Source: Pseudobdellovibrionaceae bacterium
GTDB lineage: Bacteria > Bdellovibrionota > Bdellovibrionia > Bdellovibrionales > Bdellovibrionaceae
Assembly (NCBI GenBank): GCA_019637875.1
Contig: JAHBUW010000001.1
Span: 434,001-498,000 of the forward strand
Reading direction: 5' to 3'
Length of the DNA: 64,000 nucleotides
Below the pieces are notes generated by a model. The model did no database searches. It saw nothing but the letters and a program-made list of their open reading frames with translations, and had not been told where the DNA came from. The stretch's first letter is position 1; every line of letters starts with the position of its first letter. The translations under genes and the position numbers were made by a program. Below are positions 1-64,000 of this stretch, piece after piece.

Positions 1-348
1 GGGGAGGCTCACGCACAGCATGCGGAAGCCAACACGGAAGCGATCAAGGCTCCCGTCGTCCCTTTGGAAACCTTCATCGTGAATTTGGCCGGCTCGAAAG
101 GTCGCCGCATCCTGCGCGTCGATTTGGAGCTGGAAGTTTCGGATACCAAGGTCGTCGCCGAGATCGAGCAGCGTAAAGCGCAGATCCGCGACATCATCAT
201 CATCATGCTCTCGGGTCGCACCTACGATCAGATCTCGGCGAAAGAGGGCAAAAACGAGCTCCGCGACGATATTAAGGGCACGCTCAACGCCTTTCTGACC
301 AAAGGCAAGGTCTCGAACGTCTTCTTCACCAACCTGCTCTACAACTAA
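1..348 (+). CDS. fliL: Flagellar basal body protein FliL, C-terminal part (5' end outside window)
   Basis: The reading frame is open from base 1, so the start lies upstream of the window. The visible part reads as the C-terminal periplasmic domain of FliL, with an ETFIVNL strand, the RILRVDLELEV segment, a DIIIIMLSGRTYDQI helix and the closing VFFTNLLYN typical of the family. FliL is a single-pass inner-membrane protein that surrounds and supports the MotA/MotB stator at the basal body. It is followed 12 bp later by fliM and opens the flagellar operon seen here. The transmembrane segment is not in the window. An Ala/Glu/His-containing linker precedes the domain. Confidence 0.9.
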   Translation, partial: GEAHAQHAEANTEAIKAPVVPLETFIVNLAGSKGRRILRVDLELEVSDTKVVAEIEQRKAQIRDIIIIMLSGRTYDQISAKEGKNELRDDIKGTLNAFLTKGKVSNVFFTNLLYN

Positions 349-360
349 GGAAAACCGCGA

Positions 361-1386
361 ATGAATCAGGTCCTTTCACAGAGCGAAGTCGATGCCCTCC
401 TGGCGGCCGTTTCCGACGGCGACGCTGGCGGTGGCGATACGGGGGCCGCGAGTGGCGGTGGCTCCGGCGGCGGGGGCGGCGGTCGCGCGGGCGCGGCGGA
501 AGATAAAGTCGTTGTTACCTATGACCTGACCAGCCAGGACCGCATTATCCGCGGTCGTCTGCCCCAGCTTGAAGTCATCTACGAGAAGTTCATGCGCTCT
601 TTCCGGGTTTCGCTTTCGGGCGCGCTCCGGAAAATCGCTTCGATCACGCTGGCTTCAACGGATTTTCTGAAATTCGGTGAATTCATCAATACGCTTCCCA
701 TGCCCACCTGCATGTCGGTCCTGCGTTTCCATAATCTGCGCGGCTCGGCCCTGTTGGTTATTGAATCGAAACTGGCCTACGCCCTGGTCGACAGCTTCTT
801 TGGCGGCGCGGATCGTCCTTACACAAAAATTGAAGGAAAAGACTTTACCCAAATCGAGCTCCAGATTGTCCAAAAGGTAGTGGGACTAGCGATCGACGAC
901 TTGGAAGTGGCGTGGGAATCGGTCGAGAAAATCGGCTGTTCGTTCGTCCGTACCGAGGTCAACCCTCAGTTCGTCGGTATCGTGCCCCCCACGGATGTCG
1001 TGATCGCTTCGACTTTTGACGTCGAGCTTGAAAACGCGAACGGCACCATCACCATCGTCATCCCTTATTCCACGATCGAGCCGATTAAGCAGAAACTGCA
1101 AAGCGGTTTCCAAATCGAGTCGGACCAGACGGACAAGAAGATGTGGACCGCGATCATCCGCGAACAGCTGATGGAAACCGCGATGAATCTGCAAGTCTTC
1201 CTGGGTGCTTCCGAGATTTCCCTGGGCGATTTGATGAGACTGAAGGTCGGCGACGTGATCCCGCTCGACCAGGACGCGACGGGCGAGTTCGACATCCAGG
1301 TCGAGGGCGTCAAGAAGTTCAAAGGTTACATGGGCATCCACCACGGTTCGGTGGCGATGCAGGTCACACGGCAGATTGATAAATAA
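361..1386 (+). CDS. fliM: Flagellar motor switch protein FliM
   Basis: FliM is the C-ring component that binds phosphorylated CheY and sets rotation direction. The N-terminus carries the CheY-binding peptide (LSQSEVDALLAAV, residues 5-17). A glycine-rich linker (about residues 20-45) follows, then the CheC-like middle domain and a C-terminal SpoA domain (about 255-335). The 341-residue length is normal for the family, with the linker being longer and more Gly-rich than usual. An AAGGA-like ribosome site precedes the ATG. It is the second gene of a flagellar operon and is followed by fliN, its C-ring partner. Confidence 0.97.
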   Translation: MNQVLSQSEVDALLAAVSDGDAGGGDTGAASGGGSGGGGGGRAGAAEDKVVVTYDLTSQDRIIRGRLPQLEVIYEKFMRSFRVSLSGALRKIASITLASTDFLKFGEFINTLPMPTCMSVLRFHNLRGSALLVIESKLAYALVDSFFGGADRPYTKIEGKDFTQIELQIVQKVVGLAIDDLEVAWESVEKIGCSFVRTEVNPQFVGIVPPTDVVIASTFDVELENANGTITIVIPYSTIEPIKQKLQSGFQIESDQTDKKMWTAIIREQLMETAMNLQVFLGASEISLGDLMRLKVGDVIPLDQDATGEFDIQVEGVKKFKGYMGIHHGSVAMQVTRQIDK

Positions 1387-1414
1387 GAACTCACCAAGTT
1401 TGAAGAGGTAGAAA

Positions 1415-1789
1415 ATGGCAGCAGATCAATTTGACAACCTGGCCAACCAACTTGCCGAAGGCGCGGATGGCGCCGACGGCGCGAAGAAGGAAAGCGAAGC
1501 CGCGGCGAGCCCGGAGGACGAGAATCATGATCGCAACTTGGCGATGATCCTCGACATCCCTTTGCGCGTCACCGTCGAGCTGGGTCGCACGAAGATGCCC
1601 GTCTCGGAACTCCTGAATTTGGCGCAAGGTTCGGTCATCGAACTGAATAAGCTGGCCGGCGAACCCATGGAAGTTTTCGTCAACGACAAGCTCATCGCCC
1701 GCGGCGAGGCCGTGGTCGTCAACGAAAAGTTCGGTGTGCGTTTGACGGACATCATCTCGACTCGTGAACGTGTGGAGCAACTGAAATGA
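1415..1789 (+). CDS. fliN: Flagellar motor switch protein FliN
   Basis: FliN forms the lower C-ring with FliM and docks export cargo complexes. The 124-residue protein has a charged, Ala/Asp/Glu-rich N-terminal tail (about residues 1-45) and one SpoA domain (about 46-122). Family marks in that domain include LDIPLRVTVELGRTKMPV, a GSVIELNKLAGEP segment and the VNEKFGVRLTDI close. A GAAGAGGT ribosome site lies 5 bp before the ATG. The last codons overlap the fliO start by 4 bp, which points to translational coupling. Confidence 0.96.
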   Translation: MAADQFDNLANQLAEGADGADGAKKESEAAASPEDENHDRNLAMILDIPLRVTVELGRTKMPVSELLNLAQGSVIELNKLAGEPMEVFVNDKLIARGEAVVVNEKFGVRLTDIISTRERVEQLK

Positions 1790-2667
1790 AGTTACGCATC
1801 GTCTGGTCGGTTCTCGGTATCCTCTGCGTGACGTTCGTCGTCGCCGGTTTTGCGCATGCGCAAACTCGTGCTTTGCCTCCCATCACGGAAGTGGGCGATG
1901 CGGGAACGTCCGAGCTGGAATTCCAGACGGAACTTCAAGTCGCGGCGAAAGACTCGACGACGACCGTGGCCGCCGTGATCGGTACGCAAACGGGAACCGC
2001 CGCCGAAATCGCGGCGAAAGCTTCGACGGAAGCCGCGGTGACTGCGGAAACCATGGAGCTGAAGGCAGACGTTCCGGCGGCGACCGAGAGCGCGGCGATC
2101 GAAAGCGCTGCGCCCGTGGCGAAGGCGGAATCCGAAATTCCCGTGAAGCTGGACGAAAAGATCGTGGCGAAGACTCAAGACGCATCCTTGCGTGATTTGG
2201 TACTGGTCTTCGCGGTGCTCGCGGGATTCGGCGTGCTCGCTTATCTGTTCATCTCGAAGTTCAAGTATCGCAATCGTAAAGCGCAGCAGTTCGAAATGAA
2301 GATCATGGCGCAGCACCATCTGGGGCCCAAGAAGTCGCTCGCGGTTGTGCGCGTGGCCGGCGAGTCCTTGCTGATCGGCGTGACCGATCACCATATTTCG
2401 ATGATCAAATCGCTGGCGCTTCTGGACGAAGATGAAGCCGGCGCCGAGCCCCAGGATTTCCGTGCGGGCCTCGAATCGATCTTTTCTCGTGAAGCAAAAC
2501 CCGCAGTGTCGTCGGCCCGCGAAACTCAGAACCGCGAAGTCGCCGGCGGCACTGCGAAAATCTCTTTCCGCATGGATGAGTCTCCGGCCGAAAGCGAAGA
2601 TTTCACCATCTCGAAGATCCGTGACGTCGTCAGTAAACAGATCCGCAACATGAAGTCCCTGGAGTAA
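1786..2667 (+). CDS. fliO: Flagellar biosynthesis protein FliO (enlarged N-terminal region)
   Basis: FliO is the chaperone-like membrane protein that helps FliP assemble into the flagellar export gate. It starts with a signal-like hydrophobic segment (residues 4-25). A long Ala/Thr/Glu-rich stretch (about 30-125) follows, then one transmembrane helix (about 137-160, LVLVFAVLAGFGVLAYLFI) and a cytoplasmic FliO domain (about 168-215, HLGPKKSLAVVRVAGESLLIG). A charged tail reaches residue 293. The family is usually 100-200 residues, so the pre-TM region is expanded. Identity rests on the TM/cytoplasmic domain and on its place between fliN and fliP. Overlap with fliN is 4 bp. Confidence 0.88.
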   Translation: MKLRIVWSVLGILCVTFVVAGFAHAQTRALPPITEVGDAGTSELEFQTELQVAAKDSTTTVAAVIGTQTGTAAEIAAKASTEAAVTAETMELKADVPAATESAAIESAAPVAKAESEIPVKLDEKIVAKTQDASLRDLVLVFAVLAGFGVLAYLFISKFKYRNRKAQQFEMKIMAQHHLGPKKSLAVVRVAGESLLIGVTDHHISMIKSLALLDEDEAGAEPQDFRAGLESIFSREAKPAVSSARETQNREVAGGTAKISFRMDESPAESEDFTISKIRDVVSKQIRNMKSLE

Positions 2668-2669
2668 GA

Positions 2670-3425
2670 ATGAAGAAGTGGGGGGGATTGATCGCATTGT
2701 TCGTCGCACTGTTCGTCGCGGTTCCCGCGATGGCGCAGATGACCTTGCCTTCGGTCAACTTGGGATTCAAGCAAGCAAACGACCCGGGCGAGGTCGTCAA
2801 TACCATCAAGATCATCCTGGTCTTGACGGTTCTGACGCTCGCGCCGGCGATCTTGATCATGATGACGAGCTTTACCCGCTTGATCATCGTTTTCTCGTTT
2901 TTGCGTCAAGCGATGGGCGTGCAGCAGCTGCCCCCGAACCAGCTGCTGGTCGGCTTGTCCTTGTTCCTGACGTTCTTCATCATGGGACCCGCGTTCACCG
3001 AGATGAACACGAAGGGCATCCAGCCCTATTTGAAGAATGAAATCTCGCAAGAGGTCGCGCTGGAGGAAACTCTCGCGCCCCTGCGTAAATTCATGTTCGC
3101 GCAGACCCGTCCCGCGGATCTGTCGCTGTTCGTGAAGATGTCGAAAATGCAAGCGCCGAAGAACCTGAGCGAAGTGCCCACGATGGTTCTGGTGCCCGCG
3201 TTCATCATCTCGGAGATGAAAACGGCGTTCCAGATCGGTTTCATCATCTTCCTGCCCTTCTTGGTCATCGACATGCTGGCGGCCAGCGCGCTGATGGCGA
3301 TGGGGATGATGATGCTTCCCCCGGTCGTCATCTCGATGCCTTTGAAAATCATGCTGTTCCTGTTGGTTGACGGTTGGACTTTGCTGGTCGGTTCCATGGT
3401 GAACAGCTTCGGGAGTGGATCGTGA
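2670..3425 (+). CDS. fliP: Flagellar type III export gate protein FliP
   Basis: FliP is the main ring-forming subunit of the flagellar export gate. The protein has a cleavable-type signal (residues 4-22), then the FliP signature with TSFTRLIIVFSFLRQAMGVQ and the PPNQLLVGLSLFLTFF helix. A periplasmic/cytoplasmic loop follows, and the C-terminal helices carry MMMLPPVVISMPLKIMLFLL. The 251-residue length is normal. It sits 2 bp after fliO, and its stop codon overlaps the GTG start of fliQ. Confidence 0.97.
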   Translation: MKKWGGLIALFVALFVAVPAMAQMTLPSVNLGFKQANDPGEVVNTIKIILVLTVLTLAPAILIMMTSFTRLIIVFSFLRQAMGVQQLPPNQLLVGLSLFLTFFIMGPAFTEMNTKGIQPYLKNEISQEVALEETLAPLRKFMFAQTRPADLSLFVKMSKMQAPKNLSEVPTMVLVPAFIISEMKTAFQIGFIIFLPFLVIDMLAASALMAMGMMMLPPVVISMPLKIMLFLLVDGWTLLVGSMVNSFGSGS

Positions 3426-3694
3426 CGGAAGAGCTCATTCTGCGTTTGGGTGAAGAAGCATTGAAGACGACGGCGATGGTTTCCGCGCCGATCCTGATCG
3501 CGACTTTGGCGGTCGGTCTGGTGATCTCGGTGTTTCAGGCGCTGACCCAGATCAACGAGGCCACCTTGACCTTCGTGCCGAAGATGATCGTGGTCGGTTT
3601 GATCATCATCTTCGCCGGCGGCTGGATGCTCGATACTTTGCGTGTGTATACGGTTCAGTTGTTCGAAAACTTGCCTACTTACGTCAGGGAATAA
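3422..3694 (+). CDS. fliQ: Flagellar type III export gate protein FliQ
   Basis: FliQ is a small two-helix export gate subunit. I start it at GTG 3422, which overlaps the fliP TGA and gives 90 residues, the usual family length. A longer in-frame reading would add residues with no family match. The two hydrophobic helices run about 17-40 and 50-75. Between them lies the conserved ALTQINEATLTFVPKM segment that defines FliQ. It is followed 3 bp later by fliR. Confidence 0.96.
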   Translation: MTEELILRLGEEALKTTAMVSAPILIATLAVGLVISVFQALTQINEATLTFVPKMIVVGLIIIFAGGWMLDTLRVYTVQLFENLPTYVRE

Positions 3695-3697
3695 TTG

Positions 3698-4480
3698 ATG
3701 TTGCAGAGCCTGTACCAGTTTCCTGAAGGACAGATCGTCGCTTTCGCGCTGGTGCTCCTGCGTATGATCGCGTTCGTCGTGTCCATGCCGCTTTTCGGGA
3801 CGCAAAACGTTCCCGTGACGGTCAAGGTCCTGTTGCCGCTCGTTCTGAGTTTCGTTTTGTTCCCCAGCTTGATCATCGGTGTGGACAACTCGCTGCCGAT
3901 CAACGGCATGATCGTCGCTTACGCCTTCCGCGAAGTGTTCGTCGGCTTGTTTCTGGGTTTTTTCTGCCGACTTTTCTTCTTCGCGATCACCGTCGCCGGG
4001 GAAATCATCGGTATCTCGTCCGGTTTGGCCTCGGCGCAAATTTTCAACCCGGCATTGGGAACGCAAACCAACGTGCTCGAACAGTTTCAGACCCTGCTCG
4101 CGACTCTGTTGTTCCTGGGCCTAAACGCGCACCACGTCTTTTTCGAGGGCTTGATCCGCAGTTTCGCGGTCCTGCCGATCGGTCAGCTGACCTTCAATGT
4201 CGCGGCGGCCGAAAATCTGCTGCGGCTGACCCAGCAGATCATGATTTTGGGTTTGCAGATCGCGGCGCCGATCGTTTTGTCGGTATTTCTGGCCAACGTC
4301 GCGATGGGGATCATCGGTAAAGCGGTTCCCCAGATGAACGTTTTGATGACCAGCATGCAGATCACGATCCTGATCACCTTCGCGGTGATGATTTTGACCA
4401 TCCCGCTGACGATCGCGTACATGGGCAATGTTTTGGACCGCATGACCGGCGAGCTGATCGCTATTTTGAAGGTAATTTAA
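3698..4480 (+). CDS. fliR: Flagellar type III export gate protein FliR
   Basis: FliR completes the FliPQR pore of the flagellar export gate in the inner membrane. The protein is hydrophobic throughout, with six or so predicted helices. FliR marks include RMIAFVVSMPLFG near the N-terminus and the GEIIGISSGLASAQIFNP segment near the middle. I prefer ATG 3698 over an in-frame TTG one codon upstream. The 260-residue length is normal. flhB begins at the base after the FliR stop codon. Confidence 0.96.
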   Translation: MLQSLYQFPEGQIVAFALVLLRMIAFVVSMPLFGTQNVPVTVKVLLPLVLSFVLFPSLIIGVDNSLPINGMIVAYAFREVFVGLFLGFFCRLFFFAITVAGEIIGISSGLASAQIFNPALGTQTNVLEQFQTLLATLLFLGLNAHHVFFEGLIRSFAVLPIGQLTFNVAAAENLLRLTQQIMILGLQIAAPIVLSVFLANVAMGIIGKAVPQMNVLMTSMQITILITFAVMILTIPLTIAYMGNVLDRMTGELIAILKVI

Positions 4481-5557
4481 GTGGCTGAGCAAAGTGACAG
4501 CGAAAAGTCCGAAGAAGCGACACAGACCCGGCGGGATGACTTCCGCAAACGGGGTCAGGTGGCGCAGACGCGTGAACTCGGAACCGCGGCGGTTCTGCTG
4601 TTCGGCGCGATGGCGGTCTATGCGCTGTCGCGGATTTTCGTCGGCCAGATGTCGGATATGTTCCAGGGCCTGTTCGGCGGGAATTTGATCACGATGATCC
4701 GCAGCGGGGACATGCTGATGGCCGGCATCGTCGCGGGCAAAACCTTCGCGATTCTCGTTTTCCCCGTGATCGGCTTGATGCTGATCGTGTCTTTGGGAAG
4801 TTCGTTGATCCAAACGGGGCTGCTGCAGGTCGAGGATGCACTCGAGCCTAAGTTTGAACGTTTGGACCCCATGCAGGGCTTCAAGCGGATCTTCTCGCTG
4901 CGCTCGTTGGTCGAGGGGGGCAAGTCGATCCTGAAATTGTTCATCATCGGCTGGATTACCTACATGGTACTGAAGGGCGAAGCGGCGATGATCCCGACGA
5001 TGATCAACGCTTCGGTCAACGAGATCCTGGCCTTCATGGCGTTGCTTGTGGGCAAACTGCTGGCCATCGTGGGCTTCTCGATGCTGGTGGTCGCGGCGGC
5101 GGATTATTTCTTCAATTGGTGGGACCTCGAAAAGCGCATGATGATGACCAAACAAGAGGTCAAGGAAGAGCACAAGTCGCGCGAAGGGGATCCGCTCATC
5201 AAGGCGCGCATCCGCCGGATTCAGCGCGAAGTGGCGAACCGTCGGATGATGGACAAAGTCCGCGAAGCCGACGTCATCGTGACGAACCCCACGCACATCG
5301 CGGTGGCGTTGAAGTACGATGCGAATCTGCCGGCGCCGCAGCTCGTGGCGAAAGGTGCGGATTTGGTTGCGGAAAAAATCCGCGCGATCGCCAACGAGCA
5401 CAAGATCCCGATCGTCGAGAACAAACCGCTGGCCCGCGCGATCTTCAAAACCATGAAGATCGGTCAGGTCATCCCGCGCGAACTCTACGTCGCGGTCGCG
5501 GAAGTGCTGTCTTACGTTTACAAACTCAAGCGTCGCTTTAGCCGGAGAAATCGTTGA
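4481..5557 (+). CDS. flhB: Flagellar export switch protein FlhB
   Basis: FlhB controls the change from rod/hook to filament export by cleaving itself. Four transmembrane helices (about residues 35-215) precede a cytoplasmic domain. That domain contains the autocleavage motif NPTH at residues 269-272 in the context VTNPTHIAVAL. The N-terminus has the usual charged EKSEEATQ...RKRGQ stretch. Translation starts at GTG, directly after the fliR stop. The stop overlaps the flhA ATG (TGATG). Length (358) is normal. Confidence 0.97.
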   Translation: MAEQSDSEKSEEATQTRRDDFRKRGQVAQTRELGTAAVLLFGAMAVYALSRIFVGQMSDMFQGLFGGNLITMIRSGDMLMAGIVAGKTFAILVFPVIGLMLIVSLGSSLIQTGLLQVEDALEPKFERLDPMQGFKRIFSLRSLVEGGKSILKLFIIGWITYMVLKGEAAMIPTMINASVNEILAFMALLVGKLLAIVGFSMLVVAAADYFFNWWDLEKRMMMTKQEVKEEHKSREGDPLIKARIRRIQREVANRRMMDKVREADVIVTNPTHIAVALKYDANLPAPQLVAKGADLVAEKIRAIANEHKIPIVENKPLARAIFKTMKIGQVIPRELYVAVAEVLSYVYKLKRRFSRRNR

Positions 5558-7656
5558 TGGAAGCCGTGTTTTTATTCCTGAAACGCTTTGAACGTTACGC
5601 CCGTAACACCGACGTGTTGGTCGCGATCGGCATTTTGGCCGTTCTCGCGGTCATGGTCGTTCCGCTGCCGGCGATCATGATCGATCTGGCCCTGACGGGG
5701 TCGTTGGCGATCTCGATCCTGGTTCTGTTGGTCAGCGTATACATCACGCGCGCGCTGGAGTTTTCGGTCTTTCCGTCGCTCCTTTTGATCACGACCCTGT
5801 ACCGTTTGGCGCTCAACGTCGCGACGACCCGTCAGATTCTGACCCACGGTCATGAAGGTCCCGAGTCCGCCGGTGCGGTCATCAAGGCTTTCGGTCACTT
5901 CGTGATCGGGAACAACTACGTGATCGGTCTGGTCGTCTTCGTGATCCTGGTCGTCATCAACTTCATCGTCGTCACCAAAGGTGCGGGCCGCGTGGCGGAA
6001 GTCTCGGCGCGTTTCACCTTGGACGCGATGCCCGGTAAACAGATGGCGATCGATGCCGATCTGAACGCGGGAATCATCAACGAATCGGAAGCGCGCCGTC
6101 GTCGTAAAGAGATCGAATCGGAAGCCGACTTCTTCGGGGCTATGGATGGTGCCAGCAAGTTCGTCCGCGGTGACGCCATCGCGGGGATCATCATCACGCT
6201 CATTAACGTCATCGGCGGCATGTTGATCGGCGTTTTGCAAAAGGGTCTCGACGCGGGAACCGCGGCGCAGTACTACACCATGCTGACGATCGGTGACGGT
6301 CTGCTCTCGCAGATTCCCGCCCTGATCATCTCGACCGCGGCCGGTATCGTGGTCACGCGCTCGGCCCGCAACGACGACAACATGGGAACCGAGATGATGG
6401 AGCAGCTCTTCGTCAACTCGAAGGCCGTCATGCTTGCCGGCGGCGTCGTGACGCTGTTGGGTCTGATTCCCGGTCTGCCTTTCCTTCCGTTCTTCGCGAT
6501 GGGCGGCGGCATGGTCGGCATCGGCTGGTTCATCGGCAAACTGCAAAAAGAGCGCGCCGAAACCGAGGTCCGCCGAAACGAAGAGGCGGCCGCGGCTCCC
6601 AAGAAAGAAAACATCGAATCGCTACTGCCCCTCGACATGGTCGAGCTGGAAGTCGGCTACGGCCTGATCAACATCGTCGAAAGCGACAAAAGCGGCGATC
6701 TGCTCGAGCGCATTTCGTCGATCCGCAAGCAGTTCGCGTTGGATCTGGGAATCGTGGTCCCCTCGGTGCACATCCGCGACAATCTGCAGTTGCAGTCGGG
6801 CGAGTACCGCCTGTTGATCAAAGGCAATCGCGTCGGCGGCGGCGTTCTGCGTTCGGACATGCTGCTCGCGATGGATCCCGGCAACGTGACCGAGCGTGTG
6901 GACGGTATCCCCACGAAAGAGCCGGCCTTCGGCTTGGACGCGCTGTGGGTGCATCCCGCGAACAAGGAAGACGCGGAAATCGCGGGCTACACGGTGGTCG
7001 ATCTGCCGACCGTGATGGCGACTCACTTGACCGAAATCATCCGTGGCCACGCGCACGAGCTGCTGGGTCGTCAGGAAGCTTCGGCCCTGATCGAAAATCT
7101 GAAGAAGTCCCACCCCAAAGTGGTGGAAGAACTTATTCCCGAGCAGATGAGCTTGGGCGCCGTCGTCCGCGTCCTGCAATCCTTGCTGAAAGAGCAAGTC
7201 AGCGTCCGCGATCTGCGCTCGATCTTCGAAACTTTGGCCGACGAAGCTTCGCGTTCGAAGGACGTCGAAGTGTTGACCGAGGCGGTTCGCAAGTCCCTGT
7301 CGCGTTCGATCACCGCGAAGTACGTGACGGAAGAAGGCAATCTGCCCGTCATGACGCTCGCGCCGCACGTGGAAGAGCTGGTCTCGAATTCGCTGCTGCA
7401 AACCGAGCAGGGGACCCAGCTCGTGATGGATCCGCATACGGCGCAGAAACTGATCACCCAAATCGCCCACACGGTCGAGGATCACCCCGAGATCGCGGCT
7501 CAGCCCATCTTGCTGACGAGCCCCACGGCGCGCCGGCATTTGTACAAGCTGACCTCGCGGTTCATCCCGCAGTTGATCGTTTTGTCGCATAGTGAAGTGG
7601 CCATGGAAGCCAAGGTTCGGTCCGTCGGTACGGTGGAGTTAAGCCATGCAGGTTAA
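5557..7656 (+). CDS. flhA: Flagellar export apparatus protein FlhA
   Basis: FlhA is the major export gate protein, an inner-membrane nonamer that docks chaperone-cargo complexes. An N-terminal membrane domain (about residues 15-325) has roughly eight helices. It contains the FHIPEP-family loop with AEVSARFTLDAMPGKQMAID and the SEARRRR element. A cytoplasmic domain (about 350-699) follows. The start is ATG 5557, which overlaps the flhB stop; an in-frame TTG sits one codon earlier. Length 699 is typical. The 3' end overlaps flhF by 11 bp. Confidence 0.97.
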   Translation: MEAVFLFLKRFERYARNTDVLVAIGILAVLAVMVVPLPAIMIDLALTGSLAISILVLLVSVYITRALEFSVFPSLLLITTLYRLALNVATTRQILTHGHEGPESAGAVIKAFGHFVIGNNYVIGLVVFVILVVINFIVVTKGAGRVAEVSARFTLDAMPGKQMAIDADLNAGIINESEARRRRKEIESEADFFGAMDGASKFVRGDAIAGIIITLINVIGGMLIGVLQKGLDAGTAAQYYTMLTIGDGLLSQIPALIISTAAGIVVTRSARNDDNMGTEMMEQLFVNSKAVMLAGGVVTLLGLIPGLPFLPFFAMGGGMVGIGWFIGKLQKERAETEVRRNEEAAAAPKKENIESLLPLDMVELEVGYGLINIVESDKSGDLLERISSIRKQFALDLGIVVPSVHIRDNLQLQSGEYRLLIKGNRVGGGVLRSDMLLAMDPGNVTERVDGIPTKEPAFGLDALWVHPANKEDAEIAGYTVVDLPTVMATHLTEIIRGHAHELLGRQEASALIENLKKSHPKVVEELIPEQMSLGAVVRVLQSLLKEQVSVRDLRSIFETLADEASRSKDVEVLTEAVRKSLSRSITAKYVTEEGNLPVMTLAPHVEELVSNSLLQTEQGTQLVMDPHTAQKLITQIAHTVEDHPEIAAQPILLTSPTARRHLYKLTSRFIPQLIVLSHSEVAMEAKVRSVGTVELSHAG

Positions 7657-9340
7657 GAAGTACGAAGCGCGCTCGATGAATGAAGCCTTAGAGATGGTGA
7701 AGCGGGATCTCGGTCCCGACGCGATCATCCTGAGTGCGCGCGATCGCCGCGGAAAATTCGGCCTGGTTGGCGACGGCTCTTTCGAAATCACGGCGGCCGT
7801 CAGCGAAGAGACTTTGCAGAAACGTCGTTTCGCCGAGTCGCGAATGAAAGCCGACCTGCGCGAGAAGTTTCAGAACTCGCCCGCGCGCGTGCAGCGTGAG
7901 ATCATGAACGACTTCGCGGACAATTTCACGACGAAGGCGCCGGCGGCCGGCGCTTCGGTGCGCGCGCAAGTCGCGAACGTGAATCGTGTTCCCACTTCGC
8001 GTCGTTACATCGATATTGAAGACGATACCAACGTTGAAGCCGAGCAAGCGTCGCATCGGGTCCGTGATGCCGCCCAACGCGCGTGGGAAGCTCTGCGCGA
8101 AACGGAGTCGCGCGCGCAATCGACCCGCGCGGCCGCTCCCAAGGCACCGCCGCAGCCGAAGACTCAAGCCTCCGTCTCGGCGCAAACGGCGGTCGGCGCT
8201 TCGCCGTTCGATCGCGCGGTCCGGGCGGCTTCGGACGCGCTTCGCCGTCAGGCGCCCGCTCCCGCGGCGGCTCAAGGCGGAATGGAAATGCTCGACGAAG
8301 CGACGATTCGTCAGACGTTGCAGGCGGAAGCCCGCGCCGTTGCGGCCGCGGTGACGCCGGCACAAACGAAAATGGATCAAAGCCAAAACGAGATCATGTC
8401 GTTGAAGAGCGAGTTGGAAAGCTTGAAATCCGTTTTGCGCGACTTCCAAAAGGTTCCGCAGAACCTGAACGGCAGTCATCCCGGCGCGGAATACGGACTG
8501 TCCTACGATTTCAGCGCAAGTTTCGAAAAACTCACGCAGGCGGGCATCTCGGCCGCGATCGCGGGCGAAATTCTGCAAACCGCGCAGTCGCAACTTCCGA
8601 CGATCAAACACAAAAGCCGTGGTTTGATCGACGGCTTCGCGGCGAAGTACATCTTAGACAGCACGAAAATCGCCGGTGCGGCGAAGTCGCGTCTGCAGGT
8701 GTTCGTGGGACCTCGTGGCTCGGGCAAGACGTCCGCGCTCGTGAAAATGGCCAGCCACGCCGTCGTCAACGGTCACCGGAACGGCGGCTCGACCGCGCCC
8801 TGTAACGGCGGCTATGCCGCGCAAAGTAAGGTCGCGTTGATCACGGCCGACAACCAAAAGGTCGGCGCGGTCGATCAAATGCGCATTTTCGCGCAGATCC
8901 TGAACGTGCCTTTCGGCGTCGTCCGTAAGGCCGCCGACTGGAAACCGCTTCTGGAGCAGCTCAAAGGTTTCGACATGATCCTCTGCGATTTGCCCGGGAT
9001 GTCGCTGAAGACCATGGAAGAGATCTCGCTTCTGAAAAGCCTGATGCCGCCGGAAGCGTGCGACGTCCATTTGGTGCTGTCGGCCTGCTCGAAGGATGCC
9101 GAACTCGAAGAGACCTGCCGTCGCTTCGATGCGGTGAAGTTCAACGATTTCATTTTCAACCACCTGGATGAGGCCCTGATTCACGGCTCCATCTACAACC
9201 TGATGCGGAAGTTCGAGCGTCCGTTGCACTCGTTCGGCGTCGGTCCCCAAGTCCCCGAGGACTTCGAGGCTGCGACGAAAGAGCGCGTCTTGGACCTGAT
9301 CTTCAAATTGACCAAATTCAAGCGGGCTTCGGCCGAATAG
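7646..9340 (+). CDS. flhF: Flagellar placement GTPase FlhF (divergent GTPase motifs)
   Basis: FlhF is an SRP-type GTPase that sets the site, usually polar, of flagellar assembly. The N-terminus is classic (MQVKKYEARSMNEALEMV, then LGPDAIILSAR). A long basic/Ala-rich middle (about residues 100-270) leads to an NG domain with P-loop GPRGSGKTS (about 352-362). Later motifs are altered. The usual DTYR-type motif reads ADNQKVGAVDQM, DTAG reads DLPG, and the TKLDE guanine-specificity motif reads NHLDE. Fold assignment is firm, but full GTPase activity is uncertain. flhG follows 18 bp downstream, as in many polar flagellates. Confidence 0.93.
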   Translation: MQVKKYEARSMNEALEMVKRDLGPDAIILSARDRRGKFGLVGDGSFEITAAVSEETLQKRRFAESRMKADLREKFQNSPARVQREIMNDFADNFTTKAPAAGASVRAQVANVNRVPTSRRYIDIEDDTNVEAEQASHRVRDAAQRAWEALRETESRAQSTRAAAPKAPPQPKTQASVSAQTAVGASPFDRAVRAASDALRRQAPAPAAAQGGMEMLDEATIRQTLQAEARAVAAAVTPAQTKMDQSQNEIMSLKSELESLKSVLRDFQKVPQNLNGSHPGAEYGLSYDFSASFEKLTQAGISAAIAGEILQTAQSQLPTIKHKSRGLIDGFAAKYILDSTKIAGAAKSRLQVFVGPRGSGKTSALVKMASHAVVNGHRNGGSTAPCNGGYAAQSKVALITADNQKVGAVDQMRIFAQILNVPFGVVRKAADWKPLLEQLKGFDMILCDLPGMSLKTMEEISLLKSLMPPEACDVHLVLSACSKDAELEETCRRFDAVKFNDFIFNHLDEALIHGSIYNLMRKFERPLHSFGVGPQVPEDFEAATKERVLDLIFKLTKFKRASAE

Positions 9341-9358
9341 TAAAAGGGAACGACAAAC

Positions 9359-10189
9359 ATGATGCGCAAACCGAACCTGACGAAAACCATCTCGATCACC
9401 AGCGGCAAAGGCGGCGTGGGTAAAACCACGGTCACCGCGAATCTGGCTCAGCAGCTCGCCAGCCAGGGGAAACGCGTTCTGATCCTCGATGGCGACCTCG
9501 GCATGGCGAACGTGGACATTTTCTTCGCGACCAAAGCCAAGGGACATCTGTACGAGGTCCTGCAAGGCCAGAAGACCGTCGGCGAGATCATCACTCCCTT
9601 GGGCTCGGGCATCGACCTGATTTCCGGTGGCAGTGGGATCACCGAGTTCAACCGGCTGACGCCGTTCGAGCGCCGCGCGCTGGTCGACTCGGTGGCGATC
9701 TTTGAATACCAGTACGATTATCTGCTGATCGACACGGCTCCGGGAATTTCCGACAACGTGCTTTACCTCAACTCGGCGGCGCAAGAGATCAGCGTGATCA
9801 TCACGCCCGACGCGGCCTCGTTCGCGGACTCTTACGCCTTGATCAAAGTCTTGAATCAGCAGTTCCGCGAGCAGCGGTTTAACATCATCTGCAACATGGT
9901 GAAGGACGAAAATGAGGGCGCGGTTTTGTACCAACGCTTCACGGATGTCGTGCACCGTTTTCTCAATCTGAGCCTCGATTATTGGGGTTCGATCCCCATG
10001 GATCCGCTTTTCCGCAAATCTGCGAAGGATCAGCGTCTCGCGATGAGACATGAACAAGGCTCAGACATCCGTCAATATTTCAGTCAAATCGGGACACGGA
10101 TCGAGTCGGGGAGCCCTTCCATGCAGGGACGGGGAACCGGGAAGGCTGGACTGCAGTTCTTCTGGGAGCAGGTCGTGGGTGTGGCATGA
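9359..10189 (+). CDS. flhG: MinD-like flagellar number regulator FlhG (FleN)
   Basis: FlhG is a MinD/ParA-family ATPase that limits flagellar number and works with FlhF. The deviant Walker A motif is SGKGGVGKTTVTANLA (about residues 15-30). Switch motifs are ILDGDLGMANVDIFF and LLIDTAPGISDNVL. The C-terminus is basic and lacks a clear MinD-like membrane helix. Only about nine residues precede the first beta strand, so the N-terminal DQAxxLR helix that activates FlhF in other species is not seen. Two tandem ATG codons begin the gene. A 77-bp gap separates it from fliA. Confidence 0.94.
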   Translation: MMRKPNLTKTISITSGKGGVGKTTVTANLAQQLASQGKRVLILDGDLGMANVDIFFATKAKGHLYEVLQGQKTVGEIITPLGSGIDLISGGSGITEFNRLTPFERRALVDSVAIFEYQYDYLLIDTAPGISDNVLYLNSAAQEISVIITPDAASFADSYALIKVLNQQFREQRFNIICNMVKDENEGAVLYQRFTDVVHRFLNLSLDYWGSIPMDPLFRKSAKDQRLAMRHEQGSDIRQYFSQIGTRIESGSPSMQGRGTGKAGLQFFWEQVVGVA

Positions 10190-10266
10190 CGGAATTGGAC
10201 TTTTAGGTCTGATTCGCAACCTGTTACACTGAGTATGTTCAAGGATTGAATTTGGGAGAGGGCTCC

Positions 10267-11052
10267 ATGGCGAAGAATCCAGCTTTGGTGAAAAAGTACA
10301 AGGAACAACCGCGCGCGCTCACGCAAGCGGAAAAGGACAAGTTGATCACCGAGTACGCGCCGCTGATTAAGTTCATCGCGCAGAAGATCGCGGTCCGTTT
10401 GCCCGCGAACATCGAGCTCGACGACTTGATCTCGGCCGGCGTGATCGGTTTGATGGACGCCATCGACAAGTGGGATCCCACGCGCGATAACAAATTCAAA
10501 ACCTACGCGGAGTTCCGCGTGCGCGGTGCGATCCTCGATGAGTTGCGTGCGCAAGATTGGGTTCCGCGCTCGGTGCGCGACAAGGCGAAGCTGCTCGACA
10601 AAACCATGGTGGCTTTGGAGGCCGAGCTCGGCCGCATCGCGACCGATGAAGAGGTCGCCAACGCTTTGAAGATCAACATGGACGAGTTCTATGATCTGCT
10701 GAACCAGGTGCGCCCGGTTTCGCTCTTGTCGATCGACGAAGCGCAGAGCTTCTCGAACGTCGATAAGAAGTCGATCCTGAACATCCTCGAAGGCACGAAA
10801 CTCAACAACCCCTTCGTGCAGTTGAACATGAAGGTCGTCAAAGACGTGGTGACCCAAGCGATCGAAGAGCTCCCCGAGCGCCAACGCTTGGTCCTCTCGC
10901 TGTACTACTACGAAGACCTCAACCTGAAAGAAATCGGCAAAGTCCTCCGCGTCACCGAATCGCGCGTCTCGCAGCTCCACGCTCAAGCCGTGGCCCGCCT
11001 ACGCGGCCGCCTAGCCCAAACCCTGGGCTCCGAAGAATTAGATGTGGCTTGA
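10267..11052 (+). CDS. fliA: RNA polymerase sigma factor FliA (sigma-28)
   Basis: FliA directs RNA polymerase to late flagellar and chemotaxis promoters. Region 2 is seen as LIKFIAQKIAVRLPANIELDD and the AGVIGLMDAIDKWDP core. Region 3 begins with the sigma-28 signature RAQDWVPRSVRDKA. Region 4 has the LPERQRLVLSLYYYEDL helix and a helix-turn-helix ending VTESRVSQLHAQA. I choose ATG 10267 because GGGAGAG lies 6 bp upstream, giving 261 residues. An in-frame TTG at 10246 would precede that ribosome site. The gene ends the flagellar run and is followed by a strong terminator. Confidence 0.96.
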   Translation: MAKNPALVKKYKEQPRALTQAEKDKLITEYAPLIKFIAQKIAVRLPANIELDDLISAGVIGLMDAIDKWDPTRDNKFKTYAEFRVRGAILDELRAQDWVPRSVRDKAKLLDKTMVALEAELGRIATDEEVANALKINMDEFYDLLNQVRPVSLLSIDEAQSFSNVDKKSILNILEGTKLNNPFVQLNMKVVKDVVTQAIEELPERQRLVLSLYYYEDLNLKEIGKVLRVTESRVSQLHAQAVARLRGRLAQTLGSEELDVA

Positions 11053-11115
11053 TCGCGCGGCGATCAAGGTGACGTCGCCTAAAGGTACCTTCTTCCCTTT
11101 GGTGTCGCAGACGCA

Positions 11116-11143
11116 AAAAAACCGGCTTCCCAGCCGGTTTTTT
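11116..11143 (+). terminator. Rho-independent terminator after fliA
   Basis: A 12-bp perfect stem (11116-11127 with 11132-11143) has a TCCC loop. It is A-rich on the left arm and ends in a T run (11138-11143), so it can work in both directions. It closes the flagellar operon 63 bp after the fliA stop. Confidence 0.88.
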
Positions 11144-11160
11144 CTTTCCCCAATCCGAAA

Positions 11161-11240
11161 GGTACCACGTACCGCGTGCGGTAGATGGTACCGCACGCGG
11201 TAGAGTAGCATGTACCCTGTTCCGCAAGGTAGATGGTACC
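11161..11240. repeat. Intergenic palindromic repeat cluster built on GGTACC
   Basis: This 80-bp stretch carries a perfect 14-bp inverted repeat, TACCGCGTGCGGTA (11170-11183) and its complement (11189-11202), with the 5-bp loop GATGG. The string GGTAGATGGTACC occurs twice (11180-11192 and 11228-11240), and a diverged version lies between them at 11199-11216. There is no T run, so it does not look like a standard terminator. It fits a REP/BIME-like element or a DNA-protein binding array. The function is unknown. It lies between two genes that converge here: the fliA stop is at 11052 and the amidotransferase stop at 11241. Confidence 0.7.
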
Positions 11241-12071
11241 CTAGGGTTGGAAGTCTTCGATTTTTTTGGGAGGGCCCGGGACGGTGTCGCGGGTTTTGAA
11301 AAGCTCGCCGTCTTTGAAGAAGGTGAGCGTGCCCGGTTTCATCGGGATCCAGGTTTCGTTTTCGGTCAGCGGGCTGGTGGCGACGACGGCGACGCGATCG
11401 GTTTCGGTCGTGTAGTGCTGGAAATCGATGGTGACGTCTTCGTCTTTCAGGCGCGCCGTGCTCCACGGGGCTTTGCGCAGGATATAGGAAAGTGTCGTTG
11501 AGCAGTGGGCGATCAGGTTACGGCCGCTCGACATCAGGAAGTTGAATTCGCCGCGAGCGCCTAGGTCCATGCAGGCCGCGTGGATGGTTTCGAAGAGCTT
11601 CTCGACGTCGGCCTCGTTTTTCATATCGAGGGTTTTGTGTTCCCGCTCCATACGTTCGAGGATCGCGCAGAAGGCACGTTCGCTGTCCGTGGCGCCGACG
11701 GGACTGAAGGAGCCTTTGAATTCGGGCTGGAAGTCCGGGAGGGTGCCGTTGTGGGCGAACACCCAGTAGCGTCCCCAGAGCTCGCGTTGGAAGGGGTGCG
11801 TGTTCTCGAGAGCCACCACCCCGCGCGTCGCGCGACGGATGTGGGCCACGACGTTCTTCGATTTGATCGGGTAATTGCGAACGAGTTCGGCGATGGGGGA
11901 TTCGAAGGATGGAGACGGATCGACGAACATCCGCACGCCGCGATCTTCGAAGAAGGCGATGCCCCAGCCGTCTTTGTGAACGTCCGTGCGTCCCCCGCGG
12001 GCGCGGAAGCCCGTGAACGAGAAGCAAATGTCGGTCGGAACGTTACAGCTCATCCCCATCAACTGGCACAT
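11241..12071 (-). CDS. yafJ: Class II glutamine amidotransferase (YafJ family)
   Basis: An Ntn-hydrolase-type glutamine amidotransferase domain of unknown acceptor. The nucleophile is Cys2 in MCQLMGMSCNVPTDICFSF, which closely follows the YafJ N-terminus. HIRRATRGVVALENTHPF and the RYWVFAHNGTLPDF strand are the usual glutamine-site motifs. GATDSERAF and the C-terminal VVATSPLTENETW complete the fold. At 276 residues it is close to the family length. Its start lies 1 bp after the stop codon of the sigma factor gene on the same strand, so the two probably share a transcript. The physiological reaction is not known. Confidence 0.88.
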   Translation of the reverse strand: MCQLMGMSCNVPTDICFSFTGFRARGGRTDVHKDGWGIAFFEDRGVRMFVDPSPSFESPIAELVRNYPIKSKNVVAHIRRATRGVVALENTHPFQRELWGRYWVFAHNGTLPDFQPEFKGSFSPVGATDSERAFCAILERMEREHKTLDMKNEADVEKLFETIHAACMDLGARGEFNFLMSSGRNLIAHCSTTLSYILRKAPWSTARLKDEDVTIDFQHYTTETDRVAVVATSPLTENETWIPMKPGTLTFFKDGELFKTRDTVPGPPKKIEDFQP

Positions 12072-12072
12072 A

Positions 12073-13491
12073 TCAGTCTTCCTCGGTCACCGCGGCGAGC
12101 GATGAGATGTAACGATCGCGGATCTTCTTCATGAGACGCGCTTCCATCTGGCGCACGGCCTCGCGGGTGATGCCGTGCTTTTCCCCGATCTCTTGTAACG
12201 TCAGGGGCTCGTCGGCGAGCAGACGCTCGTCGAGAATGATCTTCTCGCGTTCAGAAAGTTGATCGCGCATTTCTTCCAGTTTCTCGCGTAGCAGGTTGAT
12301 CTCTTCCTGCGCCGCGATCTGGTCATCGACGCCGGTGTCGGTGGATTTCTGCATGTCCATCAGGCTCGAGCTGGACGCATCGTCGAGCGGTGTATTCAGC
12401 GAGACATCGCGACCCGAAAGACGGTTGGCCATCTGTTCGACCTCTTCGGTCGGGATGCCCATGCGCTCGCCGATGAGTTTCATGTCGGGCGCTTCGCCCA
12501 TGGCATCGAGCGCGTCTTTTTCTTTCTGCAGACGGTAGAACAGACGCTTCTGGTTTTGCGTCGTCGCGATCTTCACCATCGAGTACTGTTTCAAAAGATA
12601 CTCTTGAATGTAACCGCGAATCCACCAGACGGCGTAGGTGATCAGACGCACGCCTTTGTACGGATTGAAATCACGTACGGCATGCATCAGCCCCATGTTG
12701 CCTTCTTGGATCAGATCGATGAGCCGCGCGCCGTACTTGGAGTATTCGGCCGCGACCTTCACGACGAAGCGTAAGTTCGCGGTGACGAGCGCTTGCGCCA
12801 CGACCGGATCCTTCGTTTCGAAGTAGCGCTTCGCGAGCTCGATCTCTTGCTCTTTCGTGAGGAGCGGATACTTGCGGACTTCGTTCAAGTAGGCGGTGAT
12901 CGAATCCGTCGCCGTCGTCAGGCTTTTCGTGTCGACGGGAACGAGCGCGGTCTTTTTCACCTTCTTGAAGATCTTCTTCTTTTTCTCTTCATGGTGTTCG
13001 ACGAAGTCGTGCTCGGGATCCCACTCAGGGTGCGCGGTCTCACTCGCGTCGATCTCGGGTTCGATGGCTTCGACGCGGTCATCACTGTCCTCGGGGTCGA
13101 GGACTTCGACTTTGGCGATCTTCGCGCCGGACTTGGACGCCGTTTTGACCGGTGAGGATCCTTTCACCGAGGCCGGCTTCAGACGTTCGACGGGGACGGC
13201 GGAGTCCTCGACGATTTCGCAGGCCACTGCTTTTGTGTCGTCGTCGATGATCTCGCATTCGACGGGCTTTGCTGCCTGCCGAGGCTGCGCCTTGAGGTCC
13301 AAGATCTCAGCTTTCACGAGCTTCGGAGCGGGCCCCTTTTTTGGGCTCTTTTGCACCGATTTACCTTTGGCCGCCTTGACGGCCGCCGACTTCGCCTTTT
13401 TCGCGGCGGGCTTGGCCTTCGCGACCGATGTCTTCGGAGCGGCCTTCGTTGCGACCTTCTTCTTTTTCTTCGCGGCTTTCTTTAGCGCCAT
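12073..13491 (-). CDS. rpoH: RpoH-like (sigma-32 type) RNA polymerase sigma factor with lysine-rich N-terminal extension
   Basis: Residues from about 190 onward form a group 2/3 sigma-70 protein. Region 2 reads ANLRFVVKVAAEYSKYG, LIQEGNMGLMHAVRDFNP and GVRLITYAVWWIRGYIQEY. It is followed by an RpoH-box-like QKRLFYRLQKEK. Region 4 has LTLQEIGEKHGITREAVRQM. The first 170 residues are unusual: Lys/Ala-rich for about 50 residues, then acidic and variable. That extension could bind DNA non-specifically, but this is inference. Heat-shock function is inferred from the RpoH box alone. A different alternative sigma factor of the same subgroup remains possible. Confidence 0.82.
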   Translation of the reverse strand: MALKKAAKKKKKVATKAAPKTSVAKAKPAAKKAKSAAVKAAKGKSVQKSPKKGPAPKLVKAEILDLKAQPRQAAKPVECEIIDDDTKAVACEIVEDSAVPVERLKPASVKGSSPVKTASKSGAKIAKVEVLDPEDSDDRVEAIEPEIDASETAHPEWDPEHDFVEHHEEKKKKIFKKVKKTALVPVDTKSLTTATDSITAYLNEVRKYPLLTKEQEIELAKRYFETKDPVVAQALVTANLRFVVKVAAEYSKYGARLIDLIQEGNMGLMHAVRDFNPYKGVRLITYAVWWIRGYIQEYLLKQYSMVKIATTQNQKRLFYRLQKEKDALDAMGEAPDMKLIGERMGIPTEEVEQMANRLSGRDVSLNTPLDDASSSSLMDMQKSTDTGVDDQIAAQEEINLLREKLEEMRDQLSEREKIILDERLLADEPLTLQEIGEKHGITREAVRQMEARLMKKIRDRYISSLAAVTEED

Positions 13492-13511
13492 CGGTCGGGG
13501 TGCTCCCAGGA

Positions 13512-13826
13512 TTAGGCGAGGTACTTTTTGAGTTTCTTCTCGAGGGTCTCTTGGACCTTACCCTTAAAGGGGGTCAAGATGAAGGGCAGGTCCACCAGGA
13601 CCGACACCTTCGAGCCCGCGCCCTCAGGTTTCACCGAGAAGTCGGCCGAGAATTGACTCGCCGTGGCCTTTCCGGTCATGGCCGAGTCGGTAAAGGTGAC
13701 CTTCATGTCGGAGGCCAGTTTACGGATGTCCTGATCGGTTTCGAAAAAGTTTTTGATCTTTTCGAAAGCTTCGGAAGGGGCGGTCGTGGAGTCGTGATTA
13801 ACGGTGATTTTAGGCATCGAATACAT
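13512..13826 (-). CDS. Polyhydroxyalkanoic acid system family protein (PHA_gran_rgn)
   Basis: A 104-residue protein matching the small PHA-system family by its pattern: an N-terminal KITVNHDSTTAPSEAFEKI, a central FTDSAMTGKATAS hairpin, and the closing LPFILTPFKGKVQETLEKKL. Family members lie next to PHA granule genes in some proteobacteria, but no other PHA gene is here, so the role is open. Two in-frame ATGs (13826 and 13817) are possible, and neither has a clear ribosome site. It lies just upstream of the sigma factor gene on the same strand. Confidence 0.7.
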   Translation of the reverse strand: MYSMPKITVNHDSTTAPSEAFEKIKNFFETDQDIRKLASDMKVTFTDSAMTGKATASQFSADFSVKPEGAGSKVSVLVDLPFILTPFKGKVQETLEKKLKKYLA

Positions 13827-13900
13827 CTAGCAAACTTGCGGAAATCCGGCAAAGTTCTCTTTTGACCGCGCCCTGAGCCGTGTGTCATTCTTGGGCCTCT

Positions 13901-15736
13901 ATGACATCCCCGACCAAATTTGTAAGTGATCTGAAAAGAAGCCTGCGTTGCGGTGAGCTGCGCGAAACTCATTCCGGCCAGAAGGTCGTCCTCATGGGCT
14001 GGGTCGATACCCGCCGCGACCACGGAAGTTTGGTGTTCATCGACCTGCGAGATCGCGCGGGGATCGTCCAAGTGGTGCTCGATCCGAAACTCGAAGCGAA
14101 TGCGGCCGCGAAAGATTTGCGGGGCGAATACGTCGTCGCGATTGAAGGCGTCGTGCGCACGCGTCCCGAAGGGATGCGCAACGCGAAGATCGCCACCGGC
14201 GCGGTCGAGGTCGAAGCGAGCCGTTGCCAGATCTTGAACGAAGCGGCGACACCGCCGTTCCAGATCGACGACCCGAACGTCGGCGAGATGCTGCGCTTGA
14301 AATACCGTTACCTCGATCTGCGCTCGCCCCGTTTGCAGAGCCAGCTGATCCTGCGTCACCAAGTCGCGCAAACCGTGCGCCGTTTCTTGAGCGACGAGGG
14401 CTTCATCGAGGTCGAAACACCGATCCTTTACAAGTCGACTCCCGAAGGCGCGCGTGACTACCTCGTGCCCTCGCGCGTGAACCCCGGCATGTTCTACGCG
14501 CTTCCGCAGTCTCCCCAGACTCTGAAGCAGTTGCTGATGATCGCGGGCTACGATCGCTACTTCCAGATCGCGCGCTGTTTCCGCGACGAGGACTTGCGCG
14601 CCGACCGCCAGCCCGAGTTCAGCCAGATCGACATGGAGATGTCCTTCATCGACGAAGAGGACATCATCGGCCTGAACGAAAAGCTCGCGCGCAAACTTTG
14701 GAAAGACGTGAAGGGGGTCGAGCTCGGCGAAATCCCGCGCATCACGTACCAATACGCCATGGACACCTACGGGAACGACAAACCCGACGTCCGTTTCGAC
14801 ATGAAGATCAAGGATCTGAAGTCGGTCGTGACCGGTTCGGGCTTCAAAGTCTTCGATGACGTGATCGCCCGCCAAGGCATCGTCCGCGGCATCGCGGTCC
14901 CGAAGGGCGGCGCGTTCACGCGCGGCCAATTTGACAAGCTGACCGAAGTCGCGAAACGCGGCGGCGCGAAGGGACTCGTCTGGATCAAATCGGAAGGGGA
15001 GGCGCTCACGTCGCCCGTTTCGAAATTCTTCTCGCCCGAAAAACTCCAAGCGATCTTCGAAGCCTGCGGCGCTCAAAAAGGCGATGCGGCGTTGATCGTC
15101 GGCGACGACTACGACACGGCCTGCGCGTCGCTGTCGACGCTGCGGAACCACTTGGGGAAAGAGCTGAACCTCATCGACACCACCAGCGACAAGTTCCTGT
15201 GGGTCGTCGACTTCCCGCTGCTCGAGTACTCGCCCGACGAAAAACGCTGGGTCGCGCGTCACCACCCCTTCACGAGCCCGAAGGACGAACACGCGGAAAT
15301 CCTGCTCCGTAACGAAGAGTCGAAGTACGGCCAGCTCCTGGCGAAAGCCTACGATCTGGTTTGCAACGGCTACGAAATCGCGGGCGGCTCCATCCGGATC
15401 TACCGCAACGAAGTCCAGCAGAGCATGTTCAAGACCCTCGGCATGACGCCGGAAGAAACGAAGAAGAAGTTCGGTTTCTTCCTGGAGGCCTTGTCTTACG
15501 GGACGCCTCCCCACGGCGGGATCGCCTGGGGGATGGACCGCCTGATCATGATCCTGTGCGGAACCGAAGCCATTCGTGAAGTCATCGCCTTCCCGAAGAC
15601 CGCAAAAGCGACCGACCTGATGGCGGACACGCCGTCGGAAGTCAGCCGTGATCATCTCAACGAAGTGGGCGTGAAACTCTCACCGCTCGCCGAGAAGAAC
15701 TTGGCCGAACAAAAAGGGCCGCACGAAGCTCTCTAA
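13901..15736 (+). CDS. aspS: Aspartyl-tRNA synthetase
   Basis: Class II aminoacyl-tRNA synthetase that charges tRNA-Asp. The N-terminal OB domain includes LMGWVDTRRDHGSLVFIDLR. Motif 2 is FRDEDLRADRQPEFSQID and motif 3 is GGIAWGMDRLIM. The bacterial GAD insertion lies between them (about residues 285-410). From ATG 13901 the protein is 611 residues, near the usual bacterial size. An in-frame GTG seven codons upstream is possible, but no ribosome site favours it. A terminator follows directly. Confidence 0.97.
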   Translation: MTSPTKFVSDLKRSLRCGELRETHSGQKVVLMGWVDTRRDHGSLVFIDLRDRAGIVQVVLDPKLEANAAAKDLRGEYVVAIEGVVRTRPEGMRNAKIATGAVEVEASRCQILNEAATPPFQIDDPNVGEMLRLKYRYLDLRSPRLQSQLILRHQVAQTVRRFLSDEGFIEVETPILYKSTPEGARDYLVPSRVNPGMFYALPQSPQTLKQLLMIAGYDRYFQIARCFRDEDLRADRQPEFSQIDMEMSFIDEEDIIGLNEKLARKLWKDVKGVELGEIPRITYQYAMDTYGNDKPDVRFDMKIKDLKSVVTGSGFKVFDDVIARQGIVRGIAVPKGGAFTRGQFDKLTEVAKRGGAKGLVWIKSEGEALTSPVSKFFSPEKLQAIFEACGAQKGDAALIVGDDYDTACASLSTLRNHLGKELNLIDTTSDKFLWVVDFPLLEYSPDEKRWVARHHPFTSPKDEHAEILLRNEESKYGQLLAKAYDLVCNGYEIAGGSIRIYRNEVQQSMFKTLGMTPEETKKKFGFFLEALSYGTPPHGGIAWGMDRLIMILCGTEAIREVIAFPKTAKATDLMADTPSEVSRDHLNEVGVKLSPLAEKNLAEQKGPHEAL

Positions 15737-15745
15737 CGAATCCCG

Positions 15746-15773
15746 AAAGGGCGCCCGCCAGGCGCCCTTTTTT
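15746..15773 (+). terminator. Rho-independent terminator after aspS
   Basis: A perfect 10-bp stem AAAGGGCGCC / GGCGCCCTTT (15746-15755 with 15761-15770), loop CGCCA, is followed by a T run to 15773. It starts 10 bp after the aspS stop. Confidence 0.9.
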
Positions 15774-15916
15774 ATTTCCGGAAACGAGTGGTGGAGCGAC
15801 GAAGGTCGAGTCCTGCGCCGCCGTGAAACAAACTGGACTCCAGCGCATCTCAAACTGATCCGAAGAAACCCTTGGAGAGTCAGGAAGACTTTCCATGAAT
15901 GCACAGGAGGTGTTTT

Positions 15917-16333
15917 GTGCAGAAAATTTCAGGGATTCTCCCCTCAAACGCGCGGATCAAGTCGGTCGACGTGAAGAACTCACAGGCGACACGGCCCGGA
16001 GCGCCGAACTTCGGTCAGCGCATGGGCACAACCGCCCAAGACCGTTTGAGCCTGAGCGAAGAAGCCACCGAGCGCATGATGAACGATTCGCTTTCGAACT
16101 ATAATCCGAAAGAGGCTCGTCACGCGAGAATCGCGGAAGAGATGAACAAAAACTTCTTCGATACGCGTCTGAACCCGCGACTTCGTGAAAGCGAAGCGAG
16201 CGAGGTTCGCACGTCGGGCAAGGACAGCATCGGTCGCCCGCTTCACGTGAGTTCGAAAGAACGGGCGGAAGCGAAAGCCGAGATCGAAGAGCTCGGCCTG
16301 AACGATCTATCGTCCATCGATCTTTACGCCTAG
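15917..16333 (+). CDS. Conserved-looking small protein of unknown function
   Basis: I do not recognise this 138-residue protein. The start is GTG 15917, chosen because AGGAGG (15905-15910) lies 6 bp upstream. It is hydrophilic with no signal peptide or membrane helix. A Ser/Thr/Arg-rich N-terminal half leads to a charged helical C-terminal half (SSKERAEAKAEIEELGLNDL). It stands alone between the aspS terminator and the convergent cpaF gene. The strong ribosome site suggests it is well translated. Confidence 0.65.
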   Translation: MQKISGILPSNARIKSVDVKNSQATRPGAPNFGQRMGTTAQDRLSLSEEATERMMNDSLSNYNPKEARHARIAEEMNKNFFDTRLNPRLRESEASEVRTSGKDSIGRPLHVSSKERAEAKAEIEELGLNDLSSIDLYA

Positions 16334-16432
16334 ATCGTCATTTCCATTTTTAAACCTCGGATCGCTCGTGGTGACACGGGCTTTTCGTCGTGGCGACGAC
16401 GGTTGAGACTAAAGCCGAAACCATGGCCAAAA

Positions 16433-17596
16433 TCACGCCCAGCCGCGACTCGCGCCCGCGCCTTCGTTCGCGTCGAAGAGGCGCTCGACCAGAAGACCGT
16501 TTTCCTCCAGCGAACTGATCCGGAAAAGACCTTGCAGGCGACGCTCCCCTTTGTCGTTGCGACCGACCACCGCGACTCCTTGCAGGCTGAGGTAGATCAA
16601 CCGGCGAATCGCGCCGAGGCCCCAGTGGGGAGCGCCCAGCTGCACGAGCATCTCGAGCCGAATGAGCGCCTGGTGCGCGCTCGAAGCGTGAATCGTGCCG
16701 AAGCTGCCACCGTGTCCCGTGGACAGCGCCATCAAAAAGTCTTTGGCTTCGGCGGAGCGGATTTCCCCCAGCACCAAACGATCCGGACGCAAACGCAGAC
16801 TTTGGCGGACCAGCTCCGACATCGGAATCTCGGGCAAGATACCTTGGGGATCTTGGCGCGTGAGCAGGCGCTGGCTGACGTCATTCGGCAGCGCGAGCTC
16901 TTGGGTGTCTTCGAGCAGCAGCGCCCGCTCGTTCGGTTCCGTTCGCTGCAAACACGCATTGGCGATCGAGGTCTTGCCCGAGCCCGTGGGACCGACGACC
17001 AGGAAGTTGACGTGATTGCGAATCCAGTCCTGCAGAATCGCGAAGGCTTCGGGCCGCGCCCAGCCGCTTTCCGCCAAACTTTCGAAGGTCCACGGGTTCT
17101 TCGGGTGACGCCGTAGGCTGAGCACCGTCTGGTCCTGCGTGAGTTCCGCGCCGATCATCTGCACGCGAAAGCCGCGCAGTTTTCCCTGCGCCATCGGTCG
17201 CTCGACGCTCAGATGCAGGCGGGCCTCGTCGCCCAGTCGCTCGAGCACGTGACGATAACTCATCGGCGAGGCGAAACGATCCGGATGCCGTGCGAGCTTG
17301 CCGCCACGCTCGAACCAGATATTGTCCCAACCGTTCACCAAAATTTCGGTGATGTCCTCTTGCTCCAGCAGCTCGTCCAAAGCGCCGAAACCTTCGAATT
17401 CGGAAAGGGCGCGGGGCCGAGTCTCGGGGGCGAGGTTCGCGCACGCCGCGCGAATCACTTCGCCGATCTTCAGCCCGCGACTTTTCAGCGTGCGGTCCGC
17501 CAGTCCCGAAAATTCCTCGATGGGAAGATCCGCGACGCGTTTTTCGATTTCGTTCAGCGCGACGTAAAATGAATTTTCAAAGCGGAAGTCCATCAT
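16433..17596 (-). CDS. cpaF: Tad pilus assembly ATPase CpaF/TadA
   Basis: Secretion ATPase of the GspE/PulE superfamily, CpaF branch, that powers Flp/Tad pilus assembly at the inner membrane. Residues about 70-180 form the N-terminal domain with EDITEILVNGWDNIWFE. Walker A is VVGPTGSGKTSIANACL, and the Asp box and Walker B follow with DRLVLGEIRSAEAKDFL. GHGGSFGTIHASS is the His box. At 387 residues it is slightly shorter than many CpaFs. Its ATG overlaps the secretin stop by 4 bp. No TadB/TadC platform gene follows, and the next gene converges from the other strand. Confidence 0.93.
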   Translation of the reverse strand: MMDFRFENSFYVALNEIEKRVADLPIEEFSGLADRTLKSRGLKIGEVIRAACANLAPETRPRALSEFEGFGALDELLEQEDITEILVNGWDNIWFERGGKLARHPDRFASPMSYRHVLERLGDEARLHLSVERPMAQGKLRGFRVQMIGAELTQDQTVLSLRRHPKNPWTFESLAESGWARPEAFAILQDWIRNHVNFLVVGPTGSGKTSIANACLQRTEPNERALLLEDTQELALPNDVSQRLLTRQDPQGILPEIPMSELVRQSLRLRPDRLVLGEIRSAEAKDFLMALSTGHGGSFGTIHASSAHQALIRLEMLVQLGAPHWGLGAIRRLIYLSLQGVAVVGRNDKGERRLQGLFRISSLEENGLLVERLFDANEGAGASRGWA

Positions 17597-18885
17597 TTGC
17601 CCTCGCTCCGTTCGGCTTTGAGGTCGACGACCTCGGGCCGCACGAAGATCACGAGCTCGGTGCGGTTTTCACGAAATTCGTGCGAGCCGAAGAGCGCGCC
17701 CAGGATCGGCAGTCGCGCCAGTCCGGGTAGACCCTGCAGGGCTTTGCCGTCTTCGTTCTTGATCAGGCCCGAGATTGCGATGGTCGCGCTTTCCTCGAGA
17801 TCGAAGTGCGAAGATACCCGGTTCGTGAACAGTCCCGGCACGCCATCGACGGTGCGCGAGGGATCGATGGAGGAAATCTCGGTCTCTAAGGTCAGGCTCA
17901 TGCGACCCCAGCGGTCGGCTTTGGGTTTCACTTTCATCATGATGCCGTACTTTTTCCAGACGACGTCCTGCGCGTGGTAGTTCAACATTTTGATCGGGAA
18001 TTCGCCGCCCGCGAGGAATTCGGCCTGTTCGCCCGAGCGGCAAAGGATCGTGGGACTCGCGAGCACGCGGGCGACACCCTCGTTTTCGAGCGCCTGGGCC
18101 GAAAATCCGAGCGGCGCCAACGTCGTGTCCCCGCCGGGAATGACCTGCGCGTTGATCGAGCCCGGCCACGAGATGCCGTACTTCCGGGTGAATTCGCGGC
18201 GGACTTCCATGACGAAAATCTGCGTGCGGACCAAAGGCGCGATCTCGACGGCGTCGTCCTCGGCGATCAAATCGATCCCGAGGGCGTTCCCGAGCTGTTT
18301 CAGCGGCGCCGAGGCTTTCGTTTTGGCGATGGACCACGCGAGCTGCGGCCGCAGGCGCAAAGCCGGTTCGGGTAAAGCGCGACGGCGAAGCAGGCGTCCC
18401 AGTTCGCGGCGGAAATCGTCCTCGCGCTCCATGGGAATTTCAAAACGCGCGACGAATTCGCAGCGCGGACAGACCTCGGGAATACCGAGCCAGCTGCGGG
18501 GGGAAAACGCGCGCCCACCGAGGACGACTTCGCCACGGTCGATCTCGACCCGCAGCCCCGGATTGCGTCGGGCCCAGGCTTCGAGCAGGCGGTGGCTTTC
18601 GGCCTGGCGTTGCCCCAGGACGGAGACGCGTACGCGCCGGGACGGAGTTTGGATGTCCGCCGCGCCGGGTTTGCGTCCGATCAAGCGCAGGCCGCCGGGG
18701 ATCGGGACGACTTTGAGTGCGTCGGTCTTTTCGACCTGGATGCCTGCGGTTTCACCCGGGCGGAGCGGAATCTTGCGACTCTCGCCCACGGTGAGAACCA
18801 GGGCGGGCTCCTCGATGGGAGCCGCGGCTTCGGCGGGGACGGGAGTCAAAAGTAAGAAACCAAGGATGTGGGCGATGCTGGCCAT
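17593..18885 (-). CDS. cpaC: Type II/IV secretion system secretin (CpaC/RcpA-like)
   Basis: Outer-membrane channel of a Tad-type pilus. A signal peptide (residues 1-21) is followed by a pilus-formation N-domain (about 28-92, with EKTDALKVVPIPGGLRLIG). A middle domain and a secretin core (about 225-420) follow. Secretin marks are VARVLASPTILCRSGEQAEF, LAGGEFPIKM and the closing LPGLARLPILGALFGSHEF with LVIFVRPEVVDL. GGAGG lies 5 bp before the ATG, between AAGAGC and GCTCTT arms that could pair. It is coupled to cpaF by a 4-bp overlap. Confidence 0.92.
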   Translation of the reverse strand: MASIAHILGFLLLTPVPAEAAAPIEEPALVLTVGESRKIPLRPGETAGIQVEKTDALKVVPIPGGLRLIGRKPGAADIQTPSRRVRVSVLGQRQAESHRLLEAWARRNPGLRVEIDRGEVVLGGRAFSPRSWLGIPEVCPRCEFVARFEIPMEREDDFRRELGRLLRRRALPEPALRLRPQLAWSIAKTKASAPLKQLGNALGIDLIAEDDAVEIAPLVRTQIFVMEVRREFTRKYGISWPGSINAQVIPGGDTTLAPLGFSAQALENEGVARVLASPTILCRSGEQAEFLAGGEFPIKMLNYHAQDVVWKKYGIMMKVKPKADRWGRMSLTLETEISSIDPSRTVDGVPGLFTNRVSSHFDLEESATIAISGLIKNEDGKALQGLPGLARLPILGALFGSHEFRENRTELVIFVRPEVVDLKAERSEGK

Positions 18886-18965
18886 AAGAGCCTCCGGCGG
18901 AAGCTCTTTCCAATTTGGAGGCCGCGGTTCACGGGGTGAGAGGCGCCCTCATGTCCGAAAGGCGT

Positions 18966-18989
18966 CCGGACGGGCGCGAGTCCGTCCGG
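18966..18989. other. Hairpin downstream of the receiver-kinase gene
   Basis: An 8-bp perfect inverted repeat CCGGACGG / CCGTCCGG (18966-18973 and 18982-18989) lies 7 bp beyond the stop of the minus-strand kinase gene. There is no T run, so termination is uncertain. Confidence 0.4.
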
Positions 18990-18995
18990 GAGCGC

Positions 18996-20105
18996 TTACA
19001 GGCAGGCGATCTCGAAGGAAGCCTCCACACCCTGATCGCGGTTCAGAAGCTCAAGACGGCTTCCGTGCGCTTTCAAGATGGATTGGCAGACGGTGAGCCC
19101 TAAGCCCGTTCCGGTGGAGTGGTGCATGACGTCTTCATCGATGAAAAACGGGCGCAGGATCTTTTCGCGGACATTGTCCGGAATCGAGGAGCCCTGATTG
19201 AAGACCGAAATTTTCAAGCGGTGGGGCTGCACGATTTCGGCTTTGATCGTGATGGGCGCGCCATCGAGTCCGTACTTGATCGAGTTGTGCACGAGGCGCG
19301 ACAGCACCTGCGTGAGCAGTCCCGTATCGCCGATGATCTTTTTGTCGGGAAATTGGAACGCGATTTGCGAACCTTTTTTGTCGAGCAGTTTCGACTGATC
19401 TTCCTTCAGGACGTGACGGTAACCGCTCAGGTCGAAGGGCTGCACGTTCAACTTCAAAGTTTTCATTTCGCTGGCCACGACGAGAAGGACGTCGTCGACA
19501 AGCTCCTTCAGTCGTTCCGCGGATTTTTTGATCCGCGTCGCGCAAAGAGCTTGCTCGTCGTCGAGTTTCGTCTCACGCAAAAGATCGACGAAGCTCAGGA
19601 TGGAAGTCAGCGGAGTCTTCAGCTCATGGTTGATCAAGATCATGAACTGGTTCTTCGCTTGATCCAGAACTTGCAATTCGCCGAGCGCCTTCGAGAGCGC
19701 GGCGTTTTTCGCCGCAAGCTCGTTCGACATCAGGTAACGCTCGACCGCCTTGTCGACCGTGTGCATGAGGTCGACCGGATCCCAAGGCTTGTTGAGGTAA
19801 CGATAAATCTGTCCGTTGTTGATCGCCGACACGACGGAATCCATGTCCGTGTAACCGGTTAGCAGGATGCGCACGGAGCCTGGACTTTTCTCGAGGGCCT
19901 TTTGCAAAAACTCGACGCCCGTCATTTCCGGCATGCGCTGATCGGTAATGATCACCGAAACCAGACCTTGATTTTGGTCGAGAAGCTTGAGCGCCTCGGG
20001 GCCGGAAGCCGCCCTTAAAACCCTGTATTTGGCGCGGAATATGCGTTCCAGGGCGTCCAGGTTATCAATTTCATCGTCCACACAAAGAATAGTCTGTTTA
20101 TCCAT
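18996..20105 (-). CDS. Receiver-domain sensor histidine kinase
   Basis: An N-terminal response-regulator receiver (about residues 4-120) has CVDDEIDNLDALERIF, the phospho-acceptor in IITDQRMPEMTG and a KPW motif. A coiled linker (about 125-160) leads to a HisKA segment with the phosphorylated His in NHELKTPLTS. An HATPase domain with HNSIKYG and GTGLGLTVC follows. There is no membrane segment, so it is a soluble kinase that takes phosphate from, or passes it to, partner proteins. ATG 20105 begins directly at the receiver; longer in-frame readings have no family match. It lies just upstream of cpaC on the same strand and might control pilus expression, which is inference. Confidence 0.88.
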   Translation of the reverse strand: MDKQTILCVDDEIDNLDALERIFRAKYRVLRAASGPEALKLLDQNQGLVSVIITDQRMPEMTGVEFLQKALEKSPGSVRILLTGYTDMDSVVSAINNGQIYRYLNKPWDPVDLMHTVDKAVERYLMSNELAAKNAALSKALGELQVLDQAKNQFMILINHELKTPLTSILSFVDLLRETKLDDEQALCATRIKKSAERLKELVDDVLLVVASEMKTLKLNVQPFDLSGYRHVLKEDQSKLLDKKGSQIAFQFPDKKIIGDTGLLTQVLSRLVHNSIKYGLDGAPITIKAEIVQPHRLKISVFNQGSSIPDNVREKILRPFFIDEDVMHHSTGTGLGLTVCQSILKAHGSRLELLNRDQGVEASFEIACL

Positions 20106-20185
20106 CGGCCAAAGTGTAGAATTGAGGAATATACGTGGCAATAGGATTTGCCGTGAGTCTTTTATTGAAGATGGGGAGTTTGGAA

Positions 20186-22465
20186 ATGTCCAAATTTTTT
20201 CGGCCATGGATGGCGCTCGGAGTGCTCTTTTCACTTCATGCTTTACCATCGTACGCGCAATGGGGTTCGGGAATGTATCCCGCGATGCCCTCTTGCGGTT
20301 ACGAAATGAAGGTGGGCGATGAGGCTTCGGACATTCGCGACGAATTGAAAGAGCGGCAGCAAGAGCTGAAGGACGCGAAGTCGGACCTCAGCAAAGTGAA
20401 ATCTCGCCTGAGCTCCATTAAAACCAGCGTGAACTCGCAGCGCGATCTTTTCAAACTCACCGGGTTTGACGGAGCCGCCTTCAACTTCATCGAGCGTCAC
20501 ATCAACTCCGGCACGAGCTGCCGGGATTACAAAGGCTCTTGCGAATTCTACGCGGGGACCGCCGGCGAAATGGAACAGTATCCCTACTGGTACTTCGCGC
20601 TGATGTTGAATGAAAGAATGCGCGGGAACAGCGAAGCCTACATCGGACCCGAAATGATGGCGACACCCGCCGAGACTTTCGCGGCGAACGGTTATTCGCC
20701 CGCGGCGCCCGAAACGACGAAAACTCAACCGTCCGTGGCCCGCAACTCGCGGATGCCCGCGGCCGATGCGCCGGCGGCGGTGCCCGAACCCGAACGCGAC
20801 GAACGCGTGACTCCAGGGGCGGATACACCGGTCGAGCTGCCGAAACCCGAAGATCTCACGCCCCGTCCCGAACCGCCTCCCCGCGTGGAGCGTCAGCCGG
20901 AGTACCCCCGTGAGCAACCCGTTCAGTGCCGCGATAAAGGCGTCGGCTATGACGGCGGATTCACGGCGGGAACCTTCCTGCCCCACTGCGGACCCAATCG
21001 CGGTGAAGTGAAGTCCTCGATTTGCGGAATCTCCGACGGTATCGAGTCGATCCCGCGCGGTCGTAACGCCGCCTCTTGCGAAAAGTATCTGCAAGCATGG
21101 CAGGAAAAGAAAAAAGAAGAAGAAGAGCTGAAAGCCGAAAAACTTCGCCTCGAAGCGGTGGTGAAAGAGCTCGAAGCCCTCACGAAAGTCAAAAAAGCGG
21201 AACTCCGCGACTCGATCAAAGAATTCCAGCGTGAACAACGCGAGTCGATGACCGAAGGCGGCTGCTTGGATTGTATCGTCGGCGGCGCCGCGGTCTATCA
21301 ACCCCGTAAACCCACGATCTGGGAAACGGTCGGCAACTTCGCGCTGGCGGGCCTTTCGATCTACGGCGGAATGCAGTCTTCGAAATACATCGCGGATCAG
21401 AACGCGCGCTTGGGCTTCCAGTCGACGCCGATGCCGCTGATGGGCGCGACCATGACTTACGGATGGCCCTTCATCCAAGCGGGACTTCAGGGAGTCTTGC
21501 CCGGAGCGATGGGACAAGGTTCGTTCGGCTGCGCGGGCACCGGTTTCAACGGCGGCCAGGCGATGGGTCCCTACGGCATGGCCGGCCCTTACGGCATGAT
21601 GAACCCCTACGGACAGATGGGCTTCAGCCCGGGTTCGATGTGGGGCATGCCGAACAGTATGTACGGTAGTCCTTACGGCCACGGGATGTTCATGCCCGGC
21701 GCGGGTCCCGGATTCATGCCCGGCTTCGGTCAGCAGAACTATTGCCCCGTGTGGCCTTGCCCGATGGGGATGATGGGCATGAACGGGATGAACGGCATGA
21801 ATCCCATGATGAACGGCATGATGGGGATGAATCCCATGATGATGGGAATGAATCCGAACATGATGGGCATGATGAATCCCATGGGCGGCTTCAACCCGAT
21901 GATGCCGGGATATTTGAATCCCGGATTCAGCATGGGAATGAATCCCATGATGAACGGCATGAACCCGATGATGATGGGCGGAATGAATCCCATGATGATG
22001 GGGGGCATGAACCCGATGATGATGAACGGGCAGTACAATCCGTACGGCATGATGAATCCCATGATGAACGGCATGAATCCGATGGGGGGCATGATGGGCG
22101 GAATGGACCCCATGATGAACTACCAAATGCAGCAGATGCAGCAGCAGATGGCGATGCAGCAGTACAACATGCAGATGCAAATGCAGATGCGGAATTATCA
22201 GAACCAGATGGCGCGCCAGCAAGCGCTCTCGGGTCTGTACTCCGAGATGAACAATCTGATGATGCGGATTCAATCGACACAAATGCAGATGGGTTCGAAC
22301 GGAATGCTCGGCTTCGACAATTCGTTCATGCCGTCTTCGACCATTCCCGGCGCGGGTTCGCCCGTCGTGATTCCCGGGCAGGTCGGCACGCCGTATTCGC
22401 CGCAGACGCCGTACACTTTGCCGTATCAGACGACCCCGACGACGGGTGTCCCCAGCTATCGCTGA
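20186..22465 (+). CDS. Secreted protein with coiled coils and a methionine-rich repeat tail
   Basis: I do not recognise this 759-residue protein. ATG 20186 is favoured by GGGAG 7 bp upstream and gives a signal peptide ending PSYA-QW (about residue 25). Next come a coiled coil (about 45-75) and a Pro/Glu-rich linker (about 165-250). A Cys-containing segment, then a strongly charged coiled coil (about 300-365), follow. From about residue 440 to 660 the chain is Met/Gly/Asn/Pro-rich, with many GMNPMM-type units, and a Gln/Met stretch comes after. Several Cys residues suggest disulfides outside the cytoplasm. Metal binding, surface adhesion or a structural role are all possible. It lies between the two Tad blocks. 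A terminator-like hairpin follows. Confidence 0.75.
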   Translation: MSKFFRPWMALGVLFSLHALPSYAQWGSGMYPAMPSCGYEMKVGDEASDIRDELKERQQELKDAKSDLSKVKSRLSSIKTSVNSQRDLFKLTGFDGAAFNFIERHINSGTSCRDYKGSCEFYAGTAGEMEQYPYWYFALMLNERMRGNSEAYIGPEMMATPAETFAANGYSPAAPETTKTQPSVARNSRMPAADAPAAVPEPERDERVTPGADTPVELPKPEDLTPRPEPPPRVERQPEYPREQPVQCRDKGVGYDGGFTAGTFLPHCGPNRGEVKSSICGISDGIESIPRGRNAASCEKYLQAWQEKKKEEEELKAEKLRLEAVVKELEALTKVKKAELRDSIKEFQREQRESMTEGGCLDCIVGGAAVYQPRKPTIWETVGNFALAGLSIYGGMQSSKYIADQNARLGFQSTPMPLMGATMTYGWPFIQAGLQGVLPGAMGQGSFGCAGTGFNGGQAMGPYGMAGPYGMMNPYGQMGFSPGSMWGMPNSMYGSPYGHGMFMPGAGPGFMPGFGQQNYCPVWPCPMGMMGMNGMNGMNPMMNGMMGMNPMMMGMNPNMMGMMNPMGGFNPMMPGYLNPGFSMGMNPMMNGMNPMMMGGMNPMMMGGMNPMMMNGQYNPYGMMNPMMNGMNPMGGMMGGMDPMMNYQMQQMQQQMAMQQYNMQMQMQMRNYQNQMARQQALSGLYSEMNNLMMRIQSTQMQMGSNGMLGFDNSFMPSSTIPGAGSPVVIPGQVGTPYSPQTPYTLPYQTTPTTGVPSYR
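21763..22130 (+). repeat. In-gene repeats encoding GMNPMM-type units
   Basis: Within the methionine-rich gene, short units such as GGCATGAACCCGATGATG and GGAATGAATCCCATGATG recur with variable spacing. They encode G-M-N-P-M-M with G-M or M-G insertions. Synonymous differences between copies (AACCCG versus AATCCC) show that the repetition is at protein level as well as DNA level. Length polymorphism between strains would be expected. Confidence 0.8.
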
Positions 22466-22497
22466 TTTTCGTTTTCCTCAAAGAGAAAGTGTGTCAG

Positions 22498-22523
22498 ACG
22501 GGAGGCCATGAGCCTCCCGTTTT
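22498..22523 (+). terminator. Hairpin with short T run; its loop holds the next gene's start codon
   Basis: A 9-bp perfect stem ACGGGAGGC / GCCTCCCGT (22498-22506 and 22512-22520), loop CATGA, is followed by TTT. It can end the methionine-rich transcript. The ATG of the amidohydrolase (22508) is in the loop and its GGGAGG ribosome site is in the left arm, so it may act on translation instead. Confidence 0.6.
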
Positions 22524-23833
22524 CCATTGAGCGTTGCTACGACTCCCATGTCCATTGGTTGCCCACCGGCGAACTGGCGGCGCAGGTCCGCGTTGACGAT
22601 TTGGTCGACTGGTCCGCGGCGCTGGCGCAAGCGCCACGGCGGGGGGACTGGCGCCTTCTTTTCGGTTGGAATTCGGACGTCGCGGAGTTCCGCGATCTGC
22701 GGGCCACGGCGCTCGACCGATGGGACGCGGCGAAACCCCTCCTTGTCAGTCATCGCTCGGGCCACGCTTCGGTGATCAATTCGGCCGCCTTGGACGCGCT
22801 GGGGTGGCGAGACTTGAACGACCTTCCGGCCGAGCTTCGACCTTTCGCGACCGCCGCAGAAGACGGGCGGCTCACCGGATGTTTCCGCGAACAGGCTCAC
22901 TTCTTCATTCTTGAGAAGCTGCCCGCGCTGACCCCCGAGACGCGCCGTCAGTACCTCTTGCGCGCGCAAGAGATCTTTCTGGATGCGGGCTTCACCCACA
23001 TCCGCGAAATGATGGGCGATGCGGAGCTCATTGAAGATGTCTTGCGTTTGGAAGGCCTGAAGCAGTTGCGGTTGTACGTCGAAATGCTTTTGCACGTTCC
23101 GCACCGACAAGGGCTCGCGACCGCGCTCGAGACGGCGCGCGCGTTCCGCTTGAAGAAAAGCGCGCGTCTTCGTGTCGAAGGCGTGAAACTCTTTTTAGAT
23201 GGCGCACTGGGGGCGGATACGGCCGCGCTGGCGGCGCCCTACGCGCACAAACACGATCATCACGGTGCGCTCCTGTGGAGCGACACGGATCTCACTCACG
23301 CTTTGCGGACGGCGTGGGGCGAAGGCTTAAAAGTCGCGGTCCATACGATCGGCGACGCCGCCATGAACCAAGTCCTTCAGATCGCCCAATCCCTCAAGAC
23401 GGAGGGGATCGAGGGCGCCCTGTGCCTGGAGCACGCGGAACTCATCGCGCCCGAGGCCTTCAAGAAAATGCGCGGTTTGGCGTTGGAGTTCCATTTTCAA
23501 CCCTCGCACTATCTGGATGACGCCGCGATGCTGAGCCAAAAACTGGGCGACCGCGCGGCGCTGGTCTTTCCCTGGCACCGGATCGAAAACATGGGCTTTC
23601 CCATCTATTTCGGAAGCGACACCCCGATCGCAAGTCCCTCGTTGCAAAGGACGGTCGCGGGTCTGCGGGCGGCACAGGTAGCGGGAATTCCGCGCCTCGA
23701 GCTCGATTGGAAGTTCGCGCACAGTCATCCGGATCGTCATTTCGGCAAGGGCTGTCGCACGACCGTCGCCGATGACGGTCGCGTGCTGCGATTGGAAGTG
23801 GACGGCAAAGTCGATCAGCGGTTGAAACCGTGA
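22508..23833 (+). CDS. Amidohydrolase family 3 protein (YtcJ-like)
   Basis: A metal-dependent hydrolase of the amidohydrolase superfamily. Metal-site motifs are DSHVHW near the N-terminus (about residues 12-17), VKLFLDGALGADTAAL in the middle, and then VHTIGDAAMN, LEHAELI and FGSDTPIASPS. The order fits the YtcJ/imidazolonepropionase-like group. No signal peptide is present, so it is cytoplasmic. At 441 residues it is shorter than many YtcJ proteins. The substrate cannot be told from sequence. The start codon lies in a hairpin loop. The 3' end overlaps a convergent gene by 19 bp. Confidence 0.85.
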   Translation: MSLPFSIERCYDSHVHWLPTGELAAQVRVDDLVDWSAALAQAPRRGDWRLLFGWNSDVAEFRDLRATALDRWDAAKPLLVSHRSGHASVINSAALDALGWRDLNDLPAELRPFATAAEDGRLTGCFREQAHFFILEKLPALTPETRRQYLLRAQEIFLDAGFTHIREMMGDAELIEDVLRLEGLKQLRLYVEMLLHVPHRQGLATALETARAFRLKKSARLRVEGVKLFLDGALGADTAALAAPYAHKHDHHGALLWSDTDLTHALRTAWGEGLKVAVHTIGDAAMNQVLQIAQSLKTEGIEGALCLEHAELIAPEAFKKMRGLALEFHFQPSHYLDDAAMLSQKLGDRAALVFPWHRIENMGFPIYFGSDTPIASPSLQRTVAGLRAAQVAGIPRLELDWKFAHSHPDRHFGKGCRTTVADDGRVLRLEVDGKVDQRLKP

Positions 23834-24705
23834 GTGATCACGATATTTTTGTCGCGTAACGAATAGGCCGCGGCGGCGGCGCCGGCCAGGAGTCCCAGGA
23901 TCATCCAGTTGGTTTTGCTTGCGGGCTTCAGTTGCGGCGCCGTATTCGCGCCGAGGGGCGCGTTTGTCGGTGCGGGACCCGGTAGACCCGTTGCGATTTT
24001 CGCCAAGTTCGCGGTGGAGCAACCGCTCGCACCGTAAGCGCGGACTTCGAAACGCGCGGCTTCGATCCCCGAAAATTCCGGATGCAAACAGTCGCCCGCA
24101 ACCCAAGAGGTTCCTCCCGTGCGCACGAGGGCCGGTAAATCGGTCGCCCGCGCCCAATAGGCGCGTGGCCGAAACGCGGAGCTATAGACGATCCAACGGC
24201 GGGGAAGTGAACTCGCGATGATCGCGCTTTCCGATTCTCCGGGAAGCGTGGGCGCGACGACGCGGACGTCCTCCATTCCCGGAATGCGCGTGAGCGACTC
24301 GAGCCAGCTTGTTCCGCCCGCGCGGGGGCGCAGCTCGGTCTCGCTCCCTTCCGCCAGAAGTTCCATCTGCCCGCGCAGCTGCGGGTCCAATTTCCAACCT
24401 TGCGTGCGCGCCCAGGCCATCACCTCGCGGATCAGGCGTTCATCCTCGGCGCTCCACACTTTTTTGAGCGCCTTCTGCAGGAAATCTCGCCAGGCTTTTT
24501 TGGGGTTGCGCTCCTGCGCGAAGAGAAAGTCGTCGTAGTCGCGCATGAGCAGGGTCACGCGCCCGGCGCGTTCGAAGTCGGCGAGCGCGTCTTCGCAGCC
24601 ATCGCTCGCGGTGACCGCGGCGGGGGCTCCGGGGAACCGCAGGCAAATCGCGGCTTCGGCGGACAAGGCGCCCAGTAAAATTGCGAAGAGGAGGAGGTGT
24701 TTCAT
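23815..24705 (-). CDS. Secreted or membrane-anchored protein of unknown function in the pilin operon
   Basis: I do not recognise this 296-residue protein. It has a signal peptide (residues 1-18, cleaved near SAEA-AI) and a globular charged region (about 45-240). A Pro/Ala linker and a C-terminal hydrophobic helix (about 267-282, NWMILGLLAGAAAAAYSL) follow. Cys residues at several places suggest a periplasmic location. A good ribosome site (AAGGAG) precedes ATG. It is the last gene of the Flp/TadE-like operon and lies 11 bp after the CpaB-like gene, so a role in pilus biogenesis is likely but inferred from context only. Confidence 0.65.
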   Translation of the reverse strand: MKHLLLFAILLGALSAEAAICLRFPGAPAAVTASDGCEDALADFERAGRVTLLMRDYDDFLFAQERNPKKAWRDFLQKALKKVWSAEDERLIREVMAWARTQGWKLDPQLRGQMELLAEGSETELRPRAGGTSWLESLTRIPGMEDVRVVAPTLPGESESAIIASSLPRRWIVYSSAFRPRAYWARATDLPALVRTGGTSWVAGDCLHPEFSGIEAARFEVRAYGASGCSTANLAKIATGLPGPAPTNAPLGANTAPQLKPASKTNWMILGLLAGAAAAAYSLRDKNIVITHGFNR

Positions 24706-24716
24706 CGGAGGGCTCC

Positions 24717-25247
24717 TTAGTTTTCGAAGTTTTCAATGACGAGGGAAGGTTTGCGGCGCGCGGTCTCCGCGCGTTGGAAGTCGCGTGCGGTGCTTCGACG
24801 TTGCAGAACTCCGTAAAAACCCGAGTGTTCACCCATCAGCCCCGCGACTTGATTTTCGGGAATGAGCGCCGCGAGCATCTGCGGGTTCTGTGGCGCGCGC
24901 ATCACTTTCACGTTTTTGGCGACGAGCCGGCCCCGGCCTTCGCCGTCGCTGCCGGTCCGGTAAACGTTCACGACCGCGTAGTCGCCGATCAGTGGATCGA
25001 GCGCGGCTTGGTTCGCGAACTCCAGCGGAAAGAGCACGAATCCCTCCGGTAACATGTCGTCGATTTCCACGATCTCGTCCGCGATGTCGGTTGCGGCTTG
25101 GGCGACGGACGGCGTACGAAAATGCGCGAACAGGGTCCACAAAAGTCCCACGAGCAGGACACCCAGAATCACATTTTCGATCCGGGTTCCCCACAGGCGG
25201 TGGGCGCGAATCTGTTGCCAAAGAATTTTGATTTTTTCAGCGAGCAT
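24717..25247 (-). CDS. CpaB/RcpC-like Tad pilus assembly protein (tentative)
   Basis: A 176-residue protein with one N-terminal transmembrane helix (about 24-43). Its periplasmic region resembles the CpaB C-terminal domain: LPEGFVLFPLEFANQ, then a GDYAVVNVYRT strand, and a VAKNVKVMRAP strand followed by IPENQVAGLM. CpaB proteins sit between the secretin and the inner membrane in Tad systems. The SAF-like N-terminal repeat of full-length CpaB is reduced or missing. The ATG overlaps the preceding pilin-like gene by 11 bp. Assignment is by pattern and context. Confidence 0.5.
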   Translation of the reverse strand: MLAEKIKILWQQIRAHRLWGTRIENVILGVLLVGLLWTLFAHFRTPSVAQAATDIADEIVEIDDMLPEGFVLFPLEFANQAALDPLIGDYAVVNVYRTGSDGEGRGRLVAKNVKVMRAPQNPQMLAALIPENQVAGLMGEHSGFYGVLQRRSTARDFQRAETARRKPSLVIENFEN

Positions 25248-25473
25248 GGCGGTTCTCCGTGGGTGTGGCGGCCCGGACGATTTGCGAATGGGACTGCGTT
25301 AGAAGTTGGTGCGTGAGCGTGAGAAGTCCGGCGAGGAGCGACACCGCGATCAACGTCTCCAGAAGTATTTGTCCTGAGTCGGACGGGCGCGAAACCGGGG
25401 GCGTTCGGCGGTGCCCGTATTTTCCAAAGTCATCCCGCAGCTTTCCGGCAGTTCGAGATTGGCGATTTTCCAT
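25237..25473 (-). CDS. Small pilin-like protein with class III type signal
   Basis: A 78-residue protein whose central segment DSGQILLETLIAVSLLAG (about residues 32-49) is a prepilin-like Gly-x(4-5)-Glu hydrophobic helix, as in Tad minor pilins. ATG 25473 has AAAGGA 7 bp upstream. It overlaps the preceding TadG-like gene by 124 bp in another frame, and both frames look coding there. It overlaps the CpaB-like start by 11 bp. Likely a minor pilin; exact family not recognised. Confidence 0.55.
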   Translation of the reverse strand: MENRQSRTAGKLRDDFGKYGHRRTPPVSRPSDSGQILLETLIAVSLLAGLLTLTHQLLTQSHSQIVRAATPTENRHAR

Positions 25474-26264
25474 GGGGAGGTCCTTTCGCGATTCGGGGCG
25501 GCGGCGCCCTGATAGCGGGACTGCCATTTCAGTTCCATTTTTTGGCGGCGTTCGAAGTCGGGCAGGAGTTCGTACTTCGGAAGCTGCGGGTCTTGATCCG
25601 CCTTGCGGACAGCGGCCCGGACGGGAAGGGTGAACCGCGGATTCAGCTCGCGGCGGACGAGTCCGAGCTCGGTCGGCAAACGGCCGAGGCGTTGAAAGAC
25701 GTTCGTGCGGATCCGCAAAAGCTTGAAGTTCGCCGATTGGATCAGCCAATGCTGGCGCGCGCGGAGGACCTTTCGCATTTGCCGGATCATTTGCAGCGCA
25801 CGGGTGGCGGCCGTGATCCCCGGTGCGAACAAGGTCGCGGTCGAGGCCGCCAGCAGGGCGTACGCGGCTTTCTCGGCGATGCGTAAACGCTCGACGGTTT
25901 GATTCATTTCGATGAGGTCGCGGATCTTTTCGCCGACCTCGTCGTAGGTGGCGCGCATCTCGGCCCGGCATTCGGCGCGCAGTCGTTGCGAATCCCAAAG
26001 CTGGGCCCAGCGAATGGAGTAAAGGCTAAGACCCGCGACGACGAGGCTCGCGAAAAGCAGGAAGGCGATGAGGACGCCGCCGTCCTCACCTTGAGGGGAC
26101 CTCGAGCGTCCATTGACGGGGCGGGAGCGGGAGTTCGTGGCGCAATGTAACCGCGAAGGTCCGTCCCCCCGGGACCACGCGGACCAAGCGAAACGTCCCC
26201 GGATAGCGCGCGAGAGAGCGCGTGAAGCGATCGCGACAACGTTCGCGAGGGTGAGTGGAGGCAT
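25350..26264 (-). CDS. TadG/minor pilin-like protein, start uncertain
   Basis: The convincing part begins near residue 55: GEDGGVLIAFLLFASLVVAG is a prepilin-like signal with a hydrophobic helix. An alpha-helical charged region with Arg/Leu-rich segments follows to the C-terminus. No ATG, GTG or TTG lies in frame close to that helix. The only in-frame start I find is ATG 26264, preceded by GAAGG at good spacing, which gives a 60-residue basic leader read inside tadE in another frame. Either a long leader is real, a rare start codon is used, or the sequence has a frameshift. It sits between tadE-like and another small pilin gene. Confidence 0.55.
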   Translation of the reverse strand: MPPLTLANVVAIASRALSRAIRGRFAWSAWSRGDGPSRLHCATNSRSRPVNGRSRSPQGEDGGVLIAFLLFASLVVAGLSLYSIRWAQLWDSQRLRAECRAEMRATYDEVGEKIRDLIEMNQTVERLRIAEKAAYALLAASTATLFAPGITAATRALQMIRQMRKVLRARQHWLIQSANFKLLRIRTNVFQRLGRLPTELGLVRRELNPRFTLPVRAAVRKADQDPQLPKYELLPDFERRQKMELKWQSRYQGAAAPNRERTSPWKIANLELPESCGMTLENTGTAERPRFRARPTQDKYFWRR

Positions 26265-26424
26265 AGCAGACCTTCAGTTCCTGGGTCAGGGTTTGCAGTT
26301 CCAAACGAAGCGCGCCGCGGGCGAAGATCAGGGCCAAACCCGCGACGATAGCGATGAGGAGCGGGAGCGCGACCAGAAATTCGGTCACGCCTTGGCCGCG
26401 TTGACTAGTCGTCGTTGCGGCCAC
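26086..26424 (-). CDS. TadE-like minor pilin
   Basis: The N-terminal segment QRGQGVTEFLVALPLLIAIV has the TadE prepilin pattern with processing after Gly, Glu at +5-like position and a hydrophobic helix (about residues 14-32). A small periplasmic domain of about 75 residues follows with a Cys pair (CYA...RCRD). I chose GTG 26424, which overlaps the Flp pilin stop by 20 bp; no ATG lies near in frame. Start confidence is low but the family call is reasonable. Confidence 0.6.
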   Translation of the reverse strand: MAATTTSQRGQGVTEFLVALPLLIAIVAGLALIFARGALRLELQTLTQELKVCYASTHPRERCRDRFTRSLARYPGTFRLVRVVPGGRTFAVTLRHELPLPPRQWTLEVPSR

Positions 26425-26680
26425 TGTTGTTGCGCCGGTTTCCCGAGCCCTGCATGAAGTCGCGCATGTCTTTCTTTTTCCATGCGCCGGTCGTGACTTG
26501 CGCGTTGCCGATATCCGATTGGACGTCGGCGCCGAGGCTCTCCGCAACCTTCGCGAATTTCACGTTCACGCTTTGACCCAGAATGCGGATGGTGGCCATC
26601 GTGCCGACCGCGATCAGCGCGACGAGGACGAGATATTCGATCAGGCCTTGACCCTTTTGGTTATTGAAGTTCCTTTTCAT
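26405..26680 (-). CDS. Flp/Fap-type pilin
   Basis: A 91-residue type IVb pilin. The prepilin segment QKGQGLIEYLVLVALIAVGT (residues 8-27) has the cleavage Gly followed by the Flp motif GLIEYLVL with Glu and Tyr at the conserved places. The mature C-terminus is short, Asn/Arg/Gly-rich and basic, which is longer than in minimal Flp proteins. AAAGGAA precedes ATG 26680. It heads a six-gene minus-strand operon of pilin-like proteins. It would be the major subunit of the fibre built by the CpaF/CpaC pair located 7.5 kb away. Confidence 0.85.
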   Translation of the reverse strand: MKRNFNNQKGQGLIEYLVLVALIAVGTMATIRILGQSVNVKFAKVAESLGADVQSDIGNAQVTTGAWKKKDMRDFMQGSGNRRNNSGRNDD

Positions 26681-26699
26681 GGAGTTCCTTTCGCGTACG

Positions 26700-26718
26700 G
26701 CGCCGGTGAATCCGGCGC
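26700..26718 (-). promoter_or_regulatory. Hairpin in the flp pilin leader
   Basis: A perfect 7-bp stem GCGCCGG / CCGGCGC with a 5-base loop lies 20 bp upstream of the pilin ATG, just before its ribosome site. It could stabilise a highly expressed pilin message or modulate translation. No clear promoter boxes were recognised. Confidence 0.4.
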
Positions 26719-26824
26719 TGCCGACGGGAACAGCAAGGGGATGGCCAGCGAGGCGGAGGCATGAGCGCGATCCCCTCTGCGGGCGCGGACGGACAAGAAA
26801 TCGCCGTCCGGACGTCGCGGACAT

Positions 26825-26853
26825 AAAAAAGCCCGTGGGGTCGCCACGGGCTT
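26825..26853 (-). terminator. Rho-independent terminator after the histone-like gene
   Basis: Stem AAGCCCGTGG / CCACGGGCTT (26829-26838 and 26844-26853) is followed on the minus strand by a run of six T (26825-26830). It separates the histone-like gene from the pilin operon. Confidence 0.85.
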
Positions 26854-26877
26854 GAGTTCGACGGGAATGGAAAGAGC

Positions 26878-27450
26878 CTAGCGTTTTTTACCTTTGGCTG
26901 CGGGCTTCGCCTTCGCGGCGGCTTTTTTAGCGGGCGCGGGCTTGGCTTTCGCCGTCGGCTTCGTCTTCAGGGCGGGTTTGGCGGCCTTCGCGACGGGCTT
27001 GGCCTTCGCGGCAGGGGCTTTCGCCTTGGCTTTCAGGGCGGCGGCTTTGTCGGCCGCGGCCTTCTGGGCGGCTTTTTTGGCCGCTTCTTTCTGAGCGGCA
27101 GCGGCTTTTTCCGCGGCAAGCTTCTGGGCGGCTTTCTCGGCAAGGGCCTTTTGGGCGGCCTTTTCGGCGGCGGCTTTCGCTTTGTTGGCTGCGGATTCGG
27201 CTTGTTTCGCCGCTTGTTTTTCGGCTTTCTGAGCGGCCTTTTCAGCGAGGCGCTTGGTTTTACGAGAATTGACGATTCGCTCAAGAATTTCATAAGCTTC
27301 ACGCTGCAGGTCATTCTCAAAAATGAAGCGATAGAAGCCTTCAATCTCGGGACTTTGGCGGAACTTTTTGAGCGAGGTGGGGAGGTTTTCGGATGCGACG
27401 AAGTCGATCGAGCTGCCGTCTTTGGACAGTTTCACCTTATCGGATGCCAT
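26878..27450 (-). CDS. Histone H1-like lysine/alanine-rich protein
   Basis: The first 75 residues form a non-repetitive, probably folded domain (LSKDGSSIDFVASENLP and FYRFIFENDLQREAYEILERI). The remaining 115 residues are a long AEKAAQK / AAAKAK low-complexity helix ending in a histone H1-like AKPAAKGKKR tail. Such proteins bind DNA non-specifically and compact the nucleoid (compare Hc1-, AlgP- and H1-like bacterial proteins). The gene is monocistronic with its own terminator. The N-terminal domain family is not recognised. Confidence 0.75.
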   Translation of the reverse strand: MASDKVKLSKDGSSIDFVASENLPTSLKKFRQSPEIEGFYRFIFENDLQREAYEILERIVNSRKTKRLAEKAAQKAEKQAAKQAESAANKAKAAAEKAAQKALAEKAAQKLAAEKAAAAQKEAAKKAAQKAAADKAAALKAKAKAPAAKAKPVAKAAKPALKTKPTAKAKPAPAKKAAAKAKPAAKGKKR

Positions 27451-27596
27451 GCGGTTCCCCTTTTTGAGATGCGTTATTTCAGAGGCGAAACTAGTCGGAA
27501 GCCCTCATTTTGGCAAGGGAGTTTCGGTTTGAACTCGGGGGCGAACTTTGCGAAAGTGACCGGCAAATCACGTACAAAATTTGGGGGAGGTCTTCG

Positions 27597-28454
27597 ATGT
27601 TGATCCTGGATGGAAAAGCCGTCTCGCAAGCCCAACGCGAAGCCCTCAAACCGCGCATCGCGAACTTTGTCGCGAAGGCGGGGCGCAAACCGAAGCTGGT
27701 GGTCGTTTTGGTGGGAACTCACCTGCCGAGCCAAGTTTACGTTCGCAATAAAGTAAAAGCTTGCGAGTCCGTCGGCATGGACAGCACGGTCCTTCATTGG
27801 CCCGAAGATCTGAGCATCGAGAAATTCCGCGAACAGCTTCACGCTTTGGAGAAAGATCCGGGCGTCGACGGCGTCCTCGTGCAGTTGCCGCTGCCGCCGC
27901 AGTTGAAAAATGTCGACCTCGGTTCGGATGTCGATGCCGCGAAGGACGCGGACGGTTTCGCCTACGGAAACCTCGGCATGATGATCGCCGGCAAAATCCG
28001 CGTCGCGCCCTGCACGCCCATGGGCGTGATGACGATTCTCAAACACTACAAGATCGAAGTTGCGGGTCGCCGCGCGGTCGTCGTCGGTCGCTCGCTGATC
28101 GTCGGTAAGCCCATGGCGCTTTTGCTTCTCGATGCGAACGCGACGGTCACCGTCGCGCACTCGAAAACCAAAGACCTCGAGGCCGTCACGCGCGAGGCCG
28201 ACATCGTCGTCGTCGCCGCCGGTCAACGCGAGTTCCTGGGACGTTCGGCGTTCAAAGAGGGCGCGGTGGTTATCGACGTCGGGATGCACGGCACGGGTGA
28301 AGGTGGAAAACTCTGTGGGGATGTCCGTTTCGAAGAGCTGAAGGGCTGGGCGTCGGCCGCGACTCCCGTTCCCGGGGGCGTGGGACCGATGACCATCACC
28401 ACACTGCTGGAAAACACCATGAAGCTCGCAGAAATCCGGCAGGGACTGACGTGA
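27597..28454 (+). CDS. folD: Bifunctional methylenetetrahydrofolate dehydrogenase/cyclohydrolase
   Basis: FolD interconverts 5,10-methylene-, methenyl- and 10-formyl-tetrahydrofolate using NADP. The catalytic Lys lies in SQVYVRNKVKACESVGM. Folate-site motifs are GVLVQLPLPPQL and DVDAAKDADGFAYGNLG, and the cofactor motif is VVVGRSLIVGKPMALLLL. The C-terminal signature is TPVPGGVGPMTITTLLENT. ATG 27597 has GGGGGAGG upstream. Length 285 is normal. The stop overlaps the next gene's GTG start by 4 bp. Confidence 0.97.
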   Translation: MLILDGKAVSQAQREALKPRIANFVAKAGRKPKLVVVLVGTHLPSQVYVRNKVKACESVGMDSTVLHWPEDLSIEKFREQLHALEKDPGVDGVLVQLPLPPQLKNVDLGSDVDAAKDADGFAYGNLGMMIAGKIRVAPCTPMGVMTILKHYKIEVAGRRAVVVGRSLIVGKPMALLLLDANATVTVAHSKTKDLEAVTREADIVVVAAGQREFLGRSAFKEGAVVIDVGMHGTGEGGKLCGDVRFEELKGWASAATPVPGGVGPMTITTLLENTMKLAEIRQGLT

Positions 28455-29575
28455 GGCGCACGCTTTTTTCGATTCTTCTTCTGATGCCGTTCGTGGCCTT
28501 TGGTTCGGGGGCGCTGCGGGTGAGCGTGCCCGTGAGCGGGAAACGTCTTCCCGCGCACATCGCCGAGGAAACGGCTCCGCCGAAACTGGAACTCTTGGGC
28601 GTGTTTGAGATTCCGGGGACCGAAGAGTTCCAGAAGACCCGCGTGGGCGGGCTTTCGGGACTGGTGTGGGACGAGTCGCAGAAGATCTTCTGGGCGGTCA
28701 GCGACGATCGCGGTCGGGTGAACGAGCCGCGCGTGTACGGATTTGAGTTCACGCCTCCCGCGAAGGGCAAAGAGCCCGCGTGGAAACTCGCGAAGGTCGT
28801 GACACTCAAGGATCCGAAGTCCGATCCCAAAAACAAAAAGACCGTGTGGGATTTCGAAGGGATTGCGCTCCTGCCGTGGGGGAACTGGTTGATCGTCAGC
28901 GAAGGCGATATGAATCAGAAACCGCGCGTGAACAGTCGTGTGATGGAGTTCAAGCTATCCGGAGAGTTCGTTCGCGATTACGAGGTCCCGGCCGATTATC
29001 TGGCGACGCCGAGCGGACGACAGAAGACGGGGCCCCGGAATAATTTTTCTTTCGAAGGTCTGGCGGGACATGCGGACGGGAATCACTGGGTCGTGGCGTC
29101 CGAGCTGGGTCTTCTTCAAGACAAAGGCGAAGTGACGCGTCTTCTGGAATACACGCAAACCGAGGCCTGGGTTTTGAAACCCGGTCGCGAGTGGTTTTAC
29201 CCCTTGAGTCCCGCGTCGGCGGGGACCGGCGCTCCGCTCGTCATTGGCGTTTCCGAAGTTCTGCATGCGCGCGATCAGGAGTGGTGGGTCATGGAGCGGG
29301 GGGCGGGGATTTCGGTTTCGGGTCTCACGTTTCGTGCCGAGCTGTTTCGTGTGGAACTGGGCACGAATCAGGAGCTCACGAAGACGCCTCTGCTGAACTT
29401 CGGCAATATGGGCGCGAAGTTCGCGCGTAATTTCGAAGCGCTCAGCTGGGGACCGACCCTGCCGGATGGACGACGCCTTTTGGTCGTTTTGAGCGATAAC
29501 AATTTGGAAAAAAATGAGCCGACGGTTTTCGCGACGTTCGCGGTCGACTGGCCGAAACCGGTGGAGACCGAATGA
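28451..29575 (+). CDS. Secreted phytase-like esterase family protein
   Basis: A signal peptide (residues 1-19) is followed by an esterase-like/phytase-like beta-propeller (pfam Phytase-like). Seen motifs are VGGLSGLVWDESQKIFWAVSDDRG, DFEGIALLPWGNWLIVSEG, FSFEGLAGHADGNHWVVASE and ARNFEALSWGPTLPDG. These are repeated blade segments with acidic residues. The substrate in this family is not settled. The GTG start overlaps the folD stop and the stop overlaps rlmI, so the three form an operon. Periplasmic location is expected. Confidence 0.78.
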   Translation: MRRTLFSILLLMPFVAFGSGALRVSVPVSGKRLPAHIAEETAPPKLELLGVFEIPGTEEFQKTRVGGLSGLVWDESQKIFWAVSDDRGRVNEPRVYGFEFTPPAKGKEPAWKLAKVVTLKDPKSDPKNKKTVWDFEGIALLPWGNWLIVSEGDMNQKPRVNSRVMEFKLSGEFVRDYEVPADYLATPSGRQKTGPRNNFSFEGLAGHADGNHWVVASELGLLQDKGEVTRLLEYTQTEAWVLKPGREWFYPLSPASAGTGAPLVIGVSEVLHARDQEWWVMERGAGISVSGLTFRAELFRVELGTNQELTKTPLLNFGNMGAKFARNFEALSWGPTLPDGRRLLVVLSDNNLEKNEPTVFATFAVDWPKPVETE

Positions 29576-30888
29576 TCACCTGGAAATTACGTAAGGGAGC
29601 CGCCTACAAGAAGGGGCATCCGTGGGCCTTCGCGAAAGATCTGGAAATCGAAGCCGATCGCGTGCAGCCCGGAAGTTTCGTGCGCATCGTTTCGGATAAA
29701 AATGAAGTTCTTGATTTCGGATACGGAAATCCGCGCTGTGCTTTGGCGTTTCGCTCGCTGCCGCTCCTTCAACATCCGAAACTGGCGGCCATGGCCTCGG
29801 TCGGTCCCGGCTCGGCGGACTTTCAGGCCTGGGTCCGCGAGTCCATCGTCGCCGCGTGGAAACGCCGCGAGTCCCTGGGATTTCGCGGCTCTTACCGTTT
29901 GGTTTTCAGCGAAGCGGACGGGTTGCCGGGATTGATATTGGATCGCTACGAGCTGGCGGGGGATCAACCGGGAGAGATCGGGCAAGTCTTGGCCGCGCAG
30001 ATTTTGACCGCGGGTTTCGATCGTATCTGGGGCGACGGGCTGGAACTCATGCGCGGCGTGGTTGAACTGAAGGGCGGCGATTGGGCGAAGACCGTCGTCG
30101 TGGAACGCAAGGACGTCTCGATTCGTAAAGTCGAGGGGCTCGAGGTCTTGGCGCCGCGAGTGCTCCATGCCGGGGCGGGATGGACGCCCGAGAAACTCGC
30201 GCATGCCTCCGTGCGGATGGCCTCGCAAGCGCCCGGAGACGATTCCTACGTCACGTTGACGGCGGATCTGTTCGAAGGCCAAAAGACGGGATTTTTTCTG
30301 GATCAGTCGTGGAATATGCGGCTGGTGCAGGGGCTGCTGGCCGATATGAAATTGTCCCGGCTGCGTGTGTTGGATTTGTGCTCCTATGTCGGTCATTGGA
30401 GTTTGCAGCTGGGAAATTTAGCGCGACGTCAAGGCGCGGACTTTCACGCGGACCTGGTCGACGTTTCGGCGTCGGCCTTGGCGCGGGCGAGTGCGAACTT
30501 GAGCGCGGCGGGTTTGGCCAGCGCGGCGTTTGAGCTGGATGTCTTAAAGGACATCGACGCTTGGCCCAAGGGACCCTATGACGTCGTGATCGCCGATCCT
30601 CCGGCCTTCGTGAAAGCGAAGAAGGATTTGCCGCAAGGGCAGCACGCTTACCTCAAGCTCAATACCGAAGCGGCCAAGCGGGTCGCGCCCGGCGGGCTTT
30701 TGATCAGCTGTTCGTGCTCGGGTGCGGTGAGCGAAGAAGATCTGGCGCAGGCCGTGGCCAAGGCCGCCGCCCGCGTGGGCCGTCGCGCGACGATCTTGGG
30801 CCGCGGCCAGCAGGGCGCGGATCATCCGTGGCTGACGAATTTTCCCGAGGGGCGTTACCTCAAAATGCAGATCACACGCCTCGACTAG
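29572..30888 (+). CDS. rlmI: 23S rRNA (cytosine-C5) methyltransferase RlmI-like
   Basis: An N-terminal PUA domain (about residues 1-75, KGHPWAFAKDLE) precedes an SAM-dependent methyltransferase. Marks are FEGQKTGFFLDQSWNMRLV, the SAM motif VLDLCSYVGHWSLQL, the IADPPAFVKAKK motif and ISCSCSGAVSEED. The closing GADHPWLTNFPEGRYLK matches E. coli RlmI, which makes m5C1962 in 23S rRNA. Length 438 is slightly above E. coli. ATG overlaps the preceding stop by 4 bp. Confidence 0.88.
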   Translation: MITWKLRKGAAYKKGHPWAFAKDLEIEADRVQPGSFVRIVSDKNEVLDFGYGNPRCALAFRSLPLLQHPKLAAMASVGPGSADFQAWVRESIVAAWKRRESLGFRGSYRLVFSEADGLPGLILDRYELAGDQPGEIGQVLAAQILTAGFDRIWGDGLELMRGVVELKGGDWAKTVVVERKDVSIRKVEGLEVLAPRVLHAGAGWTPEKLAHASVRMASQAPGDDSYVTLTADLFEGQKTGFFLDQSWNMRLVQGLLADMKLSRLRVLDLCSYVGHWSLQLGNLARRQGADFHADLVDVSASALARASANLSAAGLASAAFELDVLKDIDAWPKGPYDVVIADPPAFVKAKKDLPQGQHAYLKLNTEAAKRVAPGGLLISCSCSGAVSEEDLAQAVAKAAARVGRRATILGRGQQGADHPWLTNFPEGRYLKMQITRLD

Positions 30889-30899
30889 GCGGAGGGTTC

Positions 30900-32153
30900 A
30901 TGAAGATCAAAGGCAACCTGACCGTGCAGATTTTGATCGGAGTCGTTCTGGGCGCGATCGTCGGTAGCGTCGCCCGCGGTCATGATCTGTCCGCGCTGTC
31001 GAGCACCGGCAAGATGATCATTCATTGGGTGAAGCTGGTGGCGGGACCCTTTCTGTTTTTTTCGATTTTGACCGCGCTGATGCAGGTCTCGATCAGCTGG
31101 TTTCAGGGGGCACGCCTGATTCTGGTCGCCGGCTTCAACGCCGCTTGCGCGCTGGCGATTTCGATCCTGTTGACGCAAACCTTGTTGAGTGGCCAGGTCA
31201 ATGCGGCGGCGATTTTGGCCGGCGACAACGATGTCCCCGTGGTGATGAAACCCGAGGTCGGCAGCATCGGGTTCGAGGCCTGGCTCAAGTCCTTTCAGCC
31301 GGTGAGTCTTTTCGAACCCTTCGTCCGCAACGAAATTTTGTTGATCGCTTTGCTCGCGCTGATCCTGGGGATCGCGGTGCGGGTCACTTTCCAGGCCGAA
31401 CAGCCCGAGGTGCTGCGCGCGTGGTCCCGCGGCTCCGAGCGTATGCGGGAGCTTTTGGCGAAGATCCTTCATTGGATCACGCTGCTGATTCCCTTCGCGG
31501 TTTTCGCCGTGCTTTCCGGCGCGATTGCGCAGTACGGATTCGGAATCTTCGCGACGCTGGCGCCCTTCGTTTTTGCGGTGCTGCTGGGGTTTCTGCTGCA
31601 AGTTTTCGTCGTGTACGGATTTTGGATCGCCGTGGTCGCGCGGATGCGCCCCGCCCAGTTTTGGCGCGAGTCCAAACAAACGATCCTTTACGCCTTCGGG
31701 GTGAATTCGAGCCTCGCGAGTTTGCCGCACACCTTGAACTCGCTTCGTCGCATGAAAGTCAGCGAGACGTCTTCGTCTTTGGGGGCCGGGGTCGGCACCA
31801 ATCTGAACAACGACGGGATTCTTCTTTACGAGGCGATGGCCGTTTACTTCACCGCGATCGTGCTGGGCATACCCATGGACATGCCCCAAATGCTCGGCGC
31901 CGCGCTCGTGTGTATCGTGGCCGCGATGGGAATCACCGGAATTCCCGAGGCGGGTTTCATTTCGTTGACGGTGGTGATCGGGCTTTTGAAGCTTCCCACG
32001 GAACTTTTGCCGCTGCTGCTTTCCATCGACTGGATGATCGCCCGTTTCCGCTCGGCGGTGAACGTGACCAGCGACATGACTCTTTCCATCGCCCTGGATG
32101 CCGTCAGCGGACAGCGCGGCTGGCGGGAAGAGTCCCCGGCTTCTTCCAAATAA
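30900..32153 (+). CDS. Dicarboxylate/amino acid:cation symporter (DAACS family)
   Basis: A GltP/DctA-type inner-membrane symporter with about eight helices and two re-entrant hairpins. The HP1 loop is seen as AFGVNSSLASLPHTL. The substrate/sodium-binding segment that usually reads NMDGT is changed to GVGTNLNNDGILLYEAMAVYF. HP2 follows with GITGIPEAGFISLTVVI. ATG 30900 has GGAGGG 4 bp upstream, giving 417 residues, normal for the family. The transported substrate cannot be set from sequence; the altered motif may change specificity or coupling. A terminator follows. Confidence 0.88.
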   Translation: MKIKGNLTVQILIGVVLGAIVGSVARGHDLSALSSTGKMIIHWVKLVAGPFLFFSILTALMQVSISWFQGARLILVAGFNAACALAISILLTQTLLSGQVNAAAILAGDNDVPVVMKPEVGSIGFEAWLKSFQPVSLFEPFVRNEILLIALLALILGIAVRVTFQAEQPEVLRAWSRGSERMRELLAKILHWITLLIPFAVFAVLSGAIAQYGFGIFATLAPFVFAVLLGFLLQVFVVYGFWIAVVARMRPAQFWRESKQTILYAFGVNSSLASLPHTLNSLRRMKVSETSSSLGAGVGTNLNNDGILLYEAMAVYFTAIVLGIPMDMPQMLGAALVCIVAAMGITGIPEAGFISLTVVIGLLKLPTELLPLLLSIDWMIARFRSAVNVTSDMTLSIALDAVSGQRGWREESPASSK

Positions 32154-32180
32154 AAAAGGCGACCCGGGGGTCGCCTTTTT
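32153..32180 (+). terminator. Rho-independent terminator after the symporter gene
   Basis: Stem AAAAAGGCGACC / GGTCGCCTTTTT (32153-32164 and 32169-32180) with a 4-base loop, T run on plus and A run on the left arm, so it can serve both converging genes. Confidence 0.88.
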
Positions 32181-32201
32181 CACTGTCATTCAACTTGGCT
32201 T

Positions 32202-33608
32202 TCAATGTCCCGAAGCCACTTTGCCCGGAAAGGGCGGGCGGGGTTTCGGCGGAGCCTCGGCCGAAGCGGCCATCGACTGCGGCGCACCCGGTTTGGGCGG
32301 CATGCCCATGCCCGGGGCGCTCGGCTTGGGCGGGGGACCCGGTTTCGGGGGCGCGCCGGGAGTCGGCGTGCTGGTCATCCAGGCCGGAGCGGGCGTCGCG
32401 TTCGGCACGGGAGCCGGAGTGCTGCTGGCCATGAAAGCCGGAGTCGAAGGAACGGTCATCGGTGAGCCGAAGCTGGTCGCGGGCTGGGGAACGGGAGCGC
32501 TTGCGGGCGCCGTCGGAGCCATGGCCGCGACGAAGGGGGCGGGTTCGACCGGCGCGGGAGTCGGTGCCGGAGCGACGGCGACCGGGGCCGGCTGCGGCAT
32601 CGGCGCGATCGGCGCGATGCCGGGATTTGTGGTCTCGCTGACGTACGCGCCACCGTTGGTGGCGGCGGGAATCACATTCTGCCCCTGATGCAGGGATTGC
32701 AGTTTGGTGATGTACTCTTTCAGCGCGCCGTTTTCCTGACGCAGGATCTGCACTTGCGCGAGCGCCTGTTGCAGATGGCTGTAGTAGTCGTTCGATTCGA
32801 TGATCTTTTTGTCCAACGCGAGTTTCAGCTCGACGAGTTTTTTCTCGGCGGTGGCGGTGAGCGCGCGCATGGTGTCGTTCTGCATGTTCGCGTGCTCTTC
32901 GAAGCCTTTGAGGGTGTCCATCAGCGCGCGGATCTCGTCCGACTGACGGCTGATCTCTTGGGCTTTGGCGTTGATTTCGACGTCACGGTGCTGAACGACC
33001 TGTTCCAGCTCGTCGATTTTCATGTTCGCGGCTTCGAACTCCTCGGCCTGAACTTTCATCTGACTTTGCAGATCGTTTTGCTGCTCGGTCCACTGATTCT
33101 GATCTTGCAGGAATTTTTCGCGCGCTTTACCGAGTTCCAGACGGACTTCTTGGTTCATCGCCTGCGACAATTCGAGTTCGGTCGACAGGTTGCGATTTTT
33201 TTCGACCAGGAACAGGTTGTGTTTACGCTCTTCCGCGACGAGCTGACCGGCTTTGGTGCGAATTTCTTCAATGTCGAATTGAAGCTTCAGGTTCAGCTCT
33301 AAAGCCTTGGCCAAATCGCTGGCGGTTTTCGAATTGTTCACACGCTCTTGCTCGAGCAAGGTCGCCGAACGGCGCATTTCCTGCGTCAGTTCGTTTTGTG
33401 AATTCGAGAACTGCTCGAAGTTCTGCATGCGCTCTTGCATCTGGCTTTGGGCGCTTTTCCAGTCTTCTTGCGATCTTTTCAGCTGGGCTTGAAGTTTTTC
33501 AAAGCGCTCGGCGGGAGACTCGGACGGCTTGTTACCGCTGAGTTCATTCAGCTTTCCGGCGATTTCGTCAAACAGACGGTCAGTGTCAGGCACATTCGGT
33601 TTCGACAT
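32202..33608 (-). CDS. Long coiled-coil protein with proline-rich C-terminal tail
   Basis: I do not recognise a named family. Residues about 30-310 form an almost continuous Gln/Glu/Leu-rich coiled coil. From about 330 to 468 the chain is Pro/Ala/Met-rich and disordered, with PxPxP and PPKPG-type elements. There is no signal peptide. It resembles cytoskeletal or scaffold coiled-coil proteins; Bdellovibrio has an intermediate-filament-like coiled-coil protein, but I cannot show that this is its homologue. It is convergent with the symporter and divergent from the YkgJ-type gene. Confidence 0.6.
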   Translation of the reverse strand: MSKPNVPDTDRLFDEIAGKLNELSGNKPSESPAERFEKLQAQLKRSQEDWKSAQSQMQERMQNFEQFSNSQNELTQEMRRSATLLEQERVNNSKTASDLAKALELNLKLQFDIEEIRTKAGQLVAEERKHNLFLVEKNRNLSTELELSQAMNQEVRLELGKAREKFLQDQNQWTEQQNDLQSQMKVQAEEFEAANMKIDELEQVVQHRDVEINAKAQEISRQSDEIRALMDTLKGFEEHANMQNDTMRALTATAEKKLVELKLALDKKIIESNDYYSHLQQALAQVQILRQENGALKEYITKLQSLHQGQNVIPAATNGGAYVSETTNPGIAPIAPMPQPAPVAVAPAPTPAPVEPAPFVAAMAPTAPASAPVPQPATSFGSPMTVPSTPAFMASSTPAPVPNATPAPAWMTSTPTPGAPPKPGPPPKPSAPGMGMPPKPGAPQSMAASAEAPPKPRPPFPGKVASGH

Positions 33609-33698
33609 TCGTATCAGCTCCGTTGATGCGGGATAGGCTTCATGCTAAAGCCGGACCCGGTCCGAGGTCACGTCCAACCCGAGAAAGGTCGAGGTCGA

Positions 33699-34133
33699 AT
33701 GCAGCCCCAAGTTCATCGTCAAATTTCGACTTCCAACTTCAATTCGCGGACGGACAAAGATCGCCCCTCCACTTGGATTCCCTACCGGCAGGGGTATTGT
33801 GCAGGGTGTAACGCTTCCTGTTGCACAATGCCCGTCGAAGTGAAACTCGAAGACCTGATTCGCTTAAATGTCGTTACAGAAGATGAGGCCCTCGGGTCCC
33901 GCCGCAAGATGATCAAGCGACTGCAGAAGGCGGGAATCGTATCCACTTATCGGGAGGGAACCGATCTTTATCAACTGCAGTCGCGCCCAAATGGCGATTG
34001 TCACTTCCTGCACCCGGTGTCCCGTTTGTGCCAGGTCTACGACCAACGTCCAGGGGTTTGCCGTGAGTTCCCCGCTATTGGGCCGCGGCCGAATTTCTGC
34101 CCCCGAAACTCCAAACCCCGCGCCTCATTCTGA
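33699..34133 (+). CDS. YkgJ-family cysteine-cluster protein (CxxCxxxCC, metal chelator)
   Basis: A small protein with the cysteine cluster YCAGCNASCCTMPV (about residues 30-43) and later C residues in DCHFLHP, LCQVYDQRPGVCREFP and FCPR. This is the pattern of the UPF0153/YkgJ zinc- or iron-chelating family. I choose ATG 33699 (144 residues) with GAGG upstream; longer in-frame readings are possible. Function of the family is unclear; metal storage or Fe-S handling has been suggested. It stands alone, with over 200 bp of unassigned sequence after it. Confidence 0.78.
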   Translation: MQPQVHRQISTSNFNSRTDKDRPSTWIPYRQGYCAGCNASCCTMPVEVKLEDLIRLNVVTEDEALGSRRKMIKRLQKAGIVSTYREGTDLYQLQSRPNGDCHFLHPVSRLCQVYDQRPGVCREFPAIGPRPNFCPRNSKPRASF

Positions 34134-34343
34134 GACAAATTTCTTCTGAAAATCGGTGAATGGATTTCGTCTCATTTTGAAATGAGCGTTGTCGAAGTTT
34201 TGGTCGCGTGCCGGACGGGACGGGGCGCTGAAGAGGGAGGGGTTGGTTTCCGCCACCAAAGCGAGGGGCGGCTCCGCATTTAATCGGAGTTGGCGCGGCG
34301 AAGATGGCACTTTGGCTGCTTTATCAAGGGTTGAGGAGAACCC
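34134..34343. other. Intergenic 210 bp, no gene seen
   Basis: It holds an 8-bp perfect inverted repeat CTCATTT-TG-AAATGAG near 34171-34186 (weak terminator or operator), and an A/T-richer stretch at its left end. The right end carries GAGGAG just before ATG 34344. No ORF or RNA gene was recognised. Confidence 0.4.
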
Positions 34344-35498
34344 ATGATCTTGCGGCATGAAGACAGCTATTCTACACCCATCTGGATCGGCGTCGGTCTG
34401 GTGGGGCTGTTCATCGCCGGCCTGATGGTCATCGGTCCCCGCACGCAACAAGCTCGGAAGATCATGAGCGCCGAAGACGTCAGCTACTCTTATGAAATGG
34501 CGCGCATCGAGCAAGAAGAGGGCGCTTTCGATCTTTCGGGGCGCGACGTGCATCGCCGCAAACGTGAACTGGAAGCTTACGAAGCCAAGAAGAAGGCCGC
34601 GCTGAAAGGCGTGATGGCCGGTTCGGGCGCTCATAAAGGTCCCGCGAAACCCAATGTGAAAGCGGTCGCGATCAAAGCGTCGGCCGCGGCCATGGCCGCC
34701 GCCGAAGCCGCACGTATGAAAGTCGACACCGTCGGCGAATCCGAGCGTTACAAACGGATGCGCGCGTCCGCGCAAGGGGTGGACTCCGCCGCCTATGCGA
34801 ATGCGTATCCGCAGAACTACGTTCCCCAAGCCACGACGAAAACGGCGACCACGAGCACCGAGAAAAAAGACGAAGAGCCGAAGCTTACCCCCGAGCAGTG
34901 GCGTTCCCTGCTTCAGGTCGCGCCCACCGCTTTGAACGTCAGTAAATTGATCGCCGCGCGCAACCGCGGAGACATCTCGGAGGACGTCGTCCTCGAGATC
35001 GCGAAAGATCTGCTGAAGGACAGCGGGGACGAACGTCAACAGGCGGGCCTTTCGATCGCGGATCGGATGGTTTCGGCGAAGACGTTTGAATTCATGGTGC
35101 TTGAAAAATCCGAGTTCTCGCAAGACGTGCAAACCGAGCTGCAAAAGAAGATCGAAAGCTACGGTCTGCCGGCGCGTTTGACCTATTTAGGCCCTGTGCT
35201 GGTTTCCGCGAACGAGGACAAGTCGGCCGTGCTGGTGGCGATGAATCTGATCGAAGCCTCGATCACCGAATACCGTCGCCTGCAAAGCGGACAAATCACG
35301 CAATCCGCCAATGCCCCGTCCTTGGCCCAGCTGCAAGTCTTCCTGGCGACCCTTCGCCGTGTGGGTGAAACCGGTGAAGGTTCGCTCGCGGAACAGGCGA
35401 AGTCCCTCAGCACTTCGATTGCGGAGCTGAAACCCCTCGAGCCGAAGAAGTCCGGCCTGACGGGTCGTCCCATGCAGACCGCCGGTAACGAACGCTAA
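34344..35498 (+). CDS. Membrane-anchored protein of unknown function
   Basis: I do not recognise this 384-residue protein. It has one N-terminal transmembrane helix (about residues 13-32) and then a charged, Lys/Ala-rich segment (about 40-130). A Thr/Lys linker leads to a helical domain (about 180-370, with LTPEQWRSLLQVAPTALNV and LTYLGPVLVSANEDKSAVLV). GAGGAG precedes ATG. The next gene encodes an outer-membrane barrel and follows 9 bp later, so the two may work together across the envelope. Confidence 0.6.
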   Translation: MILRHEDSYSTPIWIGVGLVGLFIAGLMVIGPRTQQARKIMSAEDVSYSYEMARIEQEEGAFDLSGRDVHRRKRELEAYEAKKKAALKGVMAGSGAHKGPAKPNVKAVAIKASAAAMAAAEAARMKVDTVGESERYKRMRASAQGVDSAAYANAYPQNYVPQATTKTATTSTEKKDEEPKLTPEQWRSLLQVAPTALNVSKLIAARNRGDISEDVVLEIAKDLLKDSGDERQQAGLSIADRMVSAKTFEFMVLEKSEFSQDVQTELQKKIESYGLPARLTYLGPVLVSANEDKSAVLVAMNLIEASITEYRRLQSGQITQSANAPSLAQLQVFLATLRRVGETGEGSLAEQAKSLSTSIAELKPLEPKKSGLTGRPMQTAGNER

Positions 35499-35507
35499 GC
35501 TAGCGGC

Positions 35508-36233
35508 GTGTTGATCCGTATTTTCCTTTTCCTTTGCCTCTTCTCGGTGAGCGCCCGCGCGGCGATTCAGATCCCGTCGCAGATGTCCTCGGCCGATCGG
35601 CAAAGCATGCTGAAAATCCTGGGCTACGGGACCAGCTTCAAAACCAGCGGCGATCCCTATCCATTGGGCGGTTACATGGGGTTCGAAGTCGGCGTCAGCT
35701 ACGAGCTGCTGTCGACCGCGCAGATCGCGAAGCTCGGCTCGGGCACGGGCGTGCAGGGAGACACTTCGATTCTGAACGTCACCCTCGGTAAGGGACTTTT
35801 CTACGACGTCGATTTTTACCTGAACTTTTCGCCCCTCGGACAAAGCGAGAAGTTCTCCAGCTTCGGCGGCGCGCTTCGTTGGGGCGTCCTCGAACTTCAA
35901 GCGATGCCCATCCACTTTTCGGTGCAGGCGGCGGCGAATTCGGCGAGTTTTCAGAACAAGGTGAACACCACGACCCAGAGTTTCGATCTGATCGGCGGCT
36001 GGAACTTCCAAGATCTGGTTTTCTATGGCGGCGTGGGGTTGATCCGCAGCTCGGGGCAGTTCATCGGCGGCGCCGGCGGCGTCAGCGACTCGAACGAAAC
36101 CGTCACCGAGGCCATCAACGAAGCCCACACCTTCGCCGGTATCAGCGTGAAGTACGGCACGTACTTCGTCGCCGCCCAGATGGACCGCGCGACGCAAGCC
36201 GCGTACGCGATCAAATTCGGCGTGAGATACTAA
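35508..36233 (+). CDS. Outer-membrane beta-barrel protein of unknown function
   Basis: A signal peptide (residues 1-19, ending SARA-AI) is followed by alternating hydrophobic strands. The first is about residues 45-70 ([13 protein letters not shown]). Further strands run through [20 protein letters not shown]. The chain ends in YAIKFGVRY with the C-terminal aromatic residue of barrels. GTG start (TTG next in frame is possible). The 241-residue length suits an 8-10 strand barrel. The end overlaps the convergent rfaE2 gene by 4 bp. No named family recognised. Confidence 0.65.
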
Positions 36234-36697
36234 GTCCGAGCTTTCTCGATGAGTTTAGTCGTCGACTTGCCGTCGATGAATTGAAGCGAGCGGACTTCGC
36301 CGCCGTAGCTTTGCACGAAGGTACCGCCGACGATTTGCTCGATCTTCCAGTCGCCACCTTTGACGAGGACGTCGGGCTTCACGGCCTCGATGATCCGGGC
36401 GGGGGTGTCTTCCGTGAACAGCACCGAGAAGGACACGCAGCCGAGCGCGGCCATGATTTCGGCGCGGTCGTTTTCGGTTTGGATGGGACGTTCGGGTCCC
36501 TTCAGGCGTTTCACGCTGGCGTCGGAGTTGAGCGCAACGACGAGCTCATCGCCCAACTGGCGCGCGGCCTGGAGGTAGCGGACGTGACCGACGTGCAAAA
36601 GGTCGAAGCAGCCGTTCGTGAAAACGATCTTACGGCCCGCCGCTTTTTTGGCGGCGATCTGTTTCAAGAGATCGTCCTCCGAAAGGAAATGGCCCAC
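36230..36697 (-). CDS. rfaE2: D-glycero-beta-D-manno-heptose 1-phosphate adenylyltransferase
   Basis: RfaE2/HldC-type enzyme that makes ADP-heptose for the LPS core. The nucleotidyltransferase motif is [17 protein letters not shown] (HxGH). Further family parts are [18 protein letters not shown] and the [12 protein letters not shown] segment. At 155 residues it is the standalone cytidylyltransferase-type half without the RfaE1 kinase. It is in a minus-strand run with RDD, rsmE and prmA genes, 1 bp apart from the RDD gene. Its presence implies heptose-containing LPS. Confidence 0.93.
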
Positions 36698-36698
36698 G

Positions 36699-37589
36699 TT
36701 ACTTCAGATTCTTCTGGTGGAGTTCGAGTCCCATCCAGCGTCCCAGCAGATCGCGGCGTGAGAGCAGCGACAGCACGGGCAAGACCACGATGCCGGTCGC
36801 GAGCAGGATCGTCGAACGCAGGATCGACTTCCACGCGAAGCTCGCGGTGCCTTGAGCCTCGGCCGGGCCGAGGCGCTGATCGAAAACCCATTCGCCCGGC
36901 GTCGCGCCCAAGAAGACGCGATTCACGCACAGGTAGACCCAGCAGATCGTGCCCATGAGCGCGCCCAAGGTCATCGCGAGGACTTCGGTCGAAGCCGTCG
37001 TGATCGCCGCCACGAGGTCGATTTGCGTGACCATCAACAGGACGATCAGGCAACCGAGGAAGGCCGCGACGACGAGCATGGTGTCCAGCACGAGGGCCGA
37101 CAGATCGTGACCCGAGGGACGATAGACGTATTCGGGCGGAGCCTTCAGCGCTTGGCGCGCGGCGGTCGCTTTTTCGTCTTTGAAATCCCAGTTTTGTTTT
37201 TGCAGACCCTTCAGCACTTCGTCCACTTTGGGTGTCGGTGCCGTGGGAATTTCGGTGGTCGCCGCGGGGCCGGAACGTTTCAACAAAGGCGTGCGCAGCA
37301 GCGGCTGATCCAATTTGCCGGTCTCGAGCGAGTTCAGGTCGAGCAGGTCATCCACCAGATTTTTTTCGGCGCGTGCGGACTGCTCACTTGCGGAACGACG
37401 GGCTTCGAACTTCAGATCGGGTTTCGCCGTCACCTTGGAGTCCGTTTTGGCGTCCGCTTTTTGTTCGGTTTTCGCCGCGTTTTTGGATTGGGAATGGAAA
37501 CCCAAGCCTTCCGTGATCGGCTTGAACTCGAATTCTTCGAAAGGATCGTTTTCGATAGGGCCAGCCAAAGATTCCCCCAAAAATAACAA
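36699..37589 (-). CDS. RDD-family membrane protein with long cytoplasmic N-terminus
   Basis: The first 145 residues are hydrophilic and disordered, with KxDAKTDSK-type repeats. The RDD domain follows (about 155-290): [21 protein letters not shown], two to three transmembrane helices, [17 protein letters not shown], and [16 protein letters not shown]. Function of RDD proteins is largely unknown; some act as sodium/proton antiporters. The start is ATG 37589. Position just after rsmE (4 bp) suggests co-transcription with rsmE-prmA. Confidence 0.78.
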
Positions 37590-37593
37590 GCGG

Positions 37594-38349
37594 TTAGCGT
37601 CCGAAGTGTCCGGCCTCGTATTTTAGGACGCTGAGCAAAGTGATGCAAGCCGTTTCGACCCGGAGCACCTGCTCGCCGAGACTCGCAGCGTGAAGTCCCT
37701 GGGACTCAAAGGCTTTCGCCTCTTGGACGCTGAAACCGCCTTCGCTGCCGACGAAGCACCACCAGTTTCCGGGGGTGCCGGGATCGAAGCGGCGGACGAC
37801 CTCGCGGACTTGGCGAGGGGTCTCCCCCTCGTAAGCTAAAAGACCCTGGTCCCCGGCCGACGGGTTAAAAGTGGCCAGCATTTCGGACAGGGGGATGGGT
37901 TTGACGAGTTTCATCAGGTCGGCGCGGCCCGATTGCTGGGTCGACGACAGGATGATTTTTTGCCAACGCTCGAAGCGGTTGTCCGAGATCTTATCGAGGC
38001 CCCGGACGAAGCTGTACTCCGAGAAGAACAGGCGAATCTCGGCGACGCCGAGCTCGACCGCTTTTTCCAAGACGCTTTCGAGAACCGGAAAGCGCGGCAC
38101 CGACAGCGCCAGAATGAGGTGGGGCTTCGGCAGCGCGGGGAGCGTGCGCGTTTCGAGGCGCGTGGTTTCGGCGGAGCGTTTGCCGATCGCCGTCACCTCG
38201 ACGAGATGCGCGCGGCCTTGGCCATCGAGCAGCTCGAACTTCGAACCCACGTCCTGCCGACAAACGTCGACGACGTGATGGAAAAGGTCGCCGTCGATCG
38301 TGATCCGGTCGAAACTCGGGGGATCGACCGGCAGACGGTAACGCCTCAT
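37594..38349 (-). CDS. rsmE: 16S rRNA (uracil1498-N3)-methyltransferase
   Basis: RsmE is a SPOUT methyltransferase that makes m3U1498 in 16S rRNA. Marks are HHVVDVCRQDVGSKFELLDG in the PUA-like N-terminus, LEKAVELGVAEIRLFFSEYS, and the SPOUT knot with CFVGSEGGFSVQEAKAFE and SLGEQVLRVETACITLLS. Length (251) is normal. ATG overlaps the prmA stop by 4 bp, the usual prmA-rsmE arrangement. Confidence 0.96.
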   Translation of the reverse strand: MRRYRLPVDPPSFDRITIDGDLFHHVVDVCRQDVGSKFELLDGQGRAHLVEVTAIGKRSAETTRLETRTLPALPKPHLILALSVPRFPVLESVLEKAVELGVAEIRLFFSEYSFVRGLDKISDNRFERWQKIILSSTQQSGRADLMKLVKPIPLSEMLATFNPSAGDQGLLAYEGETPRQVREVVRRFDPGTPGNWWCFVGSEGGFSVQEAKAFESQGLHAASLGEQVLRVETACITLLSVLKYEAGHFGR

Positions 38350-39245
38350 GCCTCGGGCACCTTGCGGACCCAGTAGCCGACCCAGTCGTCGTGGTCCCAG
38401 CGCTTTTGCACCTCAACCGGAGAGACGCGGATGAAGTGCTCCAGGAAATACTCTTCGCGCTCTTTCAGGATGCCGGTCAGGAATAAATCGCCACCCGTGC
38501 GGGTCGACGCCAGCAGCTCTTTGCGCAAGTTGATCAGGACGCCGTCGATGATATTCGCGACGACCACGTCGAAGCTTTCGTGCAGCTCCTCGATTTGTTT
38601 GTCGGGAATCTCGATGGCGTCGACTTTGTTGCGGGCGACGTTTTCACGCGCCACGCGACGCGCCTCCGGGTCGATCTCGGTGCCGATGATCGGGCCGTAG
38701 CCCATCTTGCGCGCCAGGATCGCCAGCACCGCGGTGCCGGTGCCGACGTCGAGCATGGTGATCGTCTCGCCGGGAGTTTGTTTGTAGCGGCGGTGCAGGA
38801 AGCTTGACGCGATTTGGGTGGTCGCGTGGGTGCCGGTGCCGAAGGCCATGCCGGGATCGATGCGGATCGCGAACTGATCGGCGACGGGGGATTCATGCCA
38901 GCTGGGCACGATCCAGTAATCGCCGACGAGTTTGAAGGGTTCGAAACCTTTCTTCCACTCCTCGAGCCAGTCTTTGGTTTCTTCGGTGTGGAGTTCCCAC
39001 TGAATCGCGCCGTCAAGGTTCGCGAGGCCTTCGTAGTAACCGGCTTGGGGCTCGGTTTCGAAGTAGGCGTCGAACTCCATCGTCCGACCGGTCAGGATCG
39101 TGGGATCGTAAGCCAGATTCGGTTGTTTGAATTGAAGGGCTTCGGAGAGTCCCGATGCTCCGCACGCGAAACTGTGTTGCGTAACGGCCTCTTCGAGGTC
39201 GGAGGGGACTTGCTTCAGACGGACGCGCAGATAAGTGTTGGCCAT
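38346..39245 (-). CDS. prmA: Ribosomal protein L11 methyltransferase
   Basis: PrmA trimethylates ribosomal protein L11. The substrate-binding N-terminal domain precedes an SAM fold with DPGMAFGTGTHATTQIA, MLDVGTGTAVLAILARKMG, GTEIDPEARRVARENVARN and the VVANIIDGVLINLRKELL motif. Length 299 is close to the norm. It is first in a run prmA-rsmE-RDD-rfaE2, all on the minus strand. It is followed by the secreted protein gene upstream (39291-39917). Confidence 0.95.
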   Translation of the reverse strand: MANTYLRVRLKQVPSDLEEAVTQHSFACGASGLSEALQFKQPNLAYDPTILTGRTMEFDAYFETEPQAGYYEGLANLDGAIQWELHTEETKDWLEEWKKGFEPFKLVGDYWIVPSWHESPVADQFAIRIDPGMAFGTGTHATTQIASSFLHRRYKQTPGETITMLDVGTGTAVLAILARKMGYGPIIGTEIDPEARRVARENVARNKVDAIEIPDKQIEELHESFDVVVANIIDGVLINLRKELLASTRTGGDLFLTGILKEREEYFLEHFIRVSPVEVQKRWDHDDWVGYWVRKVPEA

Positions 39246-39290
39246 GCGCGCGGGAGTCTAAGGCGACCGGAAGGTCGCCGTCAATGCGGC

Positions 39291-39917
39291 TTAGAGGGCG
39301 CGGGGAGTTTCGGTTTCGGCCTTGGTGCGGCCGGCGGAGGCTTCGTTTTTAGGTGAGCCGATGATCGCTTTCATGGGCTGGACGTCGCGTGCCGGAACTG
39401 GAGCCGTCGGCGCCTGCGCCGCAGGGGCGGGAGGAGTCAGGGCCGGAGCTGTATTATTTACGGTGGAGGCGGCCGTTCCGGGTTGGGTAACCGCGGCGGA
39501 ACTGGGTTTGCGCTTGTCGACGAAGGAGCCTTTCAGGTCGAGCACGTCTCCGCTCATCACGCCGATCTGTTCGAGCATGGGCAGTTCGTCACGGGACAGA
39601 ACTTTGTATTCACGGGCGACCGCGAGGTTATCGGCGACGTAGACCACGCGGATTTGCGCGACCGGGATCGCGAGCTCACCCAGGCTTTGCGTGCCCGAAG
39701 CGTCGCGGATCGAAGTTTTGCGGATGGCCGTGACGACGAGGTTCGGCTTCAAGCCGTCCTTCGCGCCGCCGTTGATGTAGAAGTCTTTGTAGACGGGTTC
39801 ATCGTCCGCGAGCGGAATGTTCCGGCGCACATCGACGATCTTCAATTCGGCCGCGCGCAGGGAGCTTTGTCCCGCAAGCACCGCCATCATTCCCAGAATC
39901 CATCCTGCTTTTCTCAT
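39291..39917 (-). CDS. Secreted protein of unknown function
   Basis: I do not recognise this 208-residue protein. It has a signal peptide (residues 1-22, ending SLRA-AE) and a compact beta-rich domain (about 24-125, with VYKDFYINGGAKDGLKPNL and IPVAQIRVVYVADNLAVARE). The C-terminus is a Pro/Ala/Thr-rich tail (about 140-208). Periplasmic or outer-envelope location is expected. It lies between prmA and rluB with 45 bp to prmA. Confidence 0.6.
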   Translation of the reverse strand: MRKAGWILGMMAVLAGQSSLRAAELKIVDVRRNIPLADDEPVYKDFYINGGAKDGLKPNLVVTAIRKTSIRDASGTQSLGELAIPVAQIRVVYVADNLAVAREYKVLSRDELPMLEQIGVMSGDVLDLKGSFVDKRKPSSAAVTQPGTAASTVNNTAPALTPPAPAAQAPTAPVPARDVQPMKAIIGSPKNEASAGRTKAETETPRAL

Positions 39918-40031
39918 CCACGAATCCTTTCATGGGTCTCGATTTGATATCGGCCGGAACCGTTTCAAACTTGAGCACCCTGGGCTCGTGGGGAGGGAAA
40001 AGCGCGACGAAAGTATCGCCGCGCGGTCGGA

Positions 40032-41084
40032 TCAGAGGTCGTCGAAGTCGAGAGGCTTCTGTTTCGGCTGGGCTTTGGTCCCGCGCTGCGCCCGGCGCGC
40101 ATCGATCGCCGCGCGGTTTTGTTTGCGGCGACTTTGGGGGCCTTCGTCTTTGTCTTTGAGTTTCATGCCCTTGAATTTGCGTCCGGCGAGTCCCTTTTTC
40201 GGTTTCTTGGGTTCGTTCTTCTTCGCAACTTTTTTCGAACCCGCGGCGGCGACTTTCGTGCCGGGAGCCGCGTCGAGCACCGTCGCGTCCGAGGCGCCTT
40301 GCGATTTTTTGGACGAAGTTTGACGCTCTTTTTTCTCGCTTTCGGCGCCGCTCATATCGGGCAGGAAGACGAGTTCACGGGCAGAGTCCTCGAGGAAAAC
40401 CAGGCGGCCCTTTTCGATGTTGCCCAAGCGCAGACGGCCGATACCGATCCGTTGCAGCTTCATGACATCGAGACCGACTTTTTCGAACATCAAACGGATC
40501 TGACGGTTCTTTCCTTCGGTGATGACGATTTTGTACCAGGGGTATTTTTCTTTACCGCGGTCGATGCGCTCGACGAACTTCGCCGACACGCGGCCGCCGA
40601 TGATCGAAACGCCGGTGCGGAGTTTGGTCAACGCTTCGGGTTTCGCTTCGCCCTTCACTTTCACGAGGTAGGTTTTCGTGACTTCGTTTTCGGGACGCAT
40701 GACCTTCTGGGCCCAATCGCCATCGTTCGTTAGAAGCAAAAGCCCCTCCGAGTCCCAGTCCAGACGACCGACGGGGAACAGGCGCACGGGCAGATCTTCG
40801 ATGTAGGGCTTCAGCGTGGGACGACCTTCGGGGTCTTCCATCGTGGTCAGGACGCCTTTGGGTTTATGCAGGATCGCGTAGACCGGGGCCGACTTCGATT
40901 TTAGGGGTTTTCCCGAAACAAGGATCTTGTCCTTCCGGGGATCCACTTTGATTCCGAGTTCATAGACGCGCTTCCCGTTGACGGTGACGCTCCCCTCGGC
41001 GATGAGGCGGTCGGCTTCGCGGCGGGACGCAAGGCCGGCGTCGGCGAGGGCTTTGTTGAGGCGAACTCTGTTTTTCGATTCCAT
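40032..41084 (-). CDS. rluB: Pseudouridine synthase (RluB/RsuA family) with lysine-rich tail
   Basis: An S4 domain (RVRLNKALADAGLASRREAD, residues about 6-25) precedes the catalytic domain. The catalytic motif is PVGRLDWDSEGLLLLTNDGDW, and ITEGKNRQIRLMFEKVG closes the fold. RluB makes pseudouridine 2605 in 23S rRNA in E. coli. The last 100 residues are Lys/Arg-rich (KKVAKKNEPKKPKKG and RRKQNRAAIDARR) and unstructured, as in E. coli RluB's basic tail but longer. Its start is inside the end of an upstream gene (184-bp overlap). Confidence 0.9.
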   Translation of the reverse strand: MESKNRVRLNKALADAGLASRREADRLIAEGSVTVNGKRVYELGIKVDPRKDKILVSGKPLKSKSAPVYAILHKPKGVLTTMEDPEGRPTLKPYIEDLPVRLFPVGRLDWDSEGLLLLTNDGDWAQKVMRPENEVTKTYLVKVKGEAKPEALTKLRTGVSIIGGRVSAKFVERIDRGKEKYPWYKIVITEGKNRQIRLMFEKVGLDVMKLQRIGIGRLRLGNIEKGRLVFLEDSARELVFLPDMSGAESEKKERQTSSKKSQGASDATVLDAAPGTKVAAAGSKKVAKKNEPKKPKKGLAGRKFKGMKLKDKDEGPQSRRKQNRAAIDARRAQRGTKAQPKQKPLDFDDL

Positions 41085-42220
41085 GCGGGCTCCTGCTGTC
41101 GGCTCGGGAAAGCCGTTTTTACGGCATCCGACGGCGCGGGAGTCTCATCGACAAAGTCCAAGTTCGCGGGAAGTTGGCCGACCCCACGTGAGGGGGTGAA
41201 GGCCTTCGGGCGATCGGGATGGCGAAGTTGGTCGCGGGCGTTCAAATGCTCCAGGTCCCTTAGCAAGAGAGTGAGCATTTTGTCACCGGTAAACACCTCT
41301 TCGATGGCCGTCTGGGCCCGGAGGAAGTTCTCGTGCAGCAGTTGGGGCGAGACGGGCTCCCCAAGGCGCATCCAGTGCAGGATGCGCTCGAGCCCCTCGA
41401 CGAGGCTGATGTAGTAAGGATCGGTGTCCCGACGGATAAAATGCTGCTCAATGCGTTTGAGGGCGAAGAACAGGCGCGGGAACTGCTCCAGCGGTTGCCC
41501 GTGAAAGTTCTGCAGATGCTGGAAGATGTACCCGCGGGTGGTGTTCCCATGGATGCCGTAAGGACCGGCCGAGGTCCCGTCCCGGTAGAACCGGGCGACG
41601 GTGAAGGGGCTAACCTCGAATTTGTGCATGACCGTGGGGTCAAGCTCGAGTTCGGAGTTGTAAACGAGCATCAGGTCGCGGCGCAGGGGCTCCAGGTGGC
41701 CGTTGCGCACGACGAAGCGGTGATCGTACTGGCGAATGGTGAGTCGTCCGTCCGTCCCCAGGATCAGCGTCAGGAACATGCGGTCTTTCGCCTCGATCAG
41801 GCGAAATTGGGCGCCCTCGCGCTTCAAACGGAAAGTCCAATAATTCGAAAGGATCTCGAGTGCGGTTTGATTGTTTTCGATCTCGATGACCTGCTGATCC
41901 GCGGGCCAATCCAGGGCATCCAGCATGGACGCGCCTTCCGCGGCGATCAGCGAGGCGCCGCCCGTACCGAAGAAGCTTTCCAGCAGCGTCCGACCTTCAC
42001 TCGTCAAATCTTTTCTGTTCTGTTGCCAGTGGGGATAAGTGAGGGCCGAGTCAAAAAACGATTGAAGCGCGTCTGCTTCCAACTCTTCTTGCGGATCGAA
42101 CAGATATTGGAAATAATTTTTGTATGTCAGCGCCACGGGGGACAGCTGATTCTGCGGACTGCTCAGGAATTTGAGGAACTCGCCAACCGTGGCCATATCA
42201 GGACGATAAGAACGCGTCAT
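40901..42220 (-). CDS. Unknown protein overlapping rluB by 184 bp
   Basis: I do not recognise this protein. Starting at ATG 42220 (another in-frame ATG is at 42196), it runs 439 residues. The middle (about 30-330) looks globular and non-repetitive, with mixed helix and strand (IRQYDHRFVVRNGHLEP, FALKRIEQHFIRRD). The last 85 residues are Pro/Ser/Thr/Ala-rich and coincide with the coding region of rluB in another frame, so this tail may be a fortuitous extension. It is divergent from the coiled-coil gene at 42231; only 10 bp separate the two starts. Confidence 0.6.
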   Translation of the reverse strand: MTRSYRPDMATVGEFLKFLSSPQNQLSPVALTYKNYFQYLFDPQEELEADALQSFFDSALTYPHWQQNRKDLTSEGRTLLESFFGTGGASLIAAEGASMLDALDWPADQQVIEIENNQTALEILSNYWTFRLKREGAQFRLIEAKDRMFLTLILGTDGRLTIRQYDHRFVVRNGHLEPLRRDLMLVYNSELELDPTVMHKFEVSPFTVARFYRDGTSAGPYGIHGNTTRGYIFQHLQNFHGQPLEQFPRLFFALKRIEQHFIRRDTDPYYISLVEGLERILHWMRLGEPVSPQLLHENFLRAQTAIEEVFTGDKMLTLLLRDLEHLNARDQLRHPDRPKAFTPSRGVGQLPANLDFVDETPAPSDAVKTAFPSRQQEPAWNRKTEFASTKPSPTPALRPAAKPTASSPRGASPSTGSASMNSESKWIPGRTRSLFRENP

Positions 42221-42230
42221 GGAGGAGTCA

Positions 42231-42728
42231 ATGTCTAAGGAACTCGACCCGTCGCTCTTTGGTGAAGGTGCTTGGGCCGCGCCCCGCGCGGTGGAAAAGC
42301 CCAGAACCACCGGATTCGATGCCGTGGGACACGTGGAGCAGAAGGTCGCCGATTTGCGCGTCCAACTCCGTGAGATTAAGGAAGAAGTGAGCCGTTTCGG
42401 CCGTGATATGGAAGCGCTGAAGACCTCGAGCCACAACAAAATGGAAAAGCTCGCCCAGCAAGTGGCGCGTCTGGAAGGGCTTCAGGGCAAAGTTCACCAG
42501 GAAGTGACGACCCGGATTTCGCAGATGCACACGCGTTTGGCGGATCGTCAGTCCGTGGATCTGAAGGTTCAAGAGATGATGGATCGCCACCAGGCCCTCA
42601 TCCGCAGCGCCGAAATGCGCATTCAGCAAATGCAGAAGATCCTGAACGAGAAAGAAGCGATGCTCCTTTCGGCGCAGGTCTCTTTGGTCGAAGCCAAAAC
42701 CGAAATCTCGCGCCTGAAGCGGATGTAA
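42231..42728 (+). CDS. Coiled-coil protein of unknown function
   Basis: A 165-residue hydrophilic protein. After a 30-residue leader, a long heptad-rich coiled coil runs from about 33 to 162 (VADLRVQLREIKEEVSRF, HRQALIRSAEMRIQQ-type). ATG 42231 has GGAGGAG directly upstream; an ATG at 42219 lies before that site. The following gene starts 1 bp after its stop, which suggests the two products act together. Confidence 0.65.
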   Translation: MSKELDPSLFGEGAWAAPRAVEKPRTTGFDAVGHVEQKVADLRVQLREIKEEVSRFGRDMEALKTSSHNKMEKLAQQVARLEGLQGKVHQEVTTRISQMHTRLADRQSVDLKVQEMMDRHQALIRSAEMRIQQMQKILNEKEAMLLSAQVSLVEAKTEISRLKRM

Positions 42729-42729
42729 A

Positions 42730-43362
42730 ATGCAGTTTGATCTGAGCGTCGCGGCCGACGGACGGGCCTTGGTCGATTTTCCGGTCTTTGAATACTCACG
42801 TGCGGGCTTCGACAAGGTCGCGCGCGAACTGGAGTCGAAGTTGGGACTCGCGGCGCTGGCCGGGGGCGCCGCACCCGCGGTCGCCGCCGACGAATTCGCG
42901 CTTCAATACTCGGGTGGTTTTGAGTTGCGCATGGGCCGCGCTTCGTTCGCTTTGATCTGCCCGACACCGCTGCGCCAATACGAAACCGCGATTCGCCTGA
43001 AAACGGAAATGCGCTGGAAGCCGGAATGTCGCGTGTATGCATGGGCACCGGTCAGCGACGAGGTCGAAGAGCTCGTCGTGATTTTGTACCGGACGCTCGC
43101 TCTGCTTCTTCACCAATCGCCCGAATACGAAGTGGAAAATCCGGACGTGTTATCCGAATCGGTCGACCACTTGAAACAAGTGATCGCGGCGATTCGAAAC
43201 GGCGACGACTGGGCGGTCGAAGATGTGCATAACATCTACTTCAACGTCGCCGGCGCTAAACCCGACGTCGTTCCGGCCGTGTGGAACGAAAAGTTCCTGA
43301 AACTCGCTGGCGATGCGGGCCGCGCGCTGACCGCGCATAATCAAAGTCACAATATTCAATAA
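42730..43362 (+). CDS. Unknown protein paired with the coiled-coil gene
   Basis: I do not recognise this 210-residue soluble protein. It has mixed alpha/beta character with FPVFEYSRAGFDKVARELES near the N-terminus, a central AIRLKTEMRWKPECRVYAWAP segment and an acidic helical C-terminal half. There is no signal peptide or membrane helix. It starts 1 bp after the coiled-coil gene and is followed by a hairpin. Confidence 0.6.
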   Translation: MQFDLSVAADGRALVDFPVFEYSRAGFDKVARELESKLGLAALAGGAAPAVAADEFALQYSGGFELRMGRASFALICPTPLRQYETAIRLKTEMRWKPECRVYAWAPVSDEVEELVVILYRTLALLLHQSPEYEVENPDVLSESVDHLKQVIAAIRNGDDWAVEDVHNIYFNVAGAKPDVVPAVWNEKFLKLAGDAGRALTAHNQSHNIQ

Positions 43363-43369
43363 TCTGAGT

Positions 43370-43400
43370 GTCCGGGCGCCCTTCGGACGCCGGGCCGGAC
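43370..43400. other. GC-rich hairpin after the unknown gene pair
   Basis: GTCCGG (43370-43375) pairs with CCGGAC (43395-43400), with a smaller inner stem. There is no T run, so it is only a possible terminator. Confidence 0.35.
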
Positions 43401-43504
43401 CCGTGGCCGCCGAACGTGCGGTGTGGATCGGTGCGTGGTTTCGATTTTGGAGGAGGGGAGAAGGCGCGCAACTCGCGCGCTTCTTCTTCCTGAAAGGAAC
43501 TCCT

Positions 43505-43909
43505 ATGACTCCCAAACAGAAACGTATCGTTAAACTTGCGACCTTTGCGCTCATCGCGATTCAAGGTCTTGGCACCCTCTACGCCGTCTCGACACTCCTC
43601 TCGATTCCGCAGTACGGACTGGAAATGAACTACGTGTCGATCGTGCTGGGAGCCGCCGTTTGGCCGGTGATGGTCGGATCGGCTGCCTTCACAAGCTTGC
43701 GCTTTTTGTTTCAGGATAATCACTACGGTTGGATGGGGCTTGTCACCGTCGCGGTCGTGACGTTGCCGAGTCTGTGTTTCCCGGCGTCGGCGGTTTTACT
43801 TTACGTTCTGTTGAGTCCCGCCGTTCGTACGTCGATGCTCAAAAAGATCGACGCCGAATGGGGACTTTCCGAAACGGCAGAGACTCCCGAGAAAAGTCAG
43901 GGCAACTAA
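43505..43909 (+). CDS. Small integral membrane protein of unknown function
   Basis: A 134-residue protein with about three transmembrane helices (about 8-30, 44-66 and 77-100). ATG 43505 follows AAAGGAA at good spacing. An imperfect GC-rich hairpin with a pyrimidine run (43460-43490) lies just upstream and could be a terminator or leader structure. The stop overlaps the convergent SRAP gene by 4 bp. No family recognised. Confidence 0.6.
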   Translation: MTPKQKRIVKLATFALIAIQGLGTLYAVSTLLSIPQYGLEMNYVSIVLGAAVWPVMVGSAAFTSLRFLFQDNHYGWMGLVTVAVVTLPSLCFPASAVLLYVLLSPAVRTSMLKKIDAEWGLSETAETPEKSQGN

Positions 43910-44907
43910 CTGCCGCTCAGGCGGTGACGCAGTTTAGGCAGAGTTTTTTGATCGAGGACGGCGTTCACCTTTGCGGGATCGTCCGTCTTCAGTTCGAGCC
44001 ACTCTTCGGCGGCTTTCTTCGTTAAAAATATTGGTGTGCGGTCGTGACCCGTGCGAGCGACATCCGGGAGTGGCGTATCGGTGATGAGTGCCGCCGAATT
44101 CATCGACTTTCCTGTCTTGTCTTTCCACGTATCCCAAAGGGTCGGGACGTAGAGAATCTCTTCTGACTCGGGAGTGAATTCGACTTCGAGGTTTTCCGGC
44201 CCCGGTTCGCTTTTCGGGCGATCGGGATAGGTTTCGCGTGGCACGAACTCGTAAAAATTCCGAACGCTCAAGACGCCATGGCGTTGGCCGAGCAGATTTC
44301 TCCACCACGGGACGTTGTAAAGCGCGTCCCGTCTTGCGTTGTAACAGCCGTGAAATTTGAGATCGAAGTTTTCGTCTTTGTCGTGCGGGCGAAGCAGGTA
44401 GCGGACGGGGATGACGATCTTTTCGCCGTCGCGGTCCGTGCCGACCATCGAGGTGAATGCGCGCGGAAACACGCGATCAAAATCGACGATTTTCTTTTCG
44501 CCGTCCTTATCCGCGACGGCATCCAGAATGCCTTCGTGCCTTGCGAGCTCACTGGTCAACTTTTCGATTTTATTGAGCGAGACGCGTAGATCGTTTTCGG
44601 CTTTCTTTGTCGTCTTCACCGCGAGTTTCGTGCGAGAGTCATCACGACGGGCCACCTGTTTCAGAATCTCTTCGCGCAAACGTTCGGCTTCGTCCCGATG
44701 CCACGTCAGGATGGCATCGCGGCCGCGTTTTTCGGACTCGGTCTTCGCGCCTTCCAGAAAATCCATCTCTAGGCCCACACCCAGCAGAAGTTTTTCGCCT
44801 TCCATGCGGCGGACGAATAGTTCCGTGTAATCGTCAGTCTGAATGCGCGCGGCGAACAGAACGCCCAGTTTTTTCGCTCGTTGCTGAATGATTGCCGAAA
44901 AGCACAT
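43906..44907 (-). CDS. yedK: SOS response-associated peptidase (SRAP/YedK/HMCES family) with charged insertion
   Basis: SRAP proteins crosslink to abasic sites in single-stranded DNA through Cys2. Cys2 is present (MCFSAII). Other active-site parts are FHGCYNARRDAL, VRNFYEFVPRE (catalytic Glu) and ARTGHDRTPIF (catalytic His). At 333 residues it is longer than YedK (about 220). The extra length is a charged, helical insertion at about residues 50-135 placed before the RYLLRP segment. The role is protection of abasic sites at stalled replication forks; regulation not seen. Confidence 0.9.
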   Translation of the reverse strand: MCFSAIIQQRAKKLGVLFAARIQTDDYTELFVRRMEGEKLLLGVGLEMDFLEGAKTESEKRGRDAILTWHRDEAERLREEILKQVARRDDSRTKLAVKTTKKAENDLRVSLNKIEKLTSELARHEGILDAVADKDGEKKIVDFDRVFPRAFTSMVGTDRDGEKIVIPVRYLLRPHDKDENFDLKFHGCYNARRDALYNVPWWRNLLGQRHGVLSVRNFYEFVPRETYPDRPKSEPGPENLEVEFTPESEEILYVPTLWDTWKDKTGKSMNSAALITDTPLPDVARTGHDRTPIFLTKKAAEEWLELKTDDPAKVNAVLDQKTLPKLRHRLSGS

Positions 44908-44956
44908 GGGAGAGCCTCCGGCTGGAAGTCTATGCCGGAGAAAACGGTGCGTGCAA

Positions 44957-46771
44957 TTACAGTTTGTTGAGGCGATCGAGGAAGCGGACCGGCTCTTCGA
45001 ATTCGGTGAGCGTCAGGTCCTTGCGGAACTCGCCCTTCGCGTCGATCAGGACGACCCACGGCAGTCCCAGGATTCCGTAGCGTTTTTTGTAGATCGCGAG
45101 CTGTTCGGAGTCGCGAGTCGCGTCGAAACGTAGACGTACGAAGTTTTGGGTGGCGTCGATCACGCGGGGATTCACGAAGGTGATGCGGTCGAGCTCGTGG
45201 CAAGCCGCGCACCAGTCGGCGTAGAAATCGATGACGACGGGTTTGCCTTGGCGTTTCGCTTCGTTGATCGCTTGATCGTTCAAATCTTGCCAGATGATTC
45301 CGGGGACTTTGTCGCCCGCCATGGGAAGTCCGCTCATCGATTGGCTCGACAGCATCGGGCGCAGATCGAAGATCCCGACGATCATCAGGAAACTTCCGAA
45401 CATGAGCATCGCCCAGCCCGCGCCCTTCGCGATTTTTTGGAACGGGGACTCGATGGTCTTTTGGAACGCGCCACCCAGGCTTCCCAGAATGATGAGGCCG
45501 ACCGCGAGCGCGATGTCGAATGTCCGCTGGGGCATGAGCAGTTCGAGGTGATAGTAGAACGCGCCCAACATCAAAAGGCCCGAGACGTTTTTCACGCCGT
45601 TCAACCAGCCGCCGGATTTCGGAAGTTTCTTCGAGAGATTGGTGAAGAGTCCCAACGCCAAGAAGAGTTGCCCCATTCCGAACGCGAAGACGAAGAGAAG
45701 TGAGAAGCCGAGGAGCAGGTTTTGCGACTGCGCCACGTACGCGAGGATCCCCACGAGGATCGGGCCGACGCAGGGACTGGCGACGATGCCGCTGATGAGG
45801 CCCGTGACAAAGGCGCCGAGATTTCCGCTCAGCGAATGGCCTTTACCGAGGGCGCGTTGCAGGCGGTGGGGGACTTCGATCTCGTAGAATCCGAAGAGCG
45901 AAAGCGCCATCGCGAGGAAGACCGCGCAAACCGCCCCCAGTACCCACGGCGAACTCATCGCTGAACCGAACAGCGCGCCGGTGCTGGCCGCAAAGACGCC
46001 GAGAATCGAGTAGGTCGTCGCGATCCCGAAAACGTAAGCGAGACTCCGCAGAAAACTTTGCGCGCGCGTGCGGCGCTGCGAATCCTTCGCGAGGACCGCG
46101 AGCGTGATCGGGATCATCGGGAAGATGCAAGGCGTGAAGCTCGTCAGGATCCCCGCGATGAAAACGAAGAAGAAGGTCCAGCCAAGACCGCGCGAGAAGG
46201 CCTCTTCGAAACTCTGTTCGAACATGCCCGCCGATTGCGGATTGGCGGGGAGAGCTTTCGCGGGTTTCGCGTCACCCTTGATCGAGTAGTTCAGTTTGAT
46301 CGGAATCGTTTTCGGAAAAAGACAGAAGGTTTTCGTGCAGGCTTGGTACGTCAGGTTCAGTTCGAGGACGCCATCACGGTTCGGCGATTTCGGAACGCCG
46401 ATCGCGGCGGTCAGCGTGGCTTCGTCGATGACGCCGCGACGCTGGCGTTTCGAGAAGTCGTCGTAGAACTCCTGAATCGGCGAGATGTGGTACTTCGCGA
46501 CTTGGAAGCCTTCGTCTTTGGCGGTCGTGATTTTGAATTGATCTTCGTACGCCTTATATTCAGGCAGAAGCTTCAGCTTGATTTGCACTTCGACGATCTG
46601 CTCGGGCTCGATCTCGGAAGGATTGAGTTTTGCGGTGACGGTGAGGGGATCGACTTCCATCCGATGTGCGGCGGCGTTCTCGCCTTTCACAAACGGGTTT
46701 GCCTTCTGCGCGTGCGCAGGTGCCATCACGACGGCAAGGCTAACTAATAGAGTCGCAAGCACGGTTCCCAT
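44957..46771 (-). CDS. dsbD: Thiol:disulfide interchange protein DsbD
   Basis: DsbD carries electrons from cytoplasmic thioredoxin to the periplasm. A signal peptide (about residues 1-21) is followed by the N-terminal immunoglobulin-like domain with the Cys pair in CTKTFC. Eight transmembrane helices (about 185-450) hold the redox Cys residues in TPCIFPMIP and SPCVGPILV. The C-terminal thioredoxin-like domain has YADWCAACHELD. From ATG 46771, with GAAGGGG upstream, it is 604 residues, near normal. Transcription is divergent from motA. Confidence 0.93.
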   Translation of the reverse strand: MGTVLATLLVSLAVVMAPAHAQKANPFVKGENAAAHRMEVDPLTVTAKLNPSEIEPEQIVEVQIKLKLLPEYKAYEDQFKITTAKDEGFQVAKYHISPIQEFYDDFSKRQRRGVIDEATLTAAIGVPKSPNRDGVLELNLTYQACTKTFCLFPKTIPIKLNYSIKGDAKPAKALPANPQSAGMFEQSFEEAFSRGLGWTFFFVFIAGILTSFTPCIFPMIPITLAVLAKDSQRRTRAQSFLRSLAYVFGIATTYSILGVFAASTGALFGSAMSSPWVLGAVCAVFLAMALSLFGFYEIEVPHRLQRALGKGHSLSGNLGAFVTGLISGIVASPCVGPILVGILAYVAQSQNLLLGFSLLFVFAFGMGQLFLALGLFTNLSKKLPKSGGWLNGVKNVSGLLMLGAFYYHLELLMPQRTFDIALAVGLIILGSLGGAFQKTIESPFQKIAKGAGWAMLMFGSFLMIVGIFDLRPMLSSQSMSGLPMAGDKVPGIIWQDLNDQAINEAKRQGKPVVIDFYADWCAACHELDRITFVNPRVIDATQNFVRLRFDATRDSEQLAIYKKRYGILGLPWVVLIDAKGEFRKDLTLTEFEEPVRFLDRLNKL

Positions 46772-46972
46772 GTCCCCTTCTCTTCGGCGGAGTGGATTCT
46801 CAGTATAACCCGGATTCGAGGGCTGGACCAGACTTTGGGCGGTCTTTTGCGGTGCGGGCTTCACAATTGTGAAAGTGCCCGGCGCGGCGAACGTCCAGAA
46901 AACCGTCTAGGTTTCCCGCGTCGCCTTATTTCGAAATGGGGACCTGCCGAAAGAATAGTCGAGAGGTACCAC

Positions 46973-47839
46973 ATGGGTTTTGTAGGAATTCTCGTCGTCT
47001 TCGGAACGGTCTTTGGCGGCTTCGTCATTGCTGGCGGTCATATGTCCGTCATCCTGAAAGCCGCGCCGATCGAGATGTTGATCATCGCCGGTGCCGCTTT
47101 GGGTGCATACCTGATCGCGAATCCGATGAAGACCATCAAAGCCGGCGTTAAAATGAGCATCCACGCGATGACCGCGAAAGGTCCCGCGAAACAGGATTAC
47201 GTCGAGCTGTTGCAGATGATGTTTCAGCTGTTCCAGTTGTTCCGTAAAGACGGACCCCAGGCGGTGGAAAAACACATCGAGACTCCGGACAAATCGGAAA
47301 TCTTCAATGCATATCCCAGCTTCATGAAGAACCACCATGCGGTGCACTTCCTTTGCGATACCATGAAGATCACGCTGTCGGCGGATCTGTCGCCGTACGA
47401 TGTCGACGATCTTTTGGACGGCGATATCAAGGCGATCCACTCGGAAGAACATGCGGCCCAGCACGCGGTGCAAACCGTCGCGGACGGGTTTCCTGGACTG
47501 GGGATCGTCGCCGCGGTCTTGGGTATCGTGAAAACGATGGATCACTTGACGGAAGGGACGGAAGTCATCGGTCGCTTGGTCGCATCCGCCCTGGTCGGAA
47601 CGATGCTCGGGGTCTTCTGCGCCTACGGTTTGATCGCGCCCACGGCGTCGAAAATCGGCGCGGATGCGGATGCCGAAGGTCGCTATTTGAGCGTCATTAA
47701 GGCCGCGTTGATCGCACTGCAAAAGGGCGCACCGCCGCTCGTTTGCGTCGAGTACGCTCGCCGCACGATTCAACCTGAAGAGCGCCCCAGCTTCGAAGAA
47801 CTCGACAAGGCGACGAAAGAAATCAAGAAGGCCGCGTAA
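46973..47839 (+). CDS. motA: Flagellar motor stator protein MotA
   Basis: MotA forms the proton-channel stator with MotB and generates torque on FliG. There are four transmembrane segments with a large cytoplasmic loop (about residues 60-165). The C-terminal helices carry PGLGIVAAVLGIVKTM and GRLVASALVGTMLGVF, with the channel Pro residue. ATG 46973 has GAGAGG upstream. Length 288 is normal. Its stop codon overlaps the motB start (TAATG). Confidence 0.95.
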   Translation: MGFVGILVVFGTVFGGFVIAGGHMSVILKAAPIEMLIIAGAALGAYLIANPMKTIKAGVKMSIHAMTAKGPAKQDYVELLQMMFQLFQLFRKDGPQAVEKHIETPDKSEIFNAYPSFMKNHHAVHFLCDTMKITLSADLSPYDVDDLLDGDIKAIHSEEHAAQHAVQTVADGFPGLGIVAAVLGIVKTMDHLTEGTEVIGRLVASALVGTMLGVFCAYGLIAPTASKIGADADAEGRYLSVIKAALIALQKGAPPLVCVEYARRTIQPEERPSFEELDKATKEIKKAA

Positions 47840-48774
47840 TGGCAGCAGAGAAGAAGGGTCAGACGATCGTCATCAAGAAGATCTACAACGCCGCCGGGCA
47901 CCACGGCGGTGCTTGGAAGGTCGCGCTTGCGGATTTCATGACGGCACTGATGGCCTTCTTCCTCGTCATGTGGCTGCTCGGTCAATCCACGCAAACCAAA
48001 AAAGCGGTTTCGGATTACTTCTCTACGCCGTCGGTCATTGAATACAGCTTCCAGAATTTCGGGGTGGAGCTCACTCTCGAAAAACTGTTCCTGGATCTAT
48101 TGAGCGAGCCGCTGAAGGCGTTCCAAAGCTTCCTGGAGCCCATCGACAAGACACCGAACGTTTTCGACTTTGGATCGCAGAAGGTCGTCGCGGCTTACAT
48201 GGCCGATCAGATCGGGGACATCGCGAAGAACGTGTCGATCACGCCGGACGGGATCGAATTCGACATCATCGACAGTGAGATGTTCATTCCGGGAACCGCG
48301 ACGCCGAACGAGGGGTTTACGCGGATCATGACGCAGATGAAAGCCGTGACCGAAGGTCTGGCGGATTCCACCGTCGCGATCGAGTCACGTCTGTGGAACG
48401 AAAGCGTGCCGGGCAGCGATCACGGGCAGGCCAAGAACGTGGCGACCGAACGTTTGTCGTTGATTCGCGCGAAAGTGCAGTCGACGTTCGAAAATCCGTC
48501 GAACGACATCGCGGGCAGCACCAACGTGCAATCGAAAAAGGGGTTCGTCGAAGGGCAGGGCACGCGTCCCGCCGGGATGATCCACTTCAAGATCCAGCAG
48601 AAGCCCCAGCGTGCGGACGGCAAGCCGACCAAGAAGTTGGAAACGCTGTTCGGGGCTTCCGATCCTTCGATGAACGTCTACGACAACTTCGTGAAGCAGG
48701 TTTCGGGGCAGAAAAAACGCCAAGCCGCGAGCGAAGAAGACTCCACGCAAAAAGAAGAGTCGCGCGAGCAGTAA
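47839..48774 (+). CDS. motB: Flagellar motor stator protein MotB (divergent peptidoglycan-binding domain)
   Basis: MotB anchors the stator to peptidoglycan and bears the proton-binding Asp. The N-terminal helix is present as VALADFMTALMAFFLVMWLL, with the essential Asp in LADFMTALM. The plug/linker follows. Where an OmpA-like domain should show TGHTD and a downstream Arg, this protein reads VAIESRLWNESVPGSDHGQ and ATERLSLIRAKV. So the fold may be kept but the peptidoglycan-binding residues are not seen. It overlaps motA by 1 base. Confidence in MotB itself is high because of the helix and neighbour. Confidence 0.9.
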   Translation: MAAEKKGQTIVIKKIYNAAGHHGGAWKVALADFMTALMAFFLVMWLLGQSTQTKKAVSDYFSTPSVIEYSFQNFGVELTLEKLFLDLLSEPLKAFQSFLEPIDKTPNVFDFGSQKVVAAYMADQIGDIAKNVSITPDGIEFDIIDSEMFIPGTATPNEGFTRIMTQMKAVTEGLADSTVAIESRLWNESVPGSDHGQAKNVATERLSLIRAKVQSTFENPSNDIAGSTNVQSKKGFVEGQGTRPAGMIHFKIQQKPQRADGKPTKKLETLFGASDPSMNVYDNFVKQVSGQKKRQAASEEDSTQKEESREQ

Positions 48775-48783
48775 GCGCGAACA

Positions 48784-48827
48784 CTAAAACGTCGCGCTTA
48801 TTAGCACGAGCATTAGAAAGTCGCGCT
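48784..48827 (-). repeat. Duplicated 3' end of the TorF-like gene
   Basis: The end of the barrel gene (minus of 48813-48827, AGCGCGACTTTCTAA) is repeated with two changes at 48784-48798 (AGCGCGACGTTTTAG), 29 bp downstream. The second copy also pairs with the motB end to form an 8-bp stem (48773-48780 with 48792-48799). Confidence 0.55.
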
Positions 48828-49520
48828 GAATCTCAGGAAAAAGAAGGGGCCGGCGCGGCTGCCGAATTGTCCGCTGGCGCTGTTGTAGGTCCCGACGAAT
48901 TCGTACTTCAATCCCGCCAAACGGTAACCCAGGCTCGCGACCACGTCGAAGTAGTTGCTGAAGTCCGGATCGCTCAACATATTGTAGCCGAAGCCGGTGA
49001 GCATCGTGAAGTCCGTGGCGAGTTCCCATTCTTTTTCGAAGCCGTAACGGATGGAATCGTAGCCGGTGCCTTCCCAGTTTTCGATTCGGTCGTACATCAC
49101 GTGATACTTGAATAGATTCAGATCGAGGCCCGTGATCGCGCCGTTGCGCGTGCCCGCATTGTAATAGCGGTTGAAGTCGTAACGTGCCGTCAGGTCGGCG
49201 TTGGACGTGAAGATGAAGCGGTAAGCGGCGAAAAGGCGCAGATTCACGGAATCATCCGTGCCCGTGAACTTCACGTTCGATCCCCAAAGGCCGAGCTGGA
49301 ACTGCTCCCATTTGTAGCCGAGCGTCGTTTGCACGACGGGGGAGCCTTCGGTTTGCGTGAGTCCCTGTTCGACGTGATTCGTCGCGATGGCGACGCGTGC
49401 GAAGAGCTTTCCGGGTTGGAATTCGTCTTTGGCGGTGGTGCTTTGGGCATGGACACGCGCGCAGCAAAGCGACAGCGCGACCAATATCATGACTCCGGAA
49501 AACCGGGACCGAGGGCTCAT
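48813..49520 (-). CDS. TorF-family putative outer-membrane porin
   Basis: A signal peptide (residues 1-25, ending HAQS) leads into a beta-barrel with the TIGR02001/Gcw_chp pattern: ARVAIATNHVEQGLTQTEGSPVVQ, then KWEQFQLGLWGSNVKF. Alternating strands continue to FFFLRFSATF, ending in Phe as barrels do. Length 235 fits. The family is found in many Proteobacteria, and transport substrates are unknown. It converges with motB with 38 bp between. Confidence 0.78.
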   Translation of the reverse strand: MSPRSRFSGVMILVALSLCCARVHAQSTTAKDEFQPGKLFARVAIATNHVEQGLTQTEGSPVVQTTLGYKWEQFQLGLWGSNVKFTGTDDSVNLRLFAAYRFIFTSNADLTARYDFNRYYNAGTRNGAITGLDLNLFKYHVMYDRIENWEGTGYDSIRYGFEKEWELATDFTMLTGFGYNMLSDPDFSNYFDVVASLGYRLAGLKYEFVGTYNSASGQFGSRAGPFFFLRFSATF

Positions 49521-49621
49521 CCCTTAAGTCTAATGTGAAGGCGTGGCCGTTTGGCAGAGCCGGGTCGCGAAATCCCACGCAAGCTGGACTTTGGTGAGGC
49601 GACCCGCTACATTCGGTGCCC

Positions 49622-50449
49622 ATGTCACTCGCGACTCCTTGGAAAGACGTTACTTTCGTGGCCTTCGATACCGAAACTTCGGGCGCTTTTCCCGTGGGTT
49701 TTGAGATCGTCGAGATGGGCGCGGTCAAATGGAAGAACGGTCAGATCCTCGATCGGTTCCAAGCGCTGATCAAACCCAGCGTCCCCATGGGGGAAGAGGT
49801 CATCAAGATCCACGGCATCACGAACGAGATGGTCGCCGATGCGCCGCCTTTGAGCGAGGTTTTACCGAAGTTCATGGAGTTTCTGGGCGACGCGGTGATC
49901 ATCGCACACCATGCGCCGTTCGATCTGGGCTTTTTGGTTTACGATTTGGAGCGCGCGGGCCTGAAGGTGCCGACCACGCCGGCGCTGTGCTCGAGTCTGC
50001 TCGCCCGTCGCATGATCACGGAAAGTGAAAACCACCGCCTGCAAACCTTGGTGAAGGTGCTGAATCTCGGCGAGAACACCGCGCACCGTGCGCTCGACGA
50101 TGCGGAATCGTGCCAGCGCCTGAGCGAGATCATCTTCGCCCGCGTGGGTGCGGACGCGACGCTTGCGGAAATCACCAACAAGATGGCGAAGCGGGTCGTC
50201 TGGAGCGACTATACGCTTTTGAACTCGGGCCAAGAGAATCTGAAAACCTTGGTCGAAGCGGTTCGTAGCAAAAAAGACGTCGATTTCGTCTATGGTGGCG
50301 GCTCGAACAAAGGCCTCACCCGGCGTATGACCCCCATCGGCGTCGTCCGCAACCCTGATGGCGACTTTGTTCAGGCCATCTGCCATATCGACCGCGCCAG
50401 CAAACGTTTCTACGTCGGCCGCATGACGGATCTGCAAATCGTTTATTAG
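49622..50449 (+). CDS. DnaQ-like 3'-5' exonuclease fused to a WYL-type domain
   Basis: Residues about 10-175 form a DEDDh exonuclease: VAFDTETSGAFPVGFEIVEMG (Exo I), VIIAHHAPFDLGFL (Exo II) and AHRALDDAESC (Exo III). Residues about 200-275 resemble a WYL domain: LKTLVEAVRSKKDVDFVYGG, RRMTPIGVVRNPDGDF and DRASKRFYVGRMTDL. WYL domains bind nucleic acid or nucleotide ligands in defence and DNA-damage proteins. Start ATG 49622 is preferred over GTG 49616. The gene is convergent with the HAMP protein, 1 bp apart. It is not an obvious DNA polymerase epsilon. Confidence 0.75.
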   Translation: MSLATPWKDVTFVAFDTETSGAFPVGFEIVEMGAVKWKNGQILDRFQALIKPSVPMGEEVIKIHGITNEMVADAPPLSEVLPKFMEFLGDAVIIAHHAPFDLGFLVYDLERAGLKVPTTPALCSSLLARRMITESENHRLQTLVKVLNLGENTAHRALDDAESCQRLSEIIFARVGADATLAEITNKMAKRVVWSDYTLLNSGQENLKTLVEAVRSKKDVDFVYGGGSNKGLTRRMTPIGVVRNPDGDFVQAICHIDRASKRFYVGRMTDLQIVY

Positions 50450-50450
50450 A

Positions 50451-50960
50451 TTACTTATCTTTGGGCAGCGCCCGATTGATCGCTTCCGCGAGTTCGTGGA
50501 AGTAGTCCTTCTCGCGGAACGTGATGAAACGTTTGTTCTTGGGGTTCTCGCCGACGGAGTTCAGGTAGTTGCAGGCGTGATAGATGGGGCCGGCGATCCG
50601 GTGCGAGACGAGCAGCAGGAAGCTCATGATGATGAAGCTGACGGCGACGAGCACCATGACGAACCAGGGGAACATCAGGGAGTGCAGGCCTTCGATGGCT
50701 TCGACGAGATTCGCTTCGGTACCGCGTTTTTCGATCACGATCTGCGAAACCTGGAACAAGAAGAACGTCTCGTAGAAATAGAAGAGTGCGGTGACGATGA
50801 CGATCAGAAGCAGGCCCTGCACCATCACGCTGAGCTGGAAGCGGGGATTGATCAGGAGGATGCGACGGCGATTTGCCGCCGCTTTGGCTTGCTCGATGAT
50901 CGGATCGCTTGCGGTACCGGTTCCGGTGCTCTTCTTGGTGTCGTCGCCCACGGTTTTCAT
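50451..50960 (-). CDS. Two-helix membrane HAMP protein
   Basis: A 169-residue protein with two transmembrane helices (about 45-70 and 95-120) and a short HAMP-like cytoplasmic region starting SHRIAGPIYHACNYL. The N-terminal segment has INPRFQL just before the first helix. No kinase, methyl-accepting or GGDEF output follows. The same elements, VNKKFQL and SHKIAGPIY, occur in the C-terminal half of the LspA fusion 21 bp upstream, so the two domains are paralogous. It may be a sensor or adaptor that oligomerises with the fusion. Confidence 0.7.
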   Translation of the reverse strand: MKTVGDDTKKSTGTGTASDPIIEQAKAAANRRRILLINPRFQLSVMVQGLLLIVIVTALFYFYETFFLFQVSQIVIEKRGTEANLVEAIEGLHSLMFPWFVMVLVAVSFIIMSFLLLVSHRIAGPIYHACNYLNSVGENPKNKRFITFREKDYFHELAEAINRALPKDK

Positions 50961-50981
50961 CTCGTCCTCGGGTGATTTGTA

Positions 50982-51977
50982 TTAAGCGGAGTGTCTCGCG
51001 TTCGGGTCCGGAGAGGGCAGCGCTTCCACCGGCGTTTCGCGACCGACCTCGGGCGCGGCGGGCGCCAAAGGACCGCGCAGTTCCGTCATTTTGTCCTGAA
51101 TCTGGCGATGCAAGGCTTCGAGCTGTTTGAACTCGTCCTTCGCGCGGAGTTTCAGCGGTCGCATGTCCTTGCCGCTCTCCAGATTGCGTAAGGTCTCGAG
51201 CATGGAGCGCTCGAAAGCGTAAATGGGACCCGCGATCTTATGTGAGATGACTTTCCCCACCGTGAAGAGACCGAGCGAGAAACCGACGCTGATCAGGGCG
51301 AAGACCTGCGCGAACGGCATCACGTACTTGTCCAAGCGGGGATCGTTCTCGCCCAGCAGGTCGATCAGCGCGACGCGGATGTAGGTGAAGCTGAAAACCA
51401 TCGTCACGAGCGAGATTCCGAGGCCGACCCCGAGCAGGATCGCGCAGTATTTGAGCTGGAATTTCTTGTTCACCCAGTACTGCTTGCGGATGTTGTTTTC
51501 GGGCCAAATCAAGTCGCCGTCCTTGAAGACGCCGATCAGGATCAGGGCGTAGCCGACCCACTGAAGGGCGTCCGCGACGTTGAAGACCGGGGACTGCCAT
51601 CTTTCATTGCCGATGACGATGAAGTCGACGACTTCGCCCCACAGGATGCGGTCCGTGACGTTCCCCATGATGCCGCCGAGGACGATCGACAGACCCGTGC
51701 GGAGTTTCATGGTTTTGATCGGGAGCAGGAATTGGATCAAGGCGTAGATGCAAACCAGGAACGCGCCGGCAGTCGACAGCGACACGATCCGCAGGAATTC
51801 CGGCAGATTCGAGAACAGCCCGAGCATCGCGCCTTTGTTATGGTGAAGTACGAAATGCAAATACTCGTACTGCGAGACGGTGCCTTGAATACCGACGGCC
51901 CACATCTTCGACAGACGATCGAGCGCCCACGTCACCGCTAACGGAAAAAATACGACAACCCAGTCTTCTCTTCTCAT
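50982..51977 (-). CDS. lspA: Signal peptidase II (LspA) fused to a TM-HAMP module
   Basis: Residues 1-155 are lipoprotein signal peptidase: DRLSKMW near residue 20, LHHNKGAMLGLF (about 43-54), GGIMGNVTDRILWG with catalytic Asp109, and FNVADA with catalytic Asp136. Residues about 168-300 add VNKKFQL, two further transmembrane helices (about 177-200 and 220-243), then SHKIAGPIYAFERSMLE and a HAMP-like region ending DEFKQLEALHRQIQDK. LspA normally has about 160-170 residues and four helices, so this is an unusual fusion. Its gene starts 6 bp after the GGDEF gene's stop codon. ATG 51977 is the natural start. Confidence 0.88.
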   Translation of the reverse strand: MRREDWVVVFFPLAVTWALDRLSKMWAVGIQGTVSQYEYLHFVLHHNKGAMLGLFSNLPEFLRIVSLSTAGAFLVCIYALIQFLLPIKTMKLRTGLSIVLGGIMGNVTDRILWGEVVDFIVIGNERWQSPVFNVADALQWVGYALILIGVFKDGDLIWPENNIRKQYWVNKKFQLKYCAILLGVGLGISLVTMVFSFTYIRVALIDLLGENDPRLDKYVMPFAQVFALISVGFSLGLFTVGKVISHKIAGPIYAFERSMLETLRNLESGKDMRPLKLRAKDEFKQLEALHRQIQDKMTELRGPLAPAAPEVGRETPVEALPSPDPNARHSA

Positions 51978-51983
51978 GCCCCT

Positions 51984-52877
51984 TCAGGTTAAGGGCGTTG
52001 CCTTGGAACCCGCAATGGCGGTCTGATTTCGGCCACTTGTTTTGGCCGTATAGAGGGCTCGGTCTGCACTTTCGACAATCTGGGCTGGATCTTCGGCGTG
52101 ATCCGGATACGCGGCCAGACCCAGACTTAAATGGAGGCCGAGCTCCGCGCTCGCCTTCAGTCGTAGGCGTTCCGCGACTTCGAAGGCTTCTTCGGTTCCA
52201 GCTTCGGGCAGCAGAATCGCGAACTCGTCGCCGCCGTAGCGGCAGACCCAGTCAATCGCGCGCACGCTTTCGGTGAAGAGGCGCGAAAGTTTGCGCAGTA
52301 CTTCGTCGCCGTAGCTGTGTCCTTTCTCGTCGTTCATTTCTTTGAAGCGATCGAGGTCGATCATGAGGAGGGAGTAAGGACGGCGATGCCGGCGGGCGCG
52401 GCTGGATTCGCGCACCATCTGTTGCAGGAATCCGCGGCGATTCCAAAGGTGCGTGACCGGATCGGTCAGCGAGAGCTCTTGCCAGTATTGGCGGTCTTTC
52501 AACACGCGGGTCATCGCGAGCCCCTCGAGGACCGATTGGCGCAGCTCTTCGACGGCCCAAGGTTTGCGCAGGACACGGTGCGCGAGGTCGCGGTTCAAAA
52601 ATTGAATCAAGTCCGCTTCGGTCAGTTGTCCCGAGATCACCAGCCGCGCGGTGGTGGGCCAGTTGGCGCGGGCCTTCGCGAGCACTTCGAGCGCGCGTCC
52701 GTCCGCCAGCTGCAAATCGCAGAGAAACAGATCCGGCGCGGCCGCCTGAAAAATTTCGGACGAGGACGCGAAAAGCGCGTAATCGTAATCCGGCCCCAAC
52801 GCGCGGGTGAGCGCCCGGTGCTGATCCGTATCATCATCAAGAATCATAAGAGTTAGACGCCGGACCCCGGATGCCAT
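51984..52877 (-). CDS. Response regulator diguanylate cyclase (REC-GGDEF)
   Basis: An N-terminal receiver (about residues 8-120) has LMILDDDTDQ and the phospho-acceptor in LFLCDLQLADG, with a KPW motif. The C-terminal GGDEF domain (about 135-290) has SLTDPVTHLWNRRGF, MIDLDRFKEMND and CRYGGDEFAILLPEAG. RAID five residues before GGDEF is an inhibitory (RxxD) site. It should make c-di-GMP under phospho-control. It is first in a tight operon with the LspA fusion and the HAMP protein. ATG 52877 is used; an ATG at 52847 would remove ten residues. Confidence 0.9.
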   Translation of the reverse strand: MASGVRRLTLMILDDDTDQHRALTRALGPDYDYALFASSSEIFQAAAPDLFLCDLQLADGRALEVLAKARANWPTTARLVISGQLTEADLIQFLNRDLAHRVLRKPWAVEELRQSVLEGLAMTRVLKDRQYWQELSLTDPVTHLWNRRGFLQQMVRESSRARRHRRPYSLLMIDLDRFKEMNDEKGHSYGDEVLRKLSRLFTESVRAIDWVCRYGGDEFAILLPEAGTEEAFEVAERLRLKASAELGLHLSLGLAAYPDHAEDPAQIVESADRALYTAKTSGRNQTAIAGSKATPLT

Positions 52878-52937
52878 TCACAAAATTGAAGCGTTCCGCG
52901 CGCCACTTGGCAAGCCTCACGATCACCAGTAGCGTGG

Positions 52938-54395
52938 ATGGATATGCTGCGAAATTTTTTGATCCCCGCGATGCTCGTTTCCGCTTCCCTTTTTCATTTT
53001 AACGCTCCCGCACGTGCGACCGGCGTACTGGAGAACGACTTTCGCGCTCGTTTGAAGTCCGCAAAGCTGAAACCGGAAGATTTCGGCGTGATGATTGGCG
53101 AAGTCGGAGCCGAGGCTTTGCTCAGCCTGAACGCCGAGCGCCCCATGATTCCGGCCTCGATCACGAAGCTCGTGACCGCGGCTTCTTTCTTGAAACACTA
53201 TCCGCCCGGAACCAAGTTTAAAACTCAGCTGGTCGCCGACGCGAACGTCACAGGGGCGACGCTCAAGGGGAGTCTGTACCTGAAAGGCGCGGGCGATCCG
53301 GCGTTCGTATCCGAAACGATGTGGTTTCTGGTCAACGCCTTCACCCGCACGGGCGTCACGCAAGTCGACGGGGATCTGATCGTCGACGACAATCTGTTCG
53401 ATAGCCTGCGCTACGATCCGTCCCGTCAGGCGGACCGGGTGGATCGCGCCTACGATGCGCCCACGGGGGCGATGTCGTTCAATTGGAATTCGGTCAACAT
53501 CTTCGTGCGACCGGGAGCCAAGGCCGGGGATGCCGCGCGCGTTTGGCTGGATCCGGAAAACGAGTACGTGCGTCTGCGCGGAAGCGTGAAGACCTCGGGG
53601 AAGGGCGTGAACGTCAATATCGACCGCGATTTCGATAAAAAGTCCGGTCAGGACGTGATTCATGTTTCGGGTTCGATCGCTCCCGGCGCCAATGAGTACG
53701 TACAGTTCAAAAACATCACGAGTCCTGATCTGTGGGCGGGGGCGAATCTGAAATCCTTCCTGGCCCAGCGCGGGGTTAACGTGAAAGGGAAGGTTCTGCC
53801 CGGCCGCGCGCCGGAATCTGCGAAAGTTTTGGCCGAGGCGGAGTCCAAACCGGTCGAGCAGATCGTCGCGGATATGAACAAGTTCTCGAACAACTACGTG
53901 GCCGAAATGTTGACGAAACATCTGGGCCTGCTGCGCCAGAAACCCGGGACCATCGCGGGAGGTATGAAGGTGATCGAAGAGGATCTGCAGTCGATCGGGA
54001 TCGGCAAGGACCAGATGCTGCTGACGAATCCTTCGGGGCTGACGCGTGACAATCGCATCACCGCCCAGGCGATGTGGACGCTTCTCAAAAGCGTCGAAAC
54101 CGACTTTCAAAGTTATCCGGAGTTCGTGGCCTCGCTGCCGATCAGCGGGATCGACGGAACACTCAAGAAGCGGATGAAGGACAACGGTGGCGAGCGCCAG
54201 GTCCGGGCCAAGACTGGACTCTTGACCGGAGTGATCGCGCTGGCCGGTTACGGCGCTGGCAAAAAGACCGGAAAAGCGGTGCCGTTCGTGTTCATTTACA
54301 ACGGGAATGCCGATGGAGCTTTAGTGAGGTCCGTCGTTGATCGTTTCGTGGTGGAAAAGATCGTGAACGGCGAGGAACTTCAGAAGGTTCAGTGA
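52938..54395 (+). CDS. dacB: D-alanyl-D-alanine carboxypeptidase DacB (PBP4-type)
   Basis: A class C penicillin-binding protein with DD-carboxypeptidase and endopeptidase activity on peptidoglycan. A signal peptide (about residues 1-27) precedes the active-site motif SITK (Ser74-Lys77). SNN lies in NKFSNNYVAEML and KTG in RAKTGLLTGVIALAG. The inserted domains typical of PBP4 lie between SITK and SNN. Length 485 matches. Its stop overlaps the lytic transglycosylase start (TGATG), so both enzymes are co-expressed. Confidence 0.94.
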   Translation: MDMLRNFLIPAMLVSASLFHFNAPARATGVLENDFRARLKSAKLKPEDFGVMIGEVGAEALLSLNAERPMIPASITKLVTAASFLKHYPPGTKFKTQLVADANVTGATLKGSLYLKGAGDPAFVSETMWFLVNAFTRTGVTQVDGDLIVDDNLFDSLRYDPSRQADRVDRAYDAPTGAMSFNWNSVNIFVRPGAKAGDAARVWLDPENEYVRLRGSVKTSGKGVNVNIDRDFDKKSGQDVIHVSGSIAPGANEYVQFKNITSPDLWAGANLKSFLAQRGVNVKGKVLPGRAPESAKVLAEAESKPVEQIVADMNKFSNNYVAEMLTKHLGLLRQKPGTIAGGMKVIEEDLQSIGIGKDQMLLTNPSGLTRDNRITAQAMWTLLKSVETDFQSYPEFVASLPISGIDGTLKKRMKDNGGERQVRAKTGLLTGVIALAGYGAGKKTGKAVPFVFIYNGNADGALVRSVVDRFVVEKIVNGEELQKVQ

Positions 54396-55825
54396 TGTTG
54401 AAGCGCGGATTGATTTTCAATTTAGCTCTCTCGATCGTGCTCTCCTCCGTGGCGAGCAGCTCGGGCTTCGCTTGGCAGCGCTATCCCGATAGCGAGGCGA
54501 AAGGCGAAGAACTCATTCCGGGCCTCGCACCGGGTGGGCCGGGGACCGAGGGTCCCGATGCCGACATCGAATTGACCAAAGAAGATCTCGATACGCCCGT
54601 GACCCATCAAGAGATTGAAGGGGATCGCAATCTGACCTCCGCGCGTCCGTGGCGCGCTTCGGATTTTACCAATCAAAAAGGGGCGCTCGGTTGGAATGAA
54701 ACCGCTTTCGCGATCCCGCGCGGGCTGGAGCCGAACGTGGCGTTCTGGCTCGACATCTACACGAAGTACACGACCGATCAGGGCGTCGTTCACGATGCCG
54801 AATACATCGACCTCGTTTACGAAGTCCTCGATTTCACGCCCATCATGATGCGCACGGATATCAACATCTTCAAAAAAGAGCGCATGAAGACCCAACGGGT
54901 GAAAGAGGCGAAAGAGCGCGTGAAGGCGCTGCTGAAGAAGTTGAACGACACCACCGATCCCGAATCGCTGAGCGCGGACGAGCGCAAGATCTGGGACTAC
55001 TTCACGAAATTCGACAGCAAGAAAAAATTCTCCGAGGCGATGGATAAAGATCGCATTCGCTTCCAATTGGGGCAGCGTGACCGCGTGATCCAGGGGATCT
55101 TCTTTTCGGGACGTTACCTGGAGGACTTTGAAAAGGTCTTCAAAGAGGCGGGCCTGCCGATCGAGCTTTCGCGACTGCCTTTCGTGGAATCTTCGTTCAA
55201 CGTGATGGCGCGATCGAAAGTCGGCGCGAGCGGTCTGTGGCAGATCATGCCCTATACGGCCCGCGGCTACATGATGATGAACAAAGCCATCGACAAGCGG
55301 AATCACCCGGTCGAGGGCGCGAAGATGGCGGCGAAGCTTCTGCGCGACAATTACCGCATGCTGGGCATGTGGCCGCTCGCGGTGACGGGTTACAACCACG
55401 GTCCCACCGGCGTTCTGCGTTTGACCAAGCTGCACAAATCCAAAGAGATCGGCGATCTATTCCCGAAGGGCGCGAAGAAACGCCTGGGATTCGCGTCGCG
55501 GAACTTCTACGCGAGCTTCATGGCGATCCTGGAAGTCGAGCGCAACGCCCCCAAGTATTTCGGCAATGTGCAGTGGTCGCAGCCCTTGGCTTCGGTCGAC
55601 GTGAAGTTGCCATTTGCCATAAAGTATAAGGACGTTTTGCGTTGGTTTGAGGGCGACGACCACCGTGCGCAAATCTTCAATCCGCACATCACCTTCGACG
55701 CGCGCAAAGGAAAATTTCCCCTGCCTCCGGGCGCGTTGATCTCGGTGCCGATTTCGAAAAAAGACCAAATCCTAGGCGAATTGAAGGATGCGAAATCCTT
55801 TAAGCGGCTGAGCGAAGGTCAATAA
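54395..55825 (+). CDS. Lytic murein transglycosylase (MltD/GH23-like)
   Basis: An exported lytic transglycosylase that cleaves peptidoglycan glycan strands. A signal peptide (about residues 1-27) and a long N-terminal region precede the SLT domain. The catalytic Glu265 lies in LPFVESSFNVMARSKVG, followed by ASGLWQIMPYTARGYMM and the VTGYNHGPTGVLRL motif. The C-terminus has no clear LysM repeat, unlike MltD. ATG 54395 overlaps the dacB stop. Coupling with dacB suggests a shared role in wall remodelling. Confidence 0.9.
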   Translation: MLKRGLIFNLALSIVLSSVASSSGFAWQRYPDSEAKGEELIPGLAPGGPGTEGPDADIELTKEDLDTPVTHQEIEGDRNLTSARPWRASDFTNQKGALGWNETAFAIPRGLEPNVAFWLDIYTKYTTDQGVVHDAEYIDLVYEVLDFTPIMMRTDINIFKKERMKTQRVKEAKERVKALLKKLNDTTDPESLSADERKIWDYFTKFDSKKKFSEAMDKDRIRFQLGQRDRVIQGIFFSGRYLEDFEKVFKEAGLPIELSRLPFVESSFNVMARSKVGASGLWQIMPYTARGYMMMNKAIDKRNHPVEGAKMAAKLLRDNYRMLGMWPLAVTGYNHGPTGVLRLTKLHKSKEIGDLFPKGAKKRLGFASRNFYASFMAILEVERNAPKYFGNVQWSQPLASVDVKLPFAIKYKDVLRWFEGDDHRAQIFNPHITFDARKGKFPLPPGALISVPISKKDQILGELKDAKSFKRLSEGQ

Positions 55826-55868
55826 TCCCTACTGGCCACACCCCCTGAACTTGCAGTAAACCCAAACC

Positions 55869-57332
55869 GTGAAAGTCGCGGTTTTGGGTGCGGGCGGTTT
55901 TGTCGGACGGGCCCTTCTTCAAAATAATCTTGGCATCGACTGGGTCGCCGTCCAGCGCGGGGAGCCCTCGCAGCTCGTGCGCGAGCATTGCGAGTGGCGG
56001 AGCTGCGACCTGCTCGATCCGGTCCAGACCGAGATCGCGCTCGCGGGAATCGACGTCGCGGTCTTTCTGGTGCACTCGATGGCGCCACGGGGGATCGAAC
56101 TTCAGGGTTATTTTCAAGACATCGATGCGCTGATCGCCCTGAACGTCGCCGAAGCGGCCCGCGCGCAGGGGGTAAAGAAGATCGTCTATCTGGGCGGGCT
56201 TCTGCCCGCGAACCACCACCTGTCACCACATTTGGAAAGCCGCTTGGAGGTCGAAGAGATTTTGCGAACGGCGGGGTGTCCCGTGATTTCCCTGCGCGCG
56301 GGAATCGTGATCGGCGCGCAAGGATCTTCTTTCGCGATGATGTCCAAGCTGGTGCGGCGTTTGCCCGTTATGCTCGCGCCGTCGTGGACCGCTTCGAAGA
56401 CGGAAGCGGTCGCCCTCGAGGATGCGGTCCACGCGCTGCTGGAAGCCGTGCGTATGGAGGTTCCCGACCACCGCGTTTTCGATCTCGGGTCGGGTGAGCC
56501 GTTGAGTTATCGCGAGCTCATGTGCGTGACCGCCGATCTGATGGGGTTGAAACGTCGAATTTTGCCGGTGCCGTGGTTGAATCCGCGCATGTCGGTGGCG
56601 TGGGTCAGCTTGATCACCGGCGCGAAGCGTGAACTAGTGCGTCCCCTCGTGCAGAGCCTGCTCGAAGATATGCTACCGCGTGAGACTCACCGGTTTCCCG
56701 GTCGACGGCCGCCGACACCATTGCGAGAAGTTTTGAAACAGGTTTTGGACGCCGAAAAAAATCCCGCGCGAAGGGTTCCCTTGAAGAAGAAACCGCGCTT
56801 GCCGCACTGGGGTTTTCAAACGCGCATCGTGAACCGGTTACCTTACCTCGAGCACTTCAATGAGTTGCAGACGGGGCGCGCCTACTTCCATTGGCTAGGA
56901 CAATTTTTGCCGGGTCTGGTGCGCGTACGCCCGGTAACGGCGGATAACTTTCGGATCTTTTTCGGTTTCTTGCCAAAGGCTTTTTTGATTTTGAAACGAC
57001 ATCCGGAGCAGGAGCGGCCCGGCTTAGCGGTTTTTGAAATCGAGCAGGGCTTGCTGGTGCGTCGGGGCGACGCCGAAGGGCCGAACTCCTTGCAAAGCTT
57101 TTCGTTTCGTCGCTCGCGCGAGGCCAAACTGTCCTTGGGAGTCATCGAAAACTACTCGCCGCGCCTGCCGCGCTGGACATATCGATGGACCCAGGCCCTG
57201 GCGCACGGGGTGGTCATGAGGCTTTTTGCGCGCCATTTGTCGAGTCGGTACCATCAGCCGGTCCGGTCACCGGTTGAGGAACGTCTGGTTCGGAACATCT
57301 CGGATCAAGAATCCCCGGGTCCCCACCGATAA
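55869..57332 (+). CDS. Atypical SDR-family NAD(P)-binding protein with C-terminal extension
   Basis: An N-terminal Rossmann domain has VLGAGGFVGRALL, CDLLDPVQTEIALAGIDVAV and KKIVYLGGLLP, in the pattern of NmrA/YbjT-type atypical SDRs. Residues 195-240 include LGSGEPLSYRELM. A basic C-terminal half (about 270-487) lacks a named domain I can assign, though its helix/strand pattern resembles DUF2867-like parts in related proteins. GTG 55869 is the start. Reaction unknown. It lies 7 bp upstream of the tail-fibre-like gene, though functional relation is not obvious. Confidence 0.72.
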   Translation: MKVAVLGAGGFVGRALLQNNLGIDWVAVQRGEPSQLVREHCEWRSCDLLDPVQTEIALAGIDVAVFLVHSMAPRGIELQGYFQDIDALIALNVAEAARAQGVKKIVYLGGLLPANHHLSPHLESRLEVEEILRTAGCPVISLRAGIVIGAQGSSFAMMSKLVRRLPVMLAPSWTASKTEAVALEDAVHALLEAVRMEVPDHRVFDLGSGEPLSYRELMCVTADLMGLKRRILPVPWLNPRMSVAWVSLITGAKRELVRPLVQSLLEDMLPRETHRFPGRRPPTPLREVLKQVLDAEKNPARRVPLKKKPRLPHWGFQTRIVNRLPYLEHFNELQTGRAYFHWLGQFLPGLVRVRPVTADNFRIFFGFLPKAFLILKRHPEQERPGLAVFEIEQGLLVRRGDAEGPNSLQSFSFRRSREAKLSLGVIENYSPRLPRWTYRWTQALAHGVVMRLFARHLSSRYHQPVRSPVEERLVRNISDQESPGPHR

Positions 57333-57339
57333 AAAGTCG

Positions 57340-60300
57340 ATGTTTGCCACAAGGATGCTGGCCATTGGATCACTGCTCTGGGGGATGAGCGCGTTCGCGC
57401 AATCCTCCGCCGCGCGTTTGGATTACGCCGGCCGTCTTTTTGATCAAAACGGAAATCCTTTTTCGGGCGTGATTTCGGTCCGCGCCGACATTCGCGTGAC
57501 GGTCGCGGGATCGCCTTGCGTTCTTTACCGCCGCGAGCAGATGGCCGGGGCCGCCGATCAGGTGCACACCGACGGTGACGGGCAGTTCAATGTCGTCATC
57601 CGGACGGGCGTGGATACCGTCGATCCCACAGAGTACGAAGCGGCGGGTTTGGGGTCGATTCTTTCGTTGACGCAGATTACGCCGCTCAGTTGCCAGGGCG
57701 GCGGCTTGAGCTTCGTTCCCAGCTCCAATCCCGAACGGATCGTCGAAATTTCCGTTTCGTTGAACAACGGCACCACGTGGGAAGTCGTCGATGAACAGCT
57801 GGCGAGTCCGGCGGCACAAAGCTTCGACACGATGGCCTTCGCGGGATACCCCATCGCGAACTTCGTTTACGACAACGGCGACGGTAAGATCACGCGCGCG
57901 AAAGTCGAGACCCTTCTGGATTCTCCGTACTCGGCGAATTTGCGCGACTTCGCGACCAGCGGGACGTTGGCGGTCTCTTCGCTGAGCCTGTCGAGCTTCG
58001 GTACGTTGGGAAGCTCCGTCGTCAGTCGTGACTACGCGAATGAAAACTTGGCGGGTGCCGACGCGACCTCGCTTGGAACCTTGGGCGCGGGGGATGCCAA
58101 CCAGTTCATCATGTGGGATGGAACGAAGTGGGTGGCCGGTGCGCCGCCCGCCACGGCCACGGCGGGCCTGACCGGACATCTACAATTCAATTCGGGCGGT
58201 ACACTCGGGGCTTCCGCGAACCTGAATTGGAATAACGTCAACGCTTACTTGGGCGTCGGTACGCCGTCGCCCGGGACGGCCTTGCACGTCCGCGGTGACG
58301 GTCCACCGGTCACCGTGCAGGTCGCTAACGTCAGTTCACGTATGCTGCGATTCCAAAACAGCGCGGGGGCCACGCTCGCCGAGCTCGGTTCGAATGCGAC
58401 TTACCCCTTCGCGATTTATCCCGGGGCCGCGGGCACGCCGAATCTATTCATGCACGCGGACGGGCGGGTCGGTGTCGGGGACAGCTCCATGCCCATCAAC
58501 GAGACCTCGCTTTACGCCAATCGCCTGACGACGAATCCCGTCGTCGATCAGAACGCGGGGGCCTACTCGGCGTTTCCGACGTATTCGGCTAGCGGGAGCG
58601 CGAACGTCCGTGGGTTGTTCGCTAACGTCTCGCCCCAAGCGAATTCGGGAGTCGTCGCGAGCGGCGTGCAGATGGGGGCCGAGACTCGGGCCGTCGTGGA
58701 AGCTCCCTCCGCCGGCAATTTCAATTTTTTGACGGGACTGCGGACTTCGGCGGGATCGGCCACCGGTTATTCCGGCACCATCGGTTACGCGATCGGCTTG
58801 CAGGTTTCACCCGAGCGGGGCTCGGGCGTCATCGGGACGCTGATCGGCATTCAGATTGACGGCAATTCCGGGAGTGCTTCGGTGTTGAACGAATACGGTT
58901 TGATGCAAGTTTCGTCTCAGGCACGGAATGAATTCGGCGGGCGTTTGGCGATTGGAACGACGAACGTCTCGAACCCTTCGATCTTGCTCGTTGAGCGCCA
59001 GCAAAACGCGGACACGAGTATCTTAGTTCGCAATCCCGGCACCGGATTGGCGGCGCGGGCGGGAATCAACTTCGAAAACAACGTGACCCTTGCGGGAAGA
59101 CTTTGGACGGCGAGCTCAGGTTATTCGGCGACTCATCTGCGGCAGAACTTAATTCTGGAGTCCGAGAACACGAATCTCAATCTCATCTCGTCCGATGAAA
59201 TGCGGTTCTTCACGGGTGGGCGGAACGTCACGAACGAAGCGCTGCGGATCACGAACGGTTCGGTGTCGATCGGTTATACCGGTGTTGATGCGAAGCTCGG
59301 CGTTCAGGGATTCTCGGGACAAACGTTAAAGATTGTCGACGGCAATCAAGGTGCGGGCAAGGTTCTCACCTCGGATGCCAACGGGCAGGCGAGTTGGCAA
59401 ACGCCGGCGGCCGGAGGCGGTTCGGTGACGGCGACGAATCTTGGTCTTTTGTCCGCAAACACGGAAACTCATGTCATGAATTACACGGCCCCCGGTGGTG
59501 GCGGGGGTATCGCGAACGCGACGGCGTCGGAGCTCAACTTTTCGGGGACGGGCGGGCCGCAAATCCTCTCAGGATCCTACGGAAAACTTACCGTCTCGGG
59601 ATCTCCGAATTCTCAGTACATTGGCGGAGGCGTGCTTCACGCGGCGTCCGCCTCGGGCTCGAGCGTCTCGAACCTGAACGGGCTGTTGGGGATCGTCGAA
59701 ATTCGGGGTGGCAGTACGGTGACGACGGCCGCGGCCGGACGATTCGACTTCATCGATGGCGGGGCGACCAATGCCTACGGTATTTACGTCGGCTCCGTGA
59801 ACGGCACCAACAAGTGGTCCATTTATTCGAACCAGCCCAACGCGCCCGTCTACGTCGCGGGAAGCATGGGTTTGGGCGTCACCGTTCCCAGCGAGAAACT
59901 CGAAGTGTCCGGCGTGGTCTACTCAAACTCGGGCGGATTTAAATTCCCCGATGGTTCGACGCAAACGACGGCCGCGGTGGCGACGGGCACGGTCATCTTC
60001 ATCGTCCCGAACGCGACATGTCTCGCGTCTACGACCTGCTATACGGCGCCGGGAATGTCGTCGATGTCTCCGTCGGAAATTCAGGTTCCCGTCCCCCGAG
60101 CGGGAACGATCCGTGCGATTCTTGTCCGCACCTCCACGGCGCAGCCTGGGACCGGCGCCATCTCGGTTACGATTCGTAACAATACGGTGAACGGTATCGG
60201 TGTTGGCATTCCGGCGGGGGCCGCGGCGGGTAACTTCCAGGGAGTCGGGACGATGTTGTTCGCCGCGGAAGATTTGATTTCCATCCGAATGCAGAATCTA

Positions 60301-60351
60301 GCCGGGGCCGTGTCCGCGAACATCGTTTCCATCAGCTTCGTGTACGAATAA
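57340..60351 (+). CDS. Large secreted tail-fibre-like surface protein
   Basis: A 1003-residue exported protein starting at ATG 57340 with a signal peptide (about 1-20, ending AFAQS). The N-terminus (about 20-150) is beta-rich with DYAGRLFDQNGNPFSG. The rest is Gly/Ser/Thr/Asn-rich with phage tail-fibre features: repeated NAYLGVGTPSPGTALHVRG-type strands, a FKFPDGSTQTTAAVATG segment (about residues 870-887), and a C-terminal jelly-roll-like domain ending VSISFVYE. No S74 peptidase motif was seen. A trimeric adhesin or surface fibre is likely; function is inference. Confidence 0.72.
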   Translation: MFATRMLAIGSLLWGMSAFAQSSAARLDYAGRLFDQNGNPFSGVISVRADIRVTVAGSPCVLYRREQMAGAADQVHTDGDGQFNVVIRTGVDTVDPTEYEAAGLGSILSLTQITPLSCQGGGLSFVPSSNPERIVEISVSLNNGTTWEVVDEQLASPAAQSFDTMAFAGYPIANFVYDNGDGKITRAKVETLLDSPYSANLRDFATSGTLAVSSLSLSSFGTLGSSVVSRDYANENLAGADATSLGTLGAGDANQFIMWDGTKWVAGAPPATATAGLTGHLQFNSGGTLGASANLNWNNVNAYLGVGTPSPGTALHVRGDGPPVTVQVANVSSRMLRFQNSAGATLAELGSNATYPFAIYPGAAGTPNLFMHADGRVGVGDSSMPINETSLYANRLTTNPVVDQNAGAYSAFPTYSASGSANVRGLFANVSPQANSGVVASGVQMGAETRAVVEAPSAGNFNFLTGLRTSAGSATGYSGTIGYAIGLQVSPERGSGVIGTLIGIQIDGNSGSASVLNEYGLMQVSSQARNEFGGRLAIGTTNVSNPSILLVERQQNADTSILVRNPGTGLAARAGINFENNVTLAGRLWTASSGYSATHLRQNLILESENTNLNLISSDEMRFFTGGRNVTNEALRITNGSVSIGYTGVDAKLGVQGFSGQTLKIVDGNQGAGKVLTSDANGQASWQTPAAGGGSVTATNLGLLSANTETHVMNYTAPGGGGGIANATASELNFSGTGGPQILSGSYGKLTVSGSPNSQYIGGGVLHAASASGSSVSNLNGLLGIVEIRGGSTVTTAAAGRFDFIDGGATNAYGIYVGSVNGTNKWSIYSNQPNAPVYVAGSMGLGVTVPSEKLEVSGVVYSNSGGFKFPDGSTQTTAAVATGTVIFIVPNATCLASTTCYTAPGMSSMSPSEIQVPVPRAGTIRAILVRTSTAQPGTGAISVTIRNNTVNGIGVGIPAGAAAGNFQGVGTMLFAAEDLISIRMQNLAGAVSANIVSISFVYE

Positions 60352-60353
60352 AA

Positions 60354-60373
60354 AAGGCCCCGTGCGGGGCCTT
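60354..60373. terminator. Bidirectional terminator between convergent genes
   Basis: Stem AAGGCCCC / GGGGCCTT (60354-60361 and 60366-60373). The A run before it (60350-60355) gives a T run on the minus strand, so it suits the M14 gene best while also closing the plus-strand gene. Confidence 0.8.
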
Positions 60374-60381
60374 CGTTCAAC

Positions 60382-61605
60382 TTACAATTCGTAAACGGAA
60401 CTTTTCAGAACCCGCCGTGGGTCGTCGCTGTATTCGATCAGGTACAGCGCGGGCTCCAGATTTTTCTGGAAGACCGCGGGGATCACGGCCGCGCCCGGGT
60501 AGAAGCCGTCGCGGCTGAAGCCACCCTTGGGATCGAGTTCGAAAGTGAACGACACGATTTTGTGCGCGCCGTAGGTCCAATCCGTCAGATCGCCGCTCGC
60601 GATATAAAGATCCGCCGAGCTTTGCGGCTTGTAGCCGTTCCACTTCGCCATTTGTCCCGCCATCGTCTCGTGTACGCGTTGATCCACGCTATCCATCGAG
60701 CCGCGTTTGTGGCCCCACGGATACAGAATCAGCTCCGAGAACGTATGGTAGCTGAGCACCACGTTGATGTTCGGCTGCGCCTCGATGAATTTCTTCACCG
60801 CTTGCGTCTCGGGTTCCGAGAACGCATTGGGACCCATGTAGGTTTCGTCGTTCGTCCGTTTCGAGGAGCCGCCCGTGCCCCACTGGAAGCCGTAGTTGCG
60901 ATTCAGATCGACGCCGTAAGTGCGGTCGCGGTTGTCGCGGCGGTTTTTGCGCCAGTACTGGTATTTGCCGGTCGCGATGTCGAACTCCAACCCGTCGGCG
61001 TTCAGCGCTGGCGCGATGTGGATGTCACGTGAGTCGACGAGCGCTTTGATGCGCGCGTCACCCGCAGTGTACGACTTCAACAGATGTTCGATCAACATCA
61101 GCGGAAGTTCCACGCTCAAATGCTCGCGTGCGTGGTGACCGCCGACAAAGAAAATGCCCGGGCGTTCCGAGGCGGTTTGCATGTCGCCGCTGATGCGCAT
61201 CTTCCAGATCGCACGGCCCTCAGTCGTCTGACCCATCGGCTCGAGCTTTGAAATCGCGGGGTATTGCGACGCCAGGTTGAAGAGTTTGTCCTCGAGTTCG
61301 AAGTAGTTATGGAAGGCCTGATCGGCCTGCGGAAAATCGAACGCGCGCAAAGCCGGAATCGCCGAAACGACTTTATGTCCGCTTTCCAGATCGCGTAAGG
61401 TTTCTTTCGACGCGAACGCGAGAACGTAGTCCTCGAACACGCTTTCGATCGAAGCGCCTGTGTCCGCGATGAGCGAACGTGCGAACGCGTCTTTCGCTTC
61501 CACTTTCACCCAGTACTGCGTTTGATCTTCCGAAATCGCTCCGGGAACCGCGGTGCCCAATGCGAGAAATAGAACGAAGATGGCCAACCATGGCTGCCGT
61601 TTCAT
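60382..61605 (-). CDS. Zinc carboxypeptidase, M14 family (carboxypeptidase T-like)
   Basis: An exported metallopeptidase. A signal peptide (residues 1-26) and an inhibitory-type prodomain (about 30-100) precede the catalytic domain. Zinc ligands are in GHHAREHLS (HxxE) and SYHTFSELILYPWG. NRNYGFQWG has the substrate Arg and FTFELDPKG the general-base Glu. The C-terminus with GFSRDGFYP matches carboxypeptidase T. ATG 61605 has GGAGGGG three bases upstream. It removes C-terminal residues from peptides and would suit a protein-eating lifestyle, which is inference. Confidence 0.93.
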   Translation of the reverse strand: MKRQPWLAIFVLFLALGTAVPGAISEDQTQYWVKVEAKDAFARSLIADTGASIESVFEDYVLAFASKETLRDLESGHKVVSAIPALRAFDFPQADQAFHNYFELEDKLFNLASQYPAISKLEPMGQTTEGRAIWKMRISGDMQTASERPGIFFVGGHHAREHLSVELPLMLIEHLLKSYTAGDARIKALVDSRDIHIAPALNADGLEFDIATGKYQYWRKNRRDNRDRTYGVDLNRNYGFQWGTGGSSKRTNDETYMGPNAFSEPETQAVKKFIEAQPNINVVLSYHTFSELILYPWGHKRGSMDSVDQRVHETMAGQMAKWNGYKPQSSADLYIASGDLTDWTYGAHKIVSFTFELDPKGGFSRDGFYPGAAVIPAVFQKNLEPALYLIEYSDDPRRVLKSSVYEL

Positions 61606-61781
61606 GATCCCCTCCATAGGAATTCACTTGATGTCTTTGTCCGTGACGCTAGTCGGACGACGCGCGTGCGGGAAATCGAATGATGTGACGACAGTTATTC
61701 GCTTTCGTTATGACCGCGACGATGGTCCAGTAGGCGGGCCCGACATTGGTCTAGGCGTGAGCGCCGCTCGGGTCGCGGTTT

Positions 61782-62924
61782 TTAGAAGAAGAGTTGCAGT
61801 TGGATTTCCGGGTGAACCGCGACGGAGTTTTTGTAAACCGCAGTGAAATCAAGCTTCGGATCTTTCTTCATGTACTCGTTGTACACCTGATTGTAGGCGG
61901 AACGCGTGATGTTCGTGAAGTAGCCCGTCGCCGACAAACCGAACTGAATGTAACCGCCTTCGAAGCGGTAGGCCGTTGACGCTCCGAAGTGATAATTCGG
62001 ATAGCGATAGTTAAGACCGATCGCGCCGAACTCCAGCGCCACGCGCGTGTGCGGGGTCGTCGCGATTTCTTGCAGCGTCGTGAAGCTCAGTTGTCCTTGC
62101 GGCTCGCTGTCGTTGAAGCTCCAGCGCTTCAGCGAGAACGGCACGTCCATGTTCATGAAGTGCATATAGTTGAGGGACCAGTGGATCCGGTGAAAACGGC
62201 TGACCCGTGATCGGTAGTTCAGCCAAAGCGATCCCGCCTCCATCTTATAGAGCTTGCCGATTTCGGGATTGTCTTTGAAGTAGCTCGCCTGAAAACCCCA
62301 GCTTTCCGCTTTCTGCGGATCCGCTTGAAAGCGCAGGCTCAGGTTGTTCATGTTGTAAAAGCCCAAGAGCCACGGACTAACCGCGACCGTGTAGCGGTCC
62401 GACAGACCGACGCCGACCACCATCGTGCCGAATGTCGTCTCGCCCTTTTCGAGCGTCGATACGGCCGGGGTCATGAGATGACCCATGGTGAAACCCGCCG
62501 AAATCTTGCGCCGCTTTTTCTTGTCTTGGTTTACGACGGCGATCCCGGTGTCGTGGCTCACGCCGTTGGCCTCTTCGCTTGCGGCCTTGGGCTTCGTCCG
62601 TGGCTTGGGTTTCGGCGCGGCTGGCCGTGGCGGAGCCTCTTCCGTCAACGGAGCTTCGGTGGGAGGGGGAGTTTCGGCGGCGTTCGTTGCGGGGGCGGGG
62701 GCGGGCGCGTCGGCTTCGGGCGCAGCCTCGGGTTCGGGTTCGCTCGGCGTCGCCACCGCGGCGGGCGGCGTGGGGGCCTGCGGAGGCTGAGCAGGCTCAC
62801 CCTCGCCTTCGAACATCGGGATCTCGTCACCGATTTCGGGAAGCTGCGCAGAGGCGGGACTCGCGCCCAGCAGCAGGAAAATCAAGAAGGGTGCGGCCCA
62901 GAGGACCGACGGGAGTTTCTTCAC
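61782..62924 (-). CDS. Outer-membrane beta-barrel protein with proline-rich N-terminal region
   Basis: A signal peptide (residues 1-26, ending ASAQ) is followed by a Pro/Ala/Glu-rich, disordered stretch (about 30-115). From about 140 to 380 there are many amphipathic strands (FHRIHWSLNYMHFMNMDVPF, YIQFGLSATGYFTN), ending in IQLQLFF with a terminal aromatic. This is the pattern of a 10-14 strand barrel. The Pro-rich part may span the periplasm. Family not recognised. Confidence 0.68.
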   Translation of the reverse strand: MKKLPSVLWAAPFLIFLLLGASPASAQLPEIGDEIPMFEGEGEPAQPPQAPTPPAAVATPSEPEPEAAPEADAPAPAPATNAAETPPPTEAPLTEEAPPRPAAPKPKPRTKPKAASEEANGVSHDTGIAVVNQDKKKRRKISAGFTMGHLMTPAVSTLEKGETTFGTMVVGVGLSDRYTVAVSPWLLGFYNMNNLSLRFQADPQKAESWGFQASYFKDNPEIGKLYKMEAGSLWLNYRSRVSRFHRIHWSLNYMHFMNMDVPFSLKRWSFNDSEPQGQLSFTTLQEIATTPHTRVALEFGAIGLNYRYPNYHFGASTAYRFEGGYIQFGLSATGYFTNITRSAYNQVYNEYMKKDPKLDFTAVYKNSVAVHPEIQLQLFF

Positions 62925-63007
62925 AGGAACTTCAGAATCTCATGACGACGAAAAACCGGGGAGACCGGTGATGACGAAACGGGACCTGAGTCGCAGGACG
63001 GAAGACC

Positions 63008-63060
63008 CCAAGACCTACTGGAGGCCTTGAGTTGTGAATGAGTCCAAGACCTACTGGAGG
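63008..63060 (-). repeat. Tandem duplication of the hpt 3' end
   Basis: CCAAGACCTACTGGAGG occurs at 63008-63024 and 63044-63060, a 36-bp period. The right copy is the last part of hpt with its stop. It also forms a perfect 11-bp stem (63042-63052 with 63058-63068) across the stop codon. The left copy pairs less well. Confidence 0.7.
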
Positions 63061-63578
63061 TCTTGGACTTGCGCGATGTAAGGCAGGTTGCGGTATTGGC
63101 CTTGGTAGTCCAGGCCGTAGCCGACGACGAAGTCGTTGGGGATTTTGAAGCCGACGAAATCCACTTCGCAGGGGACTTTCAAAGCGTCGGGTTTTTCCAA
63201 GAGCGTGACGGTCGTGAGCGAAGCGGGCTTACGCGCACCGAGAGTCGACTTCAGGTAGTTCATGGTCAGGCCCGTGTCGACGATGTCTTCGACGAGCAGA
63301 ACGTGTTTGCCCTCGATGGGATGGGTCAGATCCAAGGTCACTTTCACTTCACCCGAAGAGCTCGTGCCGGTGTAGCTCGAAACTCCGAAAAACTCACAGG
63401 TCACATCGGTGCGAATCTTACGGATCAGATCCGAGTAGAACATGAACGAGCCTTTGAGCACGCAGACCGCGACGACATCTTTGCCGTCGAATTTTTTAGT
63501 GAGGGCTTCGCCCAGCTCGCTGATTTTCGCCTGGATTTTTTCGGCACTGATGTACGGAGAGATTTTCAGGTTTTGCAT
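63051..63578 (-). CDS. hpt: Hypoxanthine phosphoribosyltransferase
   Basis: Hpt salvages hypoxanthine to IMP (and guanine to GMP). The PRPP-binding motif is VLLVEDIVDTGLTMNYL. The PPi loop region VCVLKGSFMFYSDLIR and FVGFKIPNDFVVGYGLDYQ (purine-binding) are also present. ATG 63578 gives 175 residues, normal for the family; an upstream in-frame reading would add eight residues without a family match. The stop codon lies within an 11-bp hairpin and a tandem copy of the gene end follows. Confidence 0.96.
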   Translation of the reverse strand: MQNLKISPYISAEKIQAKISELGEALTKKFDGKDVVAVCVLKGSFMFYSDLIRKIRTDVTCEFFGVSSYTGTSSSGEVKVTLDLTHPIEGKHVLLVEDIVDTGLTMNYLKSTLGARKPASLTTVTLLEKPDALKVPCEVDFVGFKIPNDFVVGYGLDYQGQYRNLPYIAQVQDLQ

Positions 63579-63645
63579 GCGGCCCCCACTGTGAACTCCC
63601 AAACTGCCCGAGAGCCAAGGGGACGGTCAAGCCCTGGAACCCGCG

Positions 63646-64000
63646 TTAGCGACCGGCGGGTGGGGCGGGGGGCGCAGGCGTCCCCGGGCGGCCTGACTCG
63701 GCGCCCGATTCGAAGTCGACAAGCATGACGAAATCCGATTGCCGCTGTTTGAAGTCGGGCATGCGGAAAATGCGCAGAAATTGGGTCGGCGTCATCGCCG
63801 TTTCGTCGTATTGGGGTACGCGCGGCAGATTCAGAACGATCAGGAGGCCCGCCTGCGGAGGAATGGCGAACTCGGCGGGGCCGAAAGCCTTTTGCACGAT
63901 GCCCTGGCTGAATTCGGGCGACTCGTGCAGGCTGCGCAGAATTTCGATTTCGCCCCGTAAAAGACCGTTGTCGCTGCCACGAAGCGACAAGCGGGTCGTC
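63646..64000 (-). CDS. Unknown protein, C-terminal part (5' end outside window)
   Basis: The frame is open to the window edge on the minus strand, so the start lies beyond base 64000. The visible 118 residues include a hydrophobic-polar mixed segment (FAIPPQAGLLIVLNLPRVP), FKQRQSDFVMLVDFESG, and a Pro-rich C-terminus (GTPAPPAPPAG). I do not recognise a family. It ends about 70 bp upstream of the hpt start on the same strand, so the two may share a transcript. Confidence 0.5.
   Translation of the reverse strand, partial: TTRLSLRGSDNGLLRGEIEILRSLHESPEFSQGIVQKAFGPAEFAIPPQAGLLIVLNLPRVPQYDETAMTPTQFLRIFRMPDFKQRQSDFVMLVDFESGAESGRPGTPAPPAPPAGR

Follow-up and report, generated by a model that had tools for sequence, protein, structure and literature searches.

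A candidate second signal peptidase II with a HAMP-like tail, repeatedly neighboring a diguanylate cyclase gene, in Bdellovibrionales

Signal peptidase II (SPase II, LspA) is generally viewed as a drug target and a housekeeping enzyme that is not regulated, and Bdellovibrio-like predators remodel their envelope at each prey entry. A locus in a Pseudobdellovibrionaceae bacterium raises the question of what such a peptidase does when it carries a transmembrane (TM)-HAMP-like tail and is encoded beside a c-di-GMP enzyme, and whether the genes found together there form a unit. The window analyzed is a stretch of 64,000 nt (assembly GCA_019637875.1, contig JAHBUW010000001.1, forward-strand positions 434,001-498,000) with the following features:

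49616-50449, plus strand: exonuclease (RNase_T) with WYL domain; convergent neighbor, conserved
50451-50960, minus strand: standalone TM-TM-HAMP-like protein (TM-HAMP), 169 aa; from a protein family present in multiple copies in the phylum
50982-51977, minus strand: LspA-HAMP, 331 aa; signal peptidase II domain (residues ~1-157) plus TM5-TM6-HAMP-like tail (~163-304)
51066-51320, minus strand: part of LspA-HAMP, TM6 plus HAMP-like (residues 220-304); S245, G250, P251, R278, and D281 invariant in 63/63 aligned
51984-52877, minus strand: REC-GGDEF diguanylate cyclase, 297 aa; phospho-acceptor Asp, GGDEF, RxxD inhibitory site
52938-54395, plus strand: dacB-type D-Ala-D-Ala carboxypeptidase (Peptidase_S13); divergent neighbor, conserved in the locus
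54392-55825, plus strand: lytic transglycosylase (SLT) downstream of dacB; conserved neighbor

As originally predicted, the cyclase, LspA-HAMP, and TM-HAMP genes share one strand and are separated by 6 and 21 bp; ORF coordinates bear this out and place all three on the minus strand. The cyclase gene begins 60 bp from the divergent dacB, and the TM-HAMP gene lies 1 bp from the convergent exonuclease-WYL gene. Gene starts are the first start codons of the ORFs, and homolog starts agree for the cyclase and LspA-HAMP. A consensus scan, which is weak evidence, found no minus-strand terminators or internal promoters between the three genes, and no c-di-GMP riboswitch matched Rfam at gathering scores across the whole window. 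The three genes are probably co-transcribed.

The peptidase domain and its tail

The Pfam Peptidase_A8 model matched the window LspA-HAMP at E 5.6e-24 (85.4 bits against a curated cutoff of 25) as the sole Pfam domain shown for this protein, and it matched all 63 aligned LspA-HAMP sequences. The window protein scored 57.7 bits with the NCBIfam lspA equivalog model, below the cutoff of 73.95. For Staphylococcus aureus LspA, PMC6952399 gives 14 conserved residues, including the catalytic pair Asp118 and Asp136; all 14 active-site residues listed there are present in window LspA-HAMP, and its catalytic Asp pair coincides even in numbering (118, 136). Twelve of the 14 are invariant across the 63 aligned sequences (window included), and the remaining two are V116 (V in 61, I in 2) and F132 (F in 56). 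A model predicted from the 63-row alignment (mean pLDDT 88.1) shows the four-TM LspA fold with its beta-cradle. Over residues 1-155, this LspA part matched the experimental folds 5dir_C (Z 15.6, rmsd 2.7, 139 aligned) and 6ryo_A (Z 15.2, rmsd 3.4, 149 aligned). Judged by its active-site residues and predicted fold, LspA-HAMP qualifies as a second SPase II. It shares the fold and the same 14 conserved residues with known signal peptidases II (PF01252; 5dir, 6ryo) and differs from them in adding a TM-TM-HAMP-like tail of ~140 residues and in being a second copy in a genome that has a canonical lspA. That canonical gene lies elsewhere in the window genome (C1:407872-408300), where its end overlaps the start of lgt.

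The tail is confidently predicted: in the model, the fourth LspA helix is followed by two long helices spanning 171-208 and 214-268, then by a connector and helix 285-304, which correspond to TM, TM, AS1, connector, and AS2, with AS1-connector-AS2 following TM2. Structural comparison matched residues 171-315 to the TM-HAMP part of WalK (9a5d, an integrative model; Z 8.3, rmsd 3.5, 141 aligned) and residues 167-304 to NarQ (5iji; Z 6.6, rmsd 6.4, 132 aligned), Z scores that are middling for helical proteins. Within the tail, Q174, S245, G250, P251, R278, and D281 are invariant in all 63 sequences, window included. Like the TM-HAMP parts of WalK and NarQ, the tail runs TM, TM, helix-connector-helix; unlike these proteins, LspA-HAMP carries neither a kinase nor any further output domain behind HAMP, and PF00672 (HAMP) goes undetected. 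This model gave no match up to E 10 for the window LspA-HAMP or TM-HAMP, and it was absent from the best 25 families, up to E 1, for the 15 standalone or 63 fused sequences. We therefore term the module HAMP-like, with the HAMP assignment based on profile-profile comparison and structure. When aligned, profile to profile, with Pfam-positive HAMP domains from the same genome, both the fused tail (probability 45, score 26.5) and the standalone family (probability 91, score 42.6) were in register. Controls comprised 20 column-shuffled alignments each (40 in total) plus reversed ones; the shuffled maxima were 14.6 for standalone and 17.2 for fused, and the reversed scores were 16.0 and 11.9, respectively. 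From the four plus two membrane helices of the model, we infer that the HAMP-like part is cytoplasmic.

The lone TM-HAMP protein had been predicted to be paralogous to the tail, and this claim stands. FQL and SH(R/K)IAGPIY blocks are common to both, and the two family profiles align over 141 columns with a probability of 99.5 (E 2.9e-23), which places the paralogy beyond chance. The predicted TM-HAMP model is weaker (pLDDT 74) and matched WalK with Z 8.1; Foldseek alone returned no significant match for this model, and searching PDB sequences with the standalone-family profile turned up nothing relevant. At E 1e-3, the standalone family matched in 167 of 191 phylum genomes, often in several copies, with some of these matches being LspA-HAMP tails. 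Another member resides in the window genome (C1:34623, 36% identical).

Two further architectures were observed. One LspA-HAMP (L102:5479-6933, genome G011) carries an extra C-terminal AhpC/TSA (peroxiredoxin-type) domain, so that a single protein combines SPase II, the HAMP-like tail, and a redox domain. The window's own genome encodes a poly-HAMP protein with nine consecutive HAMP domains (G000:C21:11788-14153; L199-L204, L206, L207, L210), the last of which sits in a differently sized open frame.

Distribution and gene neighborhood

Searches for LspA-HAMP covered the phylum. Of 53 genomes sampled from the family and order, 52 encode the full-length protein, and it is patchily distributed through the phylum. 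In a larger set, 62 of 66 family genomes among those listed match at E 1e-20 or better. The same 52 genomes have at least two SPase II domains, and G177, a 1.2-Mb genome without LspA-HAMP, has one. Given these counts and the canonical lspA by lgt, LspA-HAMP is an extra enzyme beside housekeeping lspA-lgt, added to the housekeeping LspA and not substituting for it. Neither G213 (99% complete, same family) nor G177 (same order) yielded an LspA-HAMP match, so the gene can be lost.

Pfam recognized both domains of the window cyclase above cutoff (GGDEF, 3.8e-42, 144.2 bits; Response_reg, 1.6e-8, 35.1 bits). The protein reads RAIDWVCRYGGDEF, with RxxD five residues ahead of GGDEF, confirming the predicted signature motif and inhibitory site. 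Among 22 cyclases, window included, GG(D/E)EF and KPW are kept in all and the phospho-acceptor Asp in 21; L150 is represented by a shorter frame only (244 aa). The RxxD site occurs in 11 of these 22, none with OppA upstream, and 8 of the 11 lacking RxxD have OppA.

In 19 of 80 named relatives' loci, drawn from several clades, LspA-HAMP has an orthologous REC-GGDEF gene no more than 300 bp upstream, and in two more (L161, L166) this gene is ~2.9 kb upstream; in L124, the GGDEF protein encoded 1.7 kb from LspA-HAMP is a different one. These 80 loci were the best matches to the window family, so the set is biased toward its kin. The cyclase is absent from 57 of the 79 scored loci. When other genomes of the order were searched with the window cyclase at a threshold of E 1e-30, the eight strongest matches (G157, G097, G190, G121, G036, G053, G162, and G168) all shared a contig with LspA-HAMP, at distances of 30-130 bp in five cases, ~2.9 kb in two, and ~11 kb in one. 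Pairwise identities of cyclase and LspA-HAMP across 22 loci correlate (r 0.64; 0 of 10,000 permutations as high), as joint descent predicts. On the LspA-HAMP tree, the cyclase label requires 12 changes, of which well-supported branches force at least five; no shuffle out of 500 gave as few. In another family, f12, all three fetched loci (L113-L115; G030, G022, G006) have an oppA-cyclase pair divergent from dacB without LspA-HAMP, with Pfam domains checked in L114 and the other two judged by eye from ORFs. The best LspA-HAMP matches in these genomes (9.0e-9, 1.0e-4, and 1.8e-7, respectively) are at the level of plain LspA. The change count is itself blind to gain versus loss; read together with the f12 arrangement, it suggests an ancient cyclase gene that was repeatedly lost. 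Because the f12 loci retain dacB and oppA-cyclase without LspA-HAMP, the cyclase may belong as much to the dacB/oppA block as to LspA-HAMP.

The wider neighborhood was sampled in 40 fetched regions plus the window and in the 80 named loci. The usual order is SLT-dacB, divergent from (oppA)(cyclase)lspA-HAMP, followed by exonuclease-WYL, MotB, MotA, and DsbD, with local insertions; more distant families depart from it. The cyclase linkage sits within this older block of dacB divergent from oppA-dgc-lspA-HAMP. OppA-type genes (SBP_bac_5) lie upstream of LspA-HAMP in 28 of 80 loci, 8 of which also have the cyclase. Ten of 29 OppA proteins pass a lipobox scorer that is too strict, several more showing a lipobox by eye. 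Opposite-strand genes are as syntenic as the operon genes, in a block that includes SLT, dacB, exonuclease, MotBA, and DsbD; with the whole block syntenic on both strands, the closeness of two genes says little by itself about whether they act together. In Bdellovibrio bacteriovorus (L132), LspA-HAMP adjoins dacB and no cyclase is found there. PMC3276566 describes Bd3244 as constitutive and housekeeping, and PMC11323537 identifies MotB3 as Bd3253; from gene order and locus numbers, the L132 dacB may be Bd3244. In one clade, LspA-HAMP is directly followed by another gene for a lytic transglycosylase (L146:7984-8865; likewise in L149 and L150).

The third gene behaves differently from the cyclase. 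TM-HAMP was found downstream of LspA-HAMP in 0 of 77 relatives' loci with at least 700 bp of downstream sequence, and the window is alone among 41 regions in having two family members in one region. Even the closest relative, L116 (LspA-HAMP 62% identical), lacks a TM-HAMP gene by LspA-HAMP. TM-HAMP next to LspA-HAMP is thus a local addition found in the window only, the window's genus being represented by one genome. In L116, the two minus-strand genes downstream of LspA-HAMP (L116:4225-5645) are AbiE-type toxin-antitoxin-like by eye. The original prediction was of a three-gene signaling unit in which the HAMP proteins would oligomerize and the cyclase would report or control lipoprotein maturation. 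As a gene set it held in part: the cyclase/LspA-HAMP pair recurs and its linkage is partly conserved, but the cyclase is missing in most loci and the three genes co-occur in none of the 77 relatives' loci with enough downstream sequence. On these counts, we rejected a conserved three-gene operon.

Candidate substrates and known systems

Four f14 loci (L098, L099, L101, and L103) carry a putative lipoprotein gene of cluster c11 1-21 bp upstream of LspA-HAMP, which fits a dedicated substrate set. The upstream cassette in these loci encodes two putative lipoproteins whose signals end unusually, for instance in LLSFNHC; Pfam gave no match for the genes sampled from the L098 cassette. By eye, the signals of all eight c11 proteins end in [FY][NT][HQN]C. 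We searched this lipobox motif as a DNA pattern in 191 genomes with the reversed pattern as control. The 21 f14 genomes with LspA-HAMP gave 133 matches versus 92 for the control, and the 28 without it gave 193 versus 139, a split set from the LspA-HAMP search in which partial matches (e.g., G141, G173, and G187) are arguable. With no difference between the two f14 groups (Mann-Whitney p 0.98, Fisher p 0.86), we rejected the non-canonical lipobox as a genome-wide specificity of LspA-HAMP. G177, without LspA-HAMP, still had 9 pattern matches versus 2 in the control.

Myxobacteria carry accessory LspA paralogs (LspA3) tied to an antibiotic cluster, a likeness in that an additional LspA occurs in a predatory lineage; we know of no HAMP tail on these proteins. 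Another related system is LapD-LapG, which PMC3032553 presents as inside-out c-di-GMP control of periplasmic proteolysis. Both cases place a HAMP module between the cytoplasm and proteolysis at the periplasmic face, with a c-di-GMP enzyme gene nearby; here, in contrast, the protease itself bears the HAMP-like tail. As to a LapD-type receptor, Pfam detected neither EAL nor any other domain that binds c-di-GMP in LspA-HAMP. Among open-licence PMC literature, none of the titles listed described an LspA plus HAMP fusion, no title or abstract opening on Bdellovibrio signal peptidase II or LspA concerned LspA-HAMP, and no title on lipoprotein signal peptidase with cyclic di-GMP was related. A signal peptidase II fused to a dimerization/relay-type module is thus undescribed at the level of the titles and abstract openings searched.

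Possible roles of the second peptidase

The neighbors dacB, SLT, lipoprotein-type peptide-binding oppA, and the c-di-GMP enzyme point to envelope remodeling. Argued from sequence and predicted structure, the simplest account is that LspA-HAMP is a further, catalytically competent SPase II whose HAMP-like tail holds it as a dimer and may gate it. As the best explanation of the whole, we moderately favor an active second SPase II that would be dimerized and signal-biased by its tail and accompanied by a co-regulated cyclase. LspA-HAMP would act alongside housekeeping lspA-lgt; the tail would most likely dimerize it and let a cytoplasmic or membrane signal bias it, and a lipoprotein subset would be matured under its own control. 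The lone TM-HAMP protein could pair with the tail. For c-di-GMP, we envisage a co-regulated input that need not be direct; gating by it would need a separate receptor, because LspA-HAMP shows no c-di-GMP domain. We infer the activity, dimerization, and regulation of LspA-HAMP, the transcription of the operon, and the hetero-pairing alike. A fully regulated pathway, in which the tail, with or without lone TM-HAMP, gates SPase II from inside while the cyclase sets the signal, so that Bdellovibrionota would deliver a selected group of lipoproteins to the envelope at particular stages of the life cycle, strikes us as rather unlikely.

The tail might instead be a structural anchor or dimer clamp on a constitutive, unregulated LspA-HAMP, with the cyclase a passenger in a stable envelope block. 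We regard this as a serious if tentative possibility: LspA-HAMP persists in the many scored loci without cyclase (57/79), the cyclase stays with dacB and oppA without LspA-HAMP in f12, and unrelated neighbors are equally syntenic. However, the invariant HAMP-type residues G250, P251, R278, and D281 (63/63) suggest more than an anchor, and cyclases by LspA-HAMP keep their receiver and GGDEF/GGEEF residues in scattered clades. Signaling could also run outside-in, in line with the original prediction, the LspA domain sensing signal peptide or lipoprotein load and HAMP relaying it to a cytoplasmic partner and ultimately the cyclase. The cytoplasm-facing HAMP predicted from the model's four plus two TM helices and the adjacent cyclase gene (19/80) would suit this route, yet LspA-HAMP has no output domain, no kinase is seen in the operon to phosphorylate the receiver domain, and the pair is often broken; we consider it very improbable. 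Least credible is an LspA-HAMP that is no longer a peptidase and works in the membrane as a receptor or scaffold. A canonical lspA by lgt frees the second copy to diverge, but the catalytic and substrate-pocket residues are all kept, 12 of 14 being invariant and the others conserved in 61 and 56 of 63 sequences.

Under our preferred reading of an active, tail-biased second SPase II, this near-universal additional copy in a predatory lineage, with its relay-type module and its recurrent c-di-GMP enzyme neighbor, would allow a direct test of whether lipoprotein maturation is regulated. To act on these bacteria, SPase II inhibitors would also need to hit LspA-HAMP as a second target.

What the first reader, a model, noticed from the sequence alone, without database searches (positions are those of the whole stretch)
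50982..51977. Signal peptidase II fused to a two-helix HAMP module
Seen in sequence: a full LspA domain with both catalytic aspartates (Asp109 in GNVTDR, Asp136 in FNVADA) continues into VNKKFQL, two more transmembrane helices and SHKIAGPIYAFERSMLE, then a helical HAMP-like region. Known: LspA is normally a standalone four-helix enzyme of about 160-170 residues that cleaves the lipoprotein signal peptide. Inference: lipoprotein maturation is tied to a membrane signalling switch, either sensing substrate load or being controlled by it.
Basis: partly seen in the sequence, partly recalled or inferred. Interest (0 to 1): 0.72.

Follow-up and report, generated by a model that had tools for sequence, protein, structure and literature searches.

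The report
Second lipoprotein peptidase with membrane module
Bdellovibrio-type bacteria carry, besides the normal enzyme that trims lipoprotein precursors, a second active-looking copy fused to a signalling-like membrane module, and genome comparisons suggest that it serves a special class of lipoproteins with an unusual cutting signal (typically Phe-Gln-Asn-Cys).

Summary
In detail: 50982-51977(-) encodes one intact 331-aa protein, an LspA (signal peptidase II) domain followed by two transmembrane helices and a HAMP-like segment. It is no frameshift: 53 homologues from the order/class and 16 from elsewhere in the phylum were read with both halves. One correction: all 14 conserved LspA residues are present, but the catalytic pair is Asp118/Asp136, not Asp109/Asp136. 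The same genome has a separate canonical LspA next to Lgt. The fused proteins form one branch (100/100) with their own conserved residues around the active site. Unexpectedly, outside the order, genes beside fused LspA encode signal peptides ending in a non-canonical lipobox, [FYL][QNT][NHQ]C. In the window's own genome six FQNC signal peptides occur in 400 kb. FQNC codons are 2.3-fold over control in 80 order/class genomes with the enzyme and not enriched in ten where it is absent or strongly diverged; two draft genomes contradict this. Best reading (0.65): a second SPase II dedicated to FQNC-type prolipoproteins; the module probably dimerises or tunes it. No description was found in the open literature searched.

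The parts
50982..51977 (-). Whole gene: LspA domain + 2 TM helices + HAMP-like segment, 331 aa
   Evidence: Open frame with ATG; both halves conserved in 69 further loci
51513..51977 (-). LspA / signal peptidase II domain, residues 1-155
   Evidence: PF01252 E=5.6e-24 over residues 14-151; all 14 conserved LspA residues present
51624..51626 (-). Codon of catalytic Asp118 (VVDF)
   Evidence: Equivalent to catalytic Asp118 of S. aureus LspA (PMC6952399); present in nearly all homologues
51570..51572 (-). Codon of catalytic Asp136 (FNVAD)
   Evidence: Equivalent to catalytic Asp136 of S. aureus LspA; present in nearly all homologues
51249..51482 (-). Two extra transmembrane helices, about residues 166-243
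   Evidence: Hydrophobic helices in the sequence; conserved in the module alignment A2
51078..51248 (-). HAMP-like segment, about residues 244-300, with invariant Gly250, Pro251 and Asp281
   Evidence: hhalign to HAMP E=8.6e-4, 0 of 100 shuffles as good without TM; conservation
50451..50960 (-). Downstream gene, 169 aa: free-standing copy of the same 2-TM HAMP-like module
   Evidence: BLASTP E=4e-7 to the C-terminal half; module profile E=4.7e-26
51984..52877 (-). Upstream gene, 297 aa: response regulator with GGDEF domain, 6 bp before the fused gene
   Evidence: PF00072 and PF00990; same neighbour in six related loci

Best explanation
A second, catalytically competent-looking signal peptidase II of Bdellovibrionota that works beside the housekeeping LspA and is dedicated to prolipoproteins whose signal peptide ends in a non-canonical lipobox: FQNC in the window's genome and its order, and [FYL][QNT][NHQ]C variants (FNHC, YNHC, YTQC, YQNC, LQNC) in the wider phylum. 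It would bind the diacylglyceryl-cysteine precursor in the usual LspA groove and cut before Cys with the Asp118/Asp136 pair, accepting Asn, His or Gln at -1 and Phe or Tyr at -3 because of altered residues beside the active site. The 2-TM HAMP-like module most likely dimerises, places or tunes the enzyme. Shown from sequence: the architecture, all catalytic residues, separate ancestry from housekeeping LspA, the existence of the FQNC class, its linkage to the gene outside the order, and its absence in sampled near-complete genomes without the enzyme. Inferred: that this enzyme does the cutting, its specificity, and any role of the module.
For: All 14 conserved LspA residues kept. A separate canonical LspA in every genome checked and a 100/100 split in the tree. 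Group-specific residues next to the active site. 13 atypical lipoboxes in 170 kb around divergent copies, about four independent cases; 6 FQNC signal peptides in 400 kb of the window's genome; 3 in G174, all at the fused-LspA locus; none in 964 kb of four genomes without the gene, among them G125 and G156 of G174's genus. FQNC codons 2521 vs 1078 control in 80 order/class genomes with the enzyme, 77 of 80 in excess, against 87 vs 85 in ten where it is absent or strongly diverged. YQNC is not enriched in the window's genome, 2 vs 4. The motif lies in the part that SPase II removes.
Against: No biochemistry. G024 and G105 (drafts of 160-190 contigs) have the motif but no fused gene was found. 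G075, G076 and G107 have the enzyme without FQNC excess. The ten negative genomes are small, partly incomplete and mostly one lineage, and the active site was read in only three of them. In most order-level loci the neighbours carry no atypical lipobox. Lgt also reads this region and is duplicated in most of the genomes.
Confidence: 0.65

Rival explanations
1. One reading: an LspA whose activity is switched by, or reports through, the HAMP-like module, tying lipoprotein maturation to membrane signalling, with no special substrate class.
For: The HAMP-like segment is conserved with invariant G, P and D; the gene is next to a response-regulator diguanylate cyclase in the window's lineage.
Against: No output domain in nearly all homologues; most loci lack the GGDEF neighbour; it does not explain the atypical lipobox linkage.
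Confidence: 0.15
2. The FQNC motif is read by one of the two Lgt paralogues (or by another factor), and the fused LspA only shares the same history. Canonical LspA would then cut FQNC precursors too.
For: Two Lgt paralogues in most genomes; G057 and G070 have one Lgt and no FQNC excess.
Against: G125 and G156 have two Lgt genes and no such motif in 600 kb; the motif genes sit beside the fused LspA in several unrelated loci; no Lgt was recognised among the identified neighbours there.
Confidence: 0.12
3. A resistance or backup LspA: a target copy that tolerates natural LspA inhibitors such as globomycin or myxovirescin.
For: Myxococcus xanthus has four lspA copies, two of them in the myxovirescin cluster, and a globomycin producer has two (PMC8689077). 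Residues near the pocket differ.
Against: Nearly universal in the order, no biosynthetic cluster recognised nearby, and it gives no account of the motif association.
Confidence: 0.05

Closest known systems
LspA / signal peptidase II (Pfam PF01252 Peptidase_A8)
   Same: Same domain, all 14 conserved residues including the catalytic Asp pair; same membrane setting.
   Different: Twice as long, with two more TM helices and a HAMP-like segment; distinct branch; changed conserved residues after NxG, in GGI..GNV and QW after Asp136; coexists with a canonical LspA.
HAMP domain of chemoreceptors and histidine kinases (PF00672)
   Same: TM helix leading into a Pro-containing helix, a connector with Gly, and a D-E led second helix; aligns in register.
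   Different: Not recognised by Pfam; own SH.xAGPIYAFE signature; no output domain follows in nearly all cases; also exists as a free-standing small protein.
Multiple lspA copies of Myxococcus xanthus and globomycin producers (PMC8689077)
   Same: More than one LspA in one genome.
   Different: No fused module is mentioned in the passages read; those extra copies belong to antibiotic clusters or tandem housekeeping pairs.
Dedicated sorting enzyme with a cognate motif (for example myxosortase with MYXO-CTERM, PMC11980579; sortases)
   Same: A membrane or surface processing enzyme whose distribution tracks a short sorting motif on many otherwise unrelated proteins.
   Different: Unrelated enzyme; here the motif is an N-terminal lipobox variant. 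The comparison rests largely on general knowledge and one abstract.

Membership tests
LspA / signal peptidase II | Match to the Peptidase_A8 family | tested here: met
   PF01252 85.4 bits against a cut-off of 25
LspA / signal peptidase II | The 14 highly conserved residues with the Asp118/Asp136 dyad | tested here: met
   All 14 in the window protein
LspA / signal peptidase II | Cuts the signal peptide of diacylglyceryl-prolipoproteins | not testable with these tools
   Needs an activity assay
LspA / signal peptidase II | NCBIfam equivalog lspA (TIGR00077) above its curated cut-off | tested here: not met
   57.7 bits against 73.95: a divergent paralogue rather than an orthologue of housekeeping LspA
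HAMP domain (PF00672) | Match to the Pfam model | tested here: not met
   No hit for the protein or for 29 module sequences
HAMP domain (PF00672) | Register of helix 1 (Pro), connector (Gly) and helix 2 (Asp-Glu) after a TM helix | tested here: met
   hhalign E=8.6e-4; 0 of 100 shuffles as good without TM; weak sub-cut-off NCBIfam hits to kinase and chemoreceptor models over this region
HAMP domain (PF00672) | Parallel four-helix bundle dimer that relays a signal to an output domain | not testable with these tools
   Model from three sequences had pLDDT 42 and is not usable; no output domain in nearly all homologues
Dedicated peptidase/cognate-motif pair | Gene linkage of the enzyme and motif-bearing proteins | tested here: met
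   13 atypical lipoboxes in 170 kb around divergent copies, about four independent cases
Dedicated peptidase/cognate-motif pair | Motif present only where the enzyme is present | tested here: inconclusive
   Holds for G125, G156, G057 and G070 (none in 964 kb) and for pooled counts in ten order genomes, but the drafts G024 and G105 contradict it

The most novel reading that the evidence does not exclude
A second, parallel lipoprotein maturation route: a dedicated SPase II with its own lipobox (FQNC), which may have begun as an enzyme linked to its substrates in one operon and later served dozens of proteins across the genome in the Bdellovibrio order, with a HAMP-like module that regulates it.
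Probability: 0.4. Interest if true: 0.88.

Novelty: new variant of a known kind. Interest (0 to 1): 0.72.

Why it matters
The standard lipobox ([LV][ASTVI][GAS]C; PMC8689077) excludes Asn, His or Gln before the cysteine, so prediction rules built on it would miss these proteins: in the sample they were 6 of 29 lipobox-like signal peptides of the window's genome. Several studied Bdellovibrio predation proteins are lipobox proteins (PMC11003981, PMC10127604; whether of this type was not checked). A second peptidase with its own recognition code would let a subset of lipoproteins be matured separately, and one gene plus one motif makes this easy to test. LspA domains with changed pocket residues would also inform work on LspA inhibitors.

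Tried and rejected
Read frameshift or fusion artefact: rejected, conserved across the order and further. Structure prediction with the only three sequences clearly allowed gave pLDDT 42 and was not used for fold search. PDB sequence search with the module profile gave only chance membrane proteins. The FQNC codon pattern as a marker outside the order: the 30 matches cut out were not signal peptides, most out of frame, and family f18 shows no excess over control, so it is informative only inside the order. YQNC as an alternative motif in the exceptions: no clear enrichment. Adjacency of the free-standing module gene as a general feature: seen only in the window's own genome among the loci read. 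Literature: no paper found on LspA with HAMP in Bdellovibrio or on an FQNC lipobox; only open-access text was searched. Not run: SignalP; a search of phyla other than Bdellovibrionota with the fused profile (the pattern-based scan of 84,980 species genomes reaches close relatives only).

Full report
What is there. The ORF at 50982-51977 on the minus strand codes for 331 residues. Residues 14-151 match Peptidase_A8, signal peptidase II, at E=5.6e-24; the only meaningful PDB matches are lipoprotein signal peptidases, among them those of S. aureus and P. aeruginosa. The chain then runs through a linker with conserved Trp158, Arg164 and Gln174, two hydrophobic helices, the segment SHKIAGPIYAFERSMLETLRNLESGKDMRPLKLRAKDEFKQLEALHRQIQDKM and a variable tail. 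The gene before it (51984-52877) is a response regulator with a GGDEF domain, 6 bp away. The gene after it (50451-50960), 21 bp away, is a free-standing copy of the C-terminal module without any peptidase. The genome has two more such free-standing modules (G000:C1:34647 and C7:186878).

Active site. In S. aureus LspA the catalytic pair is Asp118 and Asp136 and 14 residues are highly conserved (PMC6952399). The window protein has all 14: D20, K24, N47, G49, G102, N106, D109, R110, V116, D118, F132, N133, A135, D136. In 70 sequences most of these are conserved above 90%. Clear loss of the active site was seen only in L073, L074 and L075 (G065, G074, G098), from genomes of 1.4-2.0 Mb; two rows (L010, L015) were cut short in that alignment and say nothing there.

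Distribution. Matches covering most of the query occur in nearly all genomes searched of the order, and more divergent ones in many other families of the phylum. Fifty-three order/class-level loci and 16 divergent ones were read and aligned over both halves. A canonical LspA was also found in every genome checked, or at least one LspA in each of 23; in the window's genome the canonical one lies at C1:407872-408300 next to an Lgt gene. In a tree of 34 fused and 6 canonical LspA domains the two sets separate with support 100/100. So this is an old paralogue, not a replacement of the housekeeping enzyme.

Changed pocket. Alignment against six canonical LspAs shows positions conserved in the fused group but different in the canonical ones: the residues after the conserved NxG are mostly A-M-L rather than A-A-F, GGA..GNY becomes GGI..GNV, and three to four residues after catalytic Asp136 the fused group has Q-W where canonical LspA has I-V. 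In LspA the extracellular loop whose flexibility depends on the NxG glycine sits over the substrate pocket, and helices H2-H4 are thought to hold the signal peptide (PMC6952399), so these changes plausibly affect substrate choice. This mapping is by homology only.

The C-terminal module. Pfam HAMP is not hit. A profile of the module aligned with nine HAMP domains (six E. coli proteins and three from sampled loci) gives E=8.6e-4 with probability 24% and correct register of the Pro and Asp-Glu anchors; without the TM part E=0.01, and none of 100 column shuffles scored as high. I call it HAMP-like. Its 29-row alignment has invariant Q, G, P and D. Rare fusions exist: L065 continues into an AhpC/TSA domain, L067 and L068 into a predicted secreted protein with a CxxCH motif that is a separate gene elsewhere.

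The motif. Reading the neighbours of divergent copies showed signal peptides that end not in a small residue plus Cys but in FNHC, YTHC, YTQC, YNQC, YNHC, FTQC, YQNC, LQNC or FQNC. With one fixed rule for signal peptides, 13 such peptides occur in the 170 kb around divergent copies (L060, L061, L063, L064, L065, L066, L068, L071). Five of these loci share one homologous operon with a Tat-type protein and CxxCH proteins, so the linkage amounts to about four independent cases. The window's own genome has six FQNC signal peptides beside 23 canonical ones in 400 kb; G073 has one in 200 kb; G174 has three in 400 kb, all at the fused-LspA locus. G125, G156, G057 and G070, in which the fused gene was not found, have none in 964 kb. 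The draft assemblies G024 and G105 have the motif but no fused gene; their relatives have it, so an assembly gap is possible but not shown.

Whole-genome counts. The FQNC codon pattern occurs 65 times in the window's genome against 11 for the reversed control, while YQNC occurs 2 times against 4. Over 80 order/class genomes with the enzyme the sum is 2521 against 1078, with 77 of 80 in excess. Ten order genomes in which the gene is absent or strongly diverged (G057, G065, G070, G074, G082, G090, G092, G094, G098, G118) give 87 against 85. These ten are small, related and several are incomplete, and the active site was read in only three, so the contrast is suggestive rather than independent. 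G075, G076 and G107 have the enzyme without FQNC excess. In family f18 there is no FQNC excess with or without the enzyme; the linked motifs there are mainly NHC and TQC variants. The control differs from the pattern in dinucleotides, so only the contrast between groups is used.

Two further contrasts. A four-gene operon of G024 (FQNC, YSNC, Tat, FHNC) is homologous in two of its genes to the operon that holds the fused LspA in f18 genomes (E=2.5e-49 and 1.5e-24), so the motif occurs in this operon also where the enzyme is not linked. In G125, which lacks the enzyme, a weak homologue (E=8.5e-4) of one FQNC protein, beside a homologue of its Tat neighbour, has an ordinary signal peptide without lipobox.

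Mechanism. The best-supported account is a second SPase II devoted to FQNC-type prolipoproteins. The motif lies at -3 to -1, which SPase II removes, so its reader should be a processing enzyme. Lgt paralogues are the main alternative reader; they occur in pairs in genomes without the motif too. The role of the HAMP-like module is inferred only: dimerisation, placement or tuning.

Noticed in passing
window 50451-50960; L077 14551-15087; G000:C7:186878-187279; L113 6260-6790: Free-standing small proteins made only of the 2-TM HAMP-like module (SHRIAGPIY signature), without a peptidase; at least three in the window's genome and one in G174.
   Followed up: partly
L065 3521-4978: A fused LspA that continues in frame into an AhpC/TSA (peroxiredoxin-like) domain, beside an LQNC protein with a DUF4331 domain.
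   Followed up: partly
L067 2930-4894; L068 3963-5921: Fused LspA joined in frame to a predicted secreted protein with a TSCLTCH motif; elsewhere (L060, L061, L066) this is the next, separate gene.
   Followed up: partly
G000:C21:11788-14153: An array of nine HAMP domain matches in tandem, mostly in one 872-aa open frame.
   Followed up: no
L175 15494-19865; L078 4981-9979; L209 1424-4847: FQNC-type lipoproteins recur in operons with a Tat-signal protein (RRxFL) and with CxxCH or PSD-domain (DUF1592/1588/1585) proteins, a conserved system of unknown function.
   Followed up: partly
G000:C11:159193-160161 and C1:407103-407744: Two Lgt paralogues, one in a longer frame of about 420 codons; both kinds recur in most genomes tested, while G057 and G070 keep one.
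   Followed up: partly
L059 5143-6570: The divergent neighbour of a fused LspA has FQNF, with Phe in place of Cys, at the lipobox position.
   Followed up: no
L073, L074, L075 (G065, G074, G098): Fused LspAs of small genomes in which active-site residues are lost although the gene and the HAMP-like part are kept: likely pseudoenzymes.
   Followed up: partly
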